Positions 1 through 64,000 of a stretch of 64,000 nt of DNA are shown one piece after another. A program made the position numbers and the translations under genes. Source of the DNA: Opitutales bacterium (lineage in GTDB: Bacteria; Verrucomicrobiota; Verrucomicrobiia; Opitutales; UBA953); the NCBI GenBank assembly GCA_030725715.1, contig JANRFG010000018.1, positions 152,485 to 216,484 on the forward strand. The letters are read 5' to 3'. The notes beneath the pieces are model-generated. The model did no database searches. It worked only from the letters and a program-made list of their open reading frames with translations, and was not told where the DNA came from. The stretch's first letter is position 1; each line of letters opens with the position of its first letter.

Positions 1-46
1 ACTCATCGGCGGCCTAATCACCTACCGCAAGTCCCGACCCGACTGA
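1..46 (+). CDS. Possible C-terminal end of an upstream gene (partial)
   Basis: Reading from base 2 gives LIGGLITYRKSRPD followed by a TGA stop at 44-46. The pattern of a hydrophobic stretch and then a basic, polar tail would suit the end of an inner-membrane protein that is convergent with trmL. Only 14 codons are visible, so neither the gene nor its function can be named. The frame choice rests only on plausibility of the residues. Confidence 0.35.
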   Translation, partial: LIGGLITYRKSRPD

Positions 47-66
47 CCCCCATCCCGTCATCGATT

Positions 67-118
67 CAGCCCTCTGTCATCTGCCATCAACTCAGTCATC
101 CAGCCCTCTTAATCTGCC
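67..118. repeat. Short imperfect direct repeat beyond the trmL stop
   Basis: Bases 67-85 (cagccctct, gtc, atctgcc) recur at 101-118 (cagccctct, ta, atctgcc), 34 nt apart. The second copy overlaps the last codons of trmL, so the first looks like a partial duplication of the gene end. No hairpin with a T-run is seen here. Confidence 0.5.
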
Positions 119-569
119 TCAGCGCCTCATACGTCGCGATCCCGCAGGCGGTCGAGAGATTCAGCGACCGGGTCTTGTCATTGAAATGCGGGATCTTCAC
201 TTCGCGCTCCCGACCGAACCAGGCATGGACTTCCGGCGCGGCGCCGCAGCTCTCGCTGCCGAAGACCAGGCCGTCGCCTTCCTGGAACTGCGCGTCCCAG
301 AGGCCATTGGTCGTCTTGGTGGTGAAGAGCCAGAGCCGTTCGGGACGCCCGGGCGAAGCCAGGAAGGCTTCCCAGTCATCGTGATGGCGGACGTCGAGTT
401 CGTGCCAGTAGTCCATGCCCGCGCGACGGAGTTTGGCGTCGTCGATCTTGAAGCCCAGCGGATGCACCAGGTGCAGGACGCAGCCCGTCACGGCGCACAT
501 GCGCCCGATGTTGCCGGTGTTCGGCGGGATCTCCGGGCGGAGCAGGACGAGATGGAGCGGCGGCTTCAC
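96..569 (-). CDS. trmL: tRNA (cytidine(34)-2'-O)-methyltransferase TrmL
   Basis: This SPOUT-family enzyme methylates the 2'-O of the wobble nucleotide in leucine tRNAs. All three SPOUT motifs are present: an N-terminal RPEIPPNTGNIGR, a central FGSESCG and a C-terminal RSLNLSTACGIATYE that forms the knotted SAM site. A GTG start at 569 gives 157 residues, the usual TrmL length, and makes a GTGA overlap with the smpB stop, so translation is probably coupled. A longer reading frame upstream is only the smpB sequence in another frame. The order rpoZ-smpB-trmL suggests one RNA-related operon. Confidence 0.93.
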   Translation of the reverse strand: MKPPLHLVLLRPEIPPNTGNIGRMCAVTGCVLHLVHPLGFKIDDAKLRRAGMDYWHELDVRHHDDWEAFLASPGRPERLWLFTTKTTNGLWDAQFQEGDGLVFGSESCGAAPEVHAWFGREREVKIPHFNDKTRSLNLSTACGIATYEALRQIKRAG

Positions 570-1033
570 TTCCGGCGGCTCATCGCGCGCGAGATCTCGC
601 GCTTGGCTTCGCGCTCCTTGATGTCCTGGCGCTTGTCGTGCATCTTCTTGCCCTTGCCCACGGCGAGGAGGCACTTCGCCAGCCCGTGCTTGAAGTAGAT
701 CTTCAACGGCACGATCGCGTGGCCGCCGGACTGGATCTCCGCGGCGATCTTCTCGACCTCCGCCTGCTTCAGCAGCAGCTGACGGGTGCGGTAGGAGGCG
801 TGATTGTTGAGGTTGCCGAAGTCATACTCGGCGATGTGCGCGTGGTAGAGCATCACGCCTTTCGGACTGATCTTGATGAAGGCGTCGGCGATGTTCGCCC
901 GGCCGGCGCGGAGGGACTTCACCTCGGTGCCGCGCAGGACGATCCCGGCCTCATAGGTCGGGCCGATGAAATAATCACGTCCCGCCTTCGGGTTGTTGAC
1001 CTCAGGAAGAGACTGTTCGCGGCGGGCGGCCAT
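566..1033 (-). CDS. smpB: SsrA-binding protein SmpB
   Basis: SmpB binds tmRNA and brings it to stalled ribosomes for trans-translation. The 155-residue product has the conserved N-terminal core (NNPKAGRDYFI, GTEVKSLRAGRANIADAF), the YDFGNLNNH segment, and a basic C-terminal tail (KKMHDKRQDIKEREAKREI) that enters the decoding centre. The ATG at 1033 lies 52 nt downstream of rpoZ and the stop overlaps trmL by 4 nt. No tmRNA gene (ssrA) was seen in this window. Confidence 0.96.
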   Translation of the reverse strand: MAARREQSLPEVNNPKAGRDYFIGPTYEAGIVLRGTEVKSLRAGRANIADAFIKISPKGVMLYHAHIAEYDFGNLNNHASYRTRQLLLKQAEVEKIAAEIQSGGHAIVPLKIYFKHGLAKCLLAVGKGKKMHDKRQDIKEREAKREISRAMSRRK

Positions 1034-1085
1034 CGGGAGACGAAAAGGCTACGCGCCGGGTGACCGGCTGGTGCGGCAAGCCGCC

Positions 1086-1331
1086 TTAGGCAGGCAGACG
1101 GTCCTCGGGACGGAACTCCCAGGAGATGCGGCCTTCGATGACCTCGCGCAGGGCGATGTCCTCAGGGGAAAGCTTTTCGAACACGTCGCCCAGGGTGTGG
1201 TTATACTTCGGGGGCTGGACGGAGTAGTCGGCCGTGCTGCGGAGCTGCTTCACGCGCTTGGAGATCACGTTGATGAGAATGTTCGCATCAGGGATGACTT
1301 TACGGGCATCTTGGAGGTAATCGTCGCGCAT
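1086..1331 (-). CDS. rpoZ: DNA-directed RNA polymerase omega subunit
   Basis: Omega is the small subunit that helps beta-prime assemble into RNA polymerase. The 81-residue protein begins MRDDYLQDARKVIPDANILI, and shows the ISKRVKQL segment and a charged middle (LSPEDIALREVIEGRISWEF) typical of RpoZ. The frame is open for 42 codons further upstream, but that stretch runs through the divergent promoter region, so the ATG at 1331 is preferred. It heads the rpoZ-smpB-trmL set. The rpoB and rpoC genes lie about 55 kb away in the same window. Confidence 0.9.
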   Translation of the reverse strand: MRDDYLQDARKVIPDANILINVISKRVKQLRSTADYSVQPPKYNHTLGDVFEKLSPEDIALREVIEGRISWEFRPEDRLPA

Positions 1332-1359
1332 GGTGGGTTTCCCGATTAGGGAACCACTG

Positions 1360-1387
1360 AACCTAGGGCAGCACCCCCCTCTGGCAA
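1360..1387 (-). promoter_or_regulatory. Predicted rpoZ promoter
   Basis: On the minus strand TTGCCA (1387-1382) is followed after 16 nt by TAGGTT (1365-1360). Transcription would start near 1353, giving a 22-nt leader before the rpoZ ATG. It sits back to back with the dgkA promoter in a 118-bp divergent spacer. Predicted by eye only. Confidence 0.5.
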
Positions 1388-1413
1388 GCGATTTTTGGGC
1401 GGAAAAATTGCCT

Positions 1414-1441
1414 TTGCCCTGTGATTTCAGGGGGGTAAGGT
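1414..1441 (+). promoter_or_regulatory. Predicted dgkA promoter
   Basis: TTGCCC (1414-1419), a 16-nt spacer and TAAGGT (1436-1441) lie 8 nt ahead of the ATG at 1450. If used, transcription begins at or next to the start codon, so the message would be leaderless or nearly so. TAAGGT could instead be read as a weak Shine-Dalgarno sequence. Confidence 0.4.
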
Positions 1442-1449
1442 GCCCGCAG

Positions 1450-1845
1450 ATGCCCAACCAGCAGCCTTATGGACAGTCCATGAAGTCGAAGGGAGGCTTC
1501 ACCCGCCTGTTCAATGCCCTCCGTTATACTTGGGATGGCCTGCGGGCGGCCGCCAAGCACGAGGAAGCCTTCAAACAGGAGCTCATGGTGGTCGTACCCC
1601 TCTCGATCGTGGCTTGGTTCATCCCCGTCAGCCTCCCGGAGCGAGCCCTCCTCTTCTCCACCCTGCAGCTGATCCTCATCGTCGAGCTCATCAACTCGGC
1701 CATCGAGGCCAATACCGACCATATCTCCATGGAGCGTCATCCTTTGGCCAAGCGGGCCAAGGACATGGGCAGCGCGGCGGTCTTCCTGACCATCGTCATC
1801 GCCCTGTCGGTCTGGGGCACGGTGCTCTGGCAGCGCTTCGCCTAA
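1450..1845 (+). CDS. dgkA: Diacylglycerol kinase, DgkA family (integral membrane)
   Basis: Small trimeric membrane kinase that phosphorylates diacylglycerol or undecaprenol in the inner membrane for lipid recycling. The protein shows an N-terminal amphipathic helix (GFTRLFNALRYTWDGLRAA), the catalytic-loop segment (HEEAFKQEL), three transmembrane segments and the signature ELINSAIEANTDHIS with conserved E and N residues. An internal ATG at 1480 (MKSKGGFTR) gives the canonical 121-residue length. The ATG at 1450 was chosen because it lies 8 nt after a promoter-like -10 box. The gene is divergent from rpoZ and ends before a bidirectional terminator. Confidence 0.9.
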   Translation: MPNQQPYGQSMKSKGGFTRLFNALRYTWDGLRAAAKHEEAFKQELMVVVPLSIVAWFIPVSLPERALLFSTLQLILIVELINSAIEANTDHISMERHPLAKRAKDMGSAAVFLTIVIALSVWGTVLWQRFA

Positions 1846-1870
1846 GTCCTCGCCGATTCCGCTCGGGCAC

Positions 1871-1900
1871 AAAAAACCCGCCGGTTCACGGCGGGTTTTT
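1871..1900. terminator. Bidirectional intrinsic terminator between dgkA and rpmB
   Basis: An 8-bp GC stem (ACCCGCCG/CGGCGGGT) with a 5-nt loop is flanked by an A-run on the left and a T-run on the right. It can therefore end transcription from dgkA on the plus strand and from rpmB on the minus strand. Confidence 0.85.
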
Positions 1901-1921
1901 GCTAGGTCGCGAGACCGAGGC

Positions 1922-2152
1922 TTAGGCCTTGGTGACGAGGCCGGCCTTGAGGGCCTTGACCGAGACCCACTGGCGCTTCACCGAGCCGTTAGGCTGGAGG
2001 ACGCGGATGCGCTGGACGTTCGGCTTGAACGTGCGCTTGGTCTGCTTCACGAGCTGGAAGCCGATACCGCCGCTCTTCTTGGACTGACCGCGGTGAATGA
2101 TTCGGCGGCCCTTGACGGGGCGCTTGCCGGTGACGCTGCAGATACGGGACAT
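1922..2152 (-). CDS. rpmB: 50S ribosomal protein L28
   Basis: Structural protein of the large ribosomal subunit. The 76-residue product begins MSRICSVTGKRPVKG and is rich in Lys and Arg. Only one cysteine lies in the N-terminal CSVTGKRP segment, so this is not the CxxC zinc-binding form. The ATG at 2152 is preceded by AAAAGGAG at good spacing, one of the clearer Shine-Dalgarno sequences in the window. It is monocistronic, ending at the shared terminator with dgkA. Confidence 0.95.
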   Translation of the reverse strand: MSRICSVTGKRPVKGRRIIHRGQSKKSGGIGFQLVKQTKRTFKPNVQRIRVLQPNGSVKRQWVSVKALKAGLVTKA

Positions 2153-2222
2153 AGTGTTCGGGCTCCTTTTGGAAAGTCGGAGCAAAGGAGTGCCGGGGCC
2201 GTTGGCAAGCGGTAATTACCCC

Positions 2223-3392
2223 TTAAGTCCGCTTCAAAGCCCGATCGAGGGCCTGGAGGCCGGCCGAAAGGGCGTCCGGAGGGGTCAAAAGGCTCAAAAC
2301 GACGCTCGGGGTGGTCGTCGGCATGCCATAGAAGTAACCGGGGTGAGCCCAGACGCCTTCGCTCAGGGCATTCATCAGGAAGCGGTCCTCATGGACGCCG
2401 GGGGGCAAGGTGAGGATGGCGGTCCAGCCGGCCGGGCGCGGCAGCACGGTGCAGCCGACGGCGGTCGAGGCGACCCAAGCGCGGAGGGTGGCTTCCCCCT
2501 GGGCGACGCGGGTACGGACGAGCGCGCGGAGGGGCTCGGCGCGACGGAGGAGATCCGGCAAGGCGAGCTGGGCGGGCGTGTTCACCGAAAGGAAAGCATC
2601 GGCGATATGCTCCAGGCGACGGCAGGCCTCGAGCGTCGAGGTCGCCGGGCCGGCGACGACGATCCAGCCGAGCTTGAGCTGCGGCGCGAGCGCGACCTTG
2701 GAGAGGCCACTGAGCACGAAGGTCATCACGTTCGCTTCGCCGGCCCACGTGCCCGGCGAGGCGACGCCTTCGGCCGGGTAATCGAGGAAGACCTCATCGC
2801 AGACGATCGCGAGGCCGTGCTTGAGCGCGAAGCCGCGCAGCACGTCGCGGTCGCGGCGACCGACGAACGCACCGGTCGGATTGGACGGATTGATGCAAAG
2901 GACCGCGCGCGTCTGACGGTTCACGCTGAGCGTGGTCGCGTCGATGACCCACTCGCCGGCGAGCTGGACGAGCTGATACGGGCGGAGCGTCACGCCTTCG
3001 AGCGCGGCGATGACCTCGAGCAACGGATACGCCGGCTCGGGCACGAGGACCTCGTCGCCCGGATTGCAGAGCAGCTTGAAGACCCAGGAGTAGGCCTCGC
3101 TCGTGCTGGCCGTCAGGAAGAGCTGGTCGACCGGCACGCGGGCGCCGCGCGCAGAATAGTAATCGGAGATGGCCGTGCGGGCCGAAGCCATGCCGAGCGG
3201 ATTGGGATCCTGACGCTGGACGCCGTCGCGGCGGAGCAGCGGACCGAGGTCGGCGGCCGACCACGCGAAGCCCGCATTGGCCGGATTGGAATCCGCGAGG
3301 TCGAGCACCGGCTGCCCCGCGGCGAGACGCTTCGCTTTGGCCTTGCTCAAGGCGTTGGTCGTGTCGGCGAAAGAGAGTCTCGAACTGAACAT
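2223..3392 (-). CDS. PLP-dependent aminotransferase, class I/II
   Basis: A fold-type I aminotransferase of about 389 residues, with the family order of motifs: the substrate-domain start LDLADSNPANAGF, a cofactor-phosphate segment (TASTSEAYSWVFKLL), NPSNPTGAFV, the CDEVFLDYP motif with the Asp that contacts the pyridine nitrogen, and LSGLSKVALAPQLKLGW with the Schiff-base lysine. Substrate cannot be told from sequence; the layout is closest to general aspartate/alanine aminotransferases. The ATG at 3392 fits the family start. A TTG at 3446 in the same frame would add 18 unlikely residues. Confidence 0.88.
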   Translation of the reverse strand: MFSSRLSFADTTNALSKAKAKRLAAGQPVLDLADSNPANAGFAWSAADLGPLLRRDGVQRQDPNPLGMASARTAISDYYSARGARVPVDQLFLTASTSEAYSWVFKLLCNPGDEVLVPEPAYPLLEVIAALEGVTLRPYQLVQLAGEWVIDATTLSVNRQTRAVLCINPSNPTGAFVGRRDRDVLRGFALKHGLAIVCDEVFLDYPAEGVASPGTWAGEANVMTFVLSGLSKVALAPQLKLGWIVVAGPATSTLEACRRLEHIADAFLSVNTPAQLALPDLLRRAEPLRALVRTRVAQGEATLRAWVASTAVGCTVLPRPAGWTAILTLPPGVHEDRFLMNALSEGVWAHPGYFYGMPTTTPSVVLSLLTPPDALSAGLQALDRALKRT

Positions 3393-3405
3393 AAGTAAGG
3401 TGGAA

Positions 3406-4101
3406 GCGGTTGGCGGTTGGACCGCGAAGGTGGCAACAATCCGCAACCACCCCTCACAAGCAAGGGTTATGAACCCCGGAAGCGCTTAAAGACTAGCGGC
3501 GTGCCTCAGGAGGACGAAACGAAGGCGCAGGCGGCCTGGCGGAGGACGAAGCCTCCGCATCACCGTCGCGACGAGAGGCACGGAAACGAACAAGCCCTCC
3601 GAGGAGACGGCCCGTTTCCTCGGCGCGACCCAGAAGCGACTCGCAGATACGGCTATCCAATAGGCCGGCCTCCTGCATCACCTCCACCTGAGTGCGCAGT
3701 TCGCACAAGGAGCCCCTCGCGATGTAAAGGAACTTCAAGGCATCCTGATTGCTCCCCCGGCCGGCGCCTTCGGCGATGTTCGATGGCACGGAGATCGCCG
3801 CTCGGCGCATCTGATCGACGAGGGCGAAGTCATTCCGGACCGCCGCGACATTCACGACTCGATAGACTTCGACCGCGAGGGCCTTGGCGGCCTTCCATGC
3901 CGAAAGATCGCGATAACTGACCACCTTGGGATTCTCTTGGGGATGCATAGACTCCCCATCATCGAGAAGCGCGCTCCCACCGCACGTCCCGCCATTACCC
4001 ATGAAGGCCCTAACAAGCCTCCCCCACGCCCAGCCCCCATGATTTCCCCACCCTGAAGCTTTGTGCGCCATCCCAACCGCCGACCGCTAACCGCCAACCG
4101 C
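3406..4101. repeat. 13-bp inverted repeats flanking a four-helix-bundle gene
   Basis: GCGGTTGGCGGTT at 3406-3418 has its perfect reverse complement AACCGCCAACCGC at 4089-4101, and a one-mismatch copy at 4075-4087. The repeats bracket the four-helix-bundle gene and lie just outside the start regions of the aminotransferase and fabV. They may be ends of an inserted unit or simply GC-rich intergenic repeats. No target duplication is evident. Confidence 0.4.
3493..3948 (-). CDS. Four-helix-bundle protein (23S rRNA intervening-sequence / Avd-like family)
   Basis: The 151-residue product matches the widespread four-helix-bundle family first seen inside 23S rRNA intervening sequences: VVSYRDLSAWKAAKALAVEVY opens helix 1, RRAAISVPSNIAEGAGRG is the family hallmark, and FLYIARGSLCELRTQVEVMQ and the LLGRAEETGRLLGGL helix follow. 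Its biochemical role is unknown; a relative (Avd) works with reverse transcriptases in diversity-generating retroelements, but no reverse transcriptase is present here. The C-terminal 25 residues are Arg/Pro-rich and probably disordered. The ATG at 3948 removes an unlikely 41-residue upstream extension. The gene sits alone between two core genes and is flanked by short inverted repeats. Confidence 0.85.
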   Translation of the reverse strand: MHPQENPKVVSYRDLSAWKAAKALAVEVYRVVNVAAVRNDFALVDQMRRAAISVPSNIAEGAGRGSNQDALKFLYIARGSLCELRTQVEVMQEAGLLDSRICESLLGRAEETGRLLGGLVRFRASRRDGDAEASSSARPPAPSFRPPEARR

Positions 4102-4165
4102 CACCACCCCCTTTGCCTCCCAATTCCAGATTGAACTCACGCCCTCCCCCTCCAAAGGTGTCCGA

Positions 4166-5368
4166 ATGTCCCAGCTAGTCCTGAAGCCTCGCGTCCGCGG
4201 GTTCATCTGCATCACCTCCCACCCCGACGGCTGCGCCGCGGCGGTTCGCGAGCAGATCGCCTACGTGAAGTCCCGTAAGCCTATCCAGGGCGGCCCCAAG
4301 TCGGTCCTGGTGATCGGCGCCTCCACGGGCTACGGCCTCTCCTCCCGTATCTCGGCCGCCTTCGGTTCCGGCGCCGCCACGCTCGGCGTGTTCTTCGAGC
4401 GCAACGGCGAAGGCGACAAGCCCGGCTCGCCCGGCTGGTATAACACCGCCGGTTTCCATGCCGAAGCGAAGAAGGCCGGCCTCAAGGCTGTCTCGATCAA
4501 CGGCGACGCTTTCTCGGCCGAGCTGAAGACGCAGGTCATCGAAGCGATCAAGTCCAAGATGCCCGGCGGCAAGATCGACCTCGTCGTCTACTCCCTCGCC
4601 TCCCCTCGCCGTACCGCTCCGGACGGCGTGACCTACAAGTCCGTCCTCAAGCCGACCGGCGCTCCGTTCCACGCCAAGAATCTCGATACCGACAAGAAGG
4701 TCGTGAACGAGGTCACCCTCGAGACCGCTTCCGCCGACGACATCGCGCAGACGGTCAAGGTCATGGGCGGCGAAGACTGGGAACTCTGGATGGACGCCCT
4801 CGACGGCGCCGGCGTGCTCAAGGAAGGCTGCCAGACGGTCGCCTACTCTTACATCGGACCGCAGGTCACCTGGCCGATCTACAAGGACGGCACCATCGGC
4901 AAGGCCAAGGAAGACCTCGAGCGCGCCGGTCGTAAGATCGACGACCTGATGAAGCTGCACCGCGGCCGCGCCTTCGTGTCCGTCAACAAGGCCGTCGTCA
5001 CGCAGGCCAGCTCCGCCATCCCGGTCGTCCCCCTCTACGTCTCGCTACTGTTCAAGATCATGAAGGCCAAGGGCACGCACGAGGGCTGCATCGAGCAGAT
5101 CCAGCGCCTCTTCGAGAAGCAGATGTACAACGGCAATGCCCTCGACTTCGACGAGAACGGCCGCGTCCGCATCGATGACTGGGAAATGTCCGCGGACGTC
5201 CAGAAGGCCGTCTTCGACGCCTGGCCGCAGGTCACGACGGAGACCTTCGACGCGCACGCCGACTTCGCCGGCTACCAGTCCGACTTCATGAAGAACTTCG
5301 GCTTCGGCCTCGCCGGCATCGATTACGAAGCCCCGACCGAAGTCGAACGCCCCATCGAGGACGCCTAA
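4166..5368 (+). CDS. fabV: trans-2-enoyl-CoA/ACP reductase FabV
   Basis: NADH-dependent enoyl reductase that performs the last reduction in each fatty-acid elongation cycle. The 400-residue length is typical of FabV. Visible features are the nucleotide-binding loop VLVIGASTGYGLSSRI, a SLASPRR segment, and the FabV-type active site with Tyr followed eight residues later by Lys (YKDGTIGKAK). FabV is the triclosan-tolerant class of enoyl reductase. A parA gene starts immediately after the TAA stop. Other fatty-acid genes here are the ketosynthase and ACP at 21.8-23.3 kb. Confidence 0.95.
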   Translation: MSQLVLKPRVRGFICITSHPDGCAAAVREQIAYVKSRKPIQGGPKSVLVIGASTGYGLSSRISAAFGSGAATLGVFFERNGEGDKPGSPGWYNTAGFHAEAKKAGLKAVSINGDAFSAELKTQVIEAIKSKMPGGKIDLVVYSLASPRRTAPDGVTYKSVLKPTGAPFHAKNLDTDKKVVNEVTLETASADDIAQTVKVMGGEDWELWMDALDGAGVLKEGCQTVAYSYIGPQVTWPIYKDGTIGKAKEDLERAGRKIDDLMKLHRGRAFVSVNKAVVTQASSAIPVVPLYVSLLFKIMKAKGTHEGCIEQIQRLFEKQMYNGNALDFDENGRVRIDDWEMSADVQKAVFDAWPQVTTETFDAHADFAGYQSDFMKNFGFGLAGIDYEAPTEVERPIEDA

Positions 5369-6145
5369 GTGGCCAAGGTCTTCTCCATCGCGAACCAGAA
5401 GGGCGGCGTCGGCAAGACGACCACCACCGTGAACCTCGGCGCCGGCCTCGCGCGCCTGGGCATCCCGACCCTCCTCATCGACCTCGACGCCCAGGCCAAC
5501 GCGACCAGCGCGCTCGGCATCGAGAAGACCGAAGGCAAGTCCCTCTACAAGGTCCTCCACGGCGAAGCCAAGGCCGCCGACATGATCGTCGCGACCTCGA
5601 CCGAGAAGCTCGACCTGATCCCTTCCGAAGTCGACCTCGCCGCCGTCGAATCCGAACTGGCCCAGGCCGAGAACTACCTCGGGCGCCTGCGCGAAGCCCT
5701 CGCGCCGGTCATCGCCACCGGCAAGTACAAGGCTATCCTCATCGATTGCCCGCCCGCGCTCGGCATGCTCTCCATGAACGCGCTCGGCGCGTCCGACCAT
5801 CTCATCGTCACCCTGCAGACCGAATACCTCGCGATGGAAGGCCTCGGCCAGATCCTCGGCGTGGTCGACCAGCTCAAGGCCGCCGGCGCGAGCGACAAGC
5901 TCACCGTCGGCGCGATCGTGATGACGATGTATGACGTGCGCACGAAGCTCTCCCGTCAGGTCGTCGAGGAAGTGAAGACCCACTTCCCCGCCCTCGTGAT
6001 GGACTCCATGATCCCGCGCACGATCCGCCTGTCGGAGTGCCCGAGCCACGGCCAGACGATCTTCCAGTATGACGTCCACTCCCCGGGCGCCGTCGCCTAC
6101 GACGCGCTCGCCAAGGAGTTCGCCAAGCGCTTCGCGCTGAAGTGA
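5369..6145 (+). CDS. parA: ParA/Soj-family ATPase
   Basis: Deviant Walker-type ATPase of the chromosome/plasmid partition family. The 258-residue protein starts MAKVFSIANQKGGVGKTTTT, with both lysines of the KGGVGKT motif, then LLIDLDAQANAT and AILIDCPPALGMLS for switch regions, and the length and C-terminal helices of chromosomal Soj proteins. The start is GTG at 5369, abutting the fabV TAA. No parB or parS-like site follows; the next gene overlaps by GTGA and is unrelated. It could be the chromosomal ParA or an orphan positioning ATPase. Confidence 0.88.
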   Translation: MAKVFSIANQKGGVGKTTTTVNLGAGLARLGIPTLLIDLDAQANATSALGIEKTEGKSLYKVLHGEAKAADMIVATSTEKLDLIPSEVDLAAVESELAQAENYLGRLREALAPVIATGKYKAILIDCPPALGMLSMNALGASDHLIVTLQTEYLAMEGLGQILGVVDQLKAAGASDKLTVGAIVMTMYDVRTKLSRQVVEEVKTHFPALVMDSMIPRTIRLSECPSHGQTIFQYDVHSPGAVAYDALAKEFAKRFALK

Positions 6146-6837
6146 GCGCAGCCGGCCAGCCGCGCGTCCGCCAGGTCCGGAGTTTCGACGAGCTGCGCGC
6201 CACACGCTTCGCCGACGGCGTCAACGCGCTCTGCTGGGAGCGCACCTTGCCCGGCGACTACGCCGAGGTCATCGCGAAGCTCGGCCCGGGCGAAGGCATC
6301 GTGCCGCTCGAGGATGAGCGCCTCCGCGCGCTCGACCTGACGCCTGCCGGACGTCTCGCCGCCGAAGCGATGCTCGCCGACCAGCAGCTCCTCCGTGACC
6401 ACGACCTCGCCCCGTCGCTCAACTGCGTCTACGACTGCGTGCGCGGCCCCGACGCCGGCACCGTGCCGACCGACGTCACGTCCTTCCACGTCGACAGCGC
6501 GCCCGTGGAAGTCGACACGTGGCTCTGCACTTACCATGGCGCCTGCAGCGAAGGCCTGCGCAATGAAGACGCCTGGCTCAAGGTTGCGATTCCCGAGATC
6601 CGCGCGGCGTTGCTCAAGGAATACGGCGGCACGGACGACGACGGCTTCGCCGAGTTCCTGCACGAGCACAGCTACGACTCGCACTACGCCCCCAAGCCCG
6701 GCGCGACGCCCTACCCCTTCGGCACCTTCACGCTCTGGCGCATCGCGACCCGCTGGCCCGGCAGCCCCGTGCCACCCTGCATCCACCGCGCCCCGGAGAA
6801 CCCTCCCGGCTCACCGCGTCTGCTGCTGATCAGCTGA
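6142..6837 (+). CDS. Conserved protein, DUF1826-like, possible Fe/2OG dioxygenase fold
   Basis: Function not established. The 231-residue product has an FHVD motif (H-x-D) in its middle, an LCTYHGACSEGL stretch and a C-terminal CIHRAP followed by PRLLLIS. This H-x-D plus distal H and R arrangement resembles iron/2-oxoglutarate oxygenase folds, and the wording of the motifs resembles the DUF1826 family as I recall it. The GTG start overlaps the parA stop (GTGA), so translation is probably coupled to parA. It ends 1 nt before the convergent NHL gene. Confidence 0.6.
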   Translation: MSAAGQPRVRQVRSFDELRATRFADGVNALCWERTLPGDYAEVIAKLGPGEGIVPLEDERLRALDLTPAGRLAAEAMLADQQLLRDHDLAPSLNCVYDCVRGPDAGTVPTDVTSFHVDSAPVEVDTWLCTYHGACSEGLRNEDAWLKVAIPEIRAALLKEYGGTDDDGFAEFLHEHSYDSHYAPKPGATPYPFGTFTLWRIATRWPGSPVPPCIHRAPENPPGSPRLLLIS

Positions 6838-6838
6838 G

Positions 6839-7882
6839 TTATCTGACCAGCGTCAGCTTCGACGGATAGCGACGGTCGGCGTTCCATTCGCCGAGATAGA
6901 TGTCGCCGGCGGAATCCACGAAGAGGTCGTGGCCGTGCTTGAAGATCGGTTGCGACTGGCTGAGCGGCTGGAGCTTGCCGTCGACATACTTGGGCTCGTT
7001 GCCGCCAGGGGCGCTGATGACCTTCTTGGTGGGGCGATCCAGGACGAGCAGGAAGCCCGACTGAGCGAGGCGCTTGCCCTTGGCGTCTTTGCTCCAGCAG
7101 ACGGCCGTGTAGATCTTGTCGCCGCGGAAGAACAGCTGACCCGCGAAAGCCCCCGGAAGGTCGAGGGTGTCGACATACTTGCCGTCCAAGGTGAAAGCCT
7201 TGAGCTGGTTCTGGCTGCGCGACGGGACCCAGACCAGCGGGCCGCGCGGGTCGGAAGTGTCGATGGAGATGCCGTGGGCGTTGCTGAGGTTGGCGGCGTC
7301 CTTCGTCGGCCCGCCCCACTTCTTGATCAGCTTACCCTCGAGCGAGAACTCATAGATCAAGTTCGAGCCGTAGCCGTCGGCGACCAGCAGCGTGCCCGCC
7401 GGGGTCCAAGCGACGTCACACGGCATGAACTTGCCGTCGCTCAGGCCGAGCTCCTTCGGCGTGGGGAACTTGCGCACGACCTTGCCGTCGGTGGTCAGCA
7501 GCGTGACGCGACCTTCGACTGCGGACGGATTCCAGCCCTCGGCCGCCATGTGCCAGCCGGAGTCGACGTGCACGAGATATTCTACGCCGTCCTTTTCAAA
7601 AATCTCCAGACCATGACCGCCGCCGAGCCCGGCGCTGATCGAACGGACATAGCGGCCGTCCTTCTCGAAGACGATGAAGTCGTTCTTCGGGTGGTCGGTC
7701 ACGAGGTAGAGGCGGCCCGCCTTGTCCTCGGCGAGCGCATGCGCGTTGACGATCGGCGCGACCGCCGGGTCGGCCTTGGCCCAATTCAGGTCGAGGGCAT
7801 AGCGGGCCGCGCCATGGCCCAGGACGACCGGGGAATCAGCGGCGAGGAGCGGAGAGACCAGGAGCAAGGCGAGCAGGCGCAT
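6839..7882 (-). CDS. Secreted NHL-repeat / six-bladed beta-propeller protein
   Basis: The ATG at 7882 is followed by a signal peptide (MRLLALLLVSPLLAADS), so the 347-residue protein is exported. Repeated blades contain NHL-like signatures such as AHALAEDKAGRLYLVTD, CDVAWTPAGTLLVADG, AHGISIDTSD and GHDLFVDSAGDIYLGEW, spaced about 50 residues apart as expected for a six-bladed propeller. Related proteins include peptidyl-alpha-hydroxyglycine lyase-like enzymes, but substrate and activity cannot be assigned. It is convergent with the gene ending at 6837 and has no evident operon partner. Confidence 0.82.
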   Translation of the reverse strand: MRLLALLLVSPLLAADSPVVLGHGAARYALDLNWAKADPAVAPIVNAHALAEDKAGRLYLVTDHPKNDFIVFEKDGRYVRSISAGLGGGHGLEIFEKDGVEYLVHVDSGWHMAAEGWNPSAVEGRVTLLTTDGKVVRKFPTPKELGLSDGKFMPCDVAWTPAGTLLVADGYGSNLIYEFSLEGKLIKKWGGPTKDAANLSNAHGISIDTSDPRGPLVWVPSRSQNQLKAFTLDGKYVDTLDLPGAFAGQLFFRGDKIYTAVCWSKDAKGKRLAQSGFLLVLDRPTKKVISAPGGNEPKYVDGKLQPLSQSQPIFKHGHDLFVDSAGDIYLGEWNADRRYPSKLTLVR

Positions 7883-8015
7883 GGGGGCGGGGATTCGGGA
7901 CCACGCTGTCACCACGACCAAGCGGACGCAAGCCCCCGGGGAGGACTCGCCTTGCCTTCACTTCACCTCGGGCTTGGATGAGGCCGTCCCCTGAACCCGG
8001 CCTGCCGACGAACCC

Positions 8016-8309
8016 ATGAACCCGGCCCAACTCAAGTCCTCCGCGGAAACCGACGCACAGCCGCCTCGTGGCCTCTCGCGCGAGGCTCAGTCGCTCTGGT
8101 TCATCAAGAAGGGCGACTGGGAGGCGGCCCATGACATCGCCCAGGACATCGAGACTCCCGTCGGCTCCTGGCTCCATGCGCTCCTCCATCTCATCGAAGG
8201 CGACCTCGGCAACGCCCGCTATTGGTTCACCGAAGCCGGCCGGCCCGTGAAGAAGCCCTCGCAGATCGACGAACTCTGGGACGAAATCGCCGCAGTCGTG
8301 CTGAAGTAA
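8016..8309 (+). CDS. Conserved small protein of unknown function
   Basis: A 97-residue soluble protein with two features: LWFIKKGDWEAAHDIAQD and SWLHALLHLIEGDLGNARYWFTEAGR. These read as a helical, TPR-like pair, and I recall similar small proteins in many Gram-negative genomes, but no function is known to me. The ATG at 8016 gives a clean start. The gene lies 44 nt ahead of mfd and may share its transcript. Confidence 0.75.
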   Translation: MNPAQLKSSAETDAQPPRGLSREAQSLWFIKKGDWEAAHDIAQDIETPVGSWLHALLHLIEGDLGNARYWFTEAGRPVKKPSQIDELWDEIAAVVLK

Positions 8310-8353
8310 GGGGTTGGGTTTGACGCATCGGGGCTTCCCGCCTCGATAGCGGC

Positions 8354-11300
8354 ATGTCCGCTCAGCCACGCCGTGCCCTGACCGGCGTGCCTTCGCACGC
8401 CTGGGCGGCCTGCGCCTGTTCGGAAGGCGCCGAGCGACGCGTGATCGTCTTCCTGGCCTCGAACCTCGGCGCGGCGGAGACCTTCGCGGAAGAGACCGCC
8501 CAGCTGCTGACGCTGCTCAACGACGCCCAGCCCGTCGCCCGCACGCTGACCGAGGCCGATGCGGCCGTACCCGCCTTCGAAGCCGACTGCGACCTCCTCG
8601 GCGTCCTCTCGCTCCTGCGCCACGGCGATCATGACGCGAAGCGGCCGCTGCTCATCGCCTGCACGCCCGGCTCGCTCGCCCGCCGCTCGCCCGCCCCCGA
8701 AGCCACGGCCAAGGCCGAGATCGTCGTCCGTAAAGGCGAGAAGCTCGCCCTGCGTGACTTCGCCCAGCGCCTCGCCGAAGACTTCGGCTACGCCCACGAG
8801 GCCCTCTGCGAACAACCCGGCGAATACGCGCTGCGCGGCGGCATCCTCGACGTCTACCCGCTGAACGCGCAGATGCCCGTGCGCATCGACCTCTTCGGCG
8901 ACGTCGTCGAGTCCCTTCGCCCGTTCGACCCCGCGACCCAGCGAAGCGAAGGCGAGGTCGACGGGCTGGTCATCTGCGCGCCGCGGGACGATTCCGGTTC
9001 GGCCCCCGAGGCGCCGTTCTTCCGGCACCTGCCGGCCGACGCCCTCATCATCTCGGTGGACCGCTGCCATGAGGACGTCCTCTGCGCCGAACTCCACTCG
9101 GCCAAGGTCGACGAACTCGTGCTCGAGGAGACCGACGATGCTCCGCCCGGTTATGCGGCGCACGCCCTCGAATCGACGCCCGCCGAATCCCTGCTCATCG
9201 GCTCCGCGACGGACAGCACCGAGACGCGCCCCGCCCTCCTCCGGGCCGCCGCCTCGCTGGCCAAGGACGGGCGTCCTTGCCTGCTGGCGGGCGATACCGA
9301 CGGCTCGGTAGATCGGCTCAACGCCGAGGTCGCCGGCGCCCGGATCCGCGGCTTCGCGCCGCGCATCACCCACGGACGCTTCGGCGGAGGCATCCTCATC
9401 GCCCCGGACAAGCTGCCCGGCCTGCTCAAGGACGGCCTGCTCCTGCTGACCGAACGCGAGCTCTTCGGCCGACGCAAACGTCCGCTCGCCGTCCTGCCGC
9501 GCCGCCGCACCGCCATCCGCGCCGCCGTCGGCCGCGCGCTCGACTTCGGCGAGCTCGCCGACGGCGACGCCCTCGTGCATGCCACGCAAGGCGTCTGCCT
9601 CTTCCGCGGCATCAAGGCCCACGAGCACGACGGACGCACCGAAGATTTCATCGGCCTGGAGTTCGCGCTGAAATCGATGCTGCACCTCCCCGTGCGGGAG
9701 TCGCATCTCCTCACGCGCTACATCGGCATCGGCCGGGCCATCCCGAAGCTCTCCAAGCTCGGCGGAGGTGGCTGGGAGAAGTCGCGCAAAGCCGCCGAGA
9801 AGGCCACCGCGGACCTCGCCGCACAACTGCTGGCCATGCAGGCCGCCCGCTCGACCAAGCCCGGGATCACGCACCCGAAGGACGCGGACAACGCCTGGAT
9901 GGGCGAGTTCGAGCGCTCCTTCCCGCATCGCGAGACGCCGGACCAGACCCGCGCGATCATCGACGTGAAGGCGGACATGGAACGCCCCGCGCCCATGGAC
10001 CGGCTCATCAGCGGCGACGTCGGCTTCGGCAAGACCGAGGTCGCCCTCCGCGCCGCGTTCAAATGCGTCCTCGGCGGACGCCAGGTCGCGATCCTCGCGC
10101 CCACCACCGTCCTCGCGCAGCAGCACTTCGAAAGCTTCAAGGAGCGCCTCGCCCGCTGGCCGGTCTCCGTCGAACTCCTGAGCGGCTACCGCACCGCCAG
10201 GCAGAAGGCCGACGTCCGGGCGCGCGCCGCGGCGGGGACCGTCGACGTCGTCGTCGGCACGCACGCCCTGCTCTCCGACGGCACCAGCTTCGGCCGGCTC
10301 GGCCTCGTCATCATCGACGAGGAACACCGCTTCGGCGTGCGCCACAAGGAACGCCTCAAGGAACTGCGCACCGAAGTGGACGTGCTCGCCATGAGCGCGA
10401 CGCCCATCCCGCGCACGCTCTACCTCGCGCTCGTCGGCGCGCGCGACCTCAGCGTCATCGAGACCCCGCCGCGCGAACGCCTGCCCATCCGCACCATCGT
10501 GCGCAGCTATGACGAGAAGCTCGTCCGCGACGCCGTGAAGGCCGAGCTGGCCCGCGGCGGCCAGGTCTTCTACCTGCACAACCGCGTCGAGACGATCCAG
10601 GCCGTCGCGGAGCGGATCGCCGCGCTCGTGCCCAAGGCGCGCATCGTCGTGGGCCACGGCCAGATGCCGGCCGGGCAGCTCGAGGAAGTCATGTCGGCCT
10701 TCGTCGCCGGCGAATACGACGTGCTCGTCTGCACGACCATCATCGAGACCGGCCTGGACATCCCGAACTGCAACACGCTCATCATCGAAGGCGCCGACCG
10801 GTTCGGCCTGGCGCAGCTCTACCAGCTGCGCGGGCGCGTGGGCCGGTTCAACCGTCAGGCCTACGCCTACCTGTTCCTCCACCGCCATGCCGCGCTGGTC
10901 GGCACGGCGCACCGCCGCCTCTCGGCCATCCGTCAGTACAACCAGCTCGGCGCCGGCTTCCGGATCGCCATGCGCGACCTCGAACTGCGCGGCGCCGGCA
11001 ACATCCTCGGGGCGGCGCAGAGCGGCCACGTCGCGACCGTCGGCTTCGACCTCTACTGCCAGCTCCTCCGCCGGAGCGTCGCCAAGCTCCGCGGCGACAA
11101 AGGCGCGGTCATCGAACGCTGCGAGGTCCGGCTGGACTTCATCGACCACACCCAAGCCGCCCTCGGCACGGAACAGACCAACAGCAGCGACGGCGAGGTG
11201 CCGCTGCTCACCGCCACCCTGCCGTCGGACTGGATCCCCGAGACGCGCCTACGCATCGAGGCCTTCCGCCGGATCGCGCTGGCCCTGGACGCCGCCGAAG

Positions 11301-11587
11301 TGGCCGAACTAAGGACCTCCCTGAAGGACCGTTACGGCCGACTGCCCCCGGAAGCGGACGCCCTGCTCAGCCTGGCGGAGATCCGCTGCCTGGCGGAGGA
11401 TAAATGTGTCGTTTCGGTGACGACCGACGGCGCCGTGCTGCGCTGCCAGCAGGCGCCCGCGGGCCGGCCGCCCGAGCCCATTCTGGTCGGCAACCGGTTT
11501 CCCCGCTTGACCGTGCGAGACCCCCTGCGGAAACTGAAGGAAATCCGCGGCTTCCTCTCACGGCTGCCCGCGCCTCAAGTCCGATGA
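8354..11587 (+). CDS. mfd: Transcription-repair coupling factor Mfd
   Basis: ATP-driven DNA translocase that removes RNA polymerase stalled at lesions and recruits UvrA. The protein has 1077 residues, slightly short for the family because the N-terminal UvrB-homology part is compact. Visible in order: an N-terminal module with GEYALRGGILDVYPLN, an RNA-polymerase-interacting region near LARGKK-like basic residues at 450-540, helicase Walker A GDVGFGKT at 554-561, Walker B DEEH at 655-658, SATPIPRTL, then the TRG region with QLYQLRGRVGR and the C-terminal repression domain. Its stop overlaps the PPIase start by ATGA. Confidence 0.95.
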   Translation: MSAQPRRALTGVPSHAWAACACSEGAERRVIVFLASNLGAAETFAEETAQLLTLLNDAQPVARTLTEADAAVPAFEADCDLLGVLSLLRHGDHDAKRPLLIACTPGSLARRSPAPEATAKAEIVVRKGEKLALRDFAQRLAEDFGYAHEALCEQPGEYALRGGILDVYPLNAQMPVRIDLFGDVVESLRPFDPATQRSEGEVDGLVICAPRDDSGSAPEAPFFRHLPADALIISVDRCHEDVLCAELHSAKVDELVLEETDDAPPGYAAHALESTPAESLLIGSATDSTETRPALLRAAASLAKDGRPCLLAGDTDGSVDRLNAEVAGARIRGFAPRITHGRFGGGILIAPDKLPGLLKDGLLLLTERELFGRRKRPLAVLPRRRTAIRAAVGRALDFGELADGDALVHATQGVCLFRGIKAHEHDGRTEDFIGLEFALKSMLHLPVRESHLLTRYIGIGRAIPKLSKLGGGGWEKSRKAAEKATADLAAQLLAMQAARSTKPGITHPKDADNAWMGEFERSFPHRETPDQTRAIIDVKADMERPAPMDRLISGDVGFGKTEVALRAAFKCVLGGRQVAILAPTTVLAQQHFESFKERLARWPVSVELLSGYRTARQKADVRARAAAGTVDVVVGTHALLSDGTSFGRLGLVIIDEEHRFGVRHKERLKELRTEVDVLAMSATPIPRTLYLALVGARDLSVIETPPRERLPIRTIVRSYDEKLVRDAVKAELARGGQVFYLHNRVETIQAVAERIAALVPKARIVVGHGQMPAGQLEEVMSAFVAGEYDVLVCTTIIETGLDIPNCNTLIIEGADRFGLAQLYQLRGRVGRFNRQAYAYLFLHRHAALVGTAHRRLSAIRQYNQLGAGFRIAMRDLELRGAGNILGAAQSGHVATVGFDLYCQLLRRSVAKLRGDKGAVIERCEVRLDFIDHTQAALGTEQTNSSDGEVPLLTATLPSDWIPETRLRIEAFRRIALALDAAEVAELRTSLKDRYGRLPPEADALLSLAEIRCLAEDKCVVSVTTDGAVLRCQQAPAGRPPEPILVGNRFPRLTVRDPLRKLKEIRGFLSRLPAPQVR

Positions 11588-12663
11588 AAACCTTCCTCCT
11601 CTCCAGCCTGCTCACCCTGACCGCGGCGGCCGCCTGCGCCCAGCTCAAGATGCCTTCGCTCGAGGAAGCCGCCGCCAAGCGCTGGTCCCAGCTGAACTCG
11701 GACCGGATCGCCGCCGACGCGGACGGCCAGGGCATCACCCTTTCCGACATCCGCCGGCAGATCGACCCGATCGTCGGCCAGCTGCGCGCCGCCGCCCGCA
11801 CGGACCTCGAGTTCGAGCAGGCCTTGGGCCAGGCCGCGAAGGAGACGCTCAAGTCGATGACCGAACGTCAGATCGTCATCGCCGAGTTCCGCGCCGGCGG
11901 CACCGACCTGCCGGCGACCTACGTCGAGGCGGACATCGAAGAGACCATCCGACGGGATTTCGGCGGTGACCGCAACCGCTTCGTCGCCTCGCTGCGGGCC
12001 GCCGGCACCACGCCGATCGCCTACCGCAAGACGATCGAGGACCGGATCATCTTCGAATACATGGTGGGCCAGATCCGCCGCGCCGCCTGGGACGTCAACC
12101 CCGGCAAGATCCAGGAGTATTACGACAAGAACAAGGCCGACTTCGCCCGCAAGGAGCAGGTGAAGCTCCGCCAGATCACCATCACGCAGGGCGCCGCCGA
12201 GAAGCCCGAGGAGACCGCCGCGCGGGCGCAGGCCTGGGCCGCGGCGCTGCGGGAGCCGGCCAAGGTCCCCGCGCTGCTCGCCGCCTACAAGATCGGCGGC
12301 AAGCCCCTCGCCGGCAAGGCGACCTTCGCCGACGTGGCCGAACGGATCAGCTCGGATGACTTCGCGGGCAAGGGCGGTGACGCCGGCTGGCGTAACTTCG
12401 AGGACCTCAACCAGACCGTCGTCGGAGCCGTCCGCAAGCTGAAGCCCGGCGAGGTCTCCCCCCCGCTCAAGTTCGACGTCGGCGCCGCGCCCATCTACGT
12501 GATCGTCAGCCCCGAATCCGTGCGCCCGGCGGGCTTCGCCCAGGTGAACGACCCGGAGGTGATGGCGGAGATCGAGACGAAGGTCCGTTCGATCAGCATG
12601 AAGCTCGCGATCCAACGCTGGCTGGAAGACCTGAGCGCCAAGCACTTCGTCCAGCTGCGCTGA
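11584..12663 (+). CDS. Parvulin-type peptidyl-prolyl isomerase, SurA/PrsA-like, exported
   Basis: The ATG at 11584 overlaps the mfd stop (ATGA) and is followed by a signal peptide (MKTFLLSSLLTLTAAAACAQ), so the 359-residue protein is periplasmic. An N-terminal chaperone part (residues about 20-180) precedes a rotamase domain with VKLRQITI, the KGGDAGWRNFEDL signature and LKPGEVSPPLKFD. Such proteins help outer-membrane or exported proteins fold. Coupling to mfd is unusual in function but clear from the overlap. A longer upstream reading frame is just mfd in another frame. Confidence 0.85.
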   Translation: MKTFLLSSLLTLTAAAACAQLKMPSLEEAAAKRWSQLNSDRIAADADGQGITLSDIRRQIDPIVGQLRAAARTDLEFEQALGQAAKETLKSMTERQIVIAEFRAGGTDLPATYVEADIEETIRRDFGGDRNRFVASLRAAGTTPIAYRKTIEDRIIFEYMVGQIRRAAWDVNPGKIQEYYDKNKADFARKEQVKLRQITITQGAAEKPEETAARAQAWAAALREPAKVPALLAAYKIGGKPLAGKATFADVAERISSDDFAGKGGDAGWRNFEDLNQTVVGAVRKLKPGEVSPPLKFDVGAAPIYVIVSPESVRPAGFAQVNDPEVMAEIETKVRSISMKLAIQRWLEDLSAKHFVQLR

Positions 12664-12664
12664 G

Positions 12665-14176
12665 ATGGACTCCGGCCGCCGCGAACCCGTCGCCGTGACC
12701 GGCCGGGCTGCCGCCGCCTACGCGTGCCATGCTTTCCCGCGGCGCAGCGCGGGGGTCCTGCTCCATCCGACCGCCCTGCCGGGCGACGGACCGGTCGGCT
12801 CCTTGGGCGCCGAGGCGCGCCGCTTCGTCGACATCCTCGCCGCCGCCGGCTTCGGCTGGTGGCAGGTCTGCCCGCTCGGGCCGACCGGTTACGGCGATTC
12901 GCCTTACCAGGCGCTCTCCGTCTTCGCCGGCAATCCTTACCTGCTCGACCTCGCCGACCTCGGCGCGCGCAAGCTGCTCACTTCCGAGGAGATCGCCGCG
13001 CTGCGACGCGGGAGCGACGGTCGCACCGACTACGGCCGCCTCTGGAACCAGCTGCGCCCCGCGCTGCAGCTCGCCGCGCGCCGCGGCGCCAAGGTCCTGA
13101 AGCAGAACGCCGCCTTCCGGCGCTTCCGTGAGCAGCAGGCCGGCTGGCTCGGCGCCTGGTGCCGCTTCTCCGCGTTACGCGAAGCGAACGGCTTCACCGC
13201 GCCGGATAAGTGGACGACCGAGGAAGCCCCGGCCGAAGCCGTGGCCGAGGCCGAAGTCCTGCAGTTCCTGTTCGCCGAGCAGTGGAAGGCTCTCCGCGCC
13301 TATGCGCACGACCAAGGCGTCCGTTTCTTCGGCGACGAGCCCATCTACGTCTCCGCCGATGGTTGCGACGCGAAGACCCGCCCGGAGCTATTCCAGCTCG
13401 ACGCGCAAGGCCGGCCGACGGCCGTGGCCGGCGTGCCGCCGGATTACTTCGCCGCGGACGGACAGCTCTGGGGCAATCCGCTGTATGCGTGGGACCGGCA
13501 CGCCGCCGACGGCTTCGCCTGGTGGCAGGCGCGCGTCCGCCACGACCTCGAACTTTTCGACGCGATCCGCATCGACCACTTCCGCGGCATCCATGATTAC
13601 TGGAGCGTCCCCGCCGGCGCGCCCAACGCGCGCGAAGGCAAATGGTGCGACGGACCGGGGCTCGCCTTCACCGGCGCGCTGGCCGGCCTGCCGCTCGTCG
13701 CCGAAGACCTCGGACTGCTCTCCCCCGGCGTCGACGTGCTCCGCAAGGCTTCCGGCCTGCCCGGCATGTCAGTGCTGCAGTTCGGCTTCGGCGGTCCGCC
13801 CGAAGGCAACCCGCACTTCCCCGCGAACATCACCACGGACCGCGTCGTCTACACCGGCACGCATGATAATGACACCGTCGTCGGCTGGCACGCGCAGGCT
13901 TCCGCCGACGAGCGCGCCCGCGTCGAAGGGGTCTTCGGCGCGATGACCGATCCGCACGTCACGCTGGCCGAAGCGGCCTTGGCCTCGCCCGGCGTGGCCG
14001 CGTTCATCCCTGTCCAGGACTTGCTGGGACTCGGCGCCGAAGCCCGCTTCAACACCCCCGGCAATCCGCAAGGCAACTGGGGCTGGCGCATGAGCGACCT
14101 GCAGCTGACCACGCTCGCGGCGATGGCCGGGGCGTGGCGTCAGCGACTGAAGGCCGCCGGCCGGCTCAGCGCGTAA
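12665..14176 (+). CDS. malQ: 4-alpha-glucanotransferase (amylomaltase)
   Basis: GH77 enzyme that transfers alpha-1,4-glucan segments between maltodextrins. The 503-residue length is typical. Catalytic residues are visible: nucleophile D304 in AIRIDHFRG, acid/base E347 in VAEDLG and transition-state stabiliser D401 in GTHDND. Family segments GFGWWQVCPLGPTGYGDSPY and FGDEPIYVSADGCDA are intact. The ATG lies 1 nt after the PPIase stop, so mfd, PPIase and malQ probably form one transcript. No other glycogen or maltodextrin gene is nearby. The end overlaps the ettA end by 11 bp. Confidence 0.95.
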   Translation: MDSGRREPVAVTGRAAAAYACHAFPRRSAGVLLHPTALPGDGPVGSLGAEARRFVDILAAAGFGWWQVCPLGPTGYGDSPYQALSVFAGNPYLLDLADLGARKLLTSEEIAALRRGSDGRTDYGRLWNQLRPALQLAARRGAKVLKQNAAFRRFREQQAGWLGAWCRFSALREANGFTAPDKWTTEEAPAEAVAEAEVLQFLFAEQWKALRAYAHDQGVRFFGDEPIYVSADGCDAKTRPELFQLDAQGRPTAVAGVPPDYFAADGQLWGNPLYAWDRHAADGFAWWQARVRHDLELFDAIRIDHFRGIHDYWSVPAGAPNAREGKWCDGPGLAFTGALAGLPLVAEDLGLLSPGVDVLRKASGLPGMSVLQFGFGGPPEGNPHFPANITTDRVVYTGTHDNDTVVGWHAQASADERARVEGVFGAMTDPHVTLAEAALASPGVAAFIPVQDLLGLGAEARFNTPGNPQGNWGWRMSDLQLTTLAAMAGAWRQRLKAAGRLSA

Positions 14177-15842
14177 GCCGGCGATACTTCGGACGTCGCG
14201 GCGTGTCTGACTCGAGCCCGAGGCGCTTGCGCCGGTCTTCGAGGTAGTCGCCGTAGTTGCCTTCGTGCCAGACCACCGTGCTGTCGTCTTCGAACGCGAG
14301 GATGTGCGTGGCCACGCGGTCGAGGAACCAGCGGTCGTGCGTCACGATGACCGCGCAGCCGGCGAACCCTTCGAGCGCGTCCTCGAGGGCGCGGATCGTG
14401 TTCACGTCGAGGTCGTTGGTCGGCTCGTCGAGCAGGAGCACGTTGGCGCCGGCCTTGATGAGGCGCGCGAGGTGGATGCGGTTGCGTTCGCCGCCGGACA
14501 TCACGCCGACCTTGCGTTGCTGGACGTCGCCCGTGAAGCCGAAGCGGGCCGCGTAGGCGCGGGCCGGGACCATGATCTTGCCGAGGTGGACCATGTCCTG
14601 TCCGTCGGAGATCGCGGACCAGAGCGGCTCATCGGAAGGCAGCGCGTCGCGGGACTGGTCGACGTAGGCGATCTTGACCGATTCGCCGACCGTGAGGGTG
14701 CCCTTGTCCGGCTTCTCCTGGCCCGTGATCATGCGGAAGAGCGTCGTCTTGCCGGCGCCATTGGGGCCGACCACGCCCACGATGCCGCCGGCCGGCAGCG
14801 TGAAGCTGACCTCATCCATCAGGATGCGGTCGCCGTAGCCCTTGGACAGGCCGCGGGCCTCGATGACGGCGCCGCCGAGGCGCGGGCCGGGCGGGATCCA
14901 GATCTCGGCCGCCTTCTCCTGCTGGTTCTGGTCCTGCGTGAGCATCTGCTCGTAGGCGCGCAGACGGGCTTTGTTCTTGGCCACGCGGGCCTTGGGCGAA
15001 GCCGCGGCCCATTCGCGTTCGCGCTCCATCGAGCGGGAACGCGCGGCGGACTGCTTCTCCTCCATCTCGAGGCGCTGCTGCTTCTGCTGGAGCCAGGAGG
15101 AGTAGTTGCCCTTCCAAGGGATGCCGCGGCCGCGGTCGAGCTCGAGGATCCAGCCCGCGACGTTGTCGAGGAAGTAGCGGTCGTGCGTGATCGCGATGAC
15201 CGTGCCTTTATAGCCCTGCAGGTGGCGTTCGAGCCAGGCGACCGTATCGGCGTCGAGGTGATTGGTCGGCTCGTCGAGCAGGAGGATGTCCGGCTCCATG
15301 AGGAGCAGGCGGCAGAGCGCCACGCGGCGCTTCTCGCCGCCCGAGAGCGCGGAGACCACCGCGTCGCCGGGCGGGCAGCGCAGGGCTTCCATCGCCATCT
15401 CGATGCGGGCGTCGAGGTCCCAGCCGCCGCGCGTGTCGAGGATCGTCTGGATCTCGCCTTGGCGGGCCAGGATCTCCTCCTGCTCCTTCGCGTCGTCGGT
15501 CTCCGATACCTTCACGAACGTCTCGTCGTATTCCTCGAGCAGGGCCTTCATCGGACCGGCGGCCTGCATCACGCACTCCTGCACCGTGAGATGCTCGTCG
15601 AGGCGCGGCTCCTGCGCGAGGTAGCCCAGCGTGTAGCCCGGCACCTGGCTGATGGCGCCGTCGAATTCCTTGTCCTCGCCGGCCATGATCTTGAGCAGCG
15701 TGGACTTGCCCGAGCCGTTGAGGCCGAGGACGCCGATCTTGGCCCCGTAGTAGTAGGACAGGGAAATATCGCGGAAAACGGGTTTCTTTTCGAAGTACTT
15801 CGTGACCCCCGTCATCGTGAAGATTACTTTTTCGTCAGCCAT
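14166..15842 (-). CDS. ettA: Energy-dependent translational throttle protein EttA (ABC-F)
   Basis: ABC-F ATPase that binds the ribosomal E site and gates the first elongation step according to ADP/ATP. The 558 residues hold two ATP-binding domains: the first with LGLNGSGKSTLL, LSGGEKRRVALCRLL and LLDEPTNHLD, the second with VGPNGAGKTTLF, MSGGERNRIHLARL and LLDEPTNDLD. The long charged linker between them (about residues 240-320) and the lack of membrane segments mark the ABC-F class, and its length matches EttA. The gene is divergent from nusA. Confidence 0.95.
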   Translation of the reverse strand: MADEKVIFTMTGVTKYFEKKPVFRDISLSYYYGAKIGVLGLNGSGKSTLLKIMAGEDKEFDGAISQVPGYTLGYLAQEPRLDEHLTVQECVMQAAGPMKALLEEYDETFVKVSETDDAKEQEEILARQGEIQTILDTRGGWDLDARIEMAMEALRCPPGDAVVSALSGGEKRRVALCRLLLMEPDILLLDEPTNHLDADTVAWLERHLQGYKGTVIAITHDRYFLDNVAGWILELDRGRGIPWKGNYSSWLQQKQQRLEMEEKQSAARSRSMEREREWAAASPKARVAKNKARLRAYEQMLTQDQNQQEKAAEIWIPPGPRLGGAVIEARGLSKGYGDRILMDEVSFTLPAGGIVGVVGPNGAGKTTLFRMITGQEKPDKGTLTVGESVKIAYVDQSRDALPSDEPLWSAISDGQDMVHLGKIMVPARAYAARFGFTGDVQQRKVGVMSGGERNRIHLARLIKAGANVLLLDEPTNDLDVNTIRALEDALEGFAGCAVIVTHDRWFLDRVATHILAFEDDSTVVWHEGNYGDYLEDRRKRLGLESDTPRRPKYRRLTR

Positions 15843-15909
15843 GCGGATAGGTTCGGAGAAGACCCCCCGGGGGCAAGCGGAACCCTTCGGGCCGGGGGGC
15901 CGAGCGCAC

Positions 15910-15937
15910 TTGACATCCCCCGGTGGGTGGCCAAGGT
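15910..15937 (+). promoter_or_regulatory. Predicted nusA promoter
   Basis: A perfect TTGACA at 15910-15915, a 16-nt spacer and CAAGGT at 15932-15937 resemble the dgkA promoter (TAAGGT after 16 nt). Transcription would begin near 15944, leaving an 84-nt leader before nusA. Confidence 0.5.
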
Positions 15938-15961
15938 AGGCCTCAGTTCACCTTCACCGAG

Positions 15962-15988
15962 GTGGGTCCTGACGGACCCGCTTTTTTT
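15962..15988 (+). terminator. Intrinsic terminator in the nusA leader (putative attenuator)
   Basis: GGGTCC, loop TGAC, GGACCC (extended by a G-C and a U-G pair) is followed directly by seven T residues. It lies after the predicted nusA promoter and 39 nt before the nusA ATG. No plus-strand gene ends just upstream, since the preceding 1.7 kb is ettA on the other strand. A terminator here would therefore act on nusA's own leader. Confidence 0.75.
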
Positions 15989-16027
15989 GTCCCCAAATCA
16001 TTTCACCGAAAACCCGCACCCATCACC

Positions 16028-17275
16028 ATGAGCGTCGATATCAAACCCTTCCTCCAATATCTCGAAAAGGAGAAGAACATCAAAAAAGAAGAGGCCTGCG
16101 CCCTCATCGTCGAGGCCATCAAGTCCTCCGTCGAGAAGTCGGTCATGGCCGGCCAGAACGTCGAGGTGAACGCCGACGCCGTCTCGGGCAAGCTCGACGC
16201 CTGCGTCGTCCTCCGCGTGACCGACTCCGTGTCGGACCCGCTCCAGGAGATCAACCCCGTCGCCGCCTCCCTCATCCAGCCTGACGTCCAGGTCGGCCAG
16301 GAAGTCCGCAAGCCGATCAAGGTCGAGGACCTCGGCCGCATCGCCGCCAAGACCACCCAGCAGCTGCTCAACCAGCGCTTCCGCAAGATCGAGAAGGACC
16401 AGGTCTTCCAGGAGTACAAGGACAAGGTCGGCGACATCGTCACCGGCACCGTCCGGCGCACCGAGCGCGGCAACGTCGTGATCGAACTCGGCACCGCCGA
16501 AGCCGTCCTCACCCACAAGGAGCGCTGCCACGGCGACGAATTCCGCACCGGCGACCGCATCCGCTGCCTCCTGCTCGAGATCCGCGAAGACCCGCAGCGC
16601 GGCCGTGAGTTCGTGCTCTCCCGCGCCAACCCGGCGTTCGTCCGCCGCCTCCTCGAGCTCGAGGTCGCCGAGATCGCCGACAAGACCGTCACCATCGCCG
16701 CCATGGCCCGCGACCCGGGCTACCGCACCAAGATCGCCGTCGACTCCCGCGACCCCAAGGTCGACCCCGTCGGCGCCTGCGTCGGCGCCCGCGGCGCCCG
16801 CGTCCGCAACATCGTCAAGGAACTCGGCGGCGAGAAGATCGACATCATCCGCTACCACGCCGAGCCGCTCAAGCTGCTCGAGGAAGCCATCCGTCCGGCC
16901 AAGCCGCGCAACGTCCGCATCGACGAACGCACCCGCTCCATCTTCTTCGAAGTGGACGAGGACGACATGCGCATCGCCATCGGCAGCAAGGGCCGCAACG
17001 CCCGCCTGACCTCCAAGCTCATGGGCTGGGGCCTCAACATCCAGAAGGCCACGCACGCCGCCGAAAGCTTCGAAGCCAAGGCCGGCGACGCCGCCGTGCG
17101 CATCGCGGAGCAGCTCGGCCTCCCGGCCGAACTCATCGCGAAGTTCGTCGGCCTCGGCATCTCCAGCGTCGAAGCCCTCGAAGGCGCGACCGTCGAAGAC
17201 TTCCAGGAAAGCGGCATCCCGACCGAAGAGGTCGAAGCCGTCCTCGCCGCCTACGCCAAGGGCCGCCGCGCGTAA
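16028..17275 (+). CDS. nusA: Transcription termination/antitermination factor NusA
   Basis: RNA-polymerase-binding factor that promotes pausing and intrinsic termination. The 415-residue product has an N-terminal polymerase-binding domain (MSVDIKPFLQYLEKEKNIKK), an S1 domain (GDIVTGTVRRTERGNVVIEL), two KH domains (VGACVGARGARVRNIVKELGG; RIAIGSKGRNARL in the second) and a single helix-hairpin-helix-like C-terminal module. It lacks the two acidic repeats of the E. coli protein. The ATG at 16028 is the family start. It opens the nusA-infB-rbfA operon; rimP is missing from its usual place upstream. Confidence 0.95.
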   Translation: MSVDIKPFLQYLEKEKNIKKEEACALIVEAIKSSVEKSVMAGQNVEVNADAVSGKLDACVVLRVTDSVSDPLQEINPVAASLIQPDVQVGQEVRKPIKVEDLGRIAAKTTQQLLNQRFRKIEKDQVFQEYKDKVGDIVTGTVRRTERGNVVIELGTAEAVLTHKERCHGDEFRTGDRIRCLLLEIREDPQRGREFVLSRANPAFVRRLLELEVAEIADKTVTIAAMARDPGYRTKIAVDSRDPKVDPVGACVGARGARVRNIVKELGGEKIDIIRYHAEPLKLLEEAIRPAKPRNVRIDERTRSIFFEVDEDDMRIAIGSKGRNARLTSKLMGWGLNIQKATHAAESFEAKAGDAAVRIAEQLGLPAELIAKFVGLGISSVEALEGATVEDFQESGIPTEEVEAVLAAYAKGRRA

Positions 17276-17317
17276 TCCTCCCGCCGTCCACCCTCCCGAC
17301 ACCCTCCGCCCGCGCAC

Positions 17318-19762
17318 ATGACCGAGAAGAAGAAATCCGAAGCCAAGAAGCCCGCGACCACGCAGCGTTTCAGCGACGTGGCCAAGGAGCTCGGCATCGA
17401 GGTCAAGGCGCTGCTCGCCCTCGTCGGCCAGTTCGTGGTCGCCCGTCCCGACTTCAAGGACTACGTCTTCACCGACGGCAAGAAGCCCGCGGCCTCGAGC
17501 AACTTCGGCAAGATCTACCGCGAGGAGTTCATGGCGTTCGTCGCCGACAAGCTCCCGAAGAAGGCCGAGCCCGCCCCGGAACCCGTCCAGCCCGCCGCCG
17601 CAGCCCCCAAGGCCCCGGAGCCGGCCAAGCCCGCCCCGGCCAAGCCCGCCCCGGCCGCGCCCGTCGCCCCGGTCGCCAAGCCCGGCACGCCGCCTCCGGT
17701 GAGCCTGCCGCCGCGCCCGACCATCGTGGCCACCCCGCCGCCCGCCGCGCGCCCGCCGGTCACCCCCGTCATCCCGCGTCCGACCATCGCGCCTACGCCG
17801 TCCAAGGCCGACCTGCCGCCCGTCGTCATCAGCAGCACGCCGCCGCCCATCCCGGCGCGTCCGGCCAACGTGCCTCCCGTCGTCCGCCCGCCGGTCGCTC
17901 CCATCGTCAACCGTCCGGCCGCGACGAGCAGCCAGGCCGCGCCCGGCAGCAAGGGCGCCATCACCGTCCGCCCGCCGATCGTCGTGCGTGACTTCGCGAT
18001 CGCGCTCAACCTCAAGCCCTTCCAGGTCATCGGCAACCTGATGGAACTCAACAAGGTCGTCAGCGTCTCCTCCGTCATCGAGGAAGCCGACGCCCGCAAG
18101 GTCGCCGAACGCCACGGTTACACGCTGGAGATCCGCCACCGCGGCGAAGGCGTGCAGCCCGTCAAGAAGGTCGAGAAGCCTTCCGAAGACGATCCGGCGC
18201 TCATGACCCCGCGTCCGCCCGTCGTCTGCGTGCTCGGCCACGTCGACCACGGCAAGACCACCCTCCTCGACTTCTTCCGCAAGACCAACGTCGTCTCGGG
18301 CGAAGCCGGCGGCATCACCCAGCACATCGGCGCCTACTCCGTCGCCTACCAGGGCGAGAAGCCCGAGTACAAGGGCAAGACCGTCACCTTCCTCGACACC
18401 CCCGGCCACGCGGCCTTCGCCAAGATGCGCGAACGCGGCGCTTCGGTGACCGACGTCGCCGTGCTCGTCGTGGCGGCGGACGACGGCTTCATGCCGCAGA
18501 CCGAGGAAGCCCTCAAGTTCGCGCAGAAGCACGCCAGCGCCATCGTGGCCGCGATCAACAAGGTCGACGCCAAGGGCGCGAACCTCGACCACGTGAAGCA
18601 GCAGATGCAGCAGCGCAACATCACCCCGGAAGACTGGGGGGGCGAGACCATCACCAGCCCCGTGTCGGCGCTCAAGGGCACCGGCATGACCGAGCTCCTC
18701 GAGTCCATCCTGCTCCAGGCCGAGGTCCTCGACCTCAAGGCGAACGCGAAGTGCCCCGCCCAGGGCGTCGTCATCGAATCCCAGATGGAGACCGGCCGCG
18801 GCCCGACCGCCACCGTCATCGTCCAGAAGGGCACCCTCAAGCCCGGCGACTCGTTCGTCTGCGGCGAGACCTGGTGCAAGGTGCGCGCGCTCATGGATGA
18901 GCGTGGCAACCGCATGCCCTCCGCCGCTCCCGGCGCTCCGGCGCTCGTGCTCGGTTGGGACGCCGTCCCGGCTCCCGGCACCAAGTTCAAGACCGTCAAG
19001 AACGACCGCGAAGCCCGCGAACTCGCCGAAGAAGCCGCCCTCGCCGCCCGCAAGGCCGCCGAGGCCGTGCAGCAGGCGCCGAACACCGGGGCTCGCCCCG
19101 GCATGTCGGACCTCGAGCGCCTCATGGCCGCCCTCGCCCAGGACAAGGAGAAGATCCTCCGCGTCCTGCTCAAGGCGGACGTCAACGGCACGCTCGAAGC
19201 CCTCGAAGGCTGTCTGCGCGACATCAAGTCCGCCAAGGTCCGCCTCGAAGTCGTCGGCGGTTCCGTCGGCCCCGTGACCCAGGGCGACGTCGCCCTGGCC
19301 GAAGCCTCCAAGGCCCTCATCGTCGCCTTCGACACCAAGCTCGAGAACGGCGTCCAGCCGCAGCTCAAGCGCACCGGCGTCCGCCTCATCACCCATGACA
19401 TCATCTACGAGCTCATCACGCTCGTGAAGGACGCCATGACCGAACTCCTGGACCCCGAGGTCCGCGAGAACAAGCTCGGCGCCGCCGAAGTGCGCGCCGT
19501 CTTCCCCCTCGGCAAGGAGCACAAGGTCGCCGGTTGCATGGTCACCGAAGGCCTCATCCGCCGCGCCGCCAAGGCGCGCGTGGTCCGCGGCGGCAAGATC
19601 ATCCACAACGGCCCGGTCGAGACCCTGCGCCGCTTCAAGGACGACGCCTCCGAGGTCAAAGCCGGCTTCGAGTGCGGCATCAAGCTCGGCGGCTACGACG
19701 AGTACCAGCCCGGCGACATCATCGAAGCCGTCGAGCTGGTCCAGACGCGTCCGAGCCTCTAA
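17318..19762 (+). CDS. infB: Translation initiation factor IF-2
   Basis: GTPase that places initiator tRNA on the 30S subunit. In the 814 residues an N-terminal IF2_N-like module ([21 protein letters not shown]) is followed by a Pro/Ala-rich linker (about 80-210), a second IF2_N segment, then the G domain with GHVDHGKTT at 307-315, DTPGHAAF and NKVD. Domains II, III and C2 follow to the C-terminal [15 protein letters not shown]. The linker is low complexity and probably disordered. It starts 42 nt after nusA and ends 5 nt before rbfA. Confidence 0.97.
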
Positions 19763-19767
19763 GCCTC

Positions 19768-20136
19768 ATGTCCCAACGCCAGCTCCGGGTCGCCGAACTC
19801 ATCCAGCGAGAGGTCTCCTCCGCGCTGCGTCAGTCCTGGCCGACCGAAGCCGCGCTGATCACGATCACCGTCGCGAGCGTCGCCCCCGACCTCCGCCAGT
19901 GCCGCATCGGCTACGCCGTCTCGGGCGACGACGCGGAGCGCAAGAAGGCCCGCGCCTTCCTGAAGCGCGTGCGCACGGAACTGCGCGCCACCGTCGGCGG
20001 CTTCCTGCAGATGAAGCACACGCCGGACCTCCTCTTCACCGAGGATGACATCACCGGCGGCGTGGCGCGCGTGCAGGCCCTGCTGGACGACATGGCCCGC
20101 AAGGACCGCGCGGCCAATCCGCCCAAGGCCGACTAG
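19768..20136 (+). CDS. rbfA: Ribosome-binding factor A
   Basis: KH-like factor that binds the 30S subunit during 16S rRNA maturation. The 122 residues begin MSQRQLRVAELIQREVSSAL and contain VASVAPDLRQCRIGYAV and the KHTPDLLFTEDD segment typical of RbfA. It directly follows infB, as in many bacteria. Its TAG stop interlocks with the stop of mcsB on the other strand (4-bp convergent overlap). Confidence 0.95.
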   Translation: MSQRQLRVAELIQREVSSALRQSWPTEAALITITVASVAPDLRQCRIGYAVSGDDAERKKARAFLKRVRTELRATVGGFLQMKHTPDLLFTEDDITGGVARVQALLDDMARKDRAANPPKAD

Positions 20137-21206
20137 GCCGTCGGCGGAACGACCTCCGGGAAGTCCTTCAACGCTTCGCGGACCACCGCGGCGCGGCGCC
20201 GGTCACGTCCGTCGCTGTCGAGCTCCTGCCCGGCGCGCGCCTGCACGTGGGCGGGCTGGCCTTCGATCATCAGGCGGTCGACGAGATGGCGGCGCTCCTC
20301 CGGCAGGCAGCCCAGGTCGCAGGCGAGCCGCAGGTGCGAAAGCATGTTCATCGCCTCCGAGCTGGTGAGCAGGCGGGCCGAACGCAGCACGCCGAGCGAA
20401 CGGGCGAGGCGGTCGACGAACTTCTCGCCTTCCTCCTGCGCGAGCCTGCGGCGCGCGTTCCACTCCTGCTCGACGACGTGCTTGATCCAGCCGCCGAGGT
20501 GCCTGAGGATCGCGTCTTCGGAGAGGCCGAGGGTCTGCTGGTTGGAGATCTGGAAGACGTTGCCGGCGGCTTCGGTGCCCTCCCCCAGCCAGCCGCGGAC
20601 GGCGAGGCCGTCCTGATTGAGCGCGCGCGTGACCTTGTCCATGTGGCCGGCCAGGCAGAGCCCGGGCAGGTGGACCATCGCGGACGCGCGCAGGCCCGTG
20701 CCGACGTTCGTGGGACAGGCCGTGAGGTAGCCGAGGCGGTCCGAGAAGGCCATCTTGAGCACGCCGCCGAGGGCGTCGTCGAGCTGTTCGGCGATGTGCC
20801 AGGTGCCGCGGAGATGCCAGCCGGCCTTGACGACCTGGATGCGCAGGTGGTCCTCTTCGTTGACCATGACGGAGCAGGTCTGGTCGCGGCTGATGACGGC
20901 GGCGCCGCTCTTGCCGGCGGCGAGTTCCTTCGAGACCAGGTGTCGTTCGACGAGCACCGCGCGGTCGCGGTCGCCCAGCTCGCCCATGCGGACGACGTGC
21001 CCGCGGCGGAACTTCGGCAGGCCCTCGAGCGCGACGACGCAACGGTCGGAGGTCTCCTTGCGTTGCGGGAGCTTGGCCCAGCCGGGGAAAGGCAGCCCCT
21101 CGAGATTGCGCGCGAGGCGGATGCGCGTGCTCAGCACGACGGCCTGCTGGCCGCCGAGGAGGTGGGTGAGTTCGCTTTCGGCGGCGAGGATGTCTTCGAC
21201 GGACAT
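20133..21206 (-). CDS. mcsB: Protein arginine kinase McsB
   Basis: Phosphagen-kinase-like enzyme that phosphorylates arginines on proteins; in Bacillus this marks them for ClpCP. The 357 residues include STRIRLARNLEGLPFP near the start, SVMVNEEDHLRIQ with catalytic-loop acids, CPTNVGTGLRAS for nucleotide binding, and a C-terminal GRDRRRA that matches the RDxxRA phospho-arginine-sensing motif of McsB. The phosphagen-specific N-terminal domain of creatine kinases is absent, as expected. The ATG at 21206 lies 2 nt after the mcsA stop. Confidence 0.93.
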   Translation of the reverse strand: MSVEDILAAESELTHLLGGQQAVVLSTRIRLARNLEGLPFPGWAKLPQRKETSDRCVVALEGLPKFRRGHVVRMGELGDRDRAVLVERHLVSKELAAGKSGAAVISRDQTCSVMVNEEDHLRIQVVKAGWHLRGTWHIAEQLDDALGGVLKMAFSDRLGYLTACPTNVGTGLRASAMVHLPGLCLAGHMDKVTRALNQDGLAVRGWLGEGTEAAGNVFQISNQQTLGLSEDAILRHLGGWIKHVVEQEWNARRRLAQEEGEKFVDRLARSLGVLRSARLLTSSEAMNMLSHLRLACDLGCLPEERRHLVDRLMIEGQPAHVQARAGQELDSDGRDRRRAAVVREALKDFPEVVPPTA

Positions 21207-21208
21207 GG

Positions 21209-21688
21209 TCAGGAGGCGAGCTGGCGCTCGAGGGCGGCGATCTCGTCGCGCAGGCGCGCGGCGGCTTCGAAGTCTTCGCCGGTGACGGCGGCGGTCATCT
21301 CGAGCCGGGCCGCGTCGAGGCGACGACGGAGCTGGGCGACCGGCACCACGCCGGCGGGCGCGCGGCCGACGTGGGCGGCCTCGTGCTGGACCTTGAGGAG
21401 CAGTCCGTCGAGGGCCTCCCCGAAGGTCTCCCAGCAGGCCGGGCAGCCGAGCCGGCCCCGCTTGCGGAGATCGAGATCGGTGAAGCCGCACTGCGGGCAG
21501 GTGAGGCTCGGGGCGGGCGTCGCGGCCGCCAGCGCGTCGGCCAGCTGGAAGACGGCCGGGTCGGTGGCCCCGCCCTTCTGGGCGCAGGCTTCGCAGAGAT
21601 GGACCTTGGTGACCTTCCCGTGGACGACCTGGGAGAGGTGGACCGTGGCGGCCTCCTCGCACAGTGAGCACTGGATCGGCTTGGACAT
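21209..21688 (-). CDS. mcsA: McsB activator McsA (zinc-finger, UVR domain)
   Basis: Adaptor that activates McsB. The 159-residue protein opens with a CxxC pair (CSLCEE), then CEACA, CPQCGF and CPACWE, giving eight cysteines for two zinc sites. After an Ala-rich linker, a C-terminal UVR helix pair (AVTGEDFEAAARLRDEIAALE) matches the UVR motif that contacts McsB, UvrB or ClpC. The order mcsA-mcsB is as in Firmicutes, but no ctsR regulator or clpC is adjacent; clpC is 9 kb away. Confidence 0.9.
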   Translation of the reverse strand: MSKPIQCSLCEEAATVHLSQVVHGKVTKVHLCEACAQKGGATDPAVFQLADALAAATPAPSLTCPQCGFTDLDLRKRGRLGCPACWETFGEALDGLLLKVQHEAAHVGRAPAGVVPVAQLRRRLDAARLEMTAAVTGEDFEAAARLRDEIAALERQLAS

Positions 21689-21786
21689 CGGCCTTCAGAC
21701 AATCCCGCCTCGGCCAATTGGCAAGGGCAAGCGGGGAGCGGAGTTTGACTTCGGGGGCGTCGGACGCTTGATGGGAAGGACGTCAG

Positions 21787-23028
21787 ATGTCCTCCAAGCC
21801 CCGCATCGTCATCACCGGCCTCGGCCTCACCGCCCCCAACGGGAACTCGCTGGGCGAGTTCCGGGCCAACCTGCTCGCCGGCAAGGCCCGCATCGCCGTC
21901 ATCGACGTCCGGCACATGGGCCGCCACCCGGCGGGGGTCTGCGATTTCGACGCCACCAAGTGGCAGAAGCGGAAGGAAATCCGCAACGGCACCCGTGTCG
22001 GCTCGATCTCCATCTTCTGCGCCCGCGAAGCCCTGGGCGACTCCGGGCTCGACTGGGACAAGGTCGACAAATCCCGCGTCGGCGTCTACCTCGGCATCAC
22101 CGAGCACGGCAACGTCGAGACCGAGAACGAGATTCATAACATCTCCCAGTTCGGCAACGACACCAAGTACTGGACGCACCATCACAACCCCCGGACGGTG
22201 GCGAACAACCCGGCGGGCGAGGTCACGATGAACATGGGCATCACCGGGCCGCACTATACGATCGGCGCCGCCTGCGCCGCGGGCAACGCCGGCCTCATCC
22301 AGGCCGCGCAGATGCTCCAGCTCGGCGAGGTCGACGTGGCCTTCGCCGGCGGCGTCTCCGAATCCATCCACACCTTCGGCATCTTCGCCGGCTTCAAGAA
22401 CCAAGGAGCGCTCGGCGCCCATGAGGACCCGACCAAGGCCTCCCGTCCCTTCGACAAGAACCGTAACGGCATCGTCATCTCCGAAGGCGGCGCCATCTAC
22501 GTGCTCGAGCGCCTCGACGACGCCCTGGCCCGCGGGGCCCGCATCATCGCCGAGATCGCCGGCTGGTGCATCAACTCCGACGCGACCGACGCCGTCCTGC
22601 CCAACCCCGAACGCCAGACCGAGTGCGTCCGCATGGCCCTCCAGCGGGCCGGCATGAAGCCCCAGGACATCCACATCGTCTCCACCCACGCCACCGCCAC
22701 CGCCCTGGGCGACGTCCAGGAGTGCACCGCCCTGCGGACCGTCTTCACCGACTGCCCGGAGACCCGCATCAACAACACCAAGAGCTTCATCGGGCACTGC
22801 ATGGGGGCCGCCGGGGCCCTGGAACTGGCGGGCAACCTGCCCTCCTTCCACGACCACTGGGTCCACCCGACCATCAATATCGACGAATTAGACCCCGAAT
22901 GCGCGCTTCCGGGGCTCGTCATCAACCAGCCGGTCAAAGTCGACCGGGTGGACGCCATCCTGAACAACTCCTTCGGCATGCTGGGCATCAACTCCGCCCT
23001 GATCGTCAAGAAATATGGGGTTGCCTGA
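21787..23028 (+). CDS. Beta-ketoacyl-ACP synthase (FabF-type ketosynthase)
   Basis: Condensing enzyme of the KAS I/II fold with the Cys-His-His triad: C163 in GAACAAGNAG, H301 in STHATATALGD and H337 in NTKSFIGHCMGAAG. The 413-residue length matches FabF. The DNA reads GGAAGGA 6 nt before the ATG, a good Shine-Dalgarno sequence. The ACP gene follows within 34 nt, so this KS probably has a dedicated carrier protein. A HHHNPRTVANNPAGE stretch replaces the more usual FabF wording, so it may serve a specialised acyl product and not bulk fatty-acid synthesis. Confidence 0.88.
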   Translation: MSSKPRIVITGLGLTAPNGNSLGEFRANLLAGKARIAVIDVRHMGRHPAGVCDFDATKWQKRKEIRNGTRVGSISIFCAREALGDSGLDWDKVDKSRVGVYLGITEHGNVETENEIHNISQFGNDTKYWTHHHNPRTVANNPAGEVTMNMGITGPHYTIGAACAAGNAGLIQAAQMLQLGEVDVAFAGGVSESIHTFGIFAGFKNQGALGAHEDPTKASRPFDKNRNGIVISEGGAIYVLERLDDALARGARIIAEIAGWCINSDATDAVLPNPERQTECVRMALQRAGMKPQDIHIVSTHATATALGDVQECTALRTVFTDCPETRINNTKSFIGHCMGAAGALELAGNLPSFHDHWVHPTINIDELDPECALPGLVINQPVKVDRVDAILNNSFGMLGINSALIVKKYGVA

Positions 23029-23062
23029 CCCGGTTTGGACGTTTGAAACAAACCCTGAAAAC

Positions 23063-23320
23063 ATGACCAAGGACGACATCAAGCAGGTGGTTCTCGACAT
23101 CATCGCCGACATCGCGCCGGACGAGGACCTGGCCGCCGTCAAACCGGAAGTCCGGCTCCGCGACCAGCTGTCCCTCGATTCGATGGACTTCCTGGACATC
23201 GTCATGGAGCTCCGCAAGAAGCACGGCATCGAAGTGCCTGAGGCCGATTACGTCCAGTTGGCGTCCCTCGACTCCTGCGCCGAGTACCTCCACCCGAAGT
23301 TCGAGGCCAAGGGCAAGTAA
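23063..23320 (+). CDS. Acyl carrier protein
   Basis: An 85-residue acidic carrier protein. S40 in LSLDSMDFLD is the expected phosphopantetheine attachment site; DSM is found where FAS-type AcpP has DSL. Helices III and IV are present (VMELRKKHGIEVPEADY). A frame that stays open upstream runs into the ketosynthase gene, so the ATG at 23063 is preferred. It is paired with the ketosynthase and ends just before an intrinsic terminator, making a two-gene unit. Confidence 0.9.
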   Translation: MTKDDIKQVVLDIIADIAPDEDLAAVKPEVRLRDQLSLDSMDFLDIVMELRKKHGIEVPEADYVQLASLDSCAEYLHPKFEAKGK

Positions 23321-23342
23321 GGTCCTGACCTGAGCCCCCTCC

Positions 23343-23365
23343 AGACCGCCTTCCGGCGGTCTTTT
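23343..23365 (+). terminator. Intrinsic terminator after the ACP gene
   Basis: AGACCGCC, loop TTCC, GGCGGTCT forms an 8-bp stem followed by TTTT, 23 nt after the ACP stop. Confidence 0.8.
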
Positions 23366-23409
23366 GCTTGGCACGGGACGACCCCTCCGCCGCCCGCGTC
23401 GTTCTTGAT

Positions 23410-23438
23410 TTGCCGACCCGGCGTCCGCTCCCTACGCT
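23410..23438 (+). promoter_or_regulatory. Predicted leaderless promoter of the 23446 gene
   Basis: TTGCCG (23410-23415), 17 nt, TACGCT (23433-23438) and then exactly 7 nt to the GTG start codon at 23446. The expected transcription start coincides with the start codon. Confidence 0.45.
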
Positions 23439-23445
23439 TCCTGCC

Positions 23446-24420
23446 GTGCCCCTCTTCCGCCGCTTCCTCTTCGCCGCGCTCTCCTTGGGCGTCCTGCCCA
23501 CCTTCGCCGAGACCGTGCAGCTCCGCCGGACCGGCAACGCCACCGTCATCGCGTTCGAATACATCACGCAGGATGAGACGACCATCATGGTCAAGCGCCT
23601 GGACGCCGACACGGTCCTGACCTACCGCTGGGAAGACCTCGACCAGGATTGGATCAAGCGCAACAACCCGAAGCTGTGGGCCGAACGCGAGCTGATGCTC
23701 GACCTGGAAAAGCCCGAGAAGAAGATGGCGGCCAAGGAGGATGAAGACCCCTTCGCGCAGCCGACCGTGGCCACCGACGCCAAGTCGCTCGTCAGGAACC
23801 TCCTCGTCTCGATGCAGGACGGACTGAAGGGCATGTCCCTCACGGCCAACCGCGTCGAAATCGTCTGCAATGAATTCAAGCTCGAAGAAAACCTGTTCTG
23901 GCTGGGGTTCGATGACCTGAAACGCGCCAGCCTGCTCTCGGGCAAGCCTGACACCGCCCCGCGCGCGGAAGCGGCGGCCGACGACGTCCCGACGGGCAGC
24001 AACAAGACCAAGGTCAAAGGCAAGACCGTGACCAAGGCCAAGGCCCGCACGCCGGAAAGCCTGGCCGCGGAAGCCGCCGCCATGAAGGACTTCGAAACCG
24101 ACGCCCGGCCCTACAACGCCCTCGGCTACCTCCGCACGCTCTCGGAGGGCGGTACCAAGGGAAAGCCGACCTGGATGATGCTGCGCCGCTCGACCGCCGA
24201 CCGCGAGACCATGAAGTCCATGATGCTGCAGTATGCCGCCCAGGCCGAGGTCCTGGCGGAGAAGCCCGAGGGCAAGGCCAGCAAGACGGAGCTCCTCGTG
24301 CTCAAGAAGGCCCTCGAGAACTGCGCCGAATCGATCGGCCGGGTGACCCGCGAGTATAATGCCGTGGAAGCCCGGCTGCAGTCGGACTGCCGCACGGTGC
24401 TGACGCTGGCCCTGCGCTGA
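23446..24420 (+). CDS. Secreted protein of unknown function
   Basis: The GTG at 23446 begins a signal peptide (VPLFRRFLFAALSLGVLPTFAE), giving a 324-residue exported protein. The rest is charged and helical, with a Lys-rich linker near residues 185-215 (NKTKVKGKTVTKAKART) and a C-terminal helical part rich in Met, Glu and Lys. No catalytic motif or known domain was recognised. The start was chosen because the upstream part is proline-rich non-coding-like sequence holding a promoter. The gene stands alone between two terminators. Confidence 0.7.
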   Translation: MPLFRRFLFAALSLGVLPTFAETVQLRRTGNATVIAFEYITQDETTIMVKRLDADTVLTYRWEDLDQDWIKRNNPKLWAERELMLDLEKPEKKMAAKEDEDPFAQPTVATDAKSLVRNLLVSMQDGLKGMSLTANRVEIVCNEFKLEENLFWLGFDDLKRASLLSGKPDTAPRAEAAADDVPTGSNKTKVKGKTVTKAKARTPESLAAEAAAMKDFETDARPYNALGYLRTLSEGGTKGKPTWMMLRRSTADRETMKSMMLQYAAQAEVLAEKPEGKASKTELLVLKKALENCAESIGRVTREYNAVEARLQSDCRTVLTLALR

Positions 24421-24442
24421 GCCGGCCGACCCATCAAAGAGT

Positions 24443-24475
24443 CCGGCCGCCTTCCCTGAGGAAGACGGCCGGTTT
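24443..24475. terminator. Hairpin terminator between the 23446 gene and tRNA-Ala
   Basis: CCGGCCG at 24443-24449 pairs with CGGCCGG at 24466-24472, extended inside by CTTCC/GGAAG. The T-run after it is short (TTT). It separates two convergent transcription units and could serve both. Confidence 0.55.
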
Positions 24476-24478
24476 GAA

Positions 24479-24554
<76 letters not shown>

Positions 24555-24570
24555 GTTAAATGGGAAGGGG

Positions 24571-24599
24571 AACAAAGATGAGCCCACGCGGAGGGTCAA
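24571..24599 (-). promoter_or_regulatory. Predicted tRNA-Ala promoter
   Basis: TTGACC (24599-24594), 17 nt, TTTGTT (24576-24571) on the minus strand. Transcription would begin about 10 nt before the tRNA. Confidence 0.4.
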
Positions 24600-24664
24600 C
24601 GCTTTTTTCCCGCCCCGCCGAGTCTCTGGTTGCCAATAGCCTTGGGGTGCTTTGCCTTCCCTTC

Positions 24665-25339
24665 GTGGAAGCGTCCGAAAACCAGCCAGAATCCGCCGAA
24701 CCAGGCACCGAAGCCCGTTCGAACACCCAAGGCGGCCGCGGCCAAGGGGGCATCCGCATCGAGAAAGACTTCATCGAGTCCCTCCCCGTCGGCGAATGGA
24801 CCGGCCCGATCGAGCTGATCGAGTCCGAGAAGGACGCCGAAAAAGCCATCGCCTCGCTCGCCCGTGACCGCGTCCTGGGCTTCGACACCGAGACCAAGCC
24901 CTCCCACACGCGCGGGGAATATAACCTGCCTTCGATCCTGCAGCTGGCCGGCCAGCACCACATCTTCGTCTTCCGCCTCGATCACTGCGGCGGCATCCCC
25001 CTCGCCTTCCCTGTCCTGTGCAACGACCGCCAGGCCAAGGTCGGCGTCGCCGTCCGCGACGACGTGAAGAACCTCCGCGCCCGCGCTCCCTTCGAGGACC
25101 GGGCGTTCATCGACATCGCCGACCACACGAAGAAGACCGGTCTGGTGAATACCGGCTTACAGGCCCTCGCCGCCCACTTCCTGCGTCTGCAGATGAAGAA
25201 GTCGAAGAAGGTCCAGACGTCCAACTGGGCCAAGCCGCTCGACGAACGTCAGATCCAGTACGCCGCCAATGACGCCTGGTTCAGCCGCGAGCTGTTCCTC
25301 AAGCTCGAGCAGGACGGCCTGATCCCTAAGTTCGAATGA
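24665..25339 (+). CDS. 3'-5' exonuclease domain protein (RNase D / DEDDy type)
   Basis: A single DEDDy exonuclease domain, probably acting on the 3' ends of RNA or DNA. Catalytic motifs are FDTETKP (Exo I, D and E), VRDDVKNL (Exo II) and YAANDAW (Exo III, Tyr and Asp four apart). There is no HRDC domain, so it is shorter than RNase D and closer to small plant/bacterial 3'-5' exonucleases. The GTG at 24665 is preferred over ATGs at 24560 and 24578, whose intervening DNA is T-rich and overlaps the tRNA promoter; the true start is not certain. Its stop overlaps the next gene by ATGA. Confidence 0.85.
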
Positions 25340-25695
25340 ACCCGGAAGCCGCCCGCGCCGCCGACGCGCTGGGGCTCGACGCCACCCGCCGGCATGTCTT
25401 CCTCTGCGTGAAGTCCTCCGGGCAGGCCTGCTGCGGAGGAGAGCTCGCGACGAAATCGTGGGAGCACCTGAAGACGCGCCTGAAGCAGCTCGGCCTCTCC
25501 GAACACGGCGGCATCCAGCGCACCAAGGCCGACTGCCTGCGTGTGTGCGTGGCCGGCCCCGTCGCCGTGGTCTATCCGGAAGGCGTCTGGTATGGCCACT
25601 GCACGCCCGAGAACCTCGACCGGATCATCGCCGAGCACCTCGTCGGCGGTACGGTCGTGGCGGACCTCCGGATCGCCGGGCCTACTTCGTCTTAG
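25336..25695 (+). CDS. 2Fe-2S thioredoxin-like ferredoxin
   Basis: The 119-residue protein has the cysteine pattern of thioredoxin-fold 2Fe-2S ferredoxins: C24 and C32/C33 in the first half, C67 and C71 in [11 protein letters not shown]. The C-terminal segment [25 protein letters not shown] is typical of the small (2Fe-2S) ferredoxin family of cyanobacteria and proteobacteria. Its redox partner is unknown. It is coupled to the exonuclease gene by a 4-bp overlap and overlaps the convergent FAD gene by 14 bp. Confidence 0.88.
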
Positions 25696-27292
25696 TCTCT
25701 TTCTTCTTCGGAAGGTCCACCTTCTGCGCGAGCGCGCGAAGCTTGGGGTAGAGAGCTTCGTAGGGCACGTCCTGGACGGCCGAACCGGATTTGACCGCCA
25801 TGGAAGCCGCGACGCCCGCCGACTCGCCAAGGATCATCCAGACGGGCTCCATGCGGATAGAGGTCATGGCGATGTGGCTGGCGGAGACGCAGACAGGGAC
25901 GAGCAGGTTCGTGCATTGGGCCTTCTTGGGGACGATCGAGCGGTAAGGAATCCGATAGATGCCGCGGTGCTCGTCCTCGAGGTAGAGCATGGAATAATAG
26001 CCGCCCATCAGGGCGACCTGACCGTCGAGCGCGACGGTGGCGTAAGGCCATTCATCGACGCCATAAGAGGCCAGGCCAACCGAGTCGGCGGGACTGGTCC
26101 GTCCTTCCAGGTCTTTTTGGGTGACGACGTAGTCGGAGACCATGCGGCGGGACTCGCGGACGTAGAGCTGGTGCGGATAACCCCTCGTGTCATCGAAGGC
26201 GCCTTTCTCCAGCCCGGCGCTCAGCGCGATCTCCTTCTGCTTCGCAGGGACGCTGGGGTCGGTGCGCAGGAAGTGCGTCATGCCCCGGACGAAGTCCTGC
26301 TGCTCCTTCCAGATCCGGGCGCGGGTCGCGTAATCGCCGTCCGCGTAGCCGGCGTTATGACCGTAGTTCGTGGGCGCGAACAGCGCGCGCGCGAGGTTGC
26401 CTGCCCCGCCGGAATAGACGCGTCCGCCGCTCACCTCCCAGCCGTCGACCTTGCCGCGCATCACGCGTCCGGAAAGGATGTCCACGCCCTGCTGGAAAGC
26501 CCGGCGATAGAGTTCGAACTGCTTCGGATCGTAATGCGGCGGCGGCTCGATCGGCAGGCTCTCTCCCTTGAAGACGAAGCGCCAGCGGAAGCCATAGCCC
26601 ATCGTGAGCTTGTCCGCCTCGCCGACCAAGGCGACCGGCGTCGCCTGCAGGCCGGGCAGCAGGCCGCTCTGCGGTTCGCCGGCTTTGACGTAAGGGTCGA
26701 TGGCGTAGACGGACATCGGCGGCTGTGCCCCGGCCAGGCTCTCGTCGTAGGTCGACTTCGCTTCGCGGCCGTAGGCGTAGGCGACCCCGGCTCGGGCCAT
26801 CAGGTCGCCTTCGTAGGAGCAATCGATGAAGACCTTGGCCTTGATGACGCGCGCCATGGCCTTCGTCGGCTTCTCCGGAGGGCAGCCGTATTCGTCGAAC
26901 GGGGCGAAATCCAGGTCCACATAGCGGATCGACCCGTCGACCTTCAGCGCCGCCCCGACCCGATGCTCGAAGAGCACCGTGACGCCGGCGGACTTGAGCA
27001 TCTCCGCGAAGACCTTCCGGTACTGGGCGTCGTTGAAGTCCTGCTTCAGTATCGGCCGCGTCGAGCCGCTGACCGCCTCCTCCCGGCCCCAATCGATGTG
27101 CATCAGGCCACCGCCCGTCATGCCGCCCAACCAGCGGCTCGGCTCGACCACGATGACTTTGGCTCCCTCCTTCGCGGCGGCGCAGGCCGCCATCACGCCG
27201 CTGGCGTTACCTCCGTAGACGCAGACGTCATAGATGTCGGCGGCGCTCAGGGACGATAGGCAGAGAAAGAAGCCGGTAAGAAAGCGCGACAT
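25682..27292 (-). CDS. Secreted FAD-dependent oxidoreductase
   Basis: A 536-residue protein with a signal peptide ([20 protein letters not shown]) followed at once by the FAD-binding [20 protein letters not shown] and [13 protein letters not shown] middle [18 protein letters not shown] motif and a C-terminal [12 protein letters not shown] are those of the FAD_oxidored family that is abundant in Planctomycetes and Verrucomicrobia. Substrates in this family are largely unknown, possibly carbohydrate-linked. The ATG at 27292 is preferred because it starts the signal peptide and lies 11 nt after a strong promoter. The gene seems monocistronic. Confidence 0.85.
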
Positions 27293-27303
27293 GGGGTTGG
27301 CCT

Positions 27304-27331
27304 TTGGTAGTCCACGCCGGCCCGATGTCAA
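27304..27331 (-). promoter_or_regulatory. Predicted promoter of the FAD oxidoreductase gene
   Basis: A perfect TTGACA (27331-27326), 16 nt and TACCAA (27309-27304) lie 11 nt before the ATG at 27292. The predicted 5' leader is about 5 nt, too short for a Shine-Dalgarno sequence. Confidence 0.55.
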
Positions 27332-27337
27332 AGGGGC

Positions 27338-27880
27338 TTACTTCAGGGCCTGCTCGATCGCCTTTTCGAGCTCAGCGGAGTCGGGCTCGACGTCGGAACC
27401 GAAGCGGGCGAGGAGCTTGCCGTCGGCCCCGATGAGGAACTTGTGGAAGTTCCAGCCGACCGGACCGGGGTGGCCGGAGCTCTTGCCCGTCAGCTTCTCG
27501 AAGAGCGGGTGCGCCTCGCTACCCTTGATCGCGACCTTGGCGTACAGCGGGAAGGTCACCTGGAAGTTCGCCTGGCAGAATTTCTTGATGGCCTTCTCGG
27601 TGGCCGGCTCCTGCCCGCCGAAGTCGTTGCAGGGAAAACCCGCGACGACCAAGCCCCGGGACTTGTATCGTTCATACAAAGCCTGCAGGCCGGCATACTG
27701 CCGCGTGTAGCCGCACTGGCTCGCGACATTGACGACGAGCCACGCCTTGCCGCCCTTGACGGCGCCGAGCGTGGTCGCCTTGCCATCGATGTCCTTGACC
27801 GGCACGGCGAGCAGGCCGGGGGCCTCTTCGGCCGAGGCGAAAGCGGCGAACAGAAACAAGGCCGATGCTATGTATTTCAT
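27338..27880 (-). CDS. Glutathione peroxidase-family protein, exported
   Basis: Thiol peroxidase of the GPx fold that reduces hydroperoxides. The 180-residue protein has a signal peptide (MKYIASALFLFAAFASAEE), so it acts in the periplasm, unlike cytoplasmic BtuE-like enzymes. The catalytic tetrad is visible: peroxidatic C56 in NVASQCGY, Q90 in FGGQEP, W143 and N144 in VGWNFHKF. C84 in FPCND is a candidate resolving cysteine for a thioredoxin-type cycle. The start follows a promoter by 7 nt. Confidence 0.93.
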   Translation of the reverse strand: MKYIASALFLFAAFASAEEAPGLLAVPVKDIDGKATTLGAVKGGKAWLVVNVASQCGYTRQYAGLQALYERYKSRGLVVAGFPCNDFGGQEPATEKAIKKFCQANFQVTFPLYAKVAIKGSEAHPLFEKLTGKSSGHPGPVGWNFHKFLIGADGKLLARFGSDVEPDSAELEKAIEQALK

Positions 27881-27887
27881 AGCCCCG

Positions 27888-27915
27888 ATTAAAGGCCGGA
27901 AACCAAGGGGCGCAA
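27888..27915 (-). promoter_or_regulatory. Predicted leaderless promoter of the peroxidase gene
   Basis: TTGCGC (27915-27910), 16 nt, TTTAAT (27893-27888), then 7 nt to the ATG at 27880. Transcription would begin at the A of the start codon. Confidence 0.5.
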
Positions 27916-27937
27916 GCGTGCCTAAAACCAATTCAGG

Positions 27938-27964
27938 TTGAAGGCGTTGGTGCGGAAATATCAT
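27938..27964 (+). promoter_or_regulatory. Predicted promoter of the 27975 lipoprotein gene
   Basis: TTGAAG (27938-27943), 15 nt, TATCAT (27959-27964), then 10 nt to the ATG at 27975. It is divergent from the peroxidase promoter in the same 94-bp spacer. Confidence 0.45.
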
Positions 27965-27974
27965 CAGCCTCGCT

Positions 27975-28430
27975 ATGAAACGCCATCTCCTCCTCTCCCT
28001 CCTCGCGGCCGCGCTCTGCGTCGGCTGCGCCTCGCAACCCGTCGTCCAGAGCCGCGGCAACCTGCAAGAGGTCGCCAAGCAAGGCACGACCTATCACCTG
28101 GACGCCCGCCGCTCCGGCCTCGGCGAGAACGAAGTCCGCAGCCTCCGCGACCGCCTGCAAAAGGCCGGCCTGAGGCCGGCTTCGGCGGAAAACGCGCAAC
28201 TGATCGTCACGCTGTCGAGCGACCTCCGGTCCTCGACCGAACGCAAGCACACCGGCGGCAAGAACGGCGTCGCCTATGACCACCAGGTCAACGCGCGCCG
28301 CCTGACGCTCACCGTGGCCGAGAACCGCGCCGGCGCAGGCAAGGTCCTCATGGAAGTCAGCTCGGCCGACGCCGGTTCGGCCTCGGCCGAAACCCTGCTC
28401 ACCGCAGCCGTCGCCGGTCTGGGCAGCTGA
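27975..28430 (+). CDS. Lipoprotein of unknown function
   Basis: A 151-residue lipoprotein with signal sequence MKRHLLLSLLAAALCVGC; cleavage before C18 follows a LCVGC lipobox. The mature part resembles DUF4136-like proteins: a YHLDARRSG segment, paired helices, then ENAQLIVTLSSDL and RRLTLTVAENRAG strands. Function is unknown. The residue after the Cys is Ala, so no inner-membrane retention signal is seen. It is followed by a strong terminator. Confidence 0.8.
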   Translation: MKRHLLLSLLAAALCVGCASQPVVQSRGNLQEVAKQGTTYHLDARRSGLGENEVRSLRDRLQKAGLRPASAENAQLIVTLSSDLRSSTERKHTGGKNGVAYDHQVNARRLTLTVAENRAGAGKVLMEVSSADAGSASAETLLTAAVAGLGS

Positions 28431-28446
28431 GCGACTGCGCATCCCT

Positions 28447-28490
28447 AAAAAGGCGGAGCCGGTTTCGACCGGACTCCGCCTTTTATTTTT
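28447..28490. terminator. Bidirectional terminator between the lipoprotein and SulP genes
   Basis: GGCGGAG-CCGGT, loop TTCG, ACCGG-A-CTCCGCC makes a long stem with one bulge, capped by A-runs on the left and TTTTATTTTT on the right. It can serve the plus-strand lipoprotein gene and the minus-strand transporter gene. Confidence 0.85.
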
Positions 28491-28516
28491 AGGGGAAGAG
28501 AACTGTCCGCCCAGGC

Positions 28517-29977
28517 TCAGCGCGAGCAGCGCGGACGGCCTTCGGCGGCGGGCTTGTACCACTCCTCCTGGTTTTCCTCCACGCAGACCTTGCCGCCGGT
28601 CTTCTCGTGGTTCAGCCGCCAGCTGTGCAAAGACTCGAAGGCCGCGTGATCGATGAAGTCCACGTCCAGGTCGATGTCGACGGCTGAGCCGGCCGGGAGC
28701 GAGGAGAGCTCGTAATTCAGTTTGGGCACACAGGCGAAGGTGAGCGTGCCGCGGATCGCGACCTTCCACCCATCGCCCTCCTGCTTCTTCTCGAACTTGA
28801 CCAACGACAGCCGGCGGATGGCGAAGAAGACCGATACGGCCACGCCGATGCCGACGCCCGCCAGCAGGTTCACGCACGTGACCCCGATCACCGTAGCCCA
28901 GTAGATGCGTACTTCGTTATGGACGGTCAGCTCGTGGATGTGGTGCAGGTTGACGAGGTTGACACCGACATGGACGAGCAGGCCGGCCAGGACCGCGAGG
29001 GGGATGCTCTCGATCATGGAGCCGAGGAAGAGCACGCAGAGCAGGACCCATAAGCCATGGAAGACGGCCGACCAGCGGGAGACGCCGCCGGCATTGATGT
29101 TGGCCGAGGAGCGGACGATCACGCCGGTGATGGGCAGGCCGCCGAGCAGGCCGGAGACGAGGTTGCCGGCGCCCTGAGCGGTGAGTTCCTTGTCGAGGTC
29201 GGAACGCGGACCGCTGTGCAGCTTGTCGGTGGCGACGGCGCAGAGCAGCGACTCGATGCTCGCGATGATCGCCAGCGTGAGCACCGCGACGATGAAGACA
29301 CCCCACTCGGTCGGCAGCCTGAGCTGGGTGAAGGCGAGCGTCTCGGGCAGGTCGATGCGCTTGACGTCCATCTTCGCCACGAGGGAGACGGCGGTGCCGA
29401 CGACGACAGCCACCAAGGGAGCAGGAATCGCCCGCAGGCCGGCCCAAGGCAGCTTCTTCCAAAGGATGAGCACCACGATCGTGACGACGCCGAGGATGGC
29501 CGCCTCCGGACTGAAGGCGCCGAGGCGCGCGGGCAAGGCGAGCAGGTTAGCGAGCGGCGAACTGGCCGGCGCACCGCCGAGCAGCACGTGCAACTGGGCG
29601 AGCGCGATGGAGATGCCGATGCCGGCGAGCATGCCGTGGACGACCGAAGGCGCGATGACCAGGGTGCCCCGTGCGACCTTGAGATAGCCGAGGAGGAGCT
29701 GCACCAGGCCGGCACAGGCGGTCGCAAGGCACACCGTCTCCCACCCCAACTGCTGTACCAGGCCGAAGACGACGACCGTGAGGCCGGCCGCCGGACCAGA
29801 GACCTGCAAAGGCGCACCCGCCAAGAGGCCGGTGACGATCCCGCCTACGACCGCTCCGATAAGTCCGGCGATTACCGGGGCTCCGGAAGCCAAGGCGATG
29901 CCTAAGGAAAGGGGCACGGCCACCAGAAAAACGACGAGGGATGCAGGAATATCTCGGCGAATGTTCATGGATTCCAT
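28517..29977 (-). CDS. SulP-family inorganic anion transporter
   Basis: Inner-membrane transporter of the SulP/SLC26 group, which moves sulfate, bicarbonate or other anions. The 486 residues contain about 11-12 hydrophobic helices, the ASGAPVIAGLIGAVVGGIV and APLQVSGPAAGLTVVV signatures of TM1-TM3, and NLVSGLLGGLPITGVIVRSSANINAGG in the TM8 region. A reduced STAS-like end (residues about 405-470, IDLDVDFIDHAAFESL) lacks the usual Ser/Thr loop. The substrate is not decidable; such proteins often sit beside carbonic anhydrase, which is absent here. The start could be ATG 29977 or ATG 29968. Confidence 0.9.
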   Translation of the reverse strand: MESMNIRRDIPASLVVFLVAVPLSLGIALASGAPVIAGLIGAVVGGIVTGLLAGAPLQVSGPAAGLTVVVFGLVQQLGWETVCLATACAGLVQLLLGYLKVARGTLVIAPSVVHGMLAGIGISIALAQLHVLLGGAPASSPLANLLALPARLGAFSPEAAILGVVTIVVLILWKKLPWAGLRAIPAPLVAVVVGTAVSLVAKMDVKRIDLPETLAFTQLRLPTEWGVFIVAVLTLAIIASIESLLCAVATDKLHSGPRSDLDKELTAQGAGNLVSGLLGGLPITGVIVRSSANINAGGVSRWSAVFHGLWVLLCVLFLGSMIESIPLAVLAGLLVHVGVNLVNLHHIHELTVHNEVRIYWATVIGVTCVNLLAGVGIGVAVSVFFAIRRLSLVKFEKKQEGDGWKVAIRGTLTFACVPKLNYELSSLPAGSAVDIDLDVDFIDHAAFESLHSWRLNHEKTGGKVCVEENQEEWYKPAAEGRPRCSR

Positions 29978-30081
29978 TGGTTGAATACTATGAAACGCCT
30001 GTCAACTTCTGTCGGCTCGGGAGGCCGTTCGGCGTCTTTTCGTCACCTTGCACCGACACAGCCGTAACCTGTCTCCGCGAC

Positions 30082-30480
30082 TTAAGCATCTGCCGGGGGC
30101 CAGACCGCGGCGAGCACCGCCCGGAAGGCGGTCGTTTCGACCAACGTATCAGGTCGATCGATGACTTCGATGCAGTCGGCATTCTCCCAATACTCCCCTT
30201 CCTTCTTCATGTTCCAGAAAGCCAAGGCCAGGGTCTGCCAGAGTTCGAAGCCGGTCAGCTGTCCGCGCGGCAACCACGCCACGGCGACGGTCACTTCCTC
30301 GGTCAGGTCGGATTCCTCCCAGAGGACGTCGAACTTGCCGCACTCGCTGGGCCCGAGGAACTGCGTCACGAATTCCGTGTGCTGCGGGCCCGCCTCGAGG
30401 TAATAACGGCAGACCACCTCGCGCTCGGCCGGCTCGAGGTCGTCGCCGCCGTCGTCGTGATAAGTGAGAGGCTCCGCCAT
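30082..30480 (-). CDS. Hypothetical protein
   Basis: A 132-residue acidic soluble protein (YHDDGGDDLEPAEREVV, LWEESDLTEEVTVAVAWLPRG, WNMKKEGEYWENADCIEVID). No known domain was recognised. Codon use matches its neighbours, and the frame is open with a clean ATG and stop, so it is likely real. It follows the membrane gene at 30516-30863 by 35 nt and could share its transcript. Confidence 0.6.
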   Translation of the reverse strand: MAEPLTYHDDGGDDLEPAEREVVCRYYLEAGPQHTEFVTQFLGPSECGKFDVLWEESDLTEEVTVAVAWLPRGQLTGFELWQTLALAFWNMKKEGEYWENADCIEVIDRPDTLVETTAFRAVLAAVWPPADA

Positions 30481-30515
30481 GCCTCAAGGTCGGAGGCGCC
30501 GCCGCCTTGGGCAAG

Positions 30516-30863
30516 TCAGGATTCCTTCCGCGCCGTCCAGGCCAGCACCACCCAGCCCGCGATCAGCGACGATCCGCCGATGGGCGTGATCGCGCCGAAC
30601 CAACGCGGCGCGCCCAAGGCCATGGCGTAAAGCGTCGCGGCGAAGATCGCCGCACCGACGGCCCAGAGCCGGGCCGACCAGACAGAGCGCCCGGCGATGG
30701 CGCCGATGGCGACGGCATGCGTCAGCAGATAGAACGTCGCCGTCTCCCACCAGCCGAGGGCTTCGGGAATCACGGCGAGGCGCTCCTTCAGCCCATGGGC
30801 GCCGAAGGCACCCAGTGCGATGGCGATCGCGCCGAGGAGGCCCGCGGTGACCAGACGATTCAT
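30516..30863 (-). CDS. DUF423 family membrane protein
   Basis: A 115-residue protein with four predicted transmembrane segments. The family hallmarks GAIAIALGAFGAHGLKERL at the N-terminus and WFGAITPIGGSSLIAGWV at the C-terminus match DUF423 (E. coli YgdD). Its role is unknown. It begins 3 nt after the clpC stop, so it is probably co-transcribed with clpC. Confidence 0.88.
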   Translation of the reverse strand: MNRLVTAGLLGAIAIALGAFGAHGLKERLAVIPEALGWWETATFYLLTHAVAIGAIAGRSVWSARLWAVGAAIFAATLYAMALGAPRWFGAITPIGGSSLIAGWVVLAWTARKES

Positions 30864-30866
30864 CGC

Positions 30867-33419
30867 TCAGGCGCCGGTGTCGGCGCCGCTCTTCTTCTGC
30901 GTGAAGACGAGGCCCTTCTCGCCGACCGAGACGATGACCGGCTCTTCCTTGTTGTAGTCGTCGCGCAGGATCGATTCGGCGAGCGGATCCTCGAGGAGTC
31001 GTTCGACCGCGCGGCGGAGCGGACGGGCGCCGTATTTCTCGTCCCAGCCGTTGTCGACCAGGTAGCCGCGGGCGGCCTCGTTGACCACGAGCTTCACGCC
31101 GAGGTCGAGGAGACGCTTGGCGACCTTGTCGACTTCGATGTCGACGATCTTGGTCATGTGGACCTTCGCGAGCTGCTGGAAGATGACGATGTCGGTGAGG
31201 CGGTTGAGGAACTCGGGTTTGAAGGCGCGCTTGGTCTCGTCCATGATGCGGTCCTTGAGCTTCTCGTAGTCGCGGGTGGAGTCCACGCCGACGTCGAAGC
31301 CGACCGAGTTGTTGCGCTGCAGCACGTCGGCCCCGACGTTGGACGTCAGGATGATGATCGTGTTGCGGAAGTCGACGACGCGGCCGAGGGAGTCCGTCAG
31401 GCGTCCGTCTTCGAGCGCCTGCAGGAGCAGCTGGATGACGTCCGGGTGGGCCTTCTCGATCTCGTCGAAGAGCACGACGGAGTAAGGCTTGCGGCGCACC
31501 GCTTCGGTGAGCTGGCCGCCTTCGTCGTGGCCGACGTAGCCGGGCGGCGAGCCGATGAGGCGGGAGACCGTGAACTTCTCCATGTACTCGGACATGTCGA
31601 TCTGGATGACCGCGTCCTTCTCGCCGAACATGCGTTCGGCCAGGGAGCGGGCCAGGAGCGTCTTGCCGACGCCGGTAGGGCCGAGGAAGAGGAAGGAGCC
31701 GATCGGGCGGCGCGGATCCTTGAGGTCGGCGCGGGAGCGACGGAGGGCGCGGGCGACGACTTCGCAGGCGCGGTCCTGGCCGATGACGGCCGTCTGCAGG
31801 TCCTTCTCGAGCTCGAGGAGCTTCTTGGTCTCCTTCTTCTCGAGGCGGTTGAGGGGCACGCCCGTCCAGTCGGCGACGATGTGGAGCATCTCCTCCTCGC
31901 CGACGACGATGCGCTTCTCGTCGCGCTTCTTGCGCCAGTCTTCGAGCATCTTCTCGCGCTTGGCGCGGAGCTTCTTCTCCGTGTCGCGGAGGTTGGCGGC
32001 TTCCTCGAACTTCTGGTTGCGCGAGGCGTCTTCCTTCTGCTGCACGACCTTGTCGATCTCGGTCTGGACGACGTCGATGTCGGCCGGGATGTTCAGGGAG
32101 CGGATGCGGGCGCGGGCGCCGGCTTCGTCCATGACGTCGATGGCCTTGTCCGGCAGGTGGCGGGCGGTGATGTAACGGTGCGAGAGGCGGACGGCGGCCT
32201 CGATGGCGGCGTCGGTGTATTCGCACTTGTGGTGCTCCTCATACTTCGAGCGGATGCCACGCAGGATGAGGACGGCGTCTTCGGGCGTCGGGTCGTCGAC
32301 CTTGACGGACTGGAAGCGGCGCTCGAGGGCGGCGTCCTTCTCGATGTGCTTGCGGTATTCCGAGAGCGTGGTGGCGCCGACGCACTGGATCTCGCCGCGG
32401 GAAAGGGCGGGCTTGAGGATGTTGGAGGCGTCCATCGCGCCTTCGGCGGCGCCGGCGCCGACGATCGTGTGCATCTCGTCGATGAACAGGATGACGTTCT
32501 TGGCGCGCTTGATCTCGTCCATGATGCCCTTGATGCGCTCTTCGAACTGGCCGCGGTATTTCGTGCCGGCGACCATCAGGGCGAGGTCGAGGGTGATGAC
32601 CTTGCGGTCGAGCAGGATCTCCGGGACGACGCCGGAGGCGATCTCCTGGGCGAGGCCTTCGACGATGGCGGTCTTGCCCACGCCGGCTTCGCCGATGAGG
32701 ACGGGATTGTTCTTCGTGCGGCGGCACAGGATCTGCACCACGCGACGGATCTCTTCCTTACGGCCGATGACCGGGTCGAGTTCGCCGGCCTTGGCGAGCT
32801 CGGTGAGGTCGCGGCCGAAGGTCTTCAGGAGGGAGAGACGTTCACCGCGGCCAGGGCGGGCGCCCTCTTCGCCGGAAGCACGGCGCGAAGGAGGCGGAGC
32901 GTCGTCGGAGGAGTCATCCGACGGAGGCGGCGTATCGCCGTCCTTCTTCTCGGACTCATCGGCGGCGGAAGGATCGATGTCGGCGAGGATCTCCTTGCGG
33001 CAACGTTCCAGGTCGACGTCGAGCTGCTGCAGGACGCGGGCGGCGACGCCCTCCCCTTCCTTCAGGAGGCCGAGGAGGATATGTTCGGTGCCGACGTAGG
33101 CGTGACCGAGGGCGCGGGCTTCGGTCACGGCGTGGGCCATGACCTTCTGCACGCGAGGCGTGAGCGGGATCGTGTCGGGCGCCTTGGCCTCTTCGGGGCC
33201 GGGGCCGACCTGTTTCTCGACGGCGCCTCGGACGGTCTTGAGGTCGAGGCCCATGCGGCCGAGGACGTTGACCGCGACACCCTCGCCGAGCTTGATCAGC
33301 CCGAGCAGGATGTGCTCCGTGCCGACGTAGTTGTGGTTGAACCGGCGGGCTTCCGCCCGGGCCAGTTCCACGACCTTACGGGCGCGGGGAGTGAAATTGT
33401 TGTTTTTGTCCTTATCCAT
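30867..33419 (-). CDS. clpC: ATP-dependent unfoldase ClpC
   Basis: Hsp100/Clp AAA+ unfoldase of 850 residues. Two N-terminal Clp_N repeats ([35 protein letters not shown]) precede AAA1 with GEAGVGKT at 243-250, a UVR-containing middle region near 453-490 ([19 protein letters not shown]), AAA2 with GPTGVGKT at 580-587, and a VGF tripeptide near 706 that is the ClpP-docking loop of ClpA/ClpC/ClpX. The ClpC assignment over ClpB rests on the UVR segment and VGF. It is the likely partner of McsA/McsB. A C-terminal DUF423 gene follows. Confidence 0.95.
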
Positions 33420-33532
33420 GGAAAGTGGGTCGGGGCGAAACGCCCGTAGGGGGTTGGTAGCAATAACTATGCCCGAAGTGCGGGTAGGTTCAAGCGTTCC
33501 CCCGAAGTTGGTGATAACCTCGCCTTTTGCCT

Positions 33533-33561
33533 TTGCCAGCGATGGACCACCGCTGTTTGTT
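33533..33561 (+). promoter_or_regulatory. Predicted promoter of nrnA-truB-ribF
   Basis: TTGCCA (33533-33538), 17 nt, TTTGTT (33556-33561). Transcription would begin near 33568, which supports a translation start at 33575 or 33587 over the ATG at 33542. Confidence 0.4.
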
Positions 33562-33574
33562 CATCCGCAAAACC

Positions 33575-34576
33575 ATGGGTATCAGCATGCAAGCGGCGGG
33601 CGAGGCCCTCCGGGATCTCGTCAAGGGCCTCAAAGGACGGAAAGTGGCCGTATTGGGCCATATGCGCCCCGATGGCGACTGCATCGGCTCCCAGACCGCC
33701 CTCTGCCGCATGCTCCTCGCGGAGGGCGTCGACGCGCTGTGCGTGAACCGCGACCGGATCCCCCCGAACCTGGTCCCCTACGCCGAAGGCGTGACGTTCG
33801 TCAAAGGAGCCGATTATGACGCGACGGACCGGGTCGCGGTCACCGTAGACTGTGCCGATGCGTCCCGCATAGGGACGGAACTGCTCGCCAAGTTCCCGTC
33901 CGGCATCCTGGCCAACATCGACCACCACGCCTCGAACCCTGACTACGCGCAGACGAACATCGTCGTCCGCGAAGCCGCCGCGACCTGCCACATCCTCGCC
34001 GCCGGTGCGCTCGCCCAGGGCCTCGCCGTCGACACCGTCACCGCCAAGGCCCTGCACCTCGGCATCCTGACCGACACCGGCCGTTTCTGCTACCGCAGCA
34101 CCACCGCCGACGTCTTCGCGATCATCGCCGAACTCGTCCGTCGCGGCGCCGACCCCGCTGAGGCGAACTACCGCGTCTTCGAACAGGAAAGCCGCGGCAA
34201 GCTCGAGCTCACCAAGCGCTTCCTGAACACCATCCTCTTCCACGAAGACGGTAAGATCTGCTCCGGTGAACTCACCCAGGCGGACTACGCCGCCACCGGC
34301 ACCTCGAAGGAAGACAAAGAAGGCCTCGTGGAATTCCCGCGCTCGGTCGAAGGCGTCGAGATCGCCGTACTCATGGAAGAAGGCGCCGACGGCATCCGCG
34401 GCAGCCTGCGCGGCCGCGACCCGAAGCTCCGCCTCGACCTCTGCGCCGGCAAGCTCAACGGCGGCGGCCACATGCTCGCGGCTGGCTTCAACATGCAAGG
34501 CTGCCGGCTGCCCCAGGACCGCGCGAAGATCCTCGGCATCGTGATCGCCCACTACCGCGAGTATTCGGCGAAATGA
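33575..34576 (+). CDS. nrnA: DHH/DHHA1 phosphoesterase, NrnA-like (oligoribonuclease / pAp phosphatase)
   Basis: Manganese-dependent phosphodiesterase that degrades nano-RNA and/or dephosphorylates pAp. The DHH motif is seen in NIDHHASN, with HMRPDGDCIGS (Asp ligands) and a TVDCADASR segment before it. The DHHA1 domain ends with the GGGH loop (LNGGGHMLAAGF). The protein is about 333 residues, usual for NrnA. Start ATG 33575 is chosen from the promoter position; 33587 is possible. Its stop overlaps truB (ATGA), and the truB-ribF order matches the canonical rbfA-nrnA-truB-ribF operon. Confidence 0.9.
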   Translation: MGISMQAAGEALRDLVKGLKGRKVAVLGHMRPDGDCIGSQTALCRMLLAEGVDALCVNRDRIPPNLVPYAEGVTFVKGADYDATDRVAVTVDCADASRIGTELLAKFPSGILANIDHHASNPDYAQTNIVVREAAATCHILAAGALAQGLAVDTVTAKALHLGILTDTGRFCYRSTTADVFAIIAELVRRGADPAEANYRVFEQESRGKLELTKRFLNTILFHEDGKICSGELTQADYAATGTSKEDKEGLVEFPRSVEGVEIAVLMEEGADGIRGSLRGRDPKLRLDLCAGKLNGGGHMLAAGFNMQGCRLPQDRAKILGIVIAHYREYSAK

Positions 34577-35292
34577 GCGAGCCCGCCGCCGAACCCGCGG
34601 GCGTGCTGCTCGTCGACAAGCCGCAGGGCATCACTTCGCACGACGTCGTGGACAGCGTGCGTCGGCTCTACCGCACACGTCGCGTCGGCCATGCCGGCAC
34701 GCTCGATCCGATGGCGACGGGCCTGCTCATCGTGCTCGTCGGCAAGGCGACCAAAGCCTCGGACCAGCTGATGGCCCAGGATAAGGAATACCTCGGCGAA
34801 GCGACGCTCGGTATCGTCACCGACACCCAGGACGCCGAAGGCGAGACGCTCGAGACGAACCCGGTCACGGAAATCACCGAAGCCCAGGTCCGCGCCGCCC
34901 TCGCCTCGATGCTGGGCGACCAGTTCCAGGTCCCGCCGATGCATTCAGCGAAGAAGATCGGCGGCCAGAAGCTCTACGACCTCGCGCGCAAGGGCATCGA
35001 AGTCGTCCGTGAGCCTCGCGCCATCAGCCTGGCCGAGTTCGAACTGCTCTCTTGGGAGAGCCCGAAGATCAACTTCCGCGTCCGCTGCACCAAGGGCACC
35101 TACGTACGCACGCTCGCCTACGACCTCGGCCGCAAGCTCGGCCCGGGCGCCCACCTCTCGATGCTCCGCCGCACGCGCTCCGGCCGGCTCGACCTCTCCC
35201 GTGGCCACACCCTGCCGCAGCTCGGCGCGATGAGCGACGACCAGCTCGTCGCCGCCCTCGTGCCCGTCGCCGAGGCCACTTCCGCCGCATGA
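34573..35292 (+). CDS. truB: tRNA pseudouridine(55) synthase TruB
   Basis: Makes pseudouridine 55 in the T loop of tRNAs. The 239 residues show DKPQGITSHDVV near the N-terminus and the catalytic GHAGTLDPMATGLL with the active-site Asp. Then come QVPPMHSAKKIGGQKLYDLAR and the RCTKGTYVRTLAYDLG motif. It overlaps nrnA and ribF by 4 bp at each end, giving tight coupling. Confidence 0.96.
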   Translation: MSEPAAEPAGVLLVDKPQGITSHDVVDSVRRLYRTRRVGHAGTLDPMATGLLIVLVGKATKASDQLMAQDKEYLGEATLGIVTDTQDAEGETLETNPVTEITEAQVRAALASMLGDQFQVPPMHSAKKIGGQKLYDLARKGIEVVREPRAISLAEFELLSWESPKINFRVRCTKGTYVRTLAYDLGRKLGPGAHLSMLRRTRSGRLDLSRGHTLPQLGAMSDDQLVAALVPVAEATSAA

Positions 35293-36188
35293 GCCTGCCC
35301 CTCCATCTCGCCATCGGCGCCTTCGACGGCGTGCACCTCGGTCATCGCGCCGTCCTGCACTCCGCCCGCGAGGCCGCCCGGGCGGACGGAGGCATCGTCG
35401 GCGTGCTCACCTACGACCCGCACCCGAGCAAGGTGCTGCGGCCGGAATCCTCCGTCCCGCTGATCTTCACGCGCGCGCAGAAGGACGAACGCCTGACCGA
35501 GGCCGGCGCGCAGCTGATCCATCACGAGAAATTCGACCGCGCCCACGCGGGCATCGAAGCGACGGACTTCCCGAAGTGGCTGCAGCAGAACTTCCCGCAC
35601 CTGAAGTCGCTCCACGTCGGTTCCAATTTCCAGTATGGCCGGGGACGCGCCGGCAACGGCGAGACCCTCATCGCCCATGGCGAAGCCGAAGGCCTCGGCG
35701 TGAGGCTCGTCGCCGCGGTCCAGCTCGGAGACGAGACCGTCAGCAGCTCGCGCATCCGCCAGTGCCTCGCCTCGGGCGACCTCGCCCTGGCGAACGCCAT
35801 GCTACTCAGGCCGTACGAAGCCGAAGGGCAGATCATCGGCGGACGACGCCTCGGGCGGACCATCGGCTTCCCGACGGTCAACATCGCCTGGCAGCCCGAA
35901 CTCAAGCCCGCCTACGGCGTCTATGCCGTCGAAGTCATCTTCCAGGGAGAGTCCCTGCCGGCGGTCGCGAACTACGGCCAGCGACCTACCGTCGAAAGCG
36001 GACCTGTCGCTCCCTTGCTCGAAGCCCACGTGCTCCGCGGCACTGCGCCGACCACCGGCGACACCGTGCGCGTACGCTGGGTCCGACGCCTCCGCGCCGA
36101 ACAGAAGTTCGCGGACCTCGCCGCCCTGCAGGCGCAGATCGCGCAGGATTCCGCCCAGGCCAGACAGGTTCTCGGCCTGCTCGGTTGA
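35289..36188 (+). CDS. ribF: Bifunctional riboflavin kinase / FAD synthetase RibF
   Basis: Converts riboflavin to FMN and then FAD. The N-terminal FAD synthetase domain has the nucleotidyltransferase motif GAFDGVHLGHRAV, and VSSSRIRQCLASGD later; the C-terminal flavokinase domain begins GRRLGRTIGFPTVNIAW and has VANYGQRPTV. The start ATG at 35289 overlaps the truB stop. The total of 299 residues is normal for the family. A frame open further upstream is the truB gene in another frame. Confidence 0.95.
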   Translation: MSLPLHLAIGAFDGVHLGHRAVLHSAREAARADGGIVGVLTYDPHPSKVLRPESSVPLIFTRAQKDERLTEAGAQLIHHEKFDRAHAGIEATDFPKWLQQNFPHLKSLHVGSNFQYGRGRAGNGETLIAHGEAEGLGVRLVAAVQLGDETVSSSRIRQCLASGDLALANAMLLRPYEAEGQIIGGRRLGRTIGFPTVNIAWQPELKPAYGVYAVEVIFQGESLPAVANYGQRPTVESGPVAPLLEAHVLRGTAPTTGDTVRVRWVRRLRAEQKFADLAALQAQIAQDSAQARQVLGLLG

Positions 36189-36189
36189 T

Positions 36190-36384
36190 TCAGGACTTGG
36201 CGTTCAGCTGGGAACGGGACCAGAAGAACAGCACGTTCCACAGGACGAGGCCGGAGAGGCCGAAGAGCGGGAAGTGCAGTTCCGTCCCACCGTTGAGCTT
36301 GACGACGAACCAACCGAGGACGGCCAGGAAGTCTGCGATGAGCATCAGCCACACGGCTTTGTTCGAACGGATGAACGCTTCCAT
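36190..36384 (-). CDS. Small two-helix membrane protein, unknown function
   Basis: A 64-residue protein with two hydrophobic stretches (VWLMLIADFLAVLGWFVV and LFGLSGLVLWNVLFFW) separated by a short polar loop. The start ATG at 36384 sits 2 nt after the mpl stop, so it is probably translated from the mpl transcript. It ends 1 nt from the ribF stop on the other strand. No family recognised. Confidence 0.7.
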   Translation of the reverse strand: MEAFIRSNKAVWLMLIADFLAVLGWFVVKLNGGTELHFPLFGLSGLVLWNVLFFWSRSQLNAKS

Positions 36385-36386
36385 GG

Positions 36387-37799
36387 TCAGATGGCTTGGG
36401 CGAACTTCTTGATGATGCCGCCGAAGGCGCCGTTCGAGAAGAAGACGACGCAACGCGGCGACTTGTCCGCTTGCACGAGAGCGGTGAGTTCGGCGAGCAA
36501 GGCGTCGTTCGAAGCCGGGGCGAACCCCTTCCGTCCGGCCGCCGTGATCGCCGCGGCGACGCCGGCGCTGTCGAAGCGTTCCTCGCCAAGTTTCTCGGCG
36601 CGATGGGGCGGAGCCAGGAAGACCTCATCGGCCTTCTTGAGCGCCTCCCGGAATGCGTCCTGCATCACCTTACGGGCGGCGGTGTTGCTACGCGGCTCGA
36701 AGCAGGCGACGAGACGGTGCTGCGGATAGCGGGCGCGCAGGGATTCCAGCGTCAGGTCGAGGGCGGTCGGATGATGGCCGAAATCCTCGATCACCGTCAG
36801 GTCGGGACGGTCGACCAGCACCTGCTGGCGACGCTGCACGCCTTGGAAGGAGTCGAGCGCCTCGAGCCTCAGCTTGGTCGGATCCCGGGCGTCGAGGAGG
36901 AGGCCAGCGGAGACGGCGGCCATGGCGGCGTTACGGGCGTTGAAGAGGCCCGGCAGGGCCCACTTCACCCTGCCCCACTCCTTGCCCTTCCAGAGCAGCG
37001 TGAAGGAGGAGCCAGTGGGCGATTCCTTGAAGTCAGCGATGACGGCGTCGTTGCCGGCGCCCGTGCCCACACGGATGACCGGAGCCCAGGCGACGTTCTT
37101 CACCAGGCCGACGACGTTGGCGTCATCGCCGTTGGCGACGATCGCGCCGTCGCGCGGGACGATGCGGATCACGTGCGCGAACGTACGCAGGACGTCATCG
37201 AGGTCGCGGAAGATGTCGGCGTGATCGAACTCGCAGTTGTTGATCGCGAGGACGTGCGGCAGATACTGGATGAACTTGCTGCGCTTGTCGAAGAAGGCCG
37301 TGTCGTATTCGTCGCCTTCGATGACGAAGGGGCCGCCCTGCTGGCCGGGGTGGGAGGAGTCAGGCAGGTCGCGCGGGACGCCGCCGACGAGCCAACCCGG
37401 CTCGGTGCCGTTGGCCTTGAGCAGCACCGCGGCCATGCAGGTCGTGGTGGTCTTACCGTGGGTGCCGGCGACGACGACGTTGCGGCGTTCGTTCAGCAGA
37501 CGGGTGCGCAGAAGTTCCGGGAGCGAAACGTAGGGCTGCGTGCGGGCTTCGAGCAGCCACTCCACTTCGGGGTGTCCGCGGGAGGCGACGTTACCGACCA
37601 CGACCAGGTCGGGCTTGAGCCGGGCGAGACGTTCGGCGGACCAGCCTTCCAGGATGTCGACGCCCGCGCCGCGCAGGTGGTCGGACATCGGCGGGTAGAT
37701 GCCCGTATCGGACCCCATGACCTCGTGACCCAAGGCGCGCATCAGCAAGGCGGCATTACCCATCGCCGTACCGCAGATGCCCATGAAGTAAATGCGCAT
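36387..37799 (-). CDS. mpl: UDP-N-acetylmuramate:L-Ala-gamma-D-Glu-meso-DAP ligase Mpl
   Basis: Peptidoglycan-recycling ligase that attaches recovered tripeptide to UDP-MurNAc. The 470 residues begin MRIYFMGICGTAMGN, the Mpl variant of the Mur ligase N-domain; the ATP loop is AGTHGKTTTTCM, and the EGDEYDTAFFDKRSKF segment is characteristic of Mpl and not MurC. The C-domain has FGHHPTALDLTLESLR and CFEPRSNTAAR. Presence of Mpl implies meso-DAP peptidoglycan and turnover. An intrinsic terminator ends 7 nt before the ATG, so expression may depend on readthrough. Confidence 0.93.
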   Translation of the reverse strand: MRIYFMGICGTAMGNAALLMRALGHEVMGSDTGIYPPMSDHLRGAGVDILEGWSAERLARLKPDLVVVGNVASRGHPEVEWLLEARTQPYVSLPELLRTRLLNERRNVVVAGTHGKTTTTCMAAVLLKANGTEPGWLVGGVPRDLPDSSHPGQQGGPFVIEGDEYDTAFFDKRSKFIQYLPHVLAINNCEFDHADIFRDLDDVLRTFAHVIRIVPRDGAIVANGDDANVVGLVKNVAWAPVIRVGTGAGNDAVIADFKESPTGSSFTLLWKGKEWGRVKWALPGLFNARNAAMAAVSAGLLLDARDPTKLRLEALDSFQGVQRRQQVLVDRPDLTVIEDFGHHPTALDLTLESLRARYPQHRLVACFEPRSNTAARKVMQDAFREALKKADEVFLAPPHRAEKLGEERFDSAGVAAAITAAGRKGFAPASNDALLAELTALVQADKSPRCVVFFSNGAFGGIIKKFAQAI

Positions 37800-38077
37800 G
37801 GGGCAGATAAAAGCCCTCGGCGGCCCGAGGGCGAGAAACTTAGGCGGCCGGTCATCCGCCTAAACAGGAGGACCCCGGCTACCTTGCGGCGGCCGGGGTC
37901 CGGTACCTACTTTGACTGTGCTGGCTTGGCTGACGTTGTCTGTTGCCTGACTGATGGTCCGTTACTTTCTCGGCCTGACTGGCTTTCCATCTGTTTTCAC
38001 CGACTTCCGGCCTGACTGACTTCGACCTTAACCGACTGACCAGTACTCACCGACAACCGGCCGGCACGATACCGTCC
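37800..38077 (-). ncRNA. Candidate structured RNA or cis-regulatory leader between hpf and mpl
   Basis: A 278-nt spacer, lower in GC than its surroundings, with no open frame of note. On the minus strand, read from the hpf stop: a repeat-rich half (38060-37912) with three copies of CAGTCAGGC and two of GTCGGTGA, then three clean hairpins. Their arms are GGACCCCGGC/GCCGGGGTCC (37901-37870), TTAGGCGG/CCGCCTAA (37863-37840) and the terminator stem at 37832-37813. It could be the 3' UTR of hpf, a separate small RNA, or the leader of mpl. No known RNA family was recognised. Confidence 0.5.
37807..37832 (-). terminator. Intrinsic terminator immediately upstream of mpl
   Basis: On the minus strand GCCCTCG (37832-37826), loop GGCCGC, CGAGGGC (37819-37813) and TTTTATC form a strong terminator. 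Its T-run ends 7 nt before the mpl ATG. The only Shine-Dalgarno-like bases (GAGGG) lie in its 3' arm, 14 nt from the ATG. Confidence 0.75.
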
Positions 38078-38437
38078 TTACGCCGCGCGTCCCAGGTCGC
38101 CCAGGTCTGTCGGATGCGGATGATTCCTTTTCTCCTTATCCAGGCGATGGCGGCGGCGAAGCTGGCGATCGACCTTATCGATCAGAATATCGATGGATTT
38201 GTACAGGTCGTCCGACTCCTCCCGGACGACGATGTCCGGGCCGGGAATCTCCAGCCTGATCTGGGCCCCGAACTCGCGACTGTGGTCGCTGCAGCGGGTG
38301 TGGACGAGTTCGACGAGCACGCGGATGATCCGCGGGTTGTGGCGCAGCAGTCTTTCGACCTTGGCGCGCACCGTTTCCTTCAGGGCGTCGGTGAGGTCCA
38401 GATGGACCCCGGTCACGACGATCGGAGCACTTGTCAT
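38078..38437 (-). CDS. hpf: Ribosome hibernation promoting factor (short HPF/YfiA type)
   Basis: Binds the 30S decoding region and keeps ribosomes inactive in stationary phase. The 119 residues begin MTSAPIVVTGVHLDLTDALK, with the basic segment VRAKVERLLRHNPRI, and the ESDDLYKSIDILIDKVDRQLRRRHRLDKEK helix typical of the family. The dimerising C-terminal domain of long HPF is missing. An ATG at 38533 in frame would overlap the divergent SDR gene, so the ATG at 38437 is preferred. Confidence 0.9.
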   Translation of the reverse strand: MTSAPIVVTGVHLDLTDALKETVRAKVERLLRHNPRIIRVLVELVHTRCSDHSREFGAQIRLEIPGPDIVVREESDDLYKSIDILIDKVDRQLRRRHRLDKEKRNHPHPTDLGDLGRAA

Positions 38438-38477
38438 GTGTGTTGTGTTTTGGGGGGTGACGTGAGACTCTGCGCCC

Positions 38478-39296
38478 ATGTCAAAGAACAAGACCGTCGA
38501 TGATTTCTTCAGGAGTTTTTCCGTGGTCATCATATCAGGGGCTTCTTCCGGGATCGGACGCGCGATACTCTCGCGTATCAGTCATTCTGAGACCAAGGCG
38601 GCGGTGTTCAACCTTTCCCGCACCGCGCCGGAGGGCGTCCCGAATTCCCTGAACTTCACTCATCTTACCTGCGACCTCTCGCAAGCCGCTGACATCGCGG
38701 CGGTTGTCTCCGAATTACGGAAACTAATGCCCAGCGAAGGCAGGATGCTACTGGTTAATAATAGCGGCTTCGGCGCCTACGGGGAGTTTCCGGCGCCCGG
38801 CGTCGACCACACCTTACGGATGCTCGACGTCAATGTGCGTGCGCCGGTCGAACTCACGGGACGCCTCTGGGAAGAACTCAAAGCCCGCGGCGGCCAGGTC
38901 GCCAACGTCGCTTCGCTCGCCGGTTTCCAGCCCACGCCGTTGATGACGACGTATGCGGCGACGAAGTCCTTCCTGCTGGACTGGAGCGTCGCGCTCGACG
39001 CCGAAGCCAGGCGTCACGGCATCCGTTGCGTGGCGATCTGCCCCGGACCGGTCTCGACGAATTTCTCCAAGGCCGCGGGCTTCGCGAGCTCGACCGGACT
39101 CGGCGGCCAGACCGCCGACGAGTGCGCCGATGAGGCCGTGCGCGGCATGGCGGCCGCCCGCCCGGTGGTCGTCACCGGCTGGAAGCACAAGCTCCTCGCC
39201 GTCTTCTCGGCGCGCCTGCCCAAGCCTTGGGCGGCCGCGATCGGCCTACGCATGATCCGGCGGCTGAGGCTGGACCGCTTCGTCAAGCAGGCCTGA
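38478..39296 (+). CDS. Short-chain dehydrogenase/reductase
   Basis: NAD(P)-dependent oxidoreductase with a Rossmann fold, 272 residues. Classical motifs are present: GASSGIG cofactor loop, NNSG, catalytic Ser in VASLAGFQ, the YAATK motif with Tyr and Lys, and CPGPVSTNF. The C-terminal 40 residues are basic and hydrophobic (WKHKLLAVFSARLPKPWAAAIGLRMIRRLRL), suggesting membrane association. The closest-looking relatives are DltE-like SDRs, but the substrate is unknown. It is divergent from hpf. Confidence 0.88.
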   Translation: MSKNKTVDDFFRSFSVVIISGASSGIGRAILSRISHSETKAAVFNLSRTAPEGVPNSLNFTHLTCDLSQAADIAAVVSELRKLMPSEGRMLLVNNSGFGAYGEFPAPGVDHTLRMLDVNVRAPVELTGRLWEELKARGGQVANVASLAGFQPTPLMTTYAATKSFLLDWSVALDAEARRHGIRCVAICPGPVSTNFSKAAGFASSTGLGGQTADECADEAVRGMAAARPVVVTGWKHKLLAVFSARLPKPWAAAIGLRMIRRLRLDRFVKQA

Positions 39297-39298
39297 GC

Positions 39299-40960
39299 CT
39301 ACTTCGCGCCGTCGAGCAGTTCGCGGGCGTGCGAGAGCGCGACCTTGCTGGCGCGGTCGCCGAGCATGCGGGCGAGTTCGGATTCGCGGTCCTTGCGCTT
39401 GCCGTGGACCGGGGCGATCTCGACCGTCGTCGACTTGTCGTCCTGGGTCTTGGTCACGACGAGGTGGGCATGACCGAGGGCGGCGACCTGCGGGAGGTGC
39501 GTCACGCAGAAGACCTGGTGCCCCTTGCCGAGCGCGGCGAGTTCGCGGCCGACCTGCGCGCCGATCTCACCGCCGACATTGGCGTCGACCTCGTCGAACA
39601 CCAGCACCGGGGTGCGGTCGACGGCGGCGAGCACGGTCTTCAGGGCCAGCATCACGCGGGCGGCTTCACCGCTGGAGGCGATCTGGTCGAGCGGCAGGAG
39701 ATCCTGGCCGGCGTTGGGGCAGAAAAGGAAGCGGACCGCGTCGGCGCCGTGCGGGCCGAGCTCGGCGACCGCGACTTCGATGCGGAGGTCGGCCTTCTTG
39801 AAGCCGAGCGAACCGAGCATCTTGCGGGCGGCGGCGGCGAGCTTGTCGGCGGCCTTGGTACGGGCGATGCGGACGGCTTCGGCCTGCTTACGCAGGTCTT
39901 TCTCCACCTTGGCGGCGTCCGCCTTGAGTTTCGCCACGCGGGCTTCGACGTCGCCTTGCGAGGCGAGGCGACGGCGGAGAGCCTCGCGCTTCTCGCGGAC
40001 GGAATCGGCGCCGGGTCCGTATTTGCGACGGAACTCCAGCCAGAGGTTCATCTTCCCGTCGAGCTCGGCGGCGGACTCGTCGTCGGCGGAAAGTCCGCGG
40101 CCCAGACGCGCGAAGTCGGCGCGGATATCCTCCGCCTCCGCGGCGAGCGAGTTCAGGCGATCGCGGAGGGCGGACGCCTCTTCGTCGATGCGGGCGACGT
40201 CATCGCCGGCCTTGAGGAGCTTCGGCAGGACCTCGCCCAGCCCGTCGGAGCCGAGGCCGGCGTCGAGTTGGCCAAGCAAGGCCGCGAGTTCCTGGGCGCG
40301 GGAGGAACGGGCGTGGTCCCGTTCGAGCTTGGCGACGGCCTCTTCGGAGAGGTCGAGCGAATCGAGTTTCTCCAGCTGGGAGCGAAGGAAAGCCTCTTCG
40401 TCCTCGGAGAGGCGTTCGGCCGTGGCGGCTTCGGCGGCCTCGCGGAGCAGCTCGTTGCGCTGACGCCAGCCGGCACGGTAGGTCGCGAGCGGGGCGGCCA
40501 GGCCGGCGTGCAGGTCGAGCATCTCCAACTGCGTCTCGGCGCGCATCAGCTTCTGCGGTTCGCCCGGGCCGTGGAAATCGATCCACAGCTCGCCGAGCTG
40601 CTGGAGCTGCGTGAGGGTCGCCGAACCGCCGTTGATCGAGATGCGGCCCGCCTTGGTGGCGTGGACGGAACGCTTGAGGATGAGCAGGCCCTCATCGCAG
40701 GCCGGCAGGTCGAGGGCCTTCAGCGCCTCGTCGAAACGCTTGTCGCCGTCGGTCTCGAGTTCGGCTTCGACCGCGCACTCTTCGGCGCCCTTGCGGACGA
40801 TCGTCTTCGCCGCGCGATTACCGGCGAGGAGCGAGAGCGCGCCGAGCAGCACCGATTTGCCGGCGCCGGTCTCACCTGTGACCACCGTGAAGCCCGCGCC
40901 CAGTTCGAGCGAGGTGCGGTCCATCAGGGCGAGGTCGCGGATTTGGAGGCGGCGGATCAT
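39299..40960 (-). CDS. recN: DNA repair protein RecN
   Basis: SMC-like ATPase acting in double-strand-break repair. The 553 residues begin MIRRLQIRDLALMD, then the Walker A loop VTGETGAGKSVLLGAL, a DFHGPGEPQKLM segment (the QH-type region), a long central coiled coil (about residues 150-370), and the C-terminal ASSGEAARVMLALK signature and VLVFDEVDANVGG Walker B. The start ATG at 40960 overlaps the upstream PLP gene stop (ATGA). Confidence 0.94.
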   Translation of the reverse strand: MIRRLQIRDLALMDRTSLELGAGFTVVTGETGAGKSVLLGALSLLAGNRAAKTIVRKGAEECAVEAELETDGDKRFDEALKALDLPACDEGLLILKRSVHATKAGRISINGGSATLTQLQQLGELWIDFHGPGEPQKLMRAETQLEMLDLHAGLAAPLATYRAGWRQRNELLREAAEAATAERLSEDEEAFLRSQLEKLDSLDLSEEAVAKLERDHARSSRAQELAALLGQLDAGLGSDGLGEVLPKLLKAGDDVARIDEEASALRDRLNSLAAEAEDIRADFARLGRGLSADDESAAELDGKMNLWLEFRRKYGPGADSVREKREALRRRLASQGDVEARVAKLKADAAKVEKDLRKQAEAVRIARTKAADKLAAAARKMLGSLGFKKADLRIEVAVAELGPHGADAVRFLFCPNAGQDLLPLDQIASSGEAARVMLALKTVLAAVDRTPVLVFDEVDANVGGEIGAQVGRELAALGKGHQVFCVTHLPQVAALGHAHLVVTKTQDDKSTTVEIAPVHGKRKDRESELARMLGDRASKVALSHARELLDGAK

Positions 40961-41655
40961 GCGGAAGGCCGGCTGCCGAACAAGGCGGAGCCGACGCGGA
41001 CACAAGTAGAACCTGCGGCGACCGCGGATTCAAGGTCTCCGCTCATCCCCATCGATAATTCCGGGAGCGCCACGCCGAAGCGGGCGGCGAGGGCGTCGCG
41101 GCAGAGGCGGAGCTCGGCGAAGGTGCGGTCGGCGACCGCGGGATCGTCCGACAGCGGCGCGATGGCCATCAGGCCCTTCACGACGAGAGCGGGCTGGGCC
41201 AAGGCCGCCTCGAGAAGCCGGGGGGCGTCCGCCAGGTCGCAGCCGAACTTCGCCGGATCGTCGCCGGAGTTGACCTGGATGAGCACCTCACGGCGCAGGC
41301 CCATCTCGCCGGCCAGGCGACCGAGCCGGGTGGCGAGTTCAGGCGAGTCGACGCTCTGGATGACGTCGAAAGCCTGCAGGGCGTGCTTGGCCTTATTGGA
41401 CTGCAGGTGGCCGATCAGCTCCCAGCGGAGGTCGGCCGGGGCCAGGGGGCGCTTCTGGGCGGCTTCCTGGACCCGATTCTCGCCGACGGCCCGGAGACCG
41501 AAGCCATAGGCCAGCAAAGCGGCCTCGACCGGGTGGGTCTTGGTCACCGGCAGCAGGCGGACGGAGGCCGGGTCACGGCCGGAAAGGACGCAAGCAGTCT
41601 GGATGCGGGCCAGCACCCCCTCGCAATGGGCCTTGAATTGGTCGGAGGTGACCAT
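40957..41655 (-). CDS. Pyridoxal-phosphate homeostasis protein (YggS/PLPBP)
   Basis: PLP-binding protein of the alanine-racemase N-domain fold, controlling free PLP and amino-acid balance. The 232 residues include RLLPVTKTHPVEA with the PLP lysine, GENRVQEAAQK, WELIGHLQSNKAK and a C-terminal LSMGMSGDLESAVAAGSTCVRVG that binds phosphate. It has no oligomerisation or racemase C-domain. The ATG at 41655 is the family start. It is co-translated with recN. Confidence 0.93.
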   Translation of the reverse strand: MVTSDQFKAHCEGVLARIQTACVLSGRDPASVRLLPVTKTHPVEAALLAYGFGLRAVGENRVQEAAQKRPLAPADLRWELIGHLQSNKAKHALQAFDVIQSVDSPELATRLGRLAGEMGLRREVLIQVNSGDDPAKFGCDLADAPRLLEAALAQPALVVKGLMAIAPLSDDPAVADRTFAELRLCRDALAARFGVALPELSMGMSGDLESAVAAGSTCVRVGSALFGSRPSA

Positions 41656-41749
41656 TTCCACCAGAGGGAGGGAGAACGGGCGGGGAGTCAACCAACGGGC
41701 TTCCCGGGCCCGCCTGAGCACGGCCCTCTCATGATTAGCATATCTACAC

Positions 41750-41778
41750 TTGAAGGCCTTCGCCATTAGTTTTATTAA
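41750..41778 (+). promoter_or_regulatory. Predicted promoter of the LysR-family gene
   Basis: TTGAAG (41750-41755), 17 nt, TATTAA (41773-41778) in an AT-rich island, 19 nt before the ATG at 41798. The AT-rich stretch is also where an autoregulatory LysR site would be expected, but no clear T-N11-A palindrome was settled on. Confidence 0.4.
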
Positions 41779-41797
41779 TCATCCTGACCATCCTTCC

Positions 41798-42697
41798 ATG
41801 CACATCGAGAACCTGAAGATCTTCCGCGACCTGGTGGACAACGAAAGCTTCTCCAAGGCCGCCAAGCTCAACGCCATCACCCAGTCGGCCGTCAGCCAGC
41901 AGCTACGCTCGATGGAGAAACACTTCAACGTCCTGATCGTCGACCGCAGCCAGAAGCAGTTCCGGCTGACGCGCGAAGGCCGGAGCCTCTACGAGGCCGC
42001 CAAGGACATCCTCAACCGCTACGAACAGGTCGGCAGCGAGATGCAGGAGATGCGCAAGGTCGTCAGCGGCACCGTCCACATCTCGACCATCGTCTCCATC
42101 GGCCTGCACGAACTCCCTCCGCACGTGAAATCGTTCATGCAGGAGTTCCCGCACGTCAACGTGCGCGTCGAATACCGCCGCTCGAACCTCGTCTATGAGG
42201 ACGTGGTCTCCAACGCCGTGGACTTCGGCCTCGTCGCCTTCCCGCAGAAGACCCGCCAGGTCGAGATCATCCCGCTCATGGAGGACCAGCTGGTCGCCAT
42301 CTGCTCGCCCAAGCACAAGCTCGCGGCGAAGAAGGAGATCGACCTCGCCGACCTCCAGGGCGGCAAGTTCATCGGCTTCGACCAGGACATCCCGACGCGC
42401 AAGGCGCTGGACCAGTTCTTCCGCGAGCAGCGCATCGAGCTCGAGCCCTCGATGGAGTTCGACAACATCGAGACGCTCAAGCGCGCGGTGGAAGTCGACG
42501 CCGGCGTGGCGCTCGTGCCCGAAGGCACCATCCGTCAGGAGGTCGAGCAGGGCACGCTCGTCATGCTCCGCCTGCGCGACCGCCGCGTGGCGCGTCCGCT
42601 GGCCATCCTGCACCGCAAGGGCCGCGTGCTGACGCCGGCCATGAGGCGTTTCATGACGCACCTCATGAACTGCGCCGGCGGCAAGCCCGCGGCCTGA
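41798..42697 (+). CDS. LysR-family transcriptional regulator
   Basis: The 299-residue protein has a winged helix at residues about 1-65 (HIENLKIFRDLVDNESFSKAAKL, then ITQSAVSQQLRSMEKHF), a linker helix and a periplasmic-binding-like effector domain (GTVHISTIVSIGLHELPPHVKSF; VAICSPKHKLAAKKEIDLADL). It resembles the CysB/CbbR-like branch, but the inducer and targets are unknown. The neighbouring genes are on the opposite strand, and no obvious divergently controlled enzyme gene lies beside it. Confidence 0.9.
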   Translation: MHIENLKIFRDLVDNESFSKAAKLNAITQSAVSQQLRSMEKHFNVLIVDRSQKQFRLTREGRSLYEAAKDILNRYEQVGSEMQEMRKVVSGTVHISTIVSIGLHELPPHVKSFMQEFPHVNVRVEYRRSNLVYEDVVSNAVDFGLVAFPQKTRQVEIIPLMEDQLVAICSPKHKLAAKKEIDLADLQGGKFIGFDQDIPTRKALDQFFREQRIELEPSMEFDNIETLKRAVEVDAGVALVPEGTIRQEVEQGTLVMLRLRDRRVARPLAILHRKGRVLTPAMRRFMTHLMNCAGGKPAA

Positions 42698-43294
42698 TCA
42701 GACCCGCTGACGCGCTTCCCGGGCCGCCACGGCGAAACCGGGCAGGGCCTGCGCGCCCAGCAGGCCCAGGCCCAGCCAGAGCATCGCTTCGCTCGCCGGC
42801 GCCCGCAGGGCGGTCGCGGCGAGGCCCCACCAGAGGAGAGACCCGACGAGGGGCGGCCAGGCGCGGCGCAGGGCGGCCCGCGCGAGGGACCACGAGCCGA
42901 GCAGCGCGGCGCCGAGGGCGGCGGCGGCCGGTGCTTCGATCGCGCCGAGCGCGAAGCGCGCGTAGGCGACGAAACCGAGCGAGACCAGCAGCCCGGCGAG
43001 CACGGCCGCGTTGACGCGGAAGTGCGTGGGGAGCAGGTAAAGTTTCACGCGGTGCGCGTGCAGGTAATAAAGCGAGGCCACCGTGCCCATCACGAGGGTG
43101 AGGGTCCAGACGTAGAAGGCCCCGCTGACCGGGATCGAGTACTGCGTGATCGCCCACTGCGCGAGGAAGCACTTGGCCAGGATGAGCGACCAGATCGCGC
43201 CGAGCCGGTCCGTGACCAAGGCCTCGCGGTAGGCCCGCTCGACGGAGAGGGCGAGTTCGGTTTCTTGGACGGGCGGAAGGGACGTGGCGGCCAT
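42698..43294 (-). CDS. Multi-pass membrane protein of unknown function
   Basis: A 198-residue protein with about six hydrophobic segments (IWSLILAKCFLAQWAITQY, GAFYVWTLTLVMGTVASLYYL, AAVLAGLLVSLGFVAYARFAL and three more). It has a short N-terminal cytoplasmic region. No family was recognised. It starts 6 nt after the 43301-44749 gene ends and is therefore probably in an operon with it. Confidence 0.7.
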   Translation of the reverse strand: MAATSLPPVQETELALSVERAYREALVTDRLGAIWSLILAKCFLAQWAITQYSIPVSGAFYVWTLTLVMGTVASLYYLHAHRVKLYLLPTHFRVNAAVLAGLLVSLGFVAYARFALGAIEAPAAAALGAALLGSWSLARAALRRAWPPLVGSLLWWGLAATALRAPASEAMLWLGLGLLGAQALPGFAVAAREARQRV

Positions 43295-43300
43295 GGCGGG

Positions 43301-44749
43301 CTATCTAGCCCACAATTTGAGGCTTCGGATCGCGACCGCAACCGACGGAGGCACTTCCTGATCCCACCCCGGCTCGCCCTTGCGGATGCGCTCGGCCAAG
43401 GTGCGCGGCTGGCAGGCCATCGCGACGGGGTCCGCCCCGGTGATCGGCACGAGGAACCCGTTGTTGAGCAGGTGCTGGAAGAGGCCCGCGACCGAGGGCC
43501 GCATCTGGATATCCGAGGCCGTGACCACGGAATCCTCGGCGATGCGGTAGCTCTCCGGGAAGCAGACCTTGCAGGCCACGGGGTCGAGGATGAGGCGACG
43601 CAGCTGGTCGCCGAGCATCGGATAGACCATGACCCGGACGCCGTCCTTGAAGAGGCGGCCGCAGGATTCCAGGACGCCGCCTTCGAGGTGCGTGTAGTGC
43701 TCCGGGTTGAACAGGTCGACGAGGTTGTTCATGCCCGCGACGAGCGTGATGCTGCCCGTGGTATGCAGGCGGAAGTAAGCGGGCAGGCGGTACCAGCCGC
43801 GGTGGCGGGTGACCAGCAAGGGGTGCTGCATCGCGCCGACGAGGCGGATGCGGTCGATGAGTTCGGCCTCCGGGTGAGGGTCGGAGCCGATGCACATCTC
43901 GAAGAGCGCGAGCACGTCCTTGCCGCCGTCGGGCAAGGCGCGGAGGCCGCAGGCGAGCATGTCCTCGTTCACGAGGGAGACCGGCCGGAAAGTGCCGCGC
44001 GCGACGAGCACCGAACGCTTGTAGAAATATTCGCTGGGCACCTGCGGGTCGCCTTCGGGACCGAAGAGCACCGCATCCGTCAGGCCGAGACGCACGAGCC
44101 GCAGGGCCGCGGCGCGGTTGTCGAAGGCGCCGAAAGCCGGGCCGCTGAAGTGGGCGAACTCGATCTCGACGCGGCCGGCGCCGACCTCGTCCACGAGCGC
44201 AGTGAGGAAGCTGTCGACGCTGTCGCGGGTGTTGAGGGCGGCGTGGACCAGATTGACCCCGACCGCGCCGAGCGCGTCCTGCTGGCGGCCCGCGTCCTTG
44301 TCCCAGAGGCGGAGATGGAGGATGACCTCGCTCGGCTCGGAGCCCGGCTGGTCCTGGAAGCGGATCCCGATCCAGGAATGCCCCTGCCCCTTGCCGTCAT
44401 GCGGCGTCGTCGCGACCGTGTCGGCGAAGGCGAAGAAACGGGTGGTCGCGCCGCGCTCGGCCTTCAGCCGGTCGACCAGCAGGCCGTACTCGTGGTCAAG
44501 CATCTGCTCGAGGCGCTGCCTTGACACGTAACGCTGCGGGTGACCGTAGATGGCGTCGCTGATCCGCATGTCGTAGGCGGACATGCTCTTCGCGACGGTA
44601 CCGGAGGCTCCGCCCGCCTTGAAGAAGTGGCGGACGACCTCCTGGCCGGCCCCGATCTCGGCGAAGGCGCCGTAGGCGGAACGATCCAAGTTGATGGCCA
44701 GGGCCTTGCGGGAGGTGCCGGCACCGGCCGATGACGTAGGCTCAGACAT
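43301..44749 (-). CDS. Conserved protein of unknown function (482 residues)
   Basis: A soluble protein with the segments AFAEIGAGQEVVRHFFKAGG, TVAKSMSAYDMRISDAIYG, RYVSRQRLEQMLDHEYGLL and FFAFADTVATT near the N-terminus. I recall similar proteins in many Gram-negative and cyanobacterial genomes, variously and probably wrongly named in databases. No catalytic motif could be defined, though conserved Asp, His and Arg residues are spread along the N-terminal half. Its C-terminal half (SYRIAEDSVVTASDIQMRPS) is also well structured. It shares an operon with a membrane protein. Confidence 0.7.
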   Translation of the reverse strand: MSEPTSSAGAGTSRKALAINLDRSAYGAFAEIGAGQEVVRHFFKAGGASGTVAKSMSAYDMRISDAIYGHPQRYVSRQRLEQMLDHEYGLLVDRLKAERGATTRFFAFADTVATTPHDGKGQGHSWIGIRFQDQPGSEPSEVILHLRLWDKDAGRQQDALGAVGVNLVHAALNTRDSVDSFLTALVDEVGAGRVEIEFAHFSGPAFGAFDNRAAALRLVRLGLTDAVLFGPEGDPQVPSEYFYKRSVLVARGTFRPVSLVNEDMLACGLRALPDGGKDVLALFEMCIGSDPHPEAELIDRIRLVGAMQHPLLVTRHRGWYRLPAYFRLHTTGSITLVAGMNNLVDLFNPEHYTHLEGGVLESCGRLFKDGVRVMVYPMLGDQLRRLILDPVACKVCFPESYRIAEDSVVTASDIQMRPSVAGLFQHLLNNGFLVPITGADPVAMACQPRTLAERIRKGEPGWDQEVPPSVAVAIRSLKLWAR

Positions 44750-44872
44750 GGGACCAGATTAAGTCCGGCGGCCGAGGGGCATCGAGAGGAAACCGCTGGC
44801 TAAAAAAATCCGCTTTGGATTGGCGAAAACAAGACAGGGAAGCATCATTTCGGCAACACCCCGCCCGTCTCC

Positions 44873-46675
44873 ATGAAAGAATTCCTCAAGTCGGTCCTCG
44901 CCTCCGCCTTCGGCACGGTCCTCGCCTTGTTCATCGGCGCCTTCCTCCTCATCGTGCTGCTGGTCGGGATGGCCAGTTCCGCCGGCGAAGGGCGGGCCTC
45001 CGCCCACGTGAACCTGAAACCGAAGACGATGCTCGTGATCGGCGGCGGGCTCACGATCGAGGACACTCCGGAGCACGGCGCGCCCGGCTTCGACGAACTG
45101 CTCTTCGGCGCTTCCGGTCCGCGCCTCGACCTCCTGCGCGCCCTCGAGGCCATCGACCTCGCGGCCAAGGACAAGCAGATCGCCGGCATCCTCCTCAGCG
45201 GCGGGCTCTCCGCCGGGCTGACGCAGAAATCCGAGCTGCGCCGCGCGCTCGCCGCCTTCAAGAAGAGCGGCAAGCCGGTGATCGCCTGGGTCGAGAACGC
45301 TTCGCAAGGCGAGTACTACCTGGCGAGCGTCGCCGACAAGGTCTACGCGCACGTCAGCGGCGAGGTCGAGTTCAAGGGGCTCGCCTCCTATAACATGTAC
45401 TTCGGGGACACGCTGCGCCTCGCCGGTCTCGGGGTGCAGGTGACCAAGGTCGGAAAGTATAAGTCCGCCGTGGAACCTTACCTCGGAAACGCGATGAGCG
45501 CCGAGGCCAAGGAGCAGACCGAAGTCCTGATGAACGGCCTCTGGAAGCGCCTGCTCGCCGACGTGGCCCGTTCGCGCGGCCTCACGACCGAACGCCTGAC
45601 CAAGGCCGTCGAAAGCGGCGGCATCTTCGCGGCCCGCAAGGCCGTCGAGCTCAAGCTCGTCGACGCCGTGCTGCATCGCGACGAGCTCGTGAGCCGGGTC
45701 CGCGAAGCGGGCGCGGGCGCCGACGACGACGGCACCTCTTTCCGCCGCGTCGGCCTGCACCGTTACGCCCATAAGGTCGCCCTGCCCTCCCGCGGCGGCA
45801 AGATCGCCATCGTCTACGCCGAAGGAGAGATCGTGGACGGCTGGGGCGGCGCCGACGAGATCGGCGGCGACCGGCTCGCCCACGACCTGCGCTCGATCCG
45901 CGGGGACGACGATTTCAAGGCCGTGGTGCTCCGCGTCAACAGCCCCGGCGGCTCGGCGTTCGCCAGCGACGTCGTCGCGCGAGAAGTCTCCCTGCTCAGG
46001 AAGAAGGGCGTGCCCGTGGTGGTCTCGATGGGCGACGTCGCCGCAAGCGGGGGCTACTACATCGCGGCGCCGGCCAGCCTGATCATGGCGGACCTTTCCA
46101 CCATCACCGGTTCGATCGGCGTGTTCGGCCTGTTCCTCAACTACGAAGACCTCGCCAAGAAGGTGCAGCTCGGCACCGACGGCGTGAAGACCGCGCGCTT
46201 CGCCGACCTGCTCGCCGATCATCGGCGCGCGACCCCGGAAGAACTCGCGGTCATCCAGTCCTCCGTCGACGGCGTCTACGAAGACTTCCTCGCCATCGTG
46301 GCCGCCGGCCGCGGCCTGAAGCGCGACGGCGTGCACGAGATCGCCCAGGGACGTGTCTGGCTGGGCGAGGACGCCCGCGGCCTGAAGCTCGTCGACCAGC
46401 TGGGCGGCCTGCGCGATGCCCTCAAGGAGGCCAAGCGGCTGGCGAAACTGGACGACGCCGCCTGGGTGCAGGTGCCGGCCCTCCACTCCGGCCGGGAGAC
46501 GTTCCTGCAGCAGCTGCTCTCGGACGACGACGACCAGGCTCCCCTCTTCGCCAAGGTATCGGGCGATCCCGCCAAGGATTTCCTGCGGGCCAACGCCCGC
46601 TGGCTGCGCGCGATCCGCGCCCTCAACGACCCCAGGGGCGTCTACCTCACCTGCCCCTTCGTCGCCCCGCGCTGA
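44873..46675 (+). CDS. sppA: Signal peptide peptidase SppA (67K type)
   Basis: Membrane-bound serine protease that digests cleaved signal peptides. The 600 residues have an N-terminal anchor (LASAFGTVLALFIGAFLLIVLLVG) and two tandem S49 domains. The catalytic dyad is visible as K197 in GKYKSAVEPY of the first domain and S392 in GDVAASGGYYIA of the second, as in the E. coli enzyme. The ATG at 44873 is the family start. It faces the M48 gene with a 6-nt gap at its end. Confidence 0.94.
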   Translation: MKEFLKSVLASAFGTVLALFIGAFLLIVLLVGMASSAGEGRASAHVNLKPKTMLVIGGGLTIEDTPEHGAPGFDELLFGASGPRLDLLRALEAIDLAAKDKQIAGILLSGGLSAGLTQKSELRRALAAFKKSGKPVIAWVENASQGEYYLASVADKVYAHVSGEVEFKGLASYNMYFGDTLRLAGLGVQVTKVGKYKSAVEPYLGNAMSAEAKEQTEVLMNGLWKRLLADVARSRGLTTERLTKAVESGGIFAARKAVELKLVDAVLHRDELVSRVREAGAGADDDGTSFRRVGLHRYAHKVALPSRGGKIAIVYAEGEIVDGWGGADEIGGDRLAHDLRSIRGDDDFKAVVLRVNSPGGSAFASDVVAREVSLLRKKGVPVVVSMGDVAASGGYYIAAPASLIMADLSTITGSIGVFGLFLNYEDLAKKVQLGTDGVKTARFADLLADHRRATPEELAVIQSSVDGVYEDFLAIVAAGRGLKRDGVHEIAQGRVWLGEDARGLKLVDQLGGLRDALKEAKRLAKLDDAAWVQVPALHSGRETFLQQLLSDDDDQAPLFAKVSGDPAKDFLRANARWLRAIRALNDPRGVYLTCPFVAPR

Positions 46676-46681
46676 GCCCGC

Positions 46682-47452
46682 TCAGGGCTTCTTCGGCATC
46701 TGCGCCTTGGCCTCCGGCATCCATTTGCGGAGCTGGGCCACGCGCGTGGCGTCGGCGGGATGGGTCGAGAAGAATTCCGGGGTCTTGCCGCCGTTGCCCT
46801 TGCCGAAGCGGCTCCAGAAGGCCGGCGCGGCCTCCGGGTCGTAGCCGGCGCGGGCCATGAAGATGAGGCCGAGGCGATCGGACTCCGATTCGTGGCCACG
46901 GCTGAAAGGCAGCAGGATCCCATACTGGGCGCCGATACCCACGGCGGCCATCCAGGTGCCGCGGGTCTTGGCGGAGGAATTCCGCGTGGCTTCGTCGGCC
47001 ACGGCGGCGGCGATCGCGACGCCCATGGTCTGGGAGACGCGCTCGGAACCATGACGGCAGATGACGTGGGCGACCTCGTGGCCCATGATCACGGCGAGGT
47101 CGTCGTCCGTCGGGGCGAAGGCGAACATGCCGGTGTGGAAACCGATCTTGCCGCCGGGCATCGCGAAGGCGTTGGGCGACTTGTCGTCGATGATCGCGAA
47201 CTCCCAGCGGGAGGCGGGCGGCAGGACGCCGGCCTTGTCGTCGCGGCGGGCGGCGGCGACGATCTTCAGGCCGATCTCGCGGAGCTTCGGCAGGCGCGGG
47301 TCGGCGGGCAGCTTCTTCATCTTCGCGAACTCGGCGGCCGAGAGCGCGGCCACCTCGCCCTCGTCGACGAGGATGAACTGCGAACGGCCGGTGACCGGGA
47401 CTTGCTGGCATCCGACGACCGCCAGGGAGGCTAGGAGCAGGAGCAGACGCAT
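46682..47452 (-). CDS. M48-family metalloprotease, lipoprotein (LoiP/YcaL-like)
   Basis: A 256-residue lipoprotein with signal peptide MRLLLLLASLAVVGCQQ (cleavage before C15). The zinc motif HEVAH is at 125-129, and ESESDRLG supplies the third ligand. The family-typical SPNAFAMPGGKIGFHTGM precedes it. Such proteases work on misfolded outer-membrane proteins. It is downstream of the polysaccharide export genes and may be co-transcribed with them (16-nt gap). Confidence 0.9.
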   Translation of the reverse strand: MRLLLLLASLAVVGCQQVPVTGRSQFILVDEGEVAALSAAEFAKMKKLPADPRLPKLREIGLKIVAAARRDDKAGVLPPASRWEFAIIDDKSPNAFAMPGGKIGFHTGMFAFAPTDDDLAVIMGHEVAHVICRHGSERVSQTMGVAIAAAVADEATRNSSAKTRGTWMAAVGIGAQYGILLPFSRGHESESDRLGLIFMARAGYDPEAAPAFWSRFGKGNGGKTPEFFSTHPADATRVAQLRKWMPEAKAQMPKKP

Positions 47453-47468
47453 GGTGGAACGGGAGAGA

Positions 47469-49733
47469 TCAGGACTTCGACGGCGTCGTATCGGACGGCT
47501 CGTCGACGTAATACTTACGGTAGGAGGAGTCGTAGGTGTCCGTGTAGGCCGAGGCCATCCGGAGGGACATCGCGTTGAGCACGACGCCGAGCAGGGGGGC
47601 CTGGGCGTCGCGCAGGCGACCGAGGCAGGCCACGGCGTTCCGGAGGTTGACCGTGTTGTAGCGGACGACGTAGAGCACCCCGTCGACCTTCGGCAGGAGG
47701 TGGAGGGAATCGGAGACGGCGCCGATGGGCGGCGAGTCGATGAAGATGCGGTCGTAGCGGCCGCGGAGTCCGTCGATCATCTCGAGGAACTTGGGATGGT
47801 TGATCACCTGCGTCGGGTTCTTGCAGCTGATGCCGACCGGCAGGACGTCGAGTCCCGGCGCCACGTCGCGCACGATCGCGTCGTCGAGCGACACCTCGCC
47901 GTTGAACCAGCGGCTCAGGCCGGCGTCGCCGGTGAAGCCCAGGGACGGACCCACGTTCGGGAGACGCAGGTCGGCGTCGATGACGAGCACGCGCTCGGAG
48001 TGCTGCGCGAAGATCAGCGCCAGGTTGGTCACGACGAAGGTCTTGCCTTCGCTCGGCCGGGTGGAGGTCACCAGGAAGACGCGCGCCTGGGCGACGGCCG
48101 GATTGACCTTGAGCGCCGAATAGATCGACCGGACGGCCTCGGTGGCGATCCGGTCCTTGTCCTGCCGGGCGAGCAAGGCGCGGTCCGGACCCGCGGTCGC
48201 GACGACCTTGGGGATCGTGCCGATCAGCGGCAGGCCGAGGGAGCCCTCCACGTCCTGGGCGGACTTGATGCGGTCGTCCAAGGTGCCGAGCACGACGATC
48301 AGGACCACGCCGAAGCCCAGGCCGAGGCCGAGGCCCACGAGGGCGCTGAAGTAGTAGTTCTTGTTGATCGGCTTGTCGGACACCGAGGGCGCGTCGAGGA
48401 TGCGGATCGAAGTGCTGGTGCCGGAGGTGGAGGAGCGGAGCTTGGCCTCCTCGTAGTTGAGCTTCTGGCGGCCGAGGAACTCCTCGTTGGCGCGGATATC
48501 CTTGTCGACGCGTTCGAGCTCGACGTTGGCGGCCTGCAGCTTGGAGATCTCTTCTTCCTTCGCGACGAGGTTGCGGAGGATGGCCTCATGCCGGGCCTTG
48601 GCGTTCTCCAAGGCGGCGCGGCGGGACTTCACGGCCTGCGTGACGGCCTCCTTGAGCTGGCGCTCGACCTGGTTGAGCGCCTCGCGCTCGGCGATGAGCT
48701 TAGGGTGCAGGTCGGTGAGTTCCTCCGTCATCTGGCTGATGCGGATCCTCGAAGCGCTGATGGCCGTCTGGACGGCGGCGACGGCGGCGTCGGCGCGGAT
48801 CTGCGGGATGTCGCCGATCGGCCGGCCGTCCTGCTCATAAGTGGCGATGACGGCGACGAGGATCTCGTTCTCGTCGATCTGCTTGCGGGTCTCTTCGCGG
48901 TCCTTGACGAGCACCGAGCGCTCGGTGGTGAGGGTGTTGGTGTCCTTGGCGATCGAAAGGAGCTTCTGGTTCTTGATGAGCTCGTTCTTCTGCTCGTAGA
49001 GGCGGCGGACCTTGTCGTCGAGGGTCTCGATCTCGATGCGGGCCTTCTCGACGAGCGGGTTCGTGACCATCAGGCGGTCGTCCTCGCTGTATTTCTGGAT
49101 CGACTCGCAGAACAGGCGGGCGACCTGGCGGGCGAGGTCGCGGTTAGGGTGGGTGAAGTCGACGTTGATGACGAGGGTCTGGCGCTGCGGGGTGATCCCG
49201 CGCTGCTTGGCGAAGACTTCCTGCTCGGTGAGCGGGCCGGAGAAGATGTTGCCCGCCTGGTAGGGCTCGAGGACGAGCTTGCGCTCGGCCGTGGTCAGGC
49301 GGCGCGAGACGCCCTCGATGATGTTGGCGCTGCGCATCGCCTCGACCGCCGTGAAGAAGTCGTCGTTGGAGACGATCTTGAAATTGTCGTCGGCCGCCGA
49401 CGAACCGCCGTTGATGTTCGGGGCCAGACGGAAGACGCGGAGACGGCCGGTGGCGCGATATTCCGCGGTCGTGTTGAAAGTATTGAGCAGGGCGAGCGTC
49501 AGGAAGACGAGCGCGGAGAGGATGACCCACCAGTAACGCTCCCGCAGCATGAGCAGGTAGCCCATGACCGGATTGGCGGACGCGCCGCGCTGGCCGGCCC
49601 CGTAGCCGCCGTAGCCGTAGCCCTGCCCTTGCCCGGCGCCGTAGCCGCCATAGCCGTAGGAACCGTAGCCGCGGGAACCGCCGCGGGCGGGTTCAGCCGG
49701 GCGGCCGGAGGAGGCGGGGTCGGGCGTGGCCAT
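47469..49733 (-). CDS. Polysaccharide co-polymerase / tyrosine kinase (Wzc-like)
   Basis: Inner-membrane protein that controls exopolysaccharide polymerisation and export. The 754 residues hold a Gly/Tyr-rich N-terminal tail (about residues 20-50), a Wzz domain with TM1 near YWWVILSALVFLTLALL, a long periplasmic coiled coil, TM2 (YYFSALVGLGLGLGFGVVLIVVL) and a BY-kinase domain with Walker A VTSTRPSEGKT, Walker A' VLVIDADLRLPNVG and a C-terminal tyrosine cluster (YTDTYDSSYRKYY). The N-terminal repeats are unusual for the family. It lies 6 nt after the wza-like gene. Confidence 0.92.
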   Translation of the reverse strand: MATPDPASSGRPAEPARGGSRGYGSYGYGGYGAGQGQGYGYGGYGAGQRGASANPVMGYLLMLRERYWWVILSALVFLTLALLNTFNTTAEYRATGRLRVFRLAPNINGGSSAADDNFKIVSNDDFFTAVEAMRSANIIEGVSRRLTTAERKLVLEPYQAGNIFSGPLTEQEVFAKQRGITPQRQTLVINVDFTHPNRDLARQVARLFCESIQKYSEDDRLMVTNPLVEKARIEIETLDDKVRRLYEQKNELIKNQKLLSIAKDTNTLTTERSVLVKDREETRKQIDENEILVAVIATYEQDGRPIGDIPQIRADAAVAAVQTAISASRIRISQMTEELTDLHPKLIAEREALNQVERQLKEAVTQAVKSRRAALENAKARHEAILRNLVAKEEEISKLQAANVELERVDKDIRANEEFLGRQKLNYEEAKLRSSTSGTSTSIRILDAPSVSDKPINKNYYFSALVGLGLGLGFGVVLIVVLGTLDDRIKSAQDVEGSLGLPLIGTIPKVVATAGPDRALLARQDKDRIATEAVRSIYSALKVNPAVAQARVFLVTSTRPSEGKTFVVTNLALIFAQHSERVLVIDADLRLPNVGPSLGFTGDAGLSRWFNGEVSLDDAIVRDVAPGLDVLPVGISCKNPTQVINHPKFLEMIDGLRGRYDRIFIDSPPIGAVSDSLHLLPKVDGVLYVVRYNTVNLRNAVACLGRLRDAQAPLLGVVLNAMSLRMASAYTDTYDSSYRKYYVDEPSDTTPSKS

Positions 49734-49739
49734 GAGGTC

Positions 49740-50501
49740 TCAGATGCGGCTGTCGCGGACGTAGATCTGGTCTTCGTCCTCGAGGACGAAGTCCGGTTCG
49801 TCGCCGTCGTCGATGCGCCGGACATCCTTGATGATGACCATCGGTGAACCCGGGCGCTGGCGCTTGATCGTGACCTCGGAGCGGTTGCCGCGTGGCAGGA
49901 CGCCGCCGGCCATCGCCAGGGCCCGGCCGAGCGTGAGGGTCTCTTCGGGCGGGATCGAGACCGGGCCGGGTTTGCCGACGTAGCCGGAGACATAAACGCG
50001 GCGTTCGGCGTAGCTGACGATGGAGATGGCGACCTGCGGCTTCTTGAAATACTGGCGGAACTGGTTGGCGAGCTCGACCTGCGCCTGCGTGAGGGTGAGG
50101 CCCGCGACGGGCACGAGCTTCTTCAGGAAGGGGATGTCGACGGTGCCGTCGGGATTGATGCGACGCTCGATCTGCGTGTCCGGCTGATTGATCACCAGGA
50201 TGCGCACGAAATCACGAGGACGGAGACGGTAGCTGTTCTGACCGTCGGCGGAATCGGCCTGCACGGTGGGCGTCGCGACGACGTAATCGGCGGGCGCGGC
50301 GGCCGGCCTCACGGCGTCGGCGGCGACGGGCGGAGGGACGAACGCGGCGGCGACGGGCTCGGGGGCGCCGGCCCCGAGGGTGAGCACGTTCTCGGGTTCG
50401 AGGGCGGTCGAAGAGAAACCGGCGCCGTCAGAGGCCGCGCAGGCCGTGAGGAGCAAGGCGAGGCAGCCGACTCCGAGCAGGCGATGAAGGACGGAAGTCA
50501 T
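49740..50501 (-). CDS. Polysaccharide export lipoprotein (Wza-like)
   Basis: Outer-membrane lipoprotein forming the polysaccharide export channel. The 253 residues have a signal peptide with lipobox LLLTAC, a Pro/Ala-rich linker, a poly_export domain (YRLRPRDFVRILVINQPD, DGTVDIPFLKKLVPVAGLTLTQ), and a SLBB domain (VSGYVGKPGPVSIPPEETLTLGRALAMAGG). It is shorter than E. coli Wza and lacks the extra SLBB repeat. The ATG at 50501 is preferred; a promoter ends 7 nt before it. Wzc-like protein follows. Confidence 0.9.
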   Translation of the reverse strand: MTSVLHRLLGVGCLALLLTACAASDGAGFSSTALEPENVLTLGAGAPEPVAAAFVPPPVAADAVRPAAAPADYVVATPTVQADSADGQNSYRLRPRDFVRILVINQPDTQIERRINPDGTVDIPFLKKLVPVAGLTLTQAQVELANQFRQYFKKPQVAISIVSYAERRVYVSGYVGKPGPVSIPPEETLTLGRALAMAGGVLPRGNRSEVTIKRQRPGSPMVIIKDVRRIDDGDEPDFVLEDEDQIYVRDSRI

Positions 50502-50508
50502 GGGAAGG

Positions 50509-50536
50509 ATTGTAGGCAAGGAATTCGCCGGGTCAA
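50509..50536 (-). promoter_or_regulatory. Predicted leaderless promoter of the Wza-like gene
   Basis: TTGACC (50536-50531), 16 nt, TACAAT (50514-50509), then exactly 7 nt to the ATG at 50501. Both boxes are close to the sigma-70 consensus. The expected transcription start is the first base of the start codon. Confidence 0.6.
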
Positions 50537-50562
50537 CCGGTCCCGCACGAGCCCCGAAGCCG

Positions 50563-50667
50563 TCACATCGGCCAGACCTTGTCAGCCAGCCAATGGGACA
50601 CCTGCTCGCAGCCCGTCAGGCAGACCGCCAGGGGGGCGGCGACGAGCGCGGCGCGCAGCAGGGCCAT
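50563..50667 (-). CDS. Very small lipoprotein (34 residues)
   Basis: Reading from the ATG at 50667 gives a 34-residue peptide: MALLRAALVAAPLAVCLTGC, then EQVSHWLADKVWPM and a TGA stop. The first 20 residues are a short signal sequence ending in the lipobox LTGC, so the mature lipopeptide would start at C20 and be only 15 residues. The gene sits 22 nt after the barrel gene stop and before the Wza-like promoter. Function is unknown; it might be an entericidin-like or export-accessory peptide. The frame fits the strand of its neighbours. Confidence 0.55.
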   Translation of the reverse strand: MALLRAALVAAPLAVCLTGCEQVSHWLADKVWPM

Positions 50668-50689
50668 CAGAGGGGGACTTCCCTGCCGC

Positions 50690-51955
50690 TTAGTAGCGGA
50701 AGGAGGCGGACACCGAGAAGGTGTTCGCGTTGAAGGTCGCCGAAGCGTTGGAAGCCTTGGCGTCGGTGAAGTTGTAATTCGCCTGGAAGCTCAGGTGCGA
50801 ATTGTACTTGTAGCTGGCGCCCAGGATGTAGGTCGTCGTGTCGATCGTCGTCAGGAGCGAGTTGGCGGCGACCTCGACGTCGCTCTTGGCCACGGAGAAG
50901 CTGAAGTCCAGGTCTTCGGCGGCGGCGTAGCTGAGGCCGTAATTGTAGGAGATGTTCTCCATGCGTCCGTTGGTCGTGGCGGCGTTGATGTCCCGGCCGA
51001 GGGTCAGCGAGTGGCTGAGCCGCTCGGTGAGGACGTGGCTCAGGCTGACCGAGTACGAAGGGTCGGTCTGGGCCTCGGTGTTGTCGAAGTTGTAACGGTT
51101 GAAGCCGACGCGGACCACGCCGTTGAGCTTGCCGGACTCGGTCAGCTGGCCCTTGGCGGTCAGGCCGTAGAAGTCTTTTTCGAGGCGCTGGTGGTCGAGG
51201 GCCGGGCGAGGGGTGGCGCCGGGTCCGCTGCTCAGGTAAGGAGCGGCGGAGAAATCGGTCACGTCGTGCTGCAGCACCAGGCCGAAGCTGAGCTTCTCGA
51301 AGGCCTGGAAGTCGAAGCTGAGCGGCATGGACTGCGTGTTCAGCTCGGTCAGGGGGTTGGTATTGAAAGTCGAGGTACCACCGGTCACGATCGTGACCGG
51401 GTCGAGGTACTGGTTGAAGCTGTTGACGTAGCCGAGGCCGACGGAGAGGCGCTCGGTCAGCTTGTAGTCGGCGCGGAAGTTGTGGACGTAATTGCCCTGG
51501 CGGACGAGGGTGGCGCCGATGACGGAGCCGGCGACGCCCTGCAGCTGGAGGTCGTCGTTACGCGCGGTGACGCGGTAGGAGGAGTTCAGGGAAAGCTTCA
51601 GGGGGCCTCCGTCGGCGAAGGTGACGGCGAGGCTGAGGGCGTCGCGGTCATCTTCGAGGCCGGCGAACTGGGCGCCATTGAAGTGGACCAAGGATCGGCT
51701 GGCCTTGAACTCCACCGACAGGGCGGAATCCTTGCCGTACTCAAGGGCCAGGCCGGGAGTGACGAGCCACTGGGTGGCGGATTTCTTGACCGAACCCGAG
51801 AAGAGATTGTCAGTGACTTCCAGATAGGTGGAGGCGTCGAAGAAGAGGTCGCAGTCGTTGCCGATCTGCACGAGGGGCGAGGTCGGGACCCAGTTGGCGC
51901 CTTGGACCAAGGTCGAGACGGTGAGGGCCGAAGCAGCGAGAAGGAAGCGAGACAT
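50690..51955 (-). CDS. Outer-membrane beta-barrel protein of the polysaccharide cluster
   Basis: A 421-residue exported protein: a signal peptide (MSRFLLAASALTVSTLVQGA) followed by repeating amphipathic beta strands (LSVEFKASRSLVHF, LSVGLGYVNSFNQY, LSHSLTLGRDINAAT) and a C-terminal strand ending in SASFRY, whose final aromatic residue is the usual BAM signal. It is similar in outline to barrels encoded with Wza/Wzc-type genes in Verrucomicrobia. It may serve polysaccharide secretion or attachment. The ATG at 51955 is the signal-peptide start; an upstream extension is proline-rich. Confidence 0.78.
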   Translation of the reverse strand: MSRFLLAASALTVSTLVQGANWVPTSPLVQIGNDCDLFFDASTYLEVTDNLFSGSVKKSATQWLVTPGLALEYGKDSALSVEFKASRSLVHFNGAQFAGLEDDRDALSLAVTFADGGPLKLSLNSSYRVTARNDDLQLQGVAGSVIGATLVRQGNYVHNFRADYKLTERLSVGLGYVNSFNQYLDPVTIVTGGTSTFNTNPLTELNTQSMPLSFDFQAFEKLSFGLVLQHDVTDFSAAPYLSSGPGATPRPALDHQRLEKDFYGLTAKGQLTESGKLNGVVRVGFNRYNFDNTEAQTDPSYSVSLSHVLTERLSHSLTLGRDINAATTNGRMENISYNYGLSYAAAEDLDFSFSVAKSDVEVAANSLLTTIDTTTYILGASYKYNSHLSFQANYNFTDAKASNASATFNANTFSVSASFRY

Positions 51956-51980
51956 GGGGGTGTTCTTAGGGGTTGGCTCA

Positions 51981-52008
51981 GGAATAGGGCAAACAGGGAT
52001 GGCTTCAA
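51981..52008 (-). promoter_or_regulatory. Predicted promoter of the beta-barrel gene
   Basis: TTGAAG (52008-52003), 16 nt, TATTCC (51986-51981), then 25 nt to the ATG at 51955. It lies just beyond the rpoC terminator, so the polysaccharide genes need not depend on readthrough from rpoBC. Confidence 0.4.
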
Positions 52009-52031
52009 CCCCCAAACTAGGGGGTTCGGCT

Positions 52032-52067
52032 TAAAAACAAAGACCCCGCCCGGTCAGGGGCGGGGTC
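52032..52067 (-). terminator. Intrinsic terminator after rpoC
   Basis: On the minus strand GACCCCGCCC, a 6-nt loop and GGGCGGGGTC form a perfect 10-bp stem followed by TTTGTTTTT, 22 nt after the rpoC stop. Confidence 0.9.
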
Positions 52068-52089
52068 GTGGACGACCTCAGCGCGGCTC

Positions 52090-56424
<4,335 letters not shown>

Positions 56425-56459
56425 GTCTGTTAAGGTCTGGGTGTGGTTACGTCGGACGC

Positions 56460-60260
<3,801 letters not shown>

Positions 60261-60345
60261 GGCTGGTGAAGGTGGGCTCGGAGTGTCGGGTGGATTCGGT
60301 GGTGCTGACTGGTTTGCCTGGTGGGGTCGGACGAGGCGGCCGTGG

Positions 60346-60400
60346 GAAAGAAAAAGCGGGGAGGGATCGCCGGACCCCGGAGGGTGCTACCCTCCCCGCT
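60346..60400 (-). terminator. Intrinsic terminator/attenuator between rplL and rpoB
   Basis: On the minus strand AGCGGGGAGGG (60400-60390) pairs perfectly with CCCTCCCCGCT (60365-60355) across a 24-nt loop, and a T-rich run (TTTTCTTT) follows. It lies in the 165-nt rplL-rpoB gap, where E. coli also has a partial terminator that sets the ribosome-to-polymerase protein ratio. Confidence 0.75.
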
Positions 60401-60425
60401 CTGCAGATGTGCGTCGGAAGACGGA

Positions 60426-60806
<381 letters not shown>

Positions 60807-60959
60807 GGTATCTGGGTTCCTTGAATGGTTAGCGTCCGATGAAGGACATTTGAGGGCGCGAGGCCCCTAACCGGGGTTCTTTGGATGTGTGTTGTTTTTG
60901 GGTTGGGATTCCCCCCGCTCGGACGCCGCCACATGGCGACGCCTCCGCGAGGAAAGGGG

Positions 60960-61448
60960 TCAGGCGGCCTTCTCGTCCTTCTCTCGCTTGGCGTCCAGGA
61001 GGCGGACGAACTGCGAGGCAGGGGTGGAGAGGAGCGAGAGGAGCTGGGCGCGGATGCCGTCGAGGGACGGCAGCTTCGACAGGGCTTCCACTTCGGCCTT
61101 GGTGAGGATCTTGGCGTCCAGGACGCCGCCCTTCACTTCGAGCTTCGCGAAGTCCTTGAAGAAGGTGACGAGGATCTTGGCGACGCCGGTCGGATTGTTG
61201 CCGCCGGTGACGAGGGCCGTGTGGCCGGTCAGGTGAGCGGAGATGTCCGGCAGGTTGGCCTGCTTGGCGGCGATGTTCAGGATGCTGTTCTTGACGACGT
61301 GGTACTCGGCGCCGTGGGCACTGAGCTGGGTGCGGACGGCGGTCGCGTTCTCGACGGTGACGCCGGTGAAATTGGCGAGCAGCAGGTAATTGGAGCTGGC
61401 CAGCTGGGCGGCGACTTCGTCGACGAGGAATTGTTTTTCAGCGCGCAT
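60960..61448 (-). CDS. rplJ: 50S ribosomal protein L10
   Basis: Base of the L7/L12 stalk. The 162 residues begin MRAEKQFLVDEVAAQLASSN, with LLANFTGVTVENATAVRTQL and the AKILTKAEVEALSKLPSLD segment before the C-terminal helix that binds L7/L12 dimers. The gap from rplA is only 30 nt, which leaves no room for the long L10 leader known in E. coli, so autoregulation, if any, must differ. Confidence 0.95.
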   Translation of the reverse strand: MRAEKQFLVDEVAAQLASSNYLLLANFTGVTVENATAVRTQLSAHGAEYHVVKNSILNIAAKQANLPDISAHLTGHTALVTGGNNPTGVAKILVTFFKDFAKLEVKGGVLDAKILTKAEVEALSKLPSLDGIRAQLLSLLSTPASQFVRLLDAKREKDEKAA

Positions 61449-61478
61449 GTTCGTGGGTTCGCTTGGGCGTGGTTATGG

Positions 61479-62189
61479 TTAGGCGGTGGCGACGGCGGCC
61501 GAGTAGGGCTTGAGGTCGACGGCGACGCCGGGGCTCATGCTGGCGCTCATGGTGATCGACTTGATGAAGCGGCCGCCGGAGAAGCCGGCGGGCTGGGCCT
61601 TGACGAGGGCGGACAGGGCGGCCTGGGCGTTCTCGGTGAGCTGCGCGGAGGTGAACGACTTCTTGCCGATGACGATCACGATGTTGCCGGTCTTATCCAT
61701 CTTGAACTCGACGCGGCCGGCCTTCACTTCCTTGATGGTCTTCGGGATGTCGTCGGAGACCGTGCCCGACTTCGGGTTCGGCATGAGGCCCTTCGGACCG
61801 AGGACGCGGGCGACCTGACGGACGTCCTTCATCGCGGTGACGGTGGAGATGGCGACGTCGAAGTCGAGGAAACCTCCGTTGACCTTGGCGATCAGGTCGG
61901 CGAGGCCGGCGTAATCCGCGCCCGCGGCGAGGGCTTCGGCCGCGTTCTCGGTGAACGCGAGCACCTTGATCTTCTTGCCGGATCCGTTCGGGAGGGAGAC
62001 GGTGCCGCGGACCATCTGGTCCGACTGCTTGGGATCGACGCCGAGGAAGGCGGAGAGCTCGACGGTCTCGTCGAACTTGGTGCCGGGCATCTTCTTGATG
62101 ATCTCGGCGGCCTGGGTGACGTCATACTTGGCCTTCAGGTCGGCGACCTGGAGGGCGGCGCGGTAGCGCTTGCTGGGTTTCTTGCTCAT
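61479..62189 (-). CDS. rplA: 50S ribosomal protein L1
   Basis: Protein of the mobile L1 stalk and, in many bacteria, translational repressor of rplKA. The 236 residues contain the DETVELSAFLGVDPKQSDQM segment, RGTVSLPNGSGKKIKVLAF and the MPNPKSGTVSDDIPKTIKEV signature. It follows rplK by 59 nt on the same strand. Confidence 0.96.
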   Translation of the reverse strand: MSKKPSKRYRAALQVADLKAKYDVTQAAEIIKKMPGTKFDETVELSAFLGVDPKQSDQMVRGTVSLPNGSGKKIKVLAFTENAAEALAAGADYAGLADLIAKVNGGFLDFDVAISTVTAMKDVRQVARVLGPKGLMPNPKSGTVSDDIPKTIKEVKAGRVEFKMDKTGNIVIVIGKKSFTSAQLTENAQAALSALVKAQPAGFSGGRFIKSITMSASMSPGVAVDLKPYSAAVATA

Positions 62190-62248
62190 AGCGACTTTTG
62201 GTCTCCTGCGGGATGCAGTGGTTTTGGTTGGATTAGGGTTGGGTGAGA

Positions 62249-62674
62249 TTAACCGATGACTTCGATGCCCATCGAACGCGCGGTGCCGGCGATCATGCGG
62301 GCGGCGTTGTCCGGGTTGACGGCGTTGAGGTCCTTCTTCTTCAGCTCGACGATTTCGAGGAGCTGCTTCTTGGTGACCTTGCCGACCTTGTCGCGGTTCG
62401 GGACCTTGGAGCCGGACTCGATCTTCGCGGCCTTCTTGAGGAGGACGGAAGCGGGCGGGGACTTCAGGATGAACGTGAAGGACTTGTCCTGGTAGACGGA
62501 GATGATGACCGGGAGGATCAGGCCGGCCTGGTCCTTGGTCTTGGCGTTGAATTCCTTGCAGAACGCCATGATGTTGACGCCCTTCGCGCCGAGCGCGGGG
62601 CCGACGGGAGGAGCAGGGTTAGCGGCGCCCGCGGGGAGCTGGAGCCTGATTTCGCCGACGACTTTCTTAGCCAT
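62249..62674 (-). CDS. rplK: 50S ribosomal protein L11
   Basis: Protein of the GTPase-associated centre. The 141-residue product shows [40 protein letters not shown], and the C-terminal rRNA-binding part ([20 protein letters not shown]). It lies 36 nt after nusG. Confidence 0.97.
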
Positions 62675-62710
62675 GGTGGGTGTTTAGATGGTTGGGTTGA
62701 TGAAAAAGGA

Positions 62711-63280
62711 TCACTCGCGGTCGTCGCGTTCGACCTGCCAGAACTCGAGTTCGACCGGGGTGGAACGGCCGAAGATGTCGACGGAGACCTCGAGCTTCCC
62801 GCGGTCGGCGTCGATCTTGTCGATGTTGCCGGCGAGATTGGCGAAGGGGCCGTCGGTGATCTTGACGCGCTCGCCGATGTTGAAGATGACCTTCGGGACG
62901 ACCTTATCGGCGGCGTCGGCCATCTGCTGGAGGATCGTGTCAATCTCCTCGGTCTTGAGGGCGACCGGATTCTGGCCGCCGATGAGGCCGATGACGCCGT
63001 CGGTCTTGCGCAGGAAGCTCCACGGAGCCTCGAGCAGCGTGCCTTCGTCGTCGAAGAGACGGGCGCGGACGAAGAGGTACGAAGGATAGAGCTTCATCTC
63101 GCTCTCGCGCTTCTTGCCGTTGCGGAAGTCCTTGACGGTCTTCACCGGCATCAGGATCTCGGCGACGAAATCGCCCATCTCCTCGTCCTTGATGGCCTTG
63201 TCGAGCAGGCGCTTCACCTTGCTCTCGTTGTTCGAGAGGGTCTGGAGGGTATACCAGCGGAAATCAGAGGGAGAGGACAT
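62711..63280 (-). CDS. nusG: Transcription termination/antitermination factor NusG
   Basis: Elongation factor linking RNA polymerase with Rho or the ribosome. The 189 residues have an NGN domain (RWYTLQTLSNNESKVKRLL; YPSYLFVRARL) and a C-terminal KOW domain (VFNIGERVKITDGPFANLAG in outline). The ATG at 63280 is the family start, since upstream codons lie in secE in another frame. It begins 8 nt after the secE stop. Confidence 0.96.
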   Translation of the reverse strand: MSSPSDFRWYTLQTLSNNESKVKRLLDKAIKDEEMGDFVAEILMPVKTVKDFRNGKKRESEMKLYPSYLFVRARLFDDEGTLLEAPWSFLRKTDGVIGLIGGQNPVALKTEEIDTILQQMADAADKVVPKVIFNIGERVKITDGPFANLAGNIDKIDADRGKLEVSVDIFGRSTPVELEFWQVERDDRE

Positions 63281-63288
63281 GGGGCGGA

Positions 63289-63495
63289 TCAGCGCACGAG
63301 CTTGGTCGCGAACTGGACTAAGTTGGAGAGGGAGAAGTCGCAGAGGAAGACGACGGCGCCCAGGAGGGCGACGGCGGCGATCACGACCAGCGTGGAGTCG
63401 GCCAGCTCCTTGGCGGTAGGCCACGAAGCCTTGACGAAGACCTCGGTGATGGTCTCGTTCCAGAAAGCGCGGAGGCGTCCGAGGAAGCTGAACAT
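63289..63495 (-). CDS. secE: Preprotein translocase subunit SecE
   Basis: Small membrane subunit of SecYEG. The 68 residues have the short form with one transmembrane segment: an amphipathic helix (LRAFWNETITEVFVKASWPT, with the SecE-typical WP motif) and the TM LVVIAAVALLGAVVFLCDF. The ATG at 63495 follows tRNA-Trp by 26 nt, and the gene is adjacent to nusG, as is usual. Confidence 0.93.
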   Translation of the reverse strand: MFSFLGRLRAFWNETITEVFVKASWPTAKELADSTLVVIAAVALLGAVVFLCDFSLSNLVQFATKLVR

Positions 63496-63521
63496 GATGC
63501 TGGTGGTGATGTGGTGGAGAG

Positions 63522-63597
63522 TGGCAGGACGGGAGGGAGTCGAACCCACAACCAACGGTTTTGGAGACCGCTACTCTGCCAATTGAGCTACCGTCCT
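63522..63597 (-). tRNA. tRNA-Trp (anticodon CCA)
   Basis: A complete cloverleaf on the minus strand: acceptor AGGACGG/CCGTCCT, D arm with AATTGGCA loop, anticodon stem GCGGT/ACCGT around loop CTCCAAA with anticodon CCA, and a TTCGACT T loop. The discriminator is G, and CCA is encoded. It lies between tuf and secE, the conserved place for this tRNA. Confidence 0.96.
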
Positions 63598-63620
63598 GTA
63601 CTGGTGGTTAAAGAGACGAA

Positions 63621-63650
63621 TGCCGGGGCCCTTTTGAGGGGGCCTCGGCA
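63621..63650 (-). other. Hairpin in the tuf-tRNA-Trp spacer
   Basis: TGCCG and CGGCA close an outer stem with an inner run of GGGCCC/GGGGCC around TTTTGA. There is no long T-run beyond it on the minus strand, so it may be a processing or weak termination signal between tuf and tRNA-Trp. Confidence 0.4.
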
Positions 63651-63678
63651 CCGTAGTAGGTCGTTTTTGGTCAGGAAA

Positions 63679-64000
63679 TCACTTGGTGATTTCGAGGATC
63701 TGGCCGGCGCCGATAGTCTTGCCACCTTCGCGGAGGGCGAAGCGCTGGCCCTTTTCCATCGCGACGGGCTTCTGCAGCTCGATCGTGATCGTGACGTTGT
63801 CGCCGGGCATCACCATTTCCACGCCTTCCGGGAGGATGACGGTGCCGGTAGCGTCGCAGGTACCGAAGAAGAACTGCGGACGGTAGTTGTTGGCGAACGA
63901 GGTGTGACGGCCGCCTTCATCCTGCTTGAGGACGTAGATCTGGGCCTTGGCGACGGTGTGAGGCTTGATGGAACCCGGCTTGGCGAGCACCTGGCCACGC
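63679..64000 (-). CDS. tuf: Elongation factor Tu, C-terminal part (runs off the window)
   Basis: The last 107 codons of EF-Tu, whose start lies beyond the right edge. Visible are [38 protein letters not shown] in domain [23 protein letters not shown] and the C-terminal [19 protein letters not shown]. It is followed on the same strand by tRNA-Trp and secE. Confidence 0.97.

Follow-up and report, generated by a model that had tools for sequence, protein, structure and literature searches.

The spacer between the ribosome-hibernation gene hpf and mpl in an uncultured freshwater member of the Opitutae carries a conserved structured RNA domain in the 3′ untranslated region (UTR) of the hpf mRNA. 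This domain, called the rod here, is a single long imperfect hairpin that lies downstream of the hpf stop codon and ahead of the intrinsic terminator of the gene. Computational analysis establishes its position, its conserved pairing, the selection acting on it, its strand, its taxonomic range, and its gain and loss. It is a previously unlisted conserved RNA of a freshwater Verrucomicrobiota group, and would join the hpf and raiA 3′-end RNAs that are known in Enterobacteria and Staphylococcus aureus. We infer that hpf and the rod are co-transcribed, and that the rod might be released, bind a protein, and affect hpf or other genes.

Locus and gene context

The source genome is about 1.93-1.94 Mb in 37 contigs (95% complete) and was read as separate stretches. 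The stretch analysed here, hereafter the window, comprises 64,000 nucleotides. Names among the close relatives include UBA953, UBA957, UBA7397 and BS6/BS8/BS10. On the minus strand, hpf is followed by a gap of 278 nucleotides and then by mpl, and the features of this region are as follows.

38078 to 38437, minus strand: hpf coding sequence, a short HPF of 119 amino acids (Pfam PF02482 Ribosomal_S30AE, 1.4e-19)
37914 to 38076, minus strand: the rod, a single long imperfect hairpin of about 163 nucleotides whose helices of 2-6 bp are separated by purine-rich internal loops
37989 to 38004, minus strand: apical hairpin of the rod, GUC-G-GU-GAAA-AC-A-GAU (final GAU is GAC in most relatives)
37870 to 37901, minus strand: hpf intrinsic-terminator hairpin (hairpin 1), with a perfect 10-bp stem and a T-rich tract after it
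37840 to 37863, minus strand: second hairpin, supported in only part of the window's own clade
37806 to 37835, minus strand: mpl promoter-like element, composed of CTCGCC (37830-37835), a 17-nucleotide spacer and TTTTAT (37807-37812), and enclosing hairpin 3 (37813-37832)
36387 to 37799, minus strand: mpl (UDP-N-acetylmuramate ligase family), with three Mur ligase domains

As the preliminary description had stated, the gap runs for exactly 278 nucleotides from the hpf stop to the mpl start (37800-38077) and contains no open sense-strand reading frame. The sole long open reading frame that overlaps it is the mechanical antisense frame of mpl. The gap had also been described as low in GC, and it is lower than its flanks, but only modestly so, at about 0.56 in the repeat-rich part versus 0.58-0.73 in most neighbouring stretches.

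Within the genus, our comparisons draw on 48 loci in 47 genomes at which hpf and mpl adjoin. Of these genomes, 34 carry the rod (35 loci) and 13 lack it. Its carriers form clade A (22 genomes, including that of the window), clade B (3) and clade C (9), and hpf lies immediately upstream of the rod in every one of them.

Two other sequence features were recorded along the way. Upstream of the hpf start codon (window 38438-38462) is an AC-rich stretch, CCAAAACACAACACAC, that lacks a Shine-Dalgarno sequence and is kept across most of the genus. In addition, short (GGGGTA)3-4 runs occur at six places in the window's own genome (L224:10134, L224:17917, L230:11621, L312:10135, L319:15875 and L324:18073), and by their sequence these are potential G-quadruplexes.

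Architecture of the rod

The second base past the hpf stop codon is the first of the rod, which closes about 163 nucleotides further on. The repeat-rich half of the gap is therefore one long hairpin, which the preliminary description had missed. Both single-sequence and alignment folding give one hairpin in all clades. Its 44 conserved pairs are distributed over short helices, mostly of GUC/GAC, that are interrupted by purine-purine mismatches. There are about 14 internal loops or bulges, the modal helix is 3 bp, and no helix is long. Among opposed bases in the symmetric loops, 81% are purine-purine, mostly A-G. Period-4 GTC/GAC runs are present, and there is no long conserved unpaired seed. 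The apical hairpin is paired in 97-98% of cells across clades, and changes from GC to AU and from UA to CG keep its pairing.

The repeats that first drew attention to the gap are all where they had been reported. Three copies of GCCTGACTG(A/G), which reads CAGTCAGGC on the minus strand, lie at 37945, 37973 and 38010, and two copies of TCACCGAC (GTCGGTGA on the minus strand) lie at 37997 and 38047. They are the GUC and GAC halves of the short helices of the rod. The clustering of CAGTCAGGC is non-random, because three of its seven copies in about 1.94 Mb sit in the gap. GTCGGTGA is frequent in the genome (327 copies). The suggestion that the repeats might be protein-binding or antisense sites needs revision, in that they are arms of the rod, which may bind protein, and as antisense sites for hpf they show no excess of pairing. 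An 8-nucleotide match between rod and hpf coding sequence (GUCGGUGA/UCACCGAC), spotted by eye, was likewise set aside, since the duplex energy is no better than that of shuffled rods.

Three inverted repeats with perfect arms had also been noted in the gap. The arms of 10 bp (37870-37879/37892-37901) and 8 bp (37840-37847/37856-37863) stand as described, but the third pair (37813-37820/37825-37832) measures 8 bp, where 7 had been stated. Across the genus, neither hairpin 2 nor hairpin 3 is conserved. The second is retained, with varying sequence, in about half of clade A and is absent from clades B and C. The third has an 8-bp stem in most of clade A, is lost or altered in clades B and C and in rod-less genomes, and ends 13 nucleotides before mpl.

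Covariation, selection and strand

Folded singly, the 35 rods have a mean z score of -3.4 relative to dinucleotide shuffles, and the window's own copy folds weakly alone (z -0.8). Alignment folding yields z scores of -4.6 for clade A, -5.3 for clade C and -3.7 for all sequences, with none of 100 shuffles as good. In the alignment fitted to the model, 21 of the 44 pairs have changed on both sides and yet remain paired, giving 69 two-sided cells versus 22.3 +/- 3.6 in shuffle tests, which ignore the relatedness of the sequences. Out of sample, clades B and C alone give 36 two-sided cells versus 12.3.

A fitted alignment favours its own structure, and the count was redone on a structure-free MAFFT alignment. 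There, 88.2% of cells are paired and two-sided cells number 52, versus 25.1 +/- 3.6 in shuffles (0 of 500 as high). Sliding the partner lowers this count to 18 or fewer. Pairs that show at least one two-sided change are, in this alignment, no more numerous than the shuffles allow (11 versus 9.4, 104 of 500).

Much of the covariation arises between clades. Between clades A and B, 41 of the 44 pairs are kept, with two compensatory changes (UA to CG and GC to AU), four wobble changes and three broken pairs. Within clade A alone, two-sided changes are few and not significant (3 pairs, 31 of 500 shuffles). Conservation of stems in relatives that carry mpl, which had been put forward as a way to check the region, is found for the rod, whose pairs are kept with compensatory changes across three diverged clades.

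The rod is also conserved in sequence within clades, where its identity is 0.86 versus 0.64 at fourfold sites of mpl, and it is the more conserved of the two in 231/231 and 36/36 pairwise comparisons. The spacer between the terminator and the mpl promoter-like element has an identity of 0.62 in clade A and 0.75 in clade C. Fourfold sites of hpf match the rod at 0.86, which means that some of the constraint could be a regional effect. Within the rod, variation in paired columns is about 2.5-fold lower than in unpaired columns (p = 2e-5 and 6e-6, values that are optimistic because the sequences are related).

We also observed that the synonymous sites of hpf codons 1-50 (window 38288-38437) are nearly frozen, being 0.90-0.97 identical in clade A and up to 1.0 in clade C, versus about 0.67 for mpl. 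This might reflect a second, overlapping signal. The same codons were considered as a partner for the rod and rejected, because synonymous conservation is partly raised in rod-less genomes too and is not tied to the rod.

An imperfect palindrome carrying repeated motifs could conceivably be a DNA-level site, such as a cruciform or a set of protein-binding repeats, rather than an RNA. We consider this very improbable, both because the rod is flanked by the stop codon and the terminator of hpf and because the pairing exceptions on the hpf strand are G-U and not A-C. Counts of non-Watson-Crick exceptions are 52 G-U versus 12 A-C cells in one tally and 36 versus 4 in another, which fixes the RNA on the hpf strand. 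The proposal that a new RNA element lies on the 3′ side of hpf is upheld, in the form of a conserved, covarying and structured RNA on the hpf strand that belongs to no Rfam family.

Distribution, gain and loss

Spacers that carry the rod are 259-299 nucleotides in length (34 genomes), whereas rod-less spacers are 99-127 nucleotides (13 genomes). In the short layout, about 20-30 nucleotides past the hpf stop there is a terminator hairpin and its T-rich tail, followed by the stretch that precedes mpl. The long spacers have the same two parts, with about 160 nucleotides added between the hpf stop and the terminator. No rod was seen behind hpf in four other genera of the family, several of which have a terminator straight after hpf.

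A covariance model built from clade A alone matches clade B with E values of 1e-24 to 8.5e-21 and clade C with values of 5e-11 to 0.004, in both cases over its full length and at the same place, and it has no match in any of the 13 rod-less genomes. The model finds one rod copy per genome, at one place; a second match in one genome (G039; 16 bits, E 0.5) was treated as chance. Two genomes have two hpf-rod loci on different contigs (L077 and L091 in G023; C58 and C18 in G054), explained either by duplication or by a mixture of strains in the assembly. When the window's own genome was scanned by purine-mismatch count (about 40% covered), other G-rich segments scored equally high, and the score does not discriminate rods.

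In a tree of mpl sequences, rod-less species are basal in the genus, and clades A, B and C fall into one group with a few rod-less species, a group inside which node support is weak. The simplest reading is one gain of the rod followed by two or three losses, and such losses would make the rod dispensable.

All carriers have the rod at one fixed place, after the stop codon and before the terminator. This would fit a purely cis-acting domain of the hpf 3′ UTR, which might stabilise the message, block 3′ exonucleases or insulate mpl from read-through, and which would never exist as a separate RNA. In S. aureus, decay of the hpf mRNA begins at its 3′ end (PMC11347170). However, 13 relatives manage with the terminator alone, and a conserved 163-nucleotide rod seems excessive for a simple block. 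We judge an exclusively cis-acting role somewhat unlikely, while regarding it as a serious alternative.

The model search covered 177 genomes of the order. Beyond the genus, its matches were confined to tandem (GTCNGACN)n arrays and a single additional weak one, in family f21. A pattern search of 273 genomes found these arrays in four genera of f21 only, with 2-53 pattern matches per genome, and never in the family of the window. Examples in two f21 genomes, G223 and G074, are L361:85-178, L362:1501-1648, L363:1501-1595 and L364:13-99, all apparently intergenic. GTCNGACN is a palindromic 8-mer, and the arrays resemble the rod in folding into 3-bp GUC/GAC helices separated by 1x1 mismatches. 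Unlike the rod, the arrays are near-perfect and present in many copies per genome. Descent of the rod from such arrays was considered and rejected, because they are confined to another family and fold alike by construction; the resemblance is an analogy only.

These arrays nevertheless bear on the idea that the rod is a functionless old insertion, simple-repeat or palindromic in nature, whose folding follows from its repeat unit. The period-4 GTC/GAC runs of the rod agree with this idea, as does the fact that arrays of another family in the order fold into the same type of rod. Yet no (GTCNGACN)n arrays were found in the genus or family of the window, and only a single rod copy occurs per genome, at one place. 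The rod is, moreover, far more conserved than the adjacent spacer and the mpl fourfold sites, with paired columns evolving more slowly. A functionless insertion is improbable in our estimation.

The hpf terminator and the probable mpl promoter

The hpf terminator hairpin is located at the same place in genomes with and without the rod. In a relative, genome G005, a near-identical hairpin, GGACCCCGG..CCGGGGTCCTC, occurs at L011:430-475, downstream of the apparent end of an rRNA operon. Judged from this hairpin, it looks as if a single terminator sequence were reused across the genome.

At 47 of the 48 loci, CTCGC is followed after 17 nucleotides by an A/T-rich hexamer that ends 6-8 nucleotides ahead of the ATG. 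The remaining locus (G025) fits the promoter-like spacing if it is read from its upstream CTCGCC. CTCGCC is a non-standard -35 hexamer, and most near-matches in a genome-wide scan for CTCGCC-N17-TTTTAT resemble coding sequence and form no clear promoter class. From its spacing and placement, the bipartite element is probably the mpl promoter and would yield a leaderless mRNA. Inspection of the alignments by eye revealed no conserved candidate for a rod promoter inside the 3′ end of hpf.

These observations do not support two earlier interpretations of the gap. The third hairpin had been taken for an intrinsic terminator, but its stem is mostly confined to one clade and lies inside the 17-nucleotide spacer of the promoter-like motif. 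The gap had also been proposed to act as an mpl-controlling leader. Such a 5′ leader, or a riboswitch, would be expected upstream of mpl on the same strand, where the rod indeed lies. However, the hpf terminator intervenes between rod and mpl, and the promoter-like element of mpl is present in genomes with and without the rod; the 13 genomes that have mpl without a rod all retain it in the last ~40 nucleotides of the spacer. There is no room for an mpl leader, because TTTTAT ends 6-8 nucleotides from the ATG. Control of mpl by the rod thus seems extremely improbable.

Comparison with known RNAs

A scan of the window against Rfam 15, at curated and lax thresholds, placed the rod in no family. 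Only tRNAs were found, and the best lax match (E 0.18) was far below threshold. This agrees with the preliminary description, which had recognised no known RNA family in the gap. The 6S RNA (RF00013) of this genome was considered and dismissed, as it lies on another contig (C8:20085-20248), and no tmRNA was called in the window. A literature search for small RNAs of Verrucomicrobia found none.

The raiA RNA motif is a structured, multi-branched RNA that occurs upstream of raiA in other phyla. It resembles the rod in being structured and associated with a hibernation-factor gene, but the rod is downstream of its gene and unbranched.

A close parallel is with RaiZ of Salmonella and Escherichia coli, a small RNA that RNase E cleavage produces from the 3′ end of the raiA mRNA as species of 160 and 122 nucleotides; it depends on ProQ and uses a single-stranded spacer to repress hupA (PMC5391140, PMC9438474). 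Both RNAs have a parent gene of the HPF/RaiA family and are 3′-end RNAs that extend to an intrinsic terminator, and their sizes are similar, with about 165-215 nucleotides predicted for the RNA that carries the rod. Location between the hpf stop and the terminator is found in 34 genomes. In contrast, RaiZ spans the last third of the coding sequence, whereas the rod is wholly behind the stop codon. RaiZ has a long single-stranded spacer, a feature that the rod, which is almost entirely paired, lacks. A search for ProQ (PF04352) found no match in the 95%-complete host genome, with a positive control from E. coli.

A second parallel is with S. aureus, in which hpf has an unusually long 3′ UTR with a terminator, where the mRNA is trimmed by YhaM, and in which an 89-nucleotide small RNA, S302, covers the hpf terminator (PMC11347170). 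This locus shares with that of the rod a long hpf 3′ UTR with an intrinsic terminator, and a small RNA is reported from it. Unlike the rod, S302 is 89 nucleotides in length and covers the terminator in a different phylum, and the section on hpf describes no rod (PMC11347170).

Such precedents raise the possibility that the rod is a trans-acting, base-pairing RNA like RaiZ, excised from the hpf mRNA at its 3′ end to repress other mRNAs. The family of the parent gene is the same and the size is similar to that of RaiZ from raiA (160/122 nucleotides; PMC5391140). S. aureus hpf, with its long 3′ UTR and the S302 RNA at its terminator, offers further precedent (PMC11347170). However, RaiZ uses its long single-stranded spacer and ProQ, and the rod is almost wholly paired. 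The sequence of the rod drifts between clades as its shape is kept, neither ProQ nor Hfq was found in the genome, and pairing of the rod to hpf itself shows no excess. We therefore view a RaiZ-like mode of action as unlikely.

Proposed role of the rod

The reading that we prefer, and to which we assign an even chance of being correct, is that the rod forms a 3′ module which binds a protein, resists nucleases and determines how long the hpf mRNA lasts, and/or persists as a released RNA. The rod would be transcribed with hpf, from just behind the stop codon to the hpf intrinsic terminator. It would then bind a partner protein, resist nucleases and set the lifetime of the message. In addition or instead, a released RNA of roughly 165-215 nucleotides might outlast the decaying coding part. 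Expression of hpf, which is associated with starvation, could in this way be linked to the partner protein.

Protein binding and nuclease resistance are favoured over seed pairing because the shape is kept while the sequence drifts, because there is no long conserved single-stranded seed, and because neither Hfq nor ProQ has a match in the window's own genome (95% complete). The shortness of its helices would, in addition, protect the rod against RNase III.

A different protein-based role would be that of a decoy or autoregulatory site for HPF or another rRNA-binding protein, by which HPF or ribosomes would titrate the hpf message or stabilise it. A long RNA with purine mismatches might resemble ribosomal RNA helices, and it would be located on the message of a protein that plugs the decoding centre. 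We hold this version to be quite improbable.

The architecture of the rod is an unusual one, with its ~14 internal loops, modal helix of 3 bp and 81% purine-purine oppositions, in a host with no detected Hfq or ProQ. The genus also provides a natural experiment, as the hpf-mpl gene order is common to rod-bearing and rod-less close relatives. A third case, in Verrucomicrobiota and structurally unrelated to the others, would suggest that hibernation-factor genes repeatedly acquire 3′-end RNAs.
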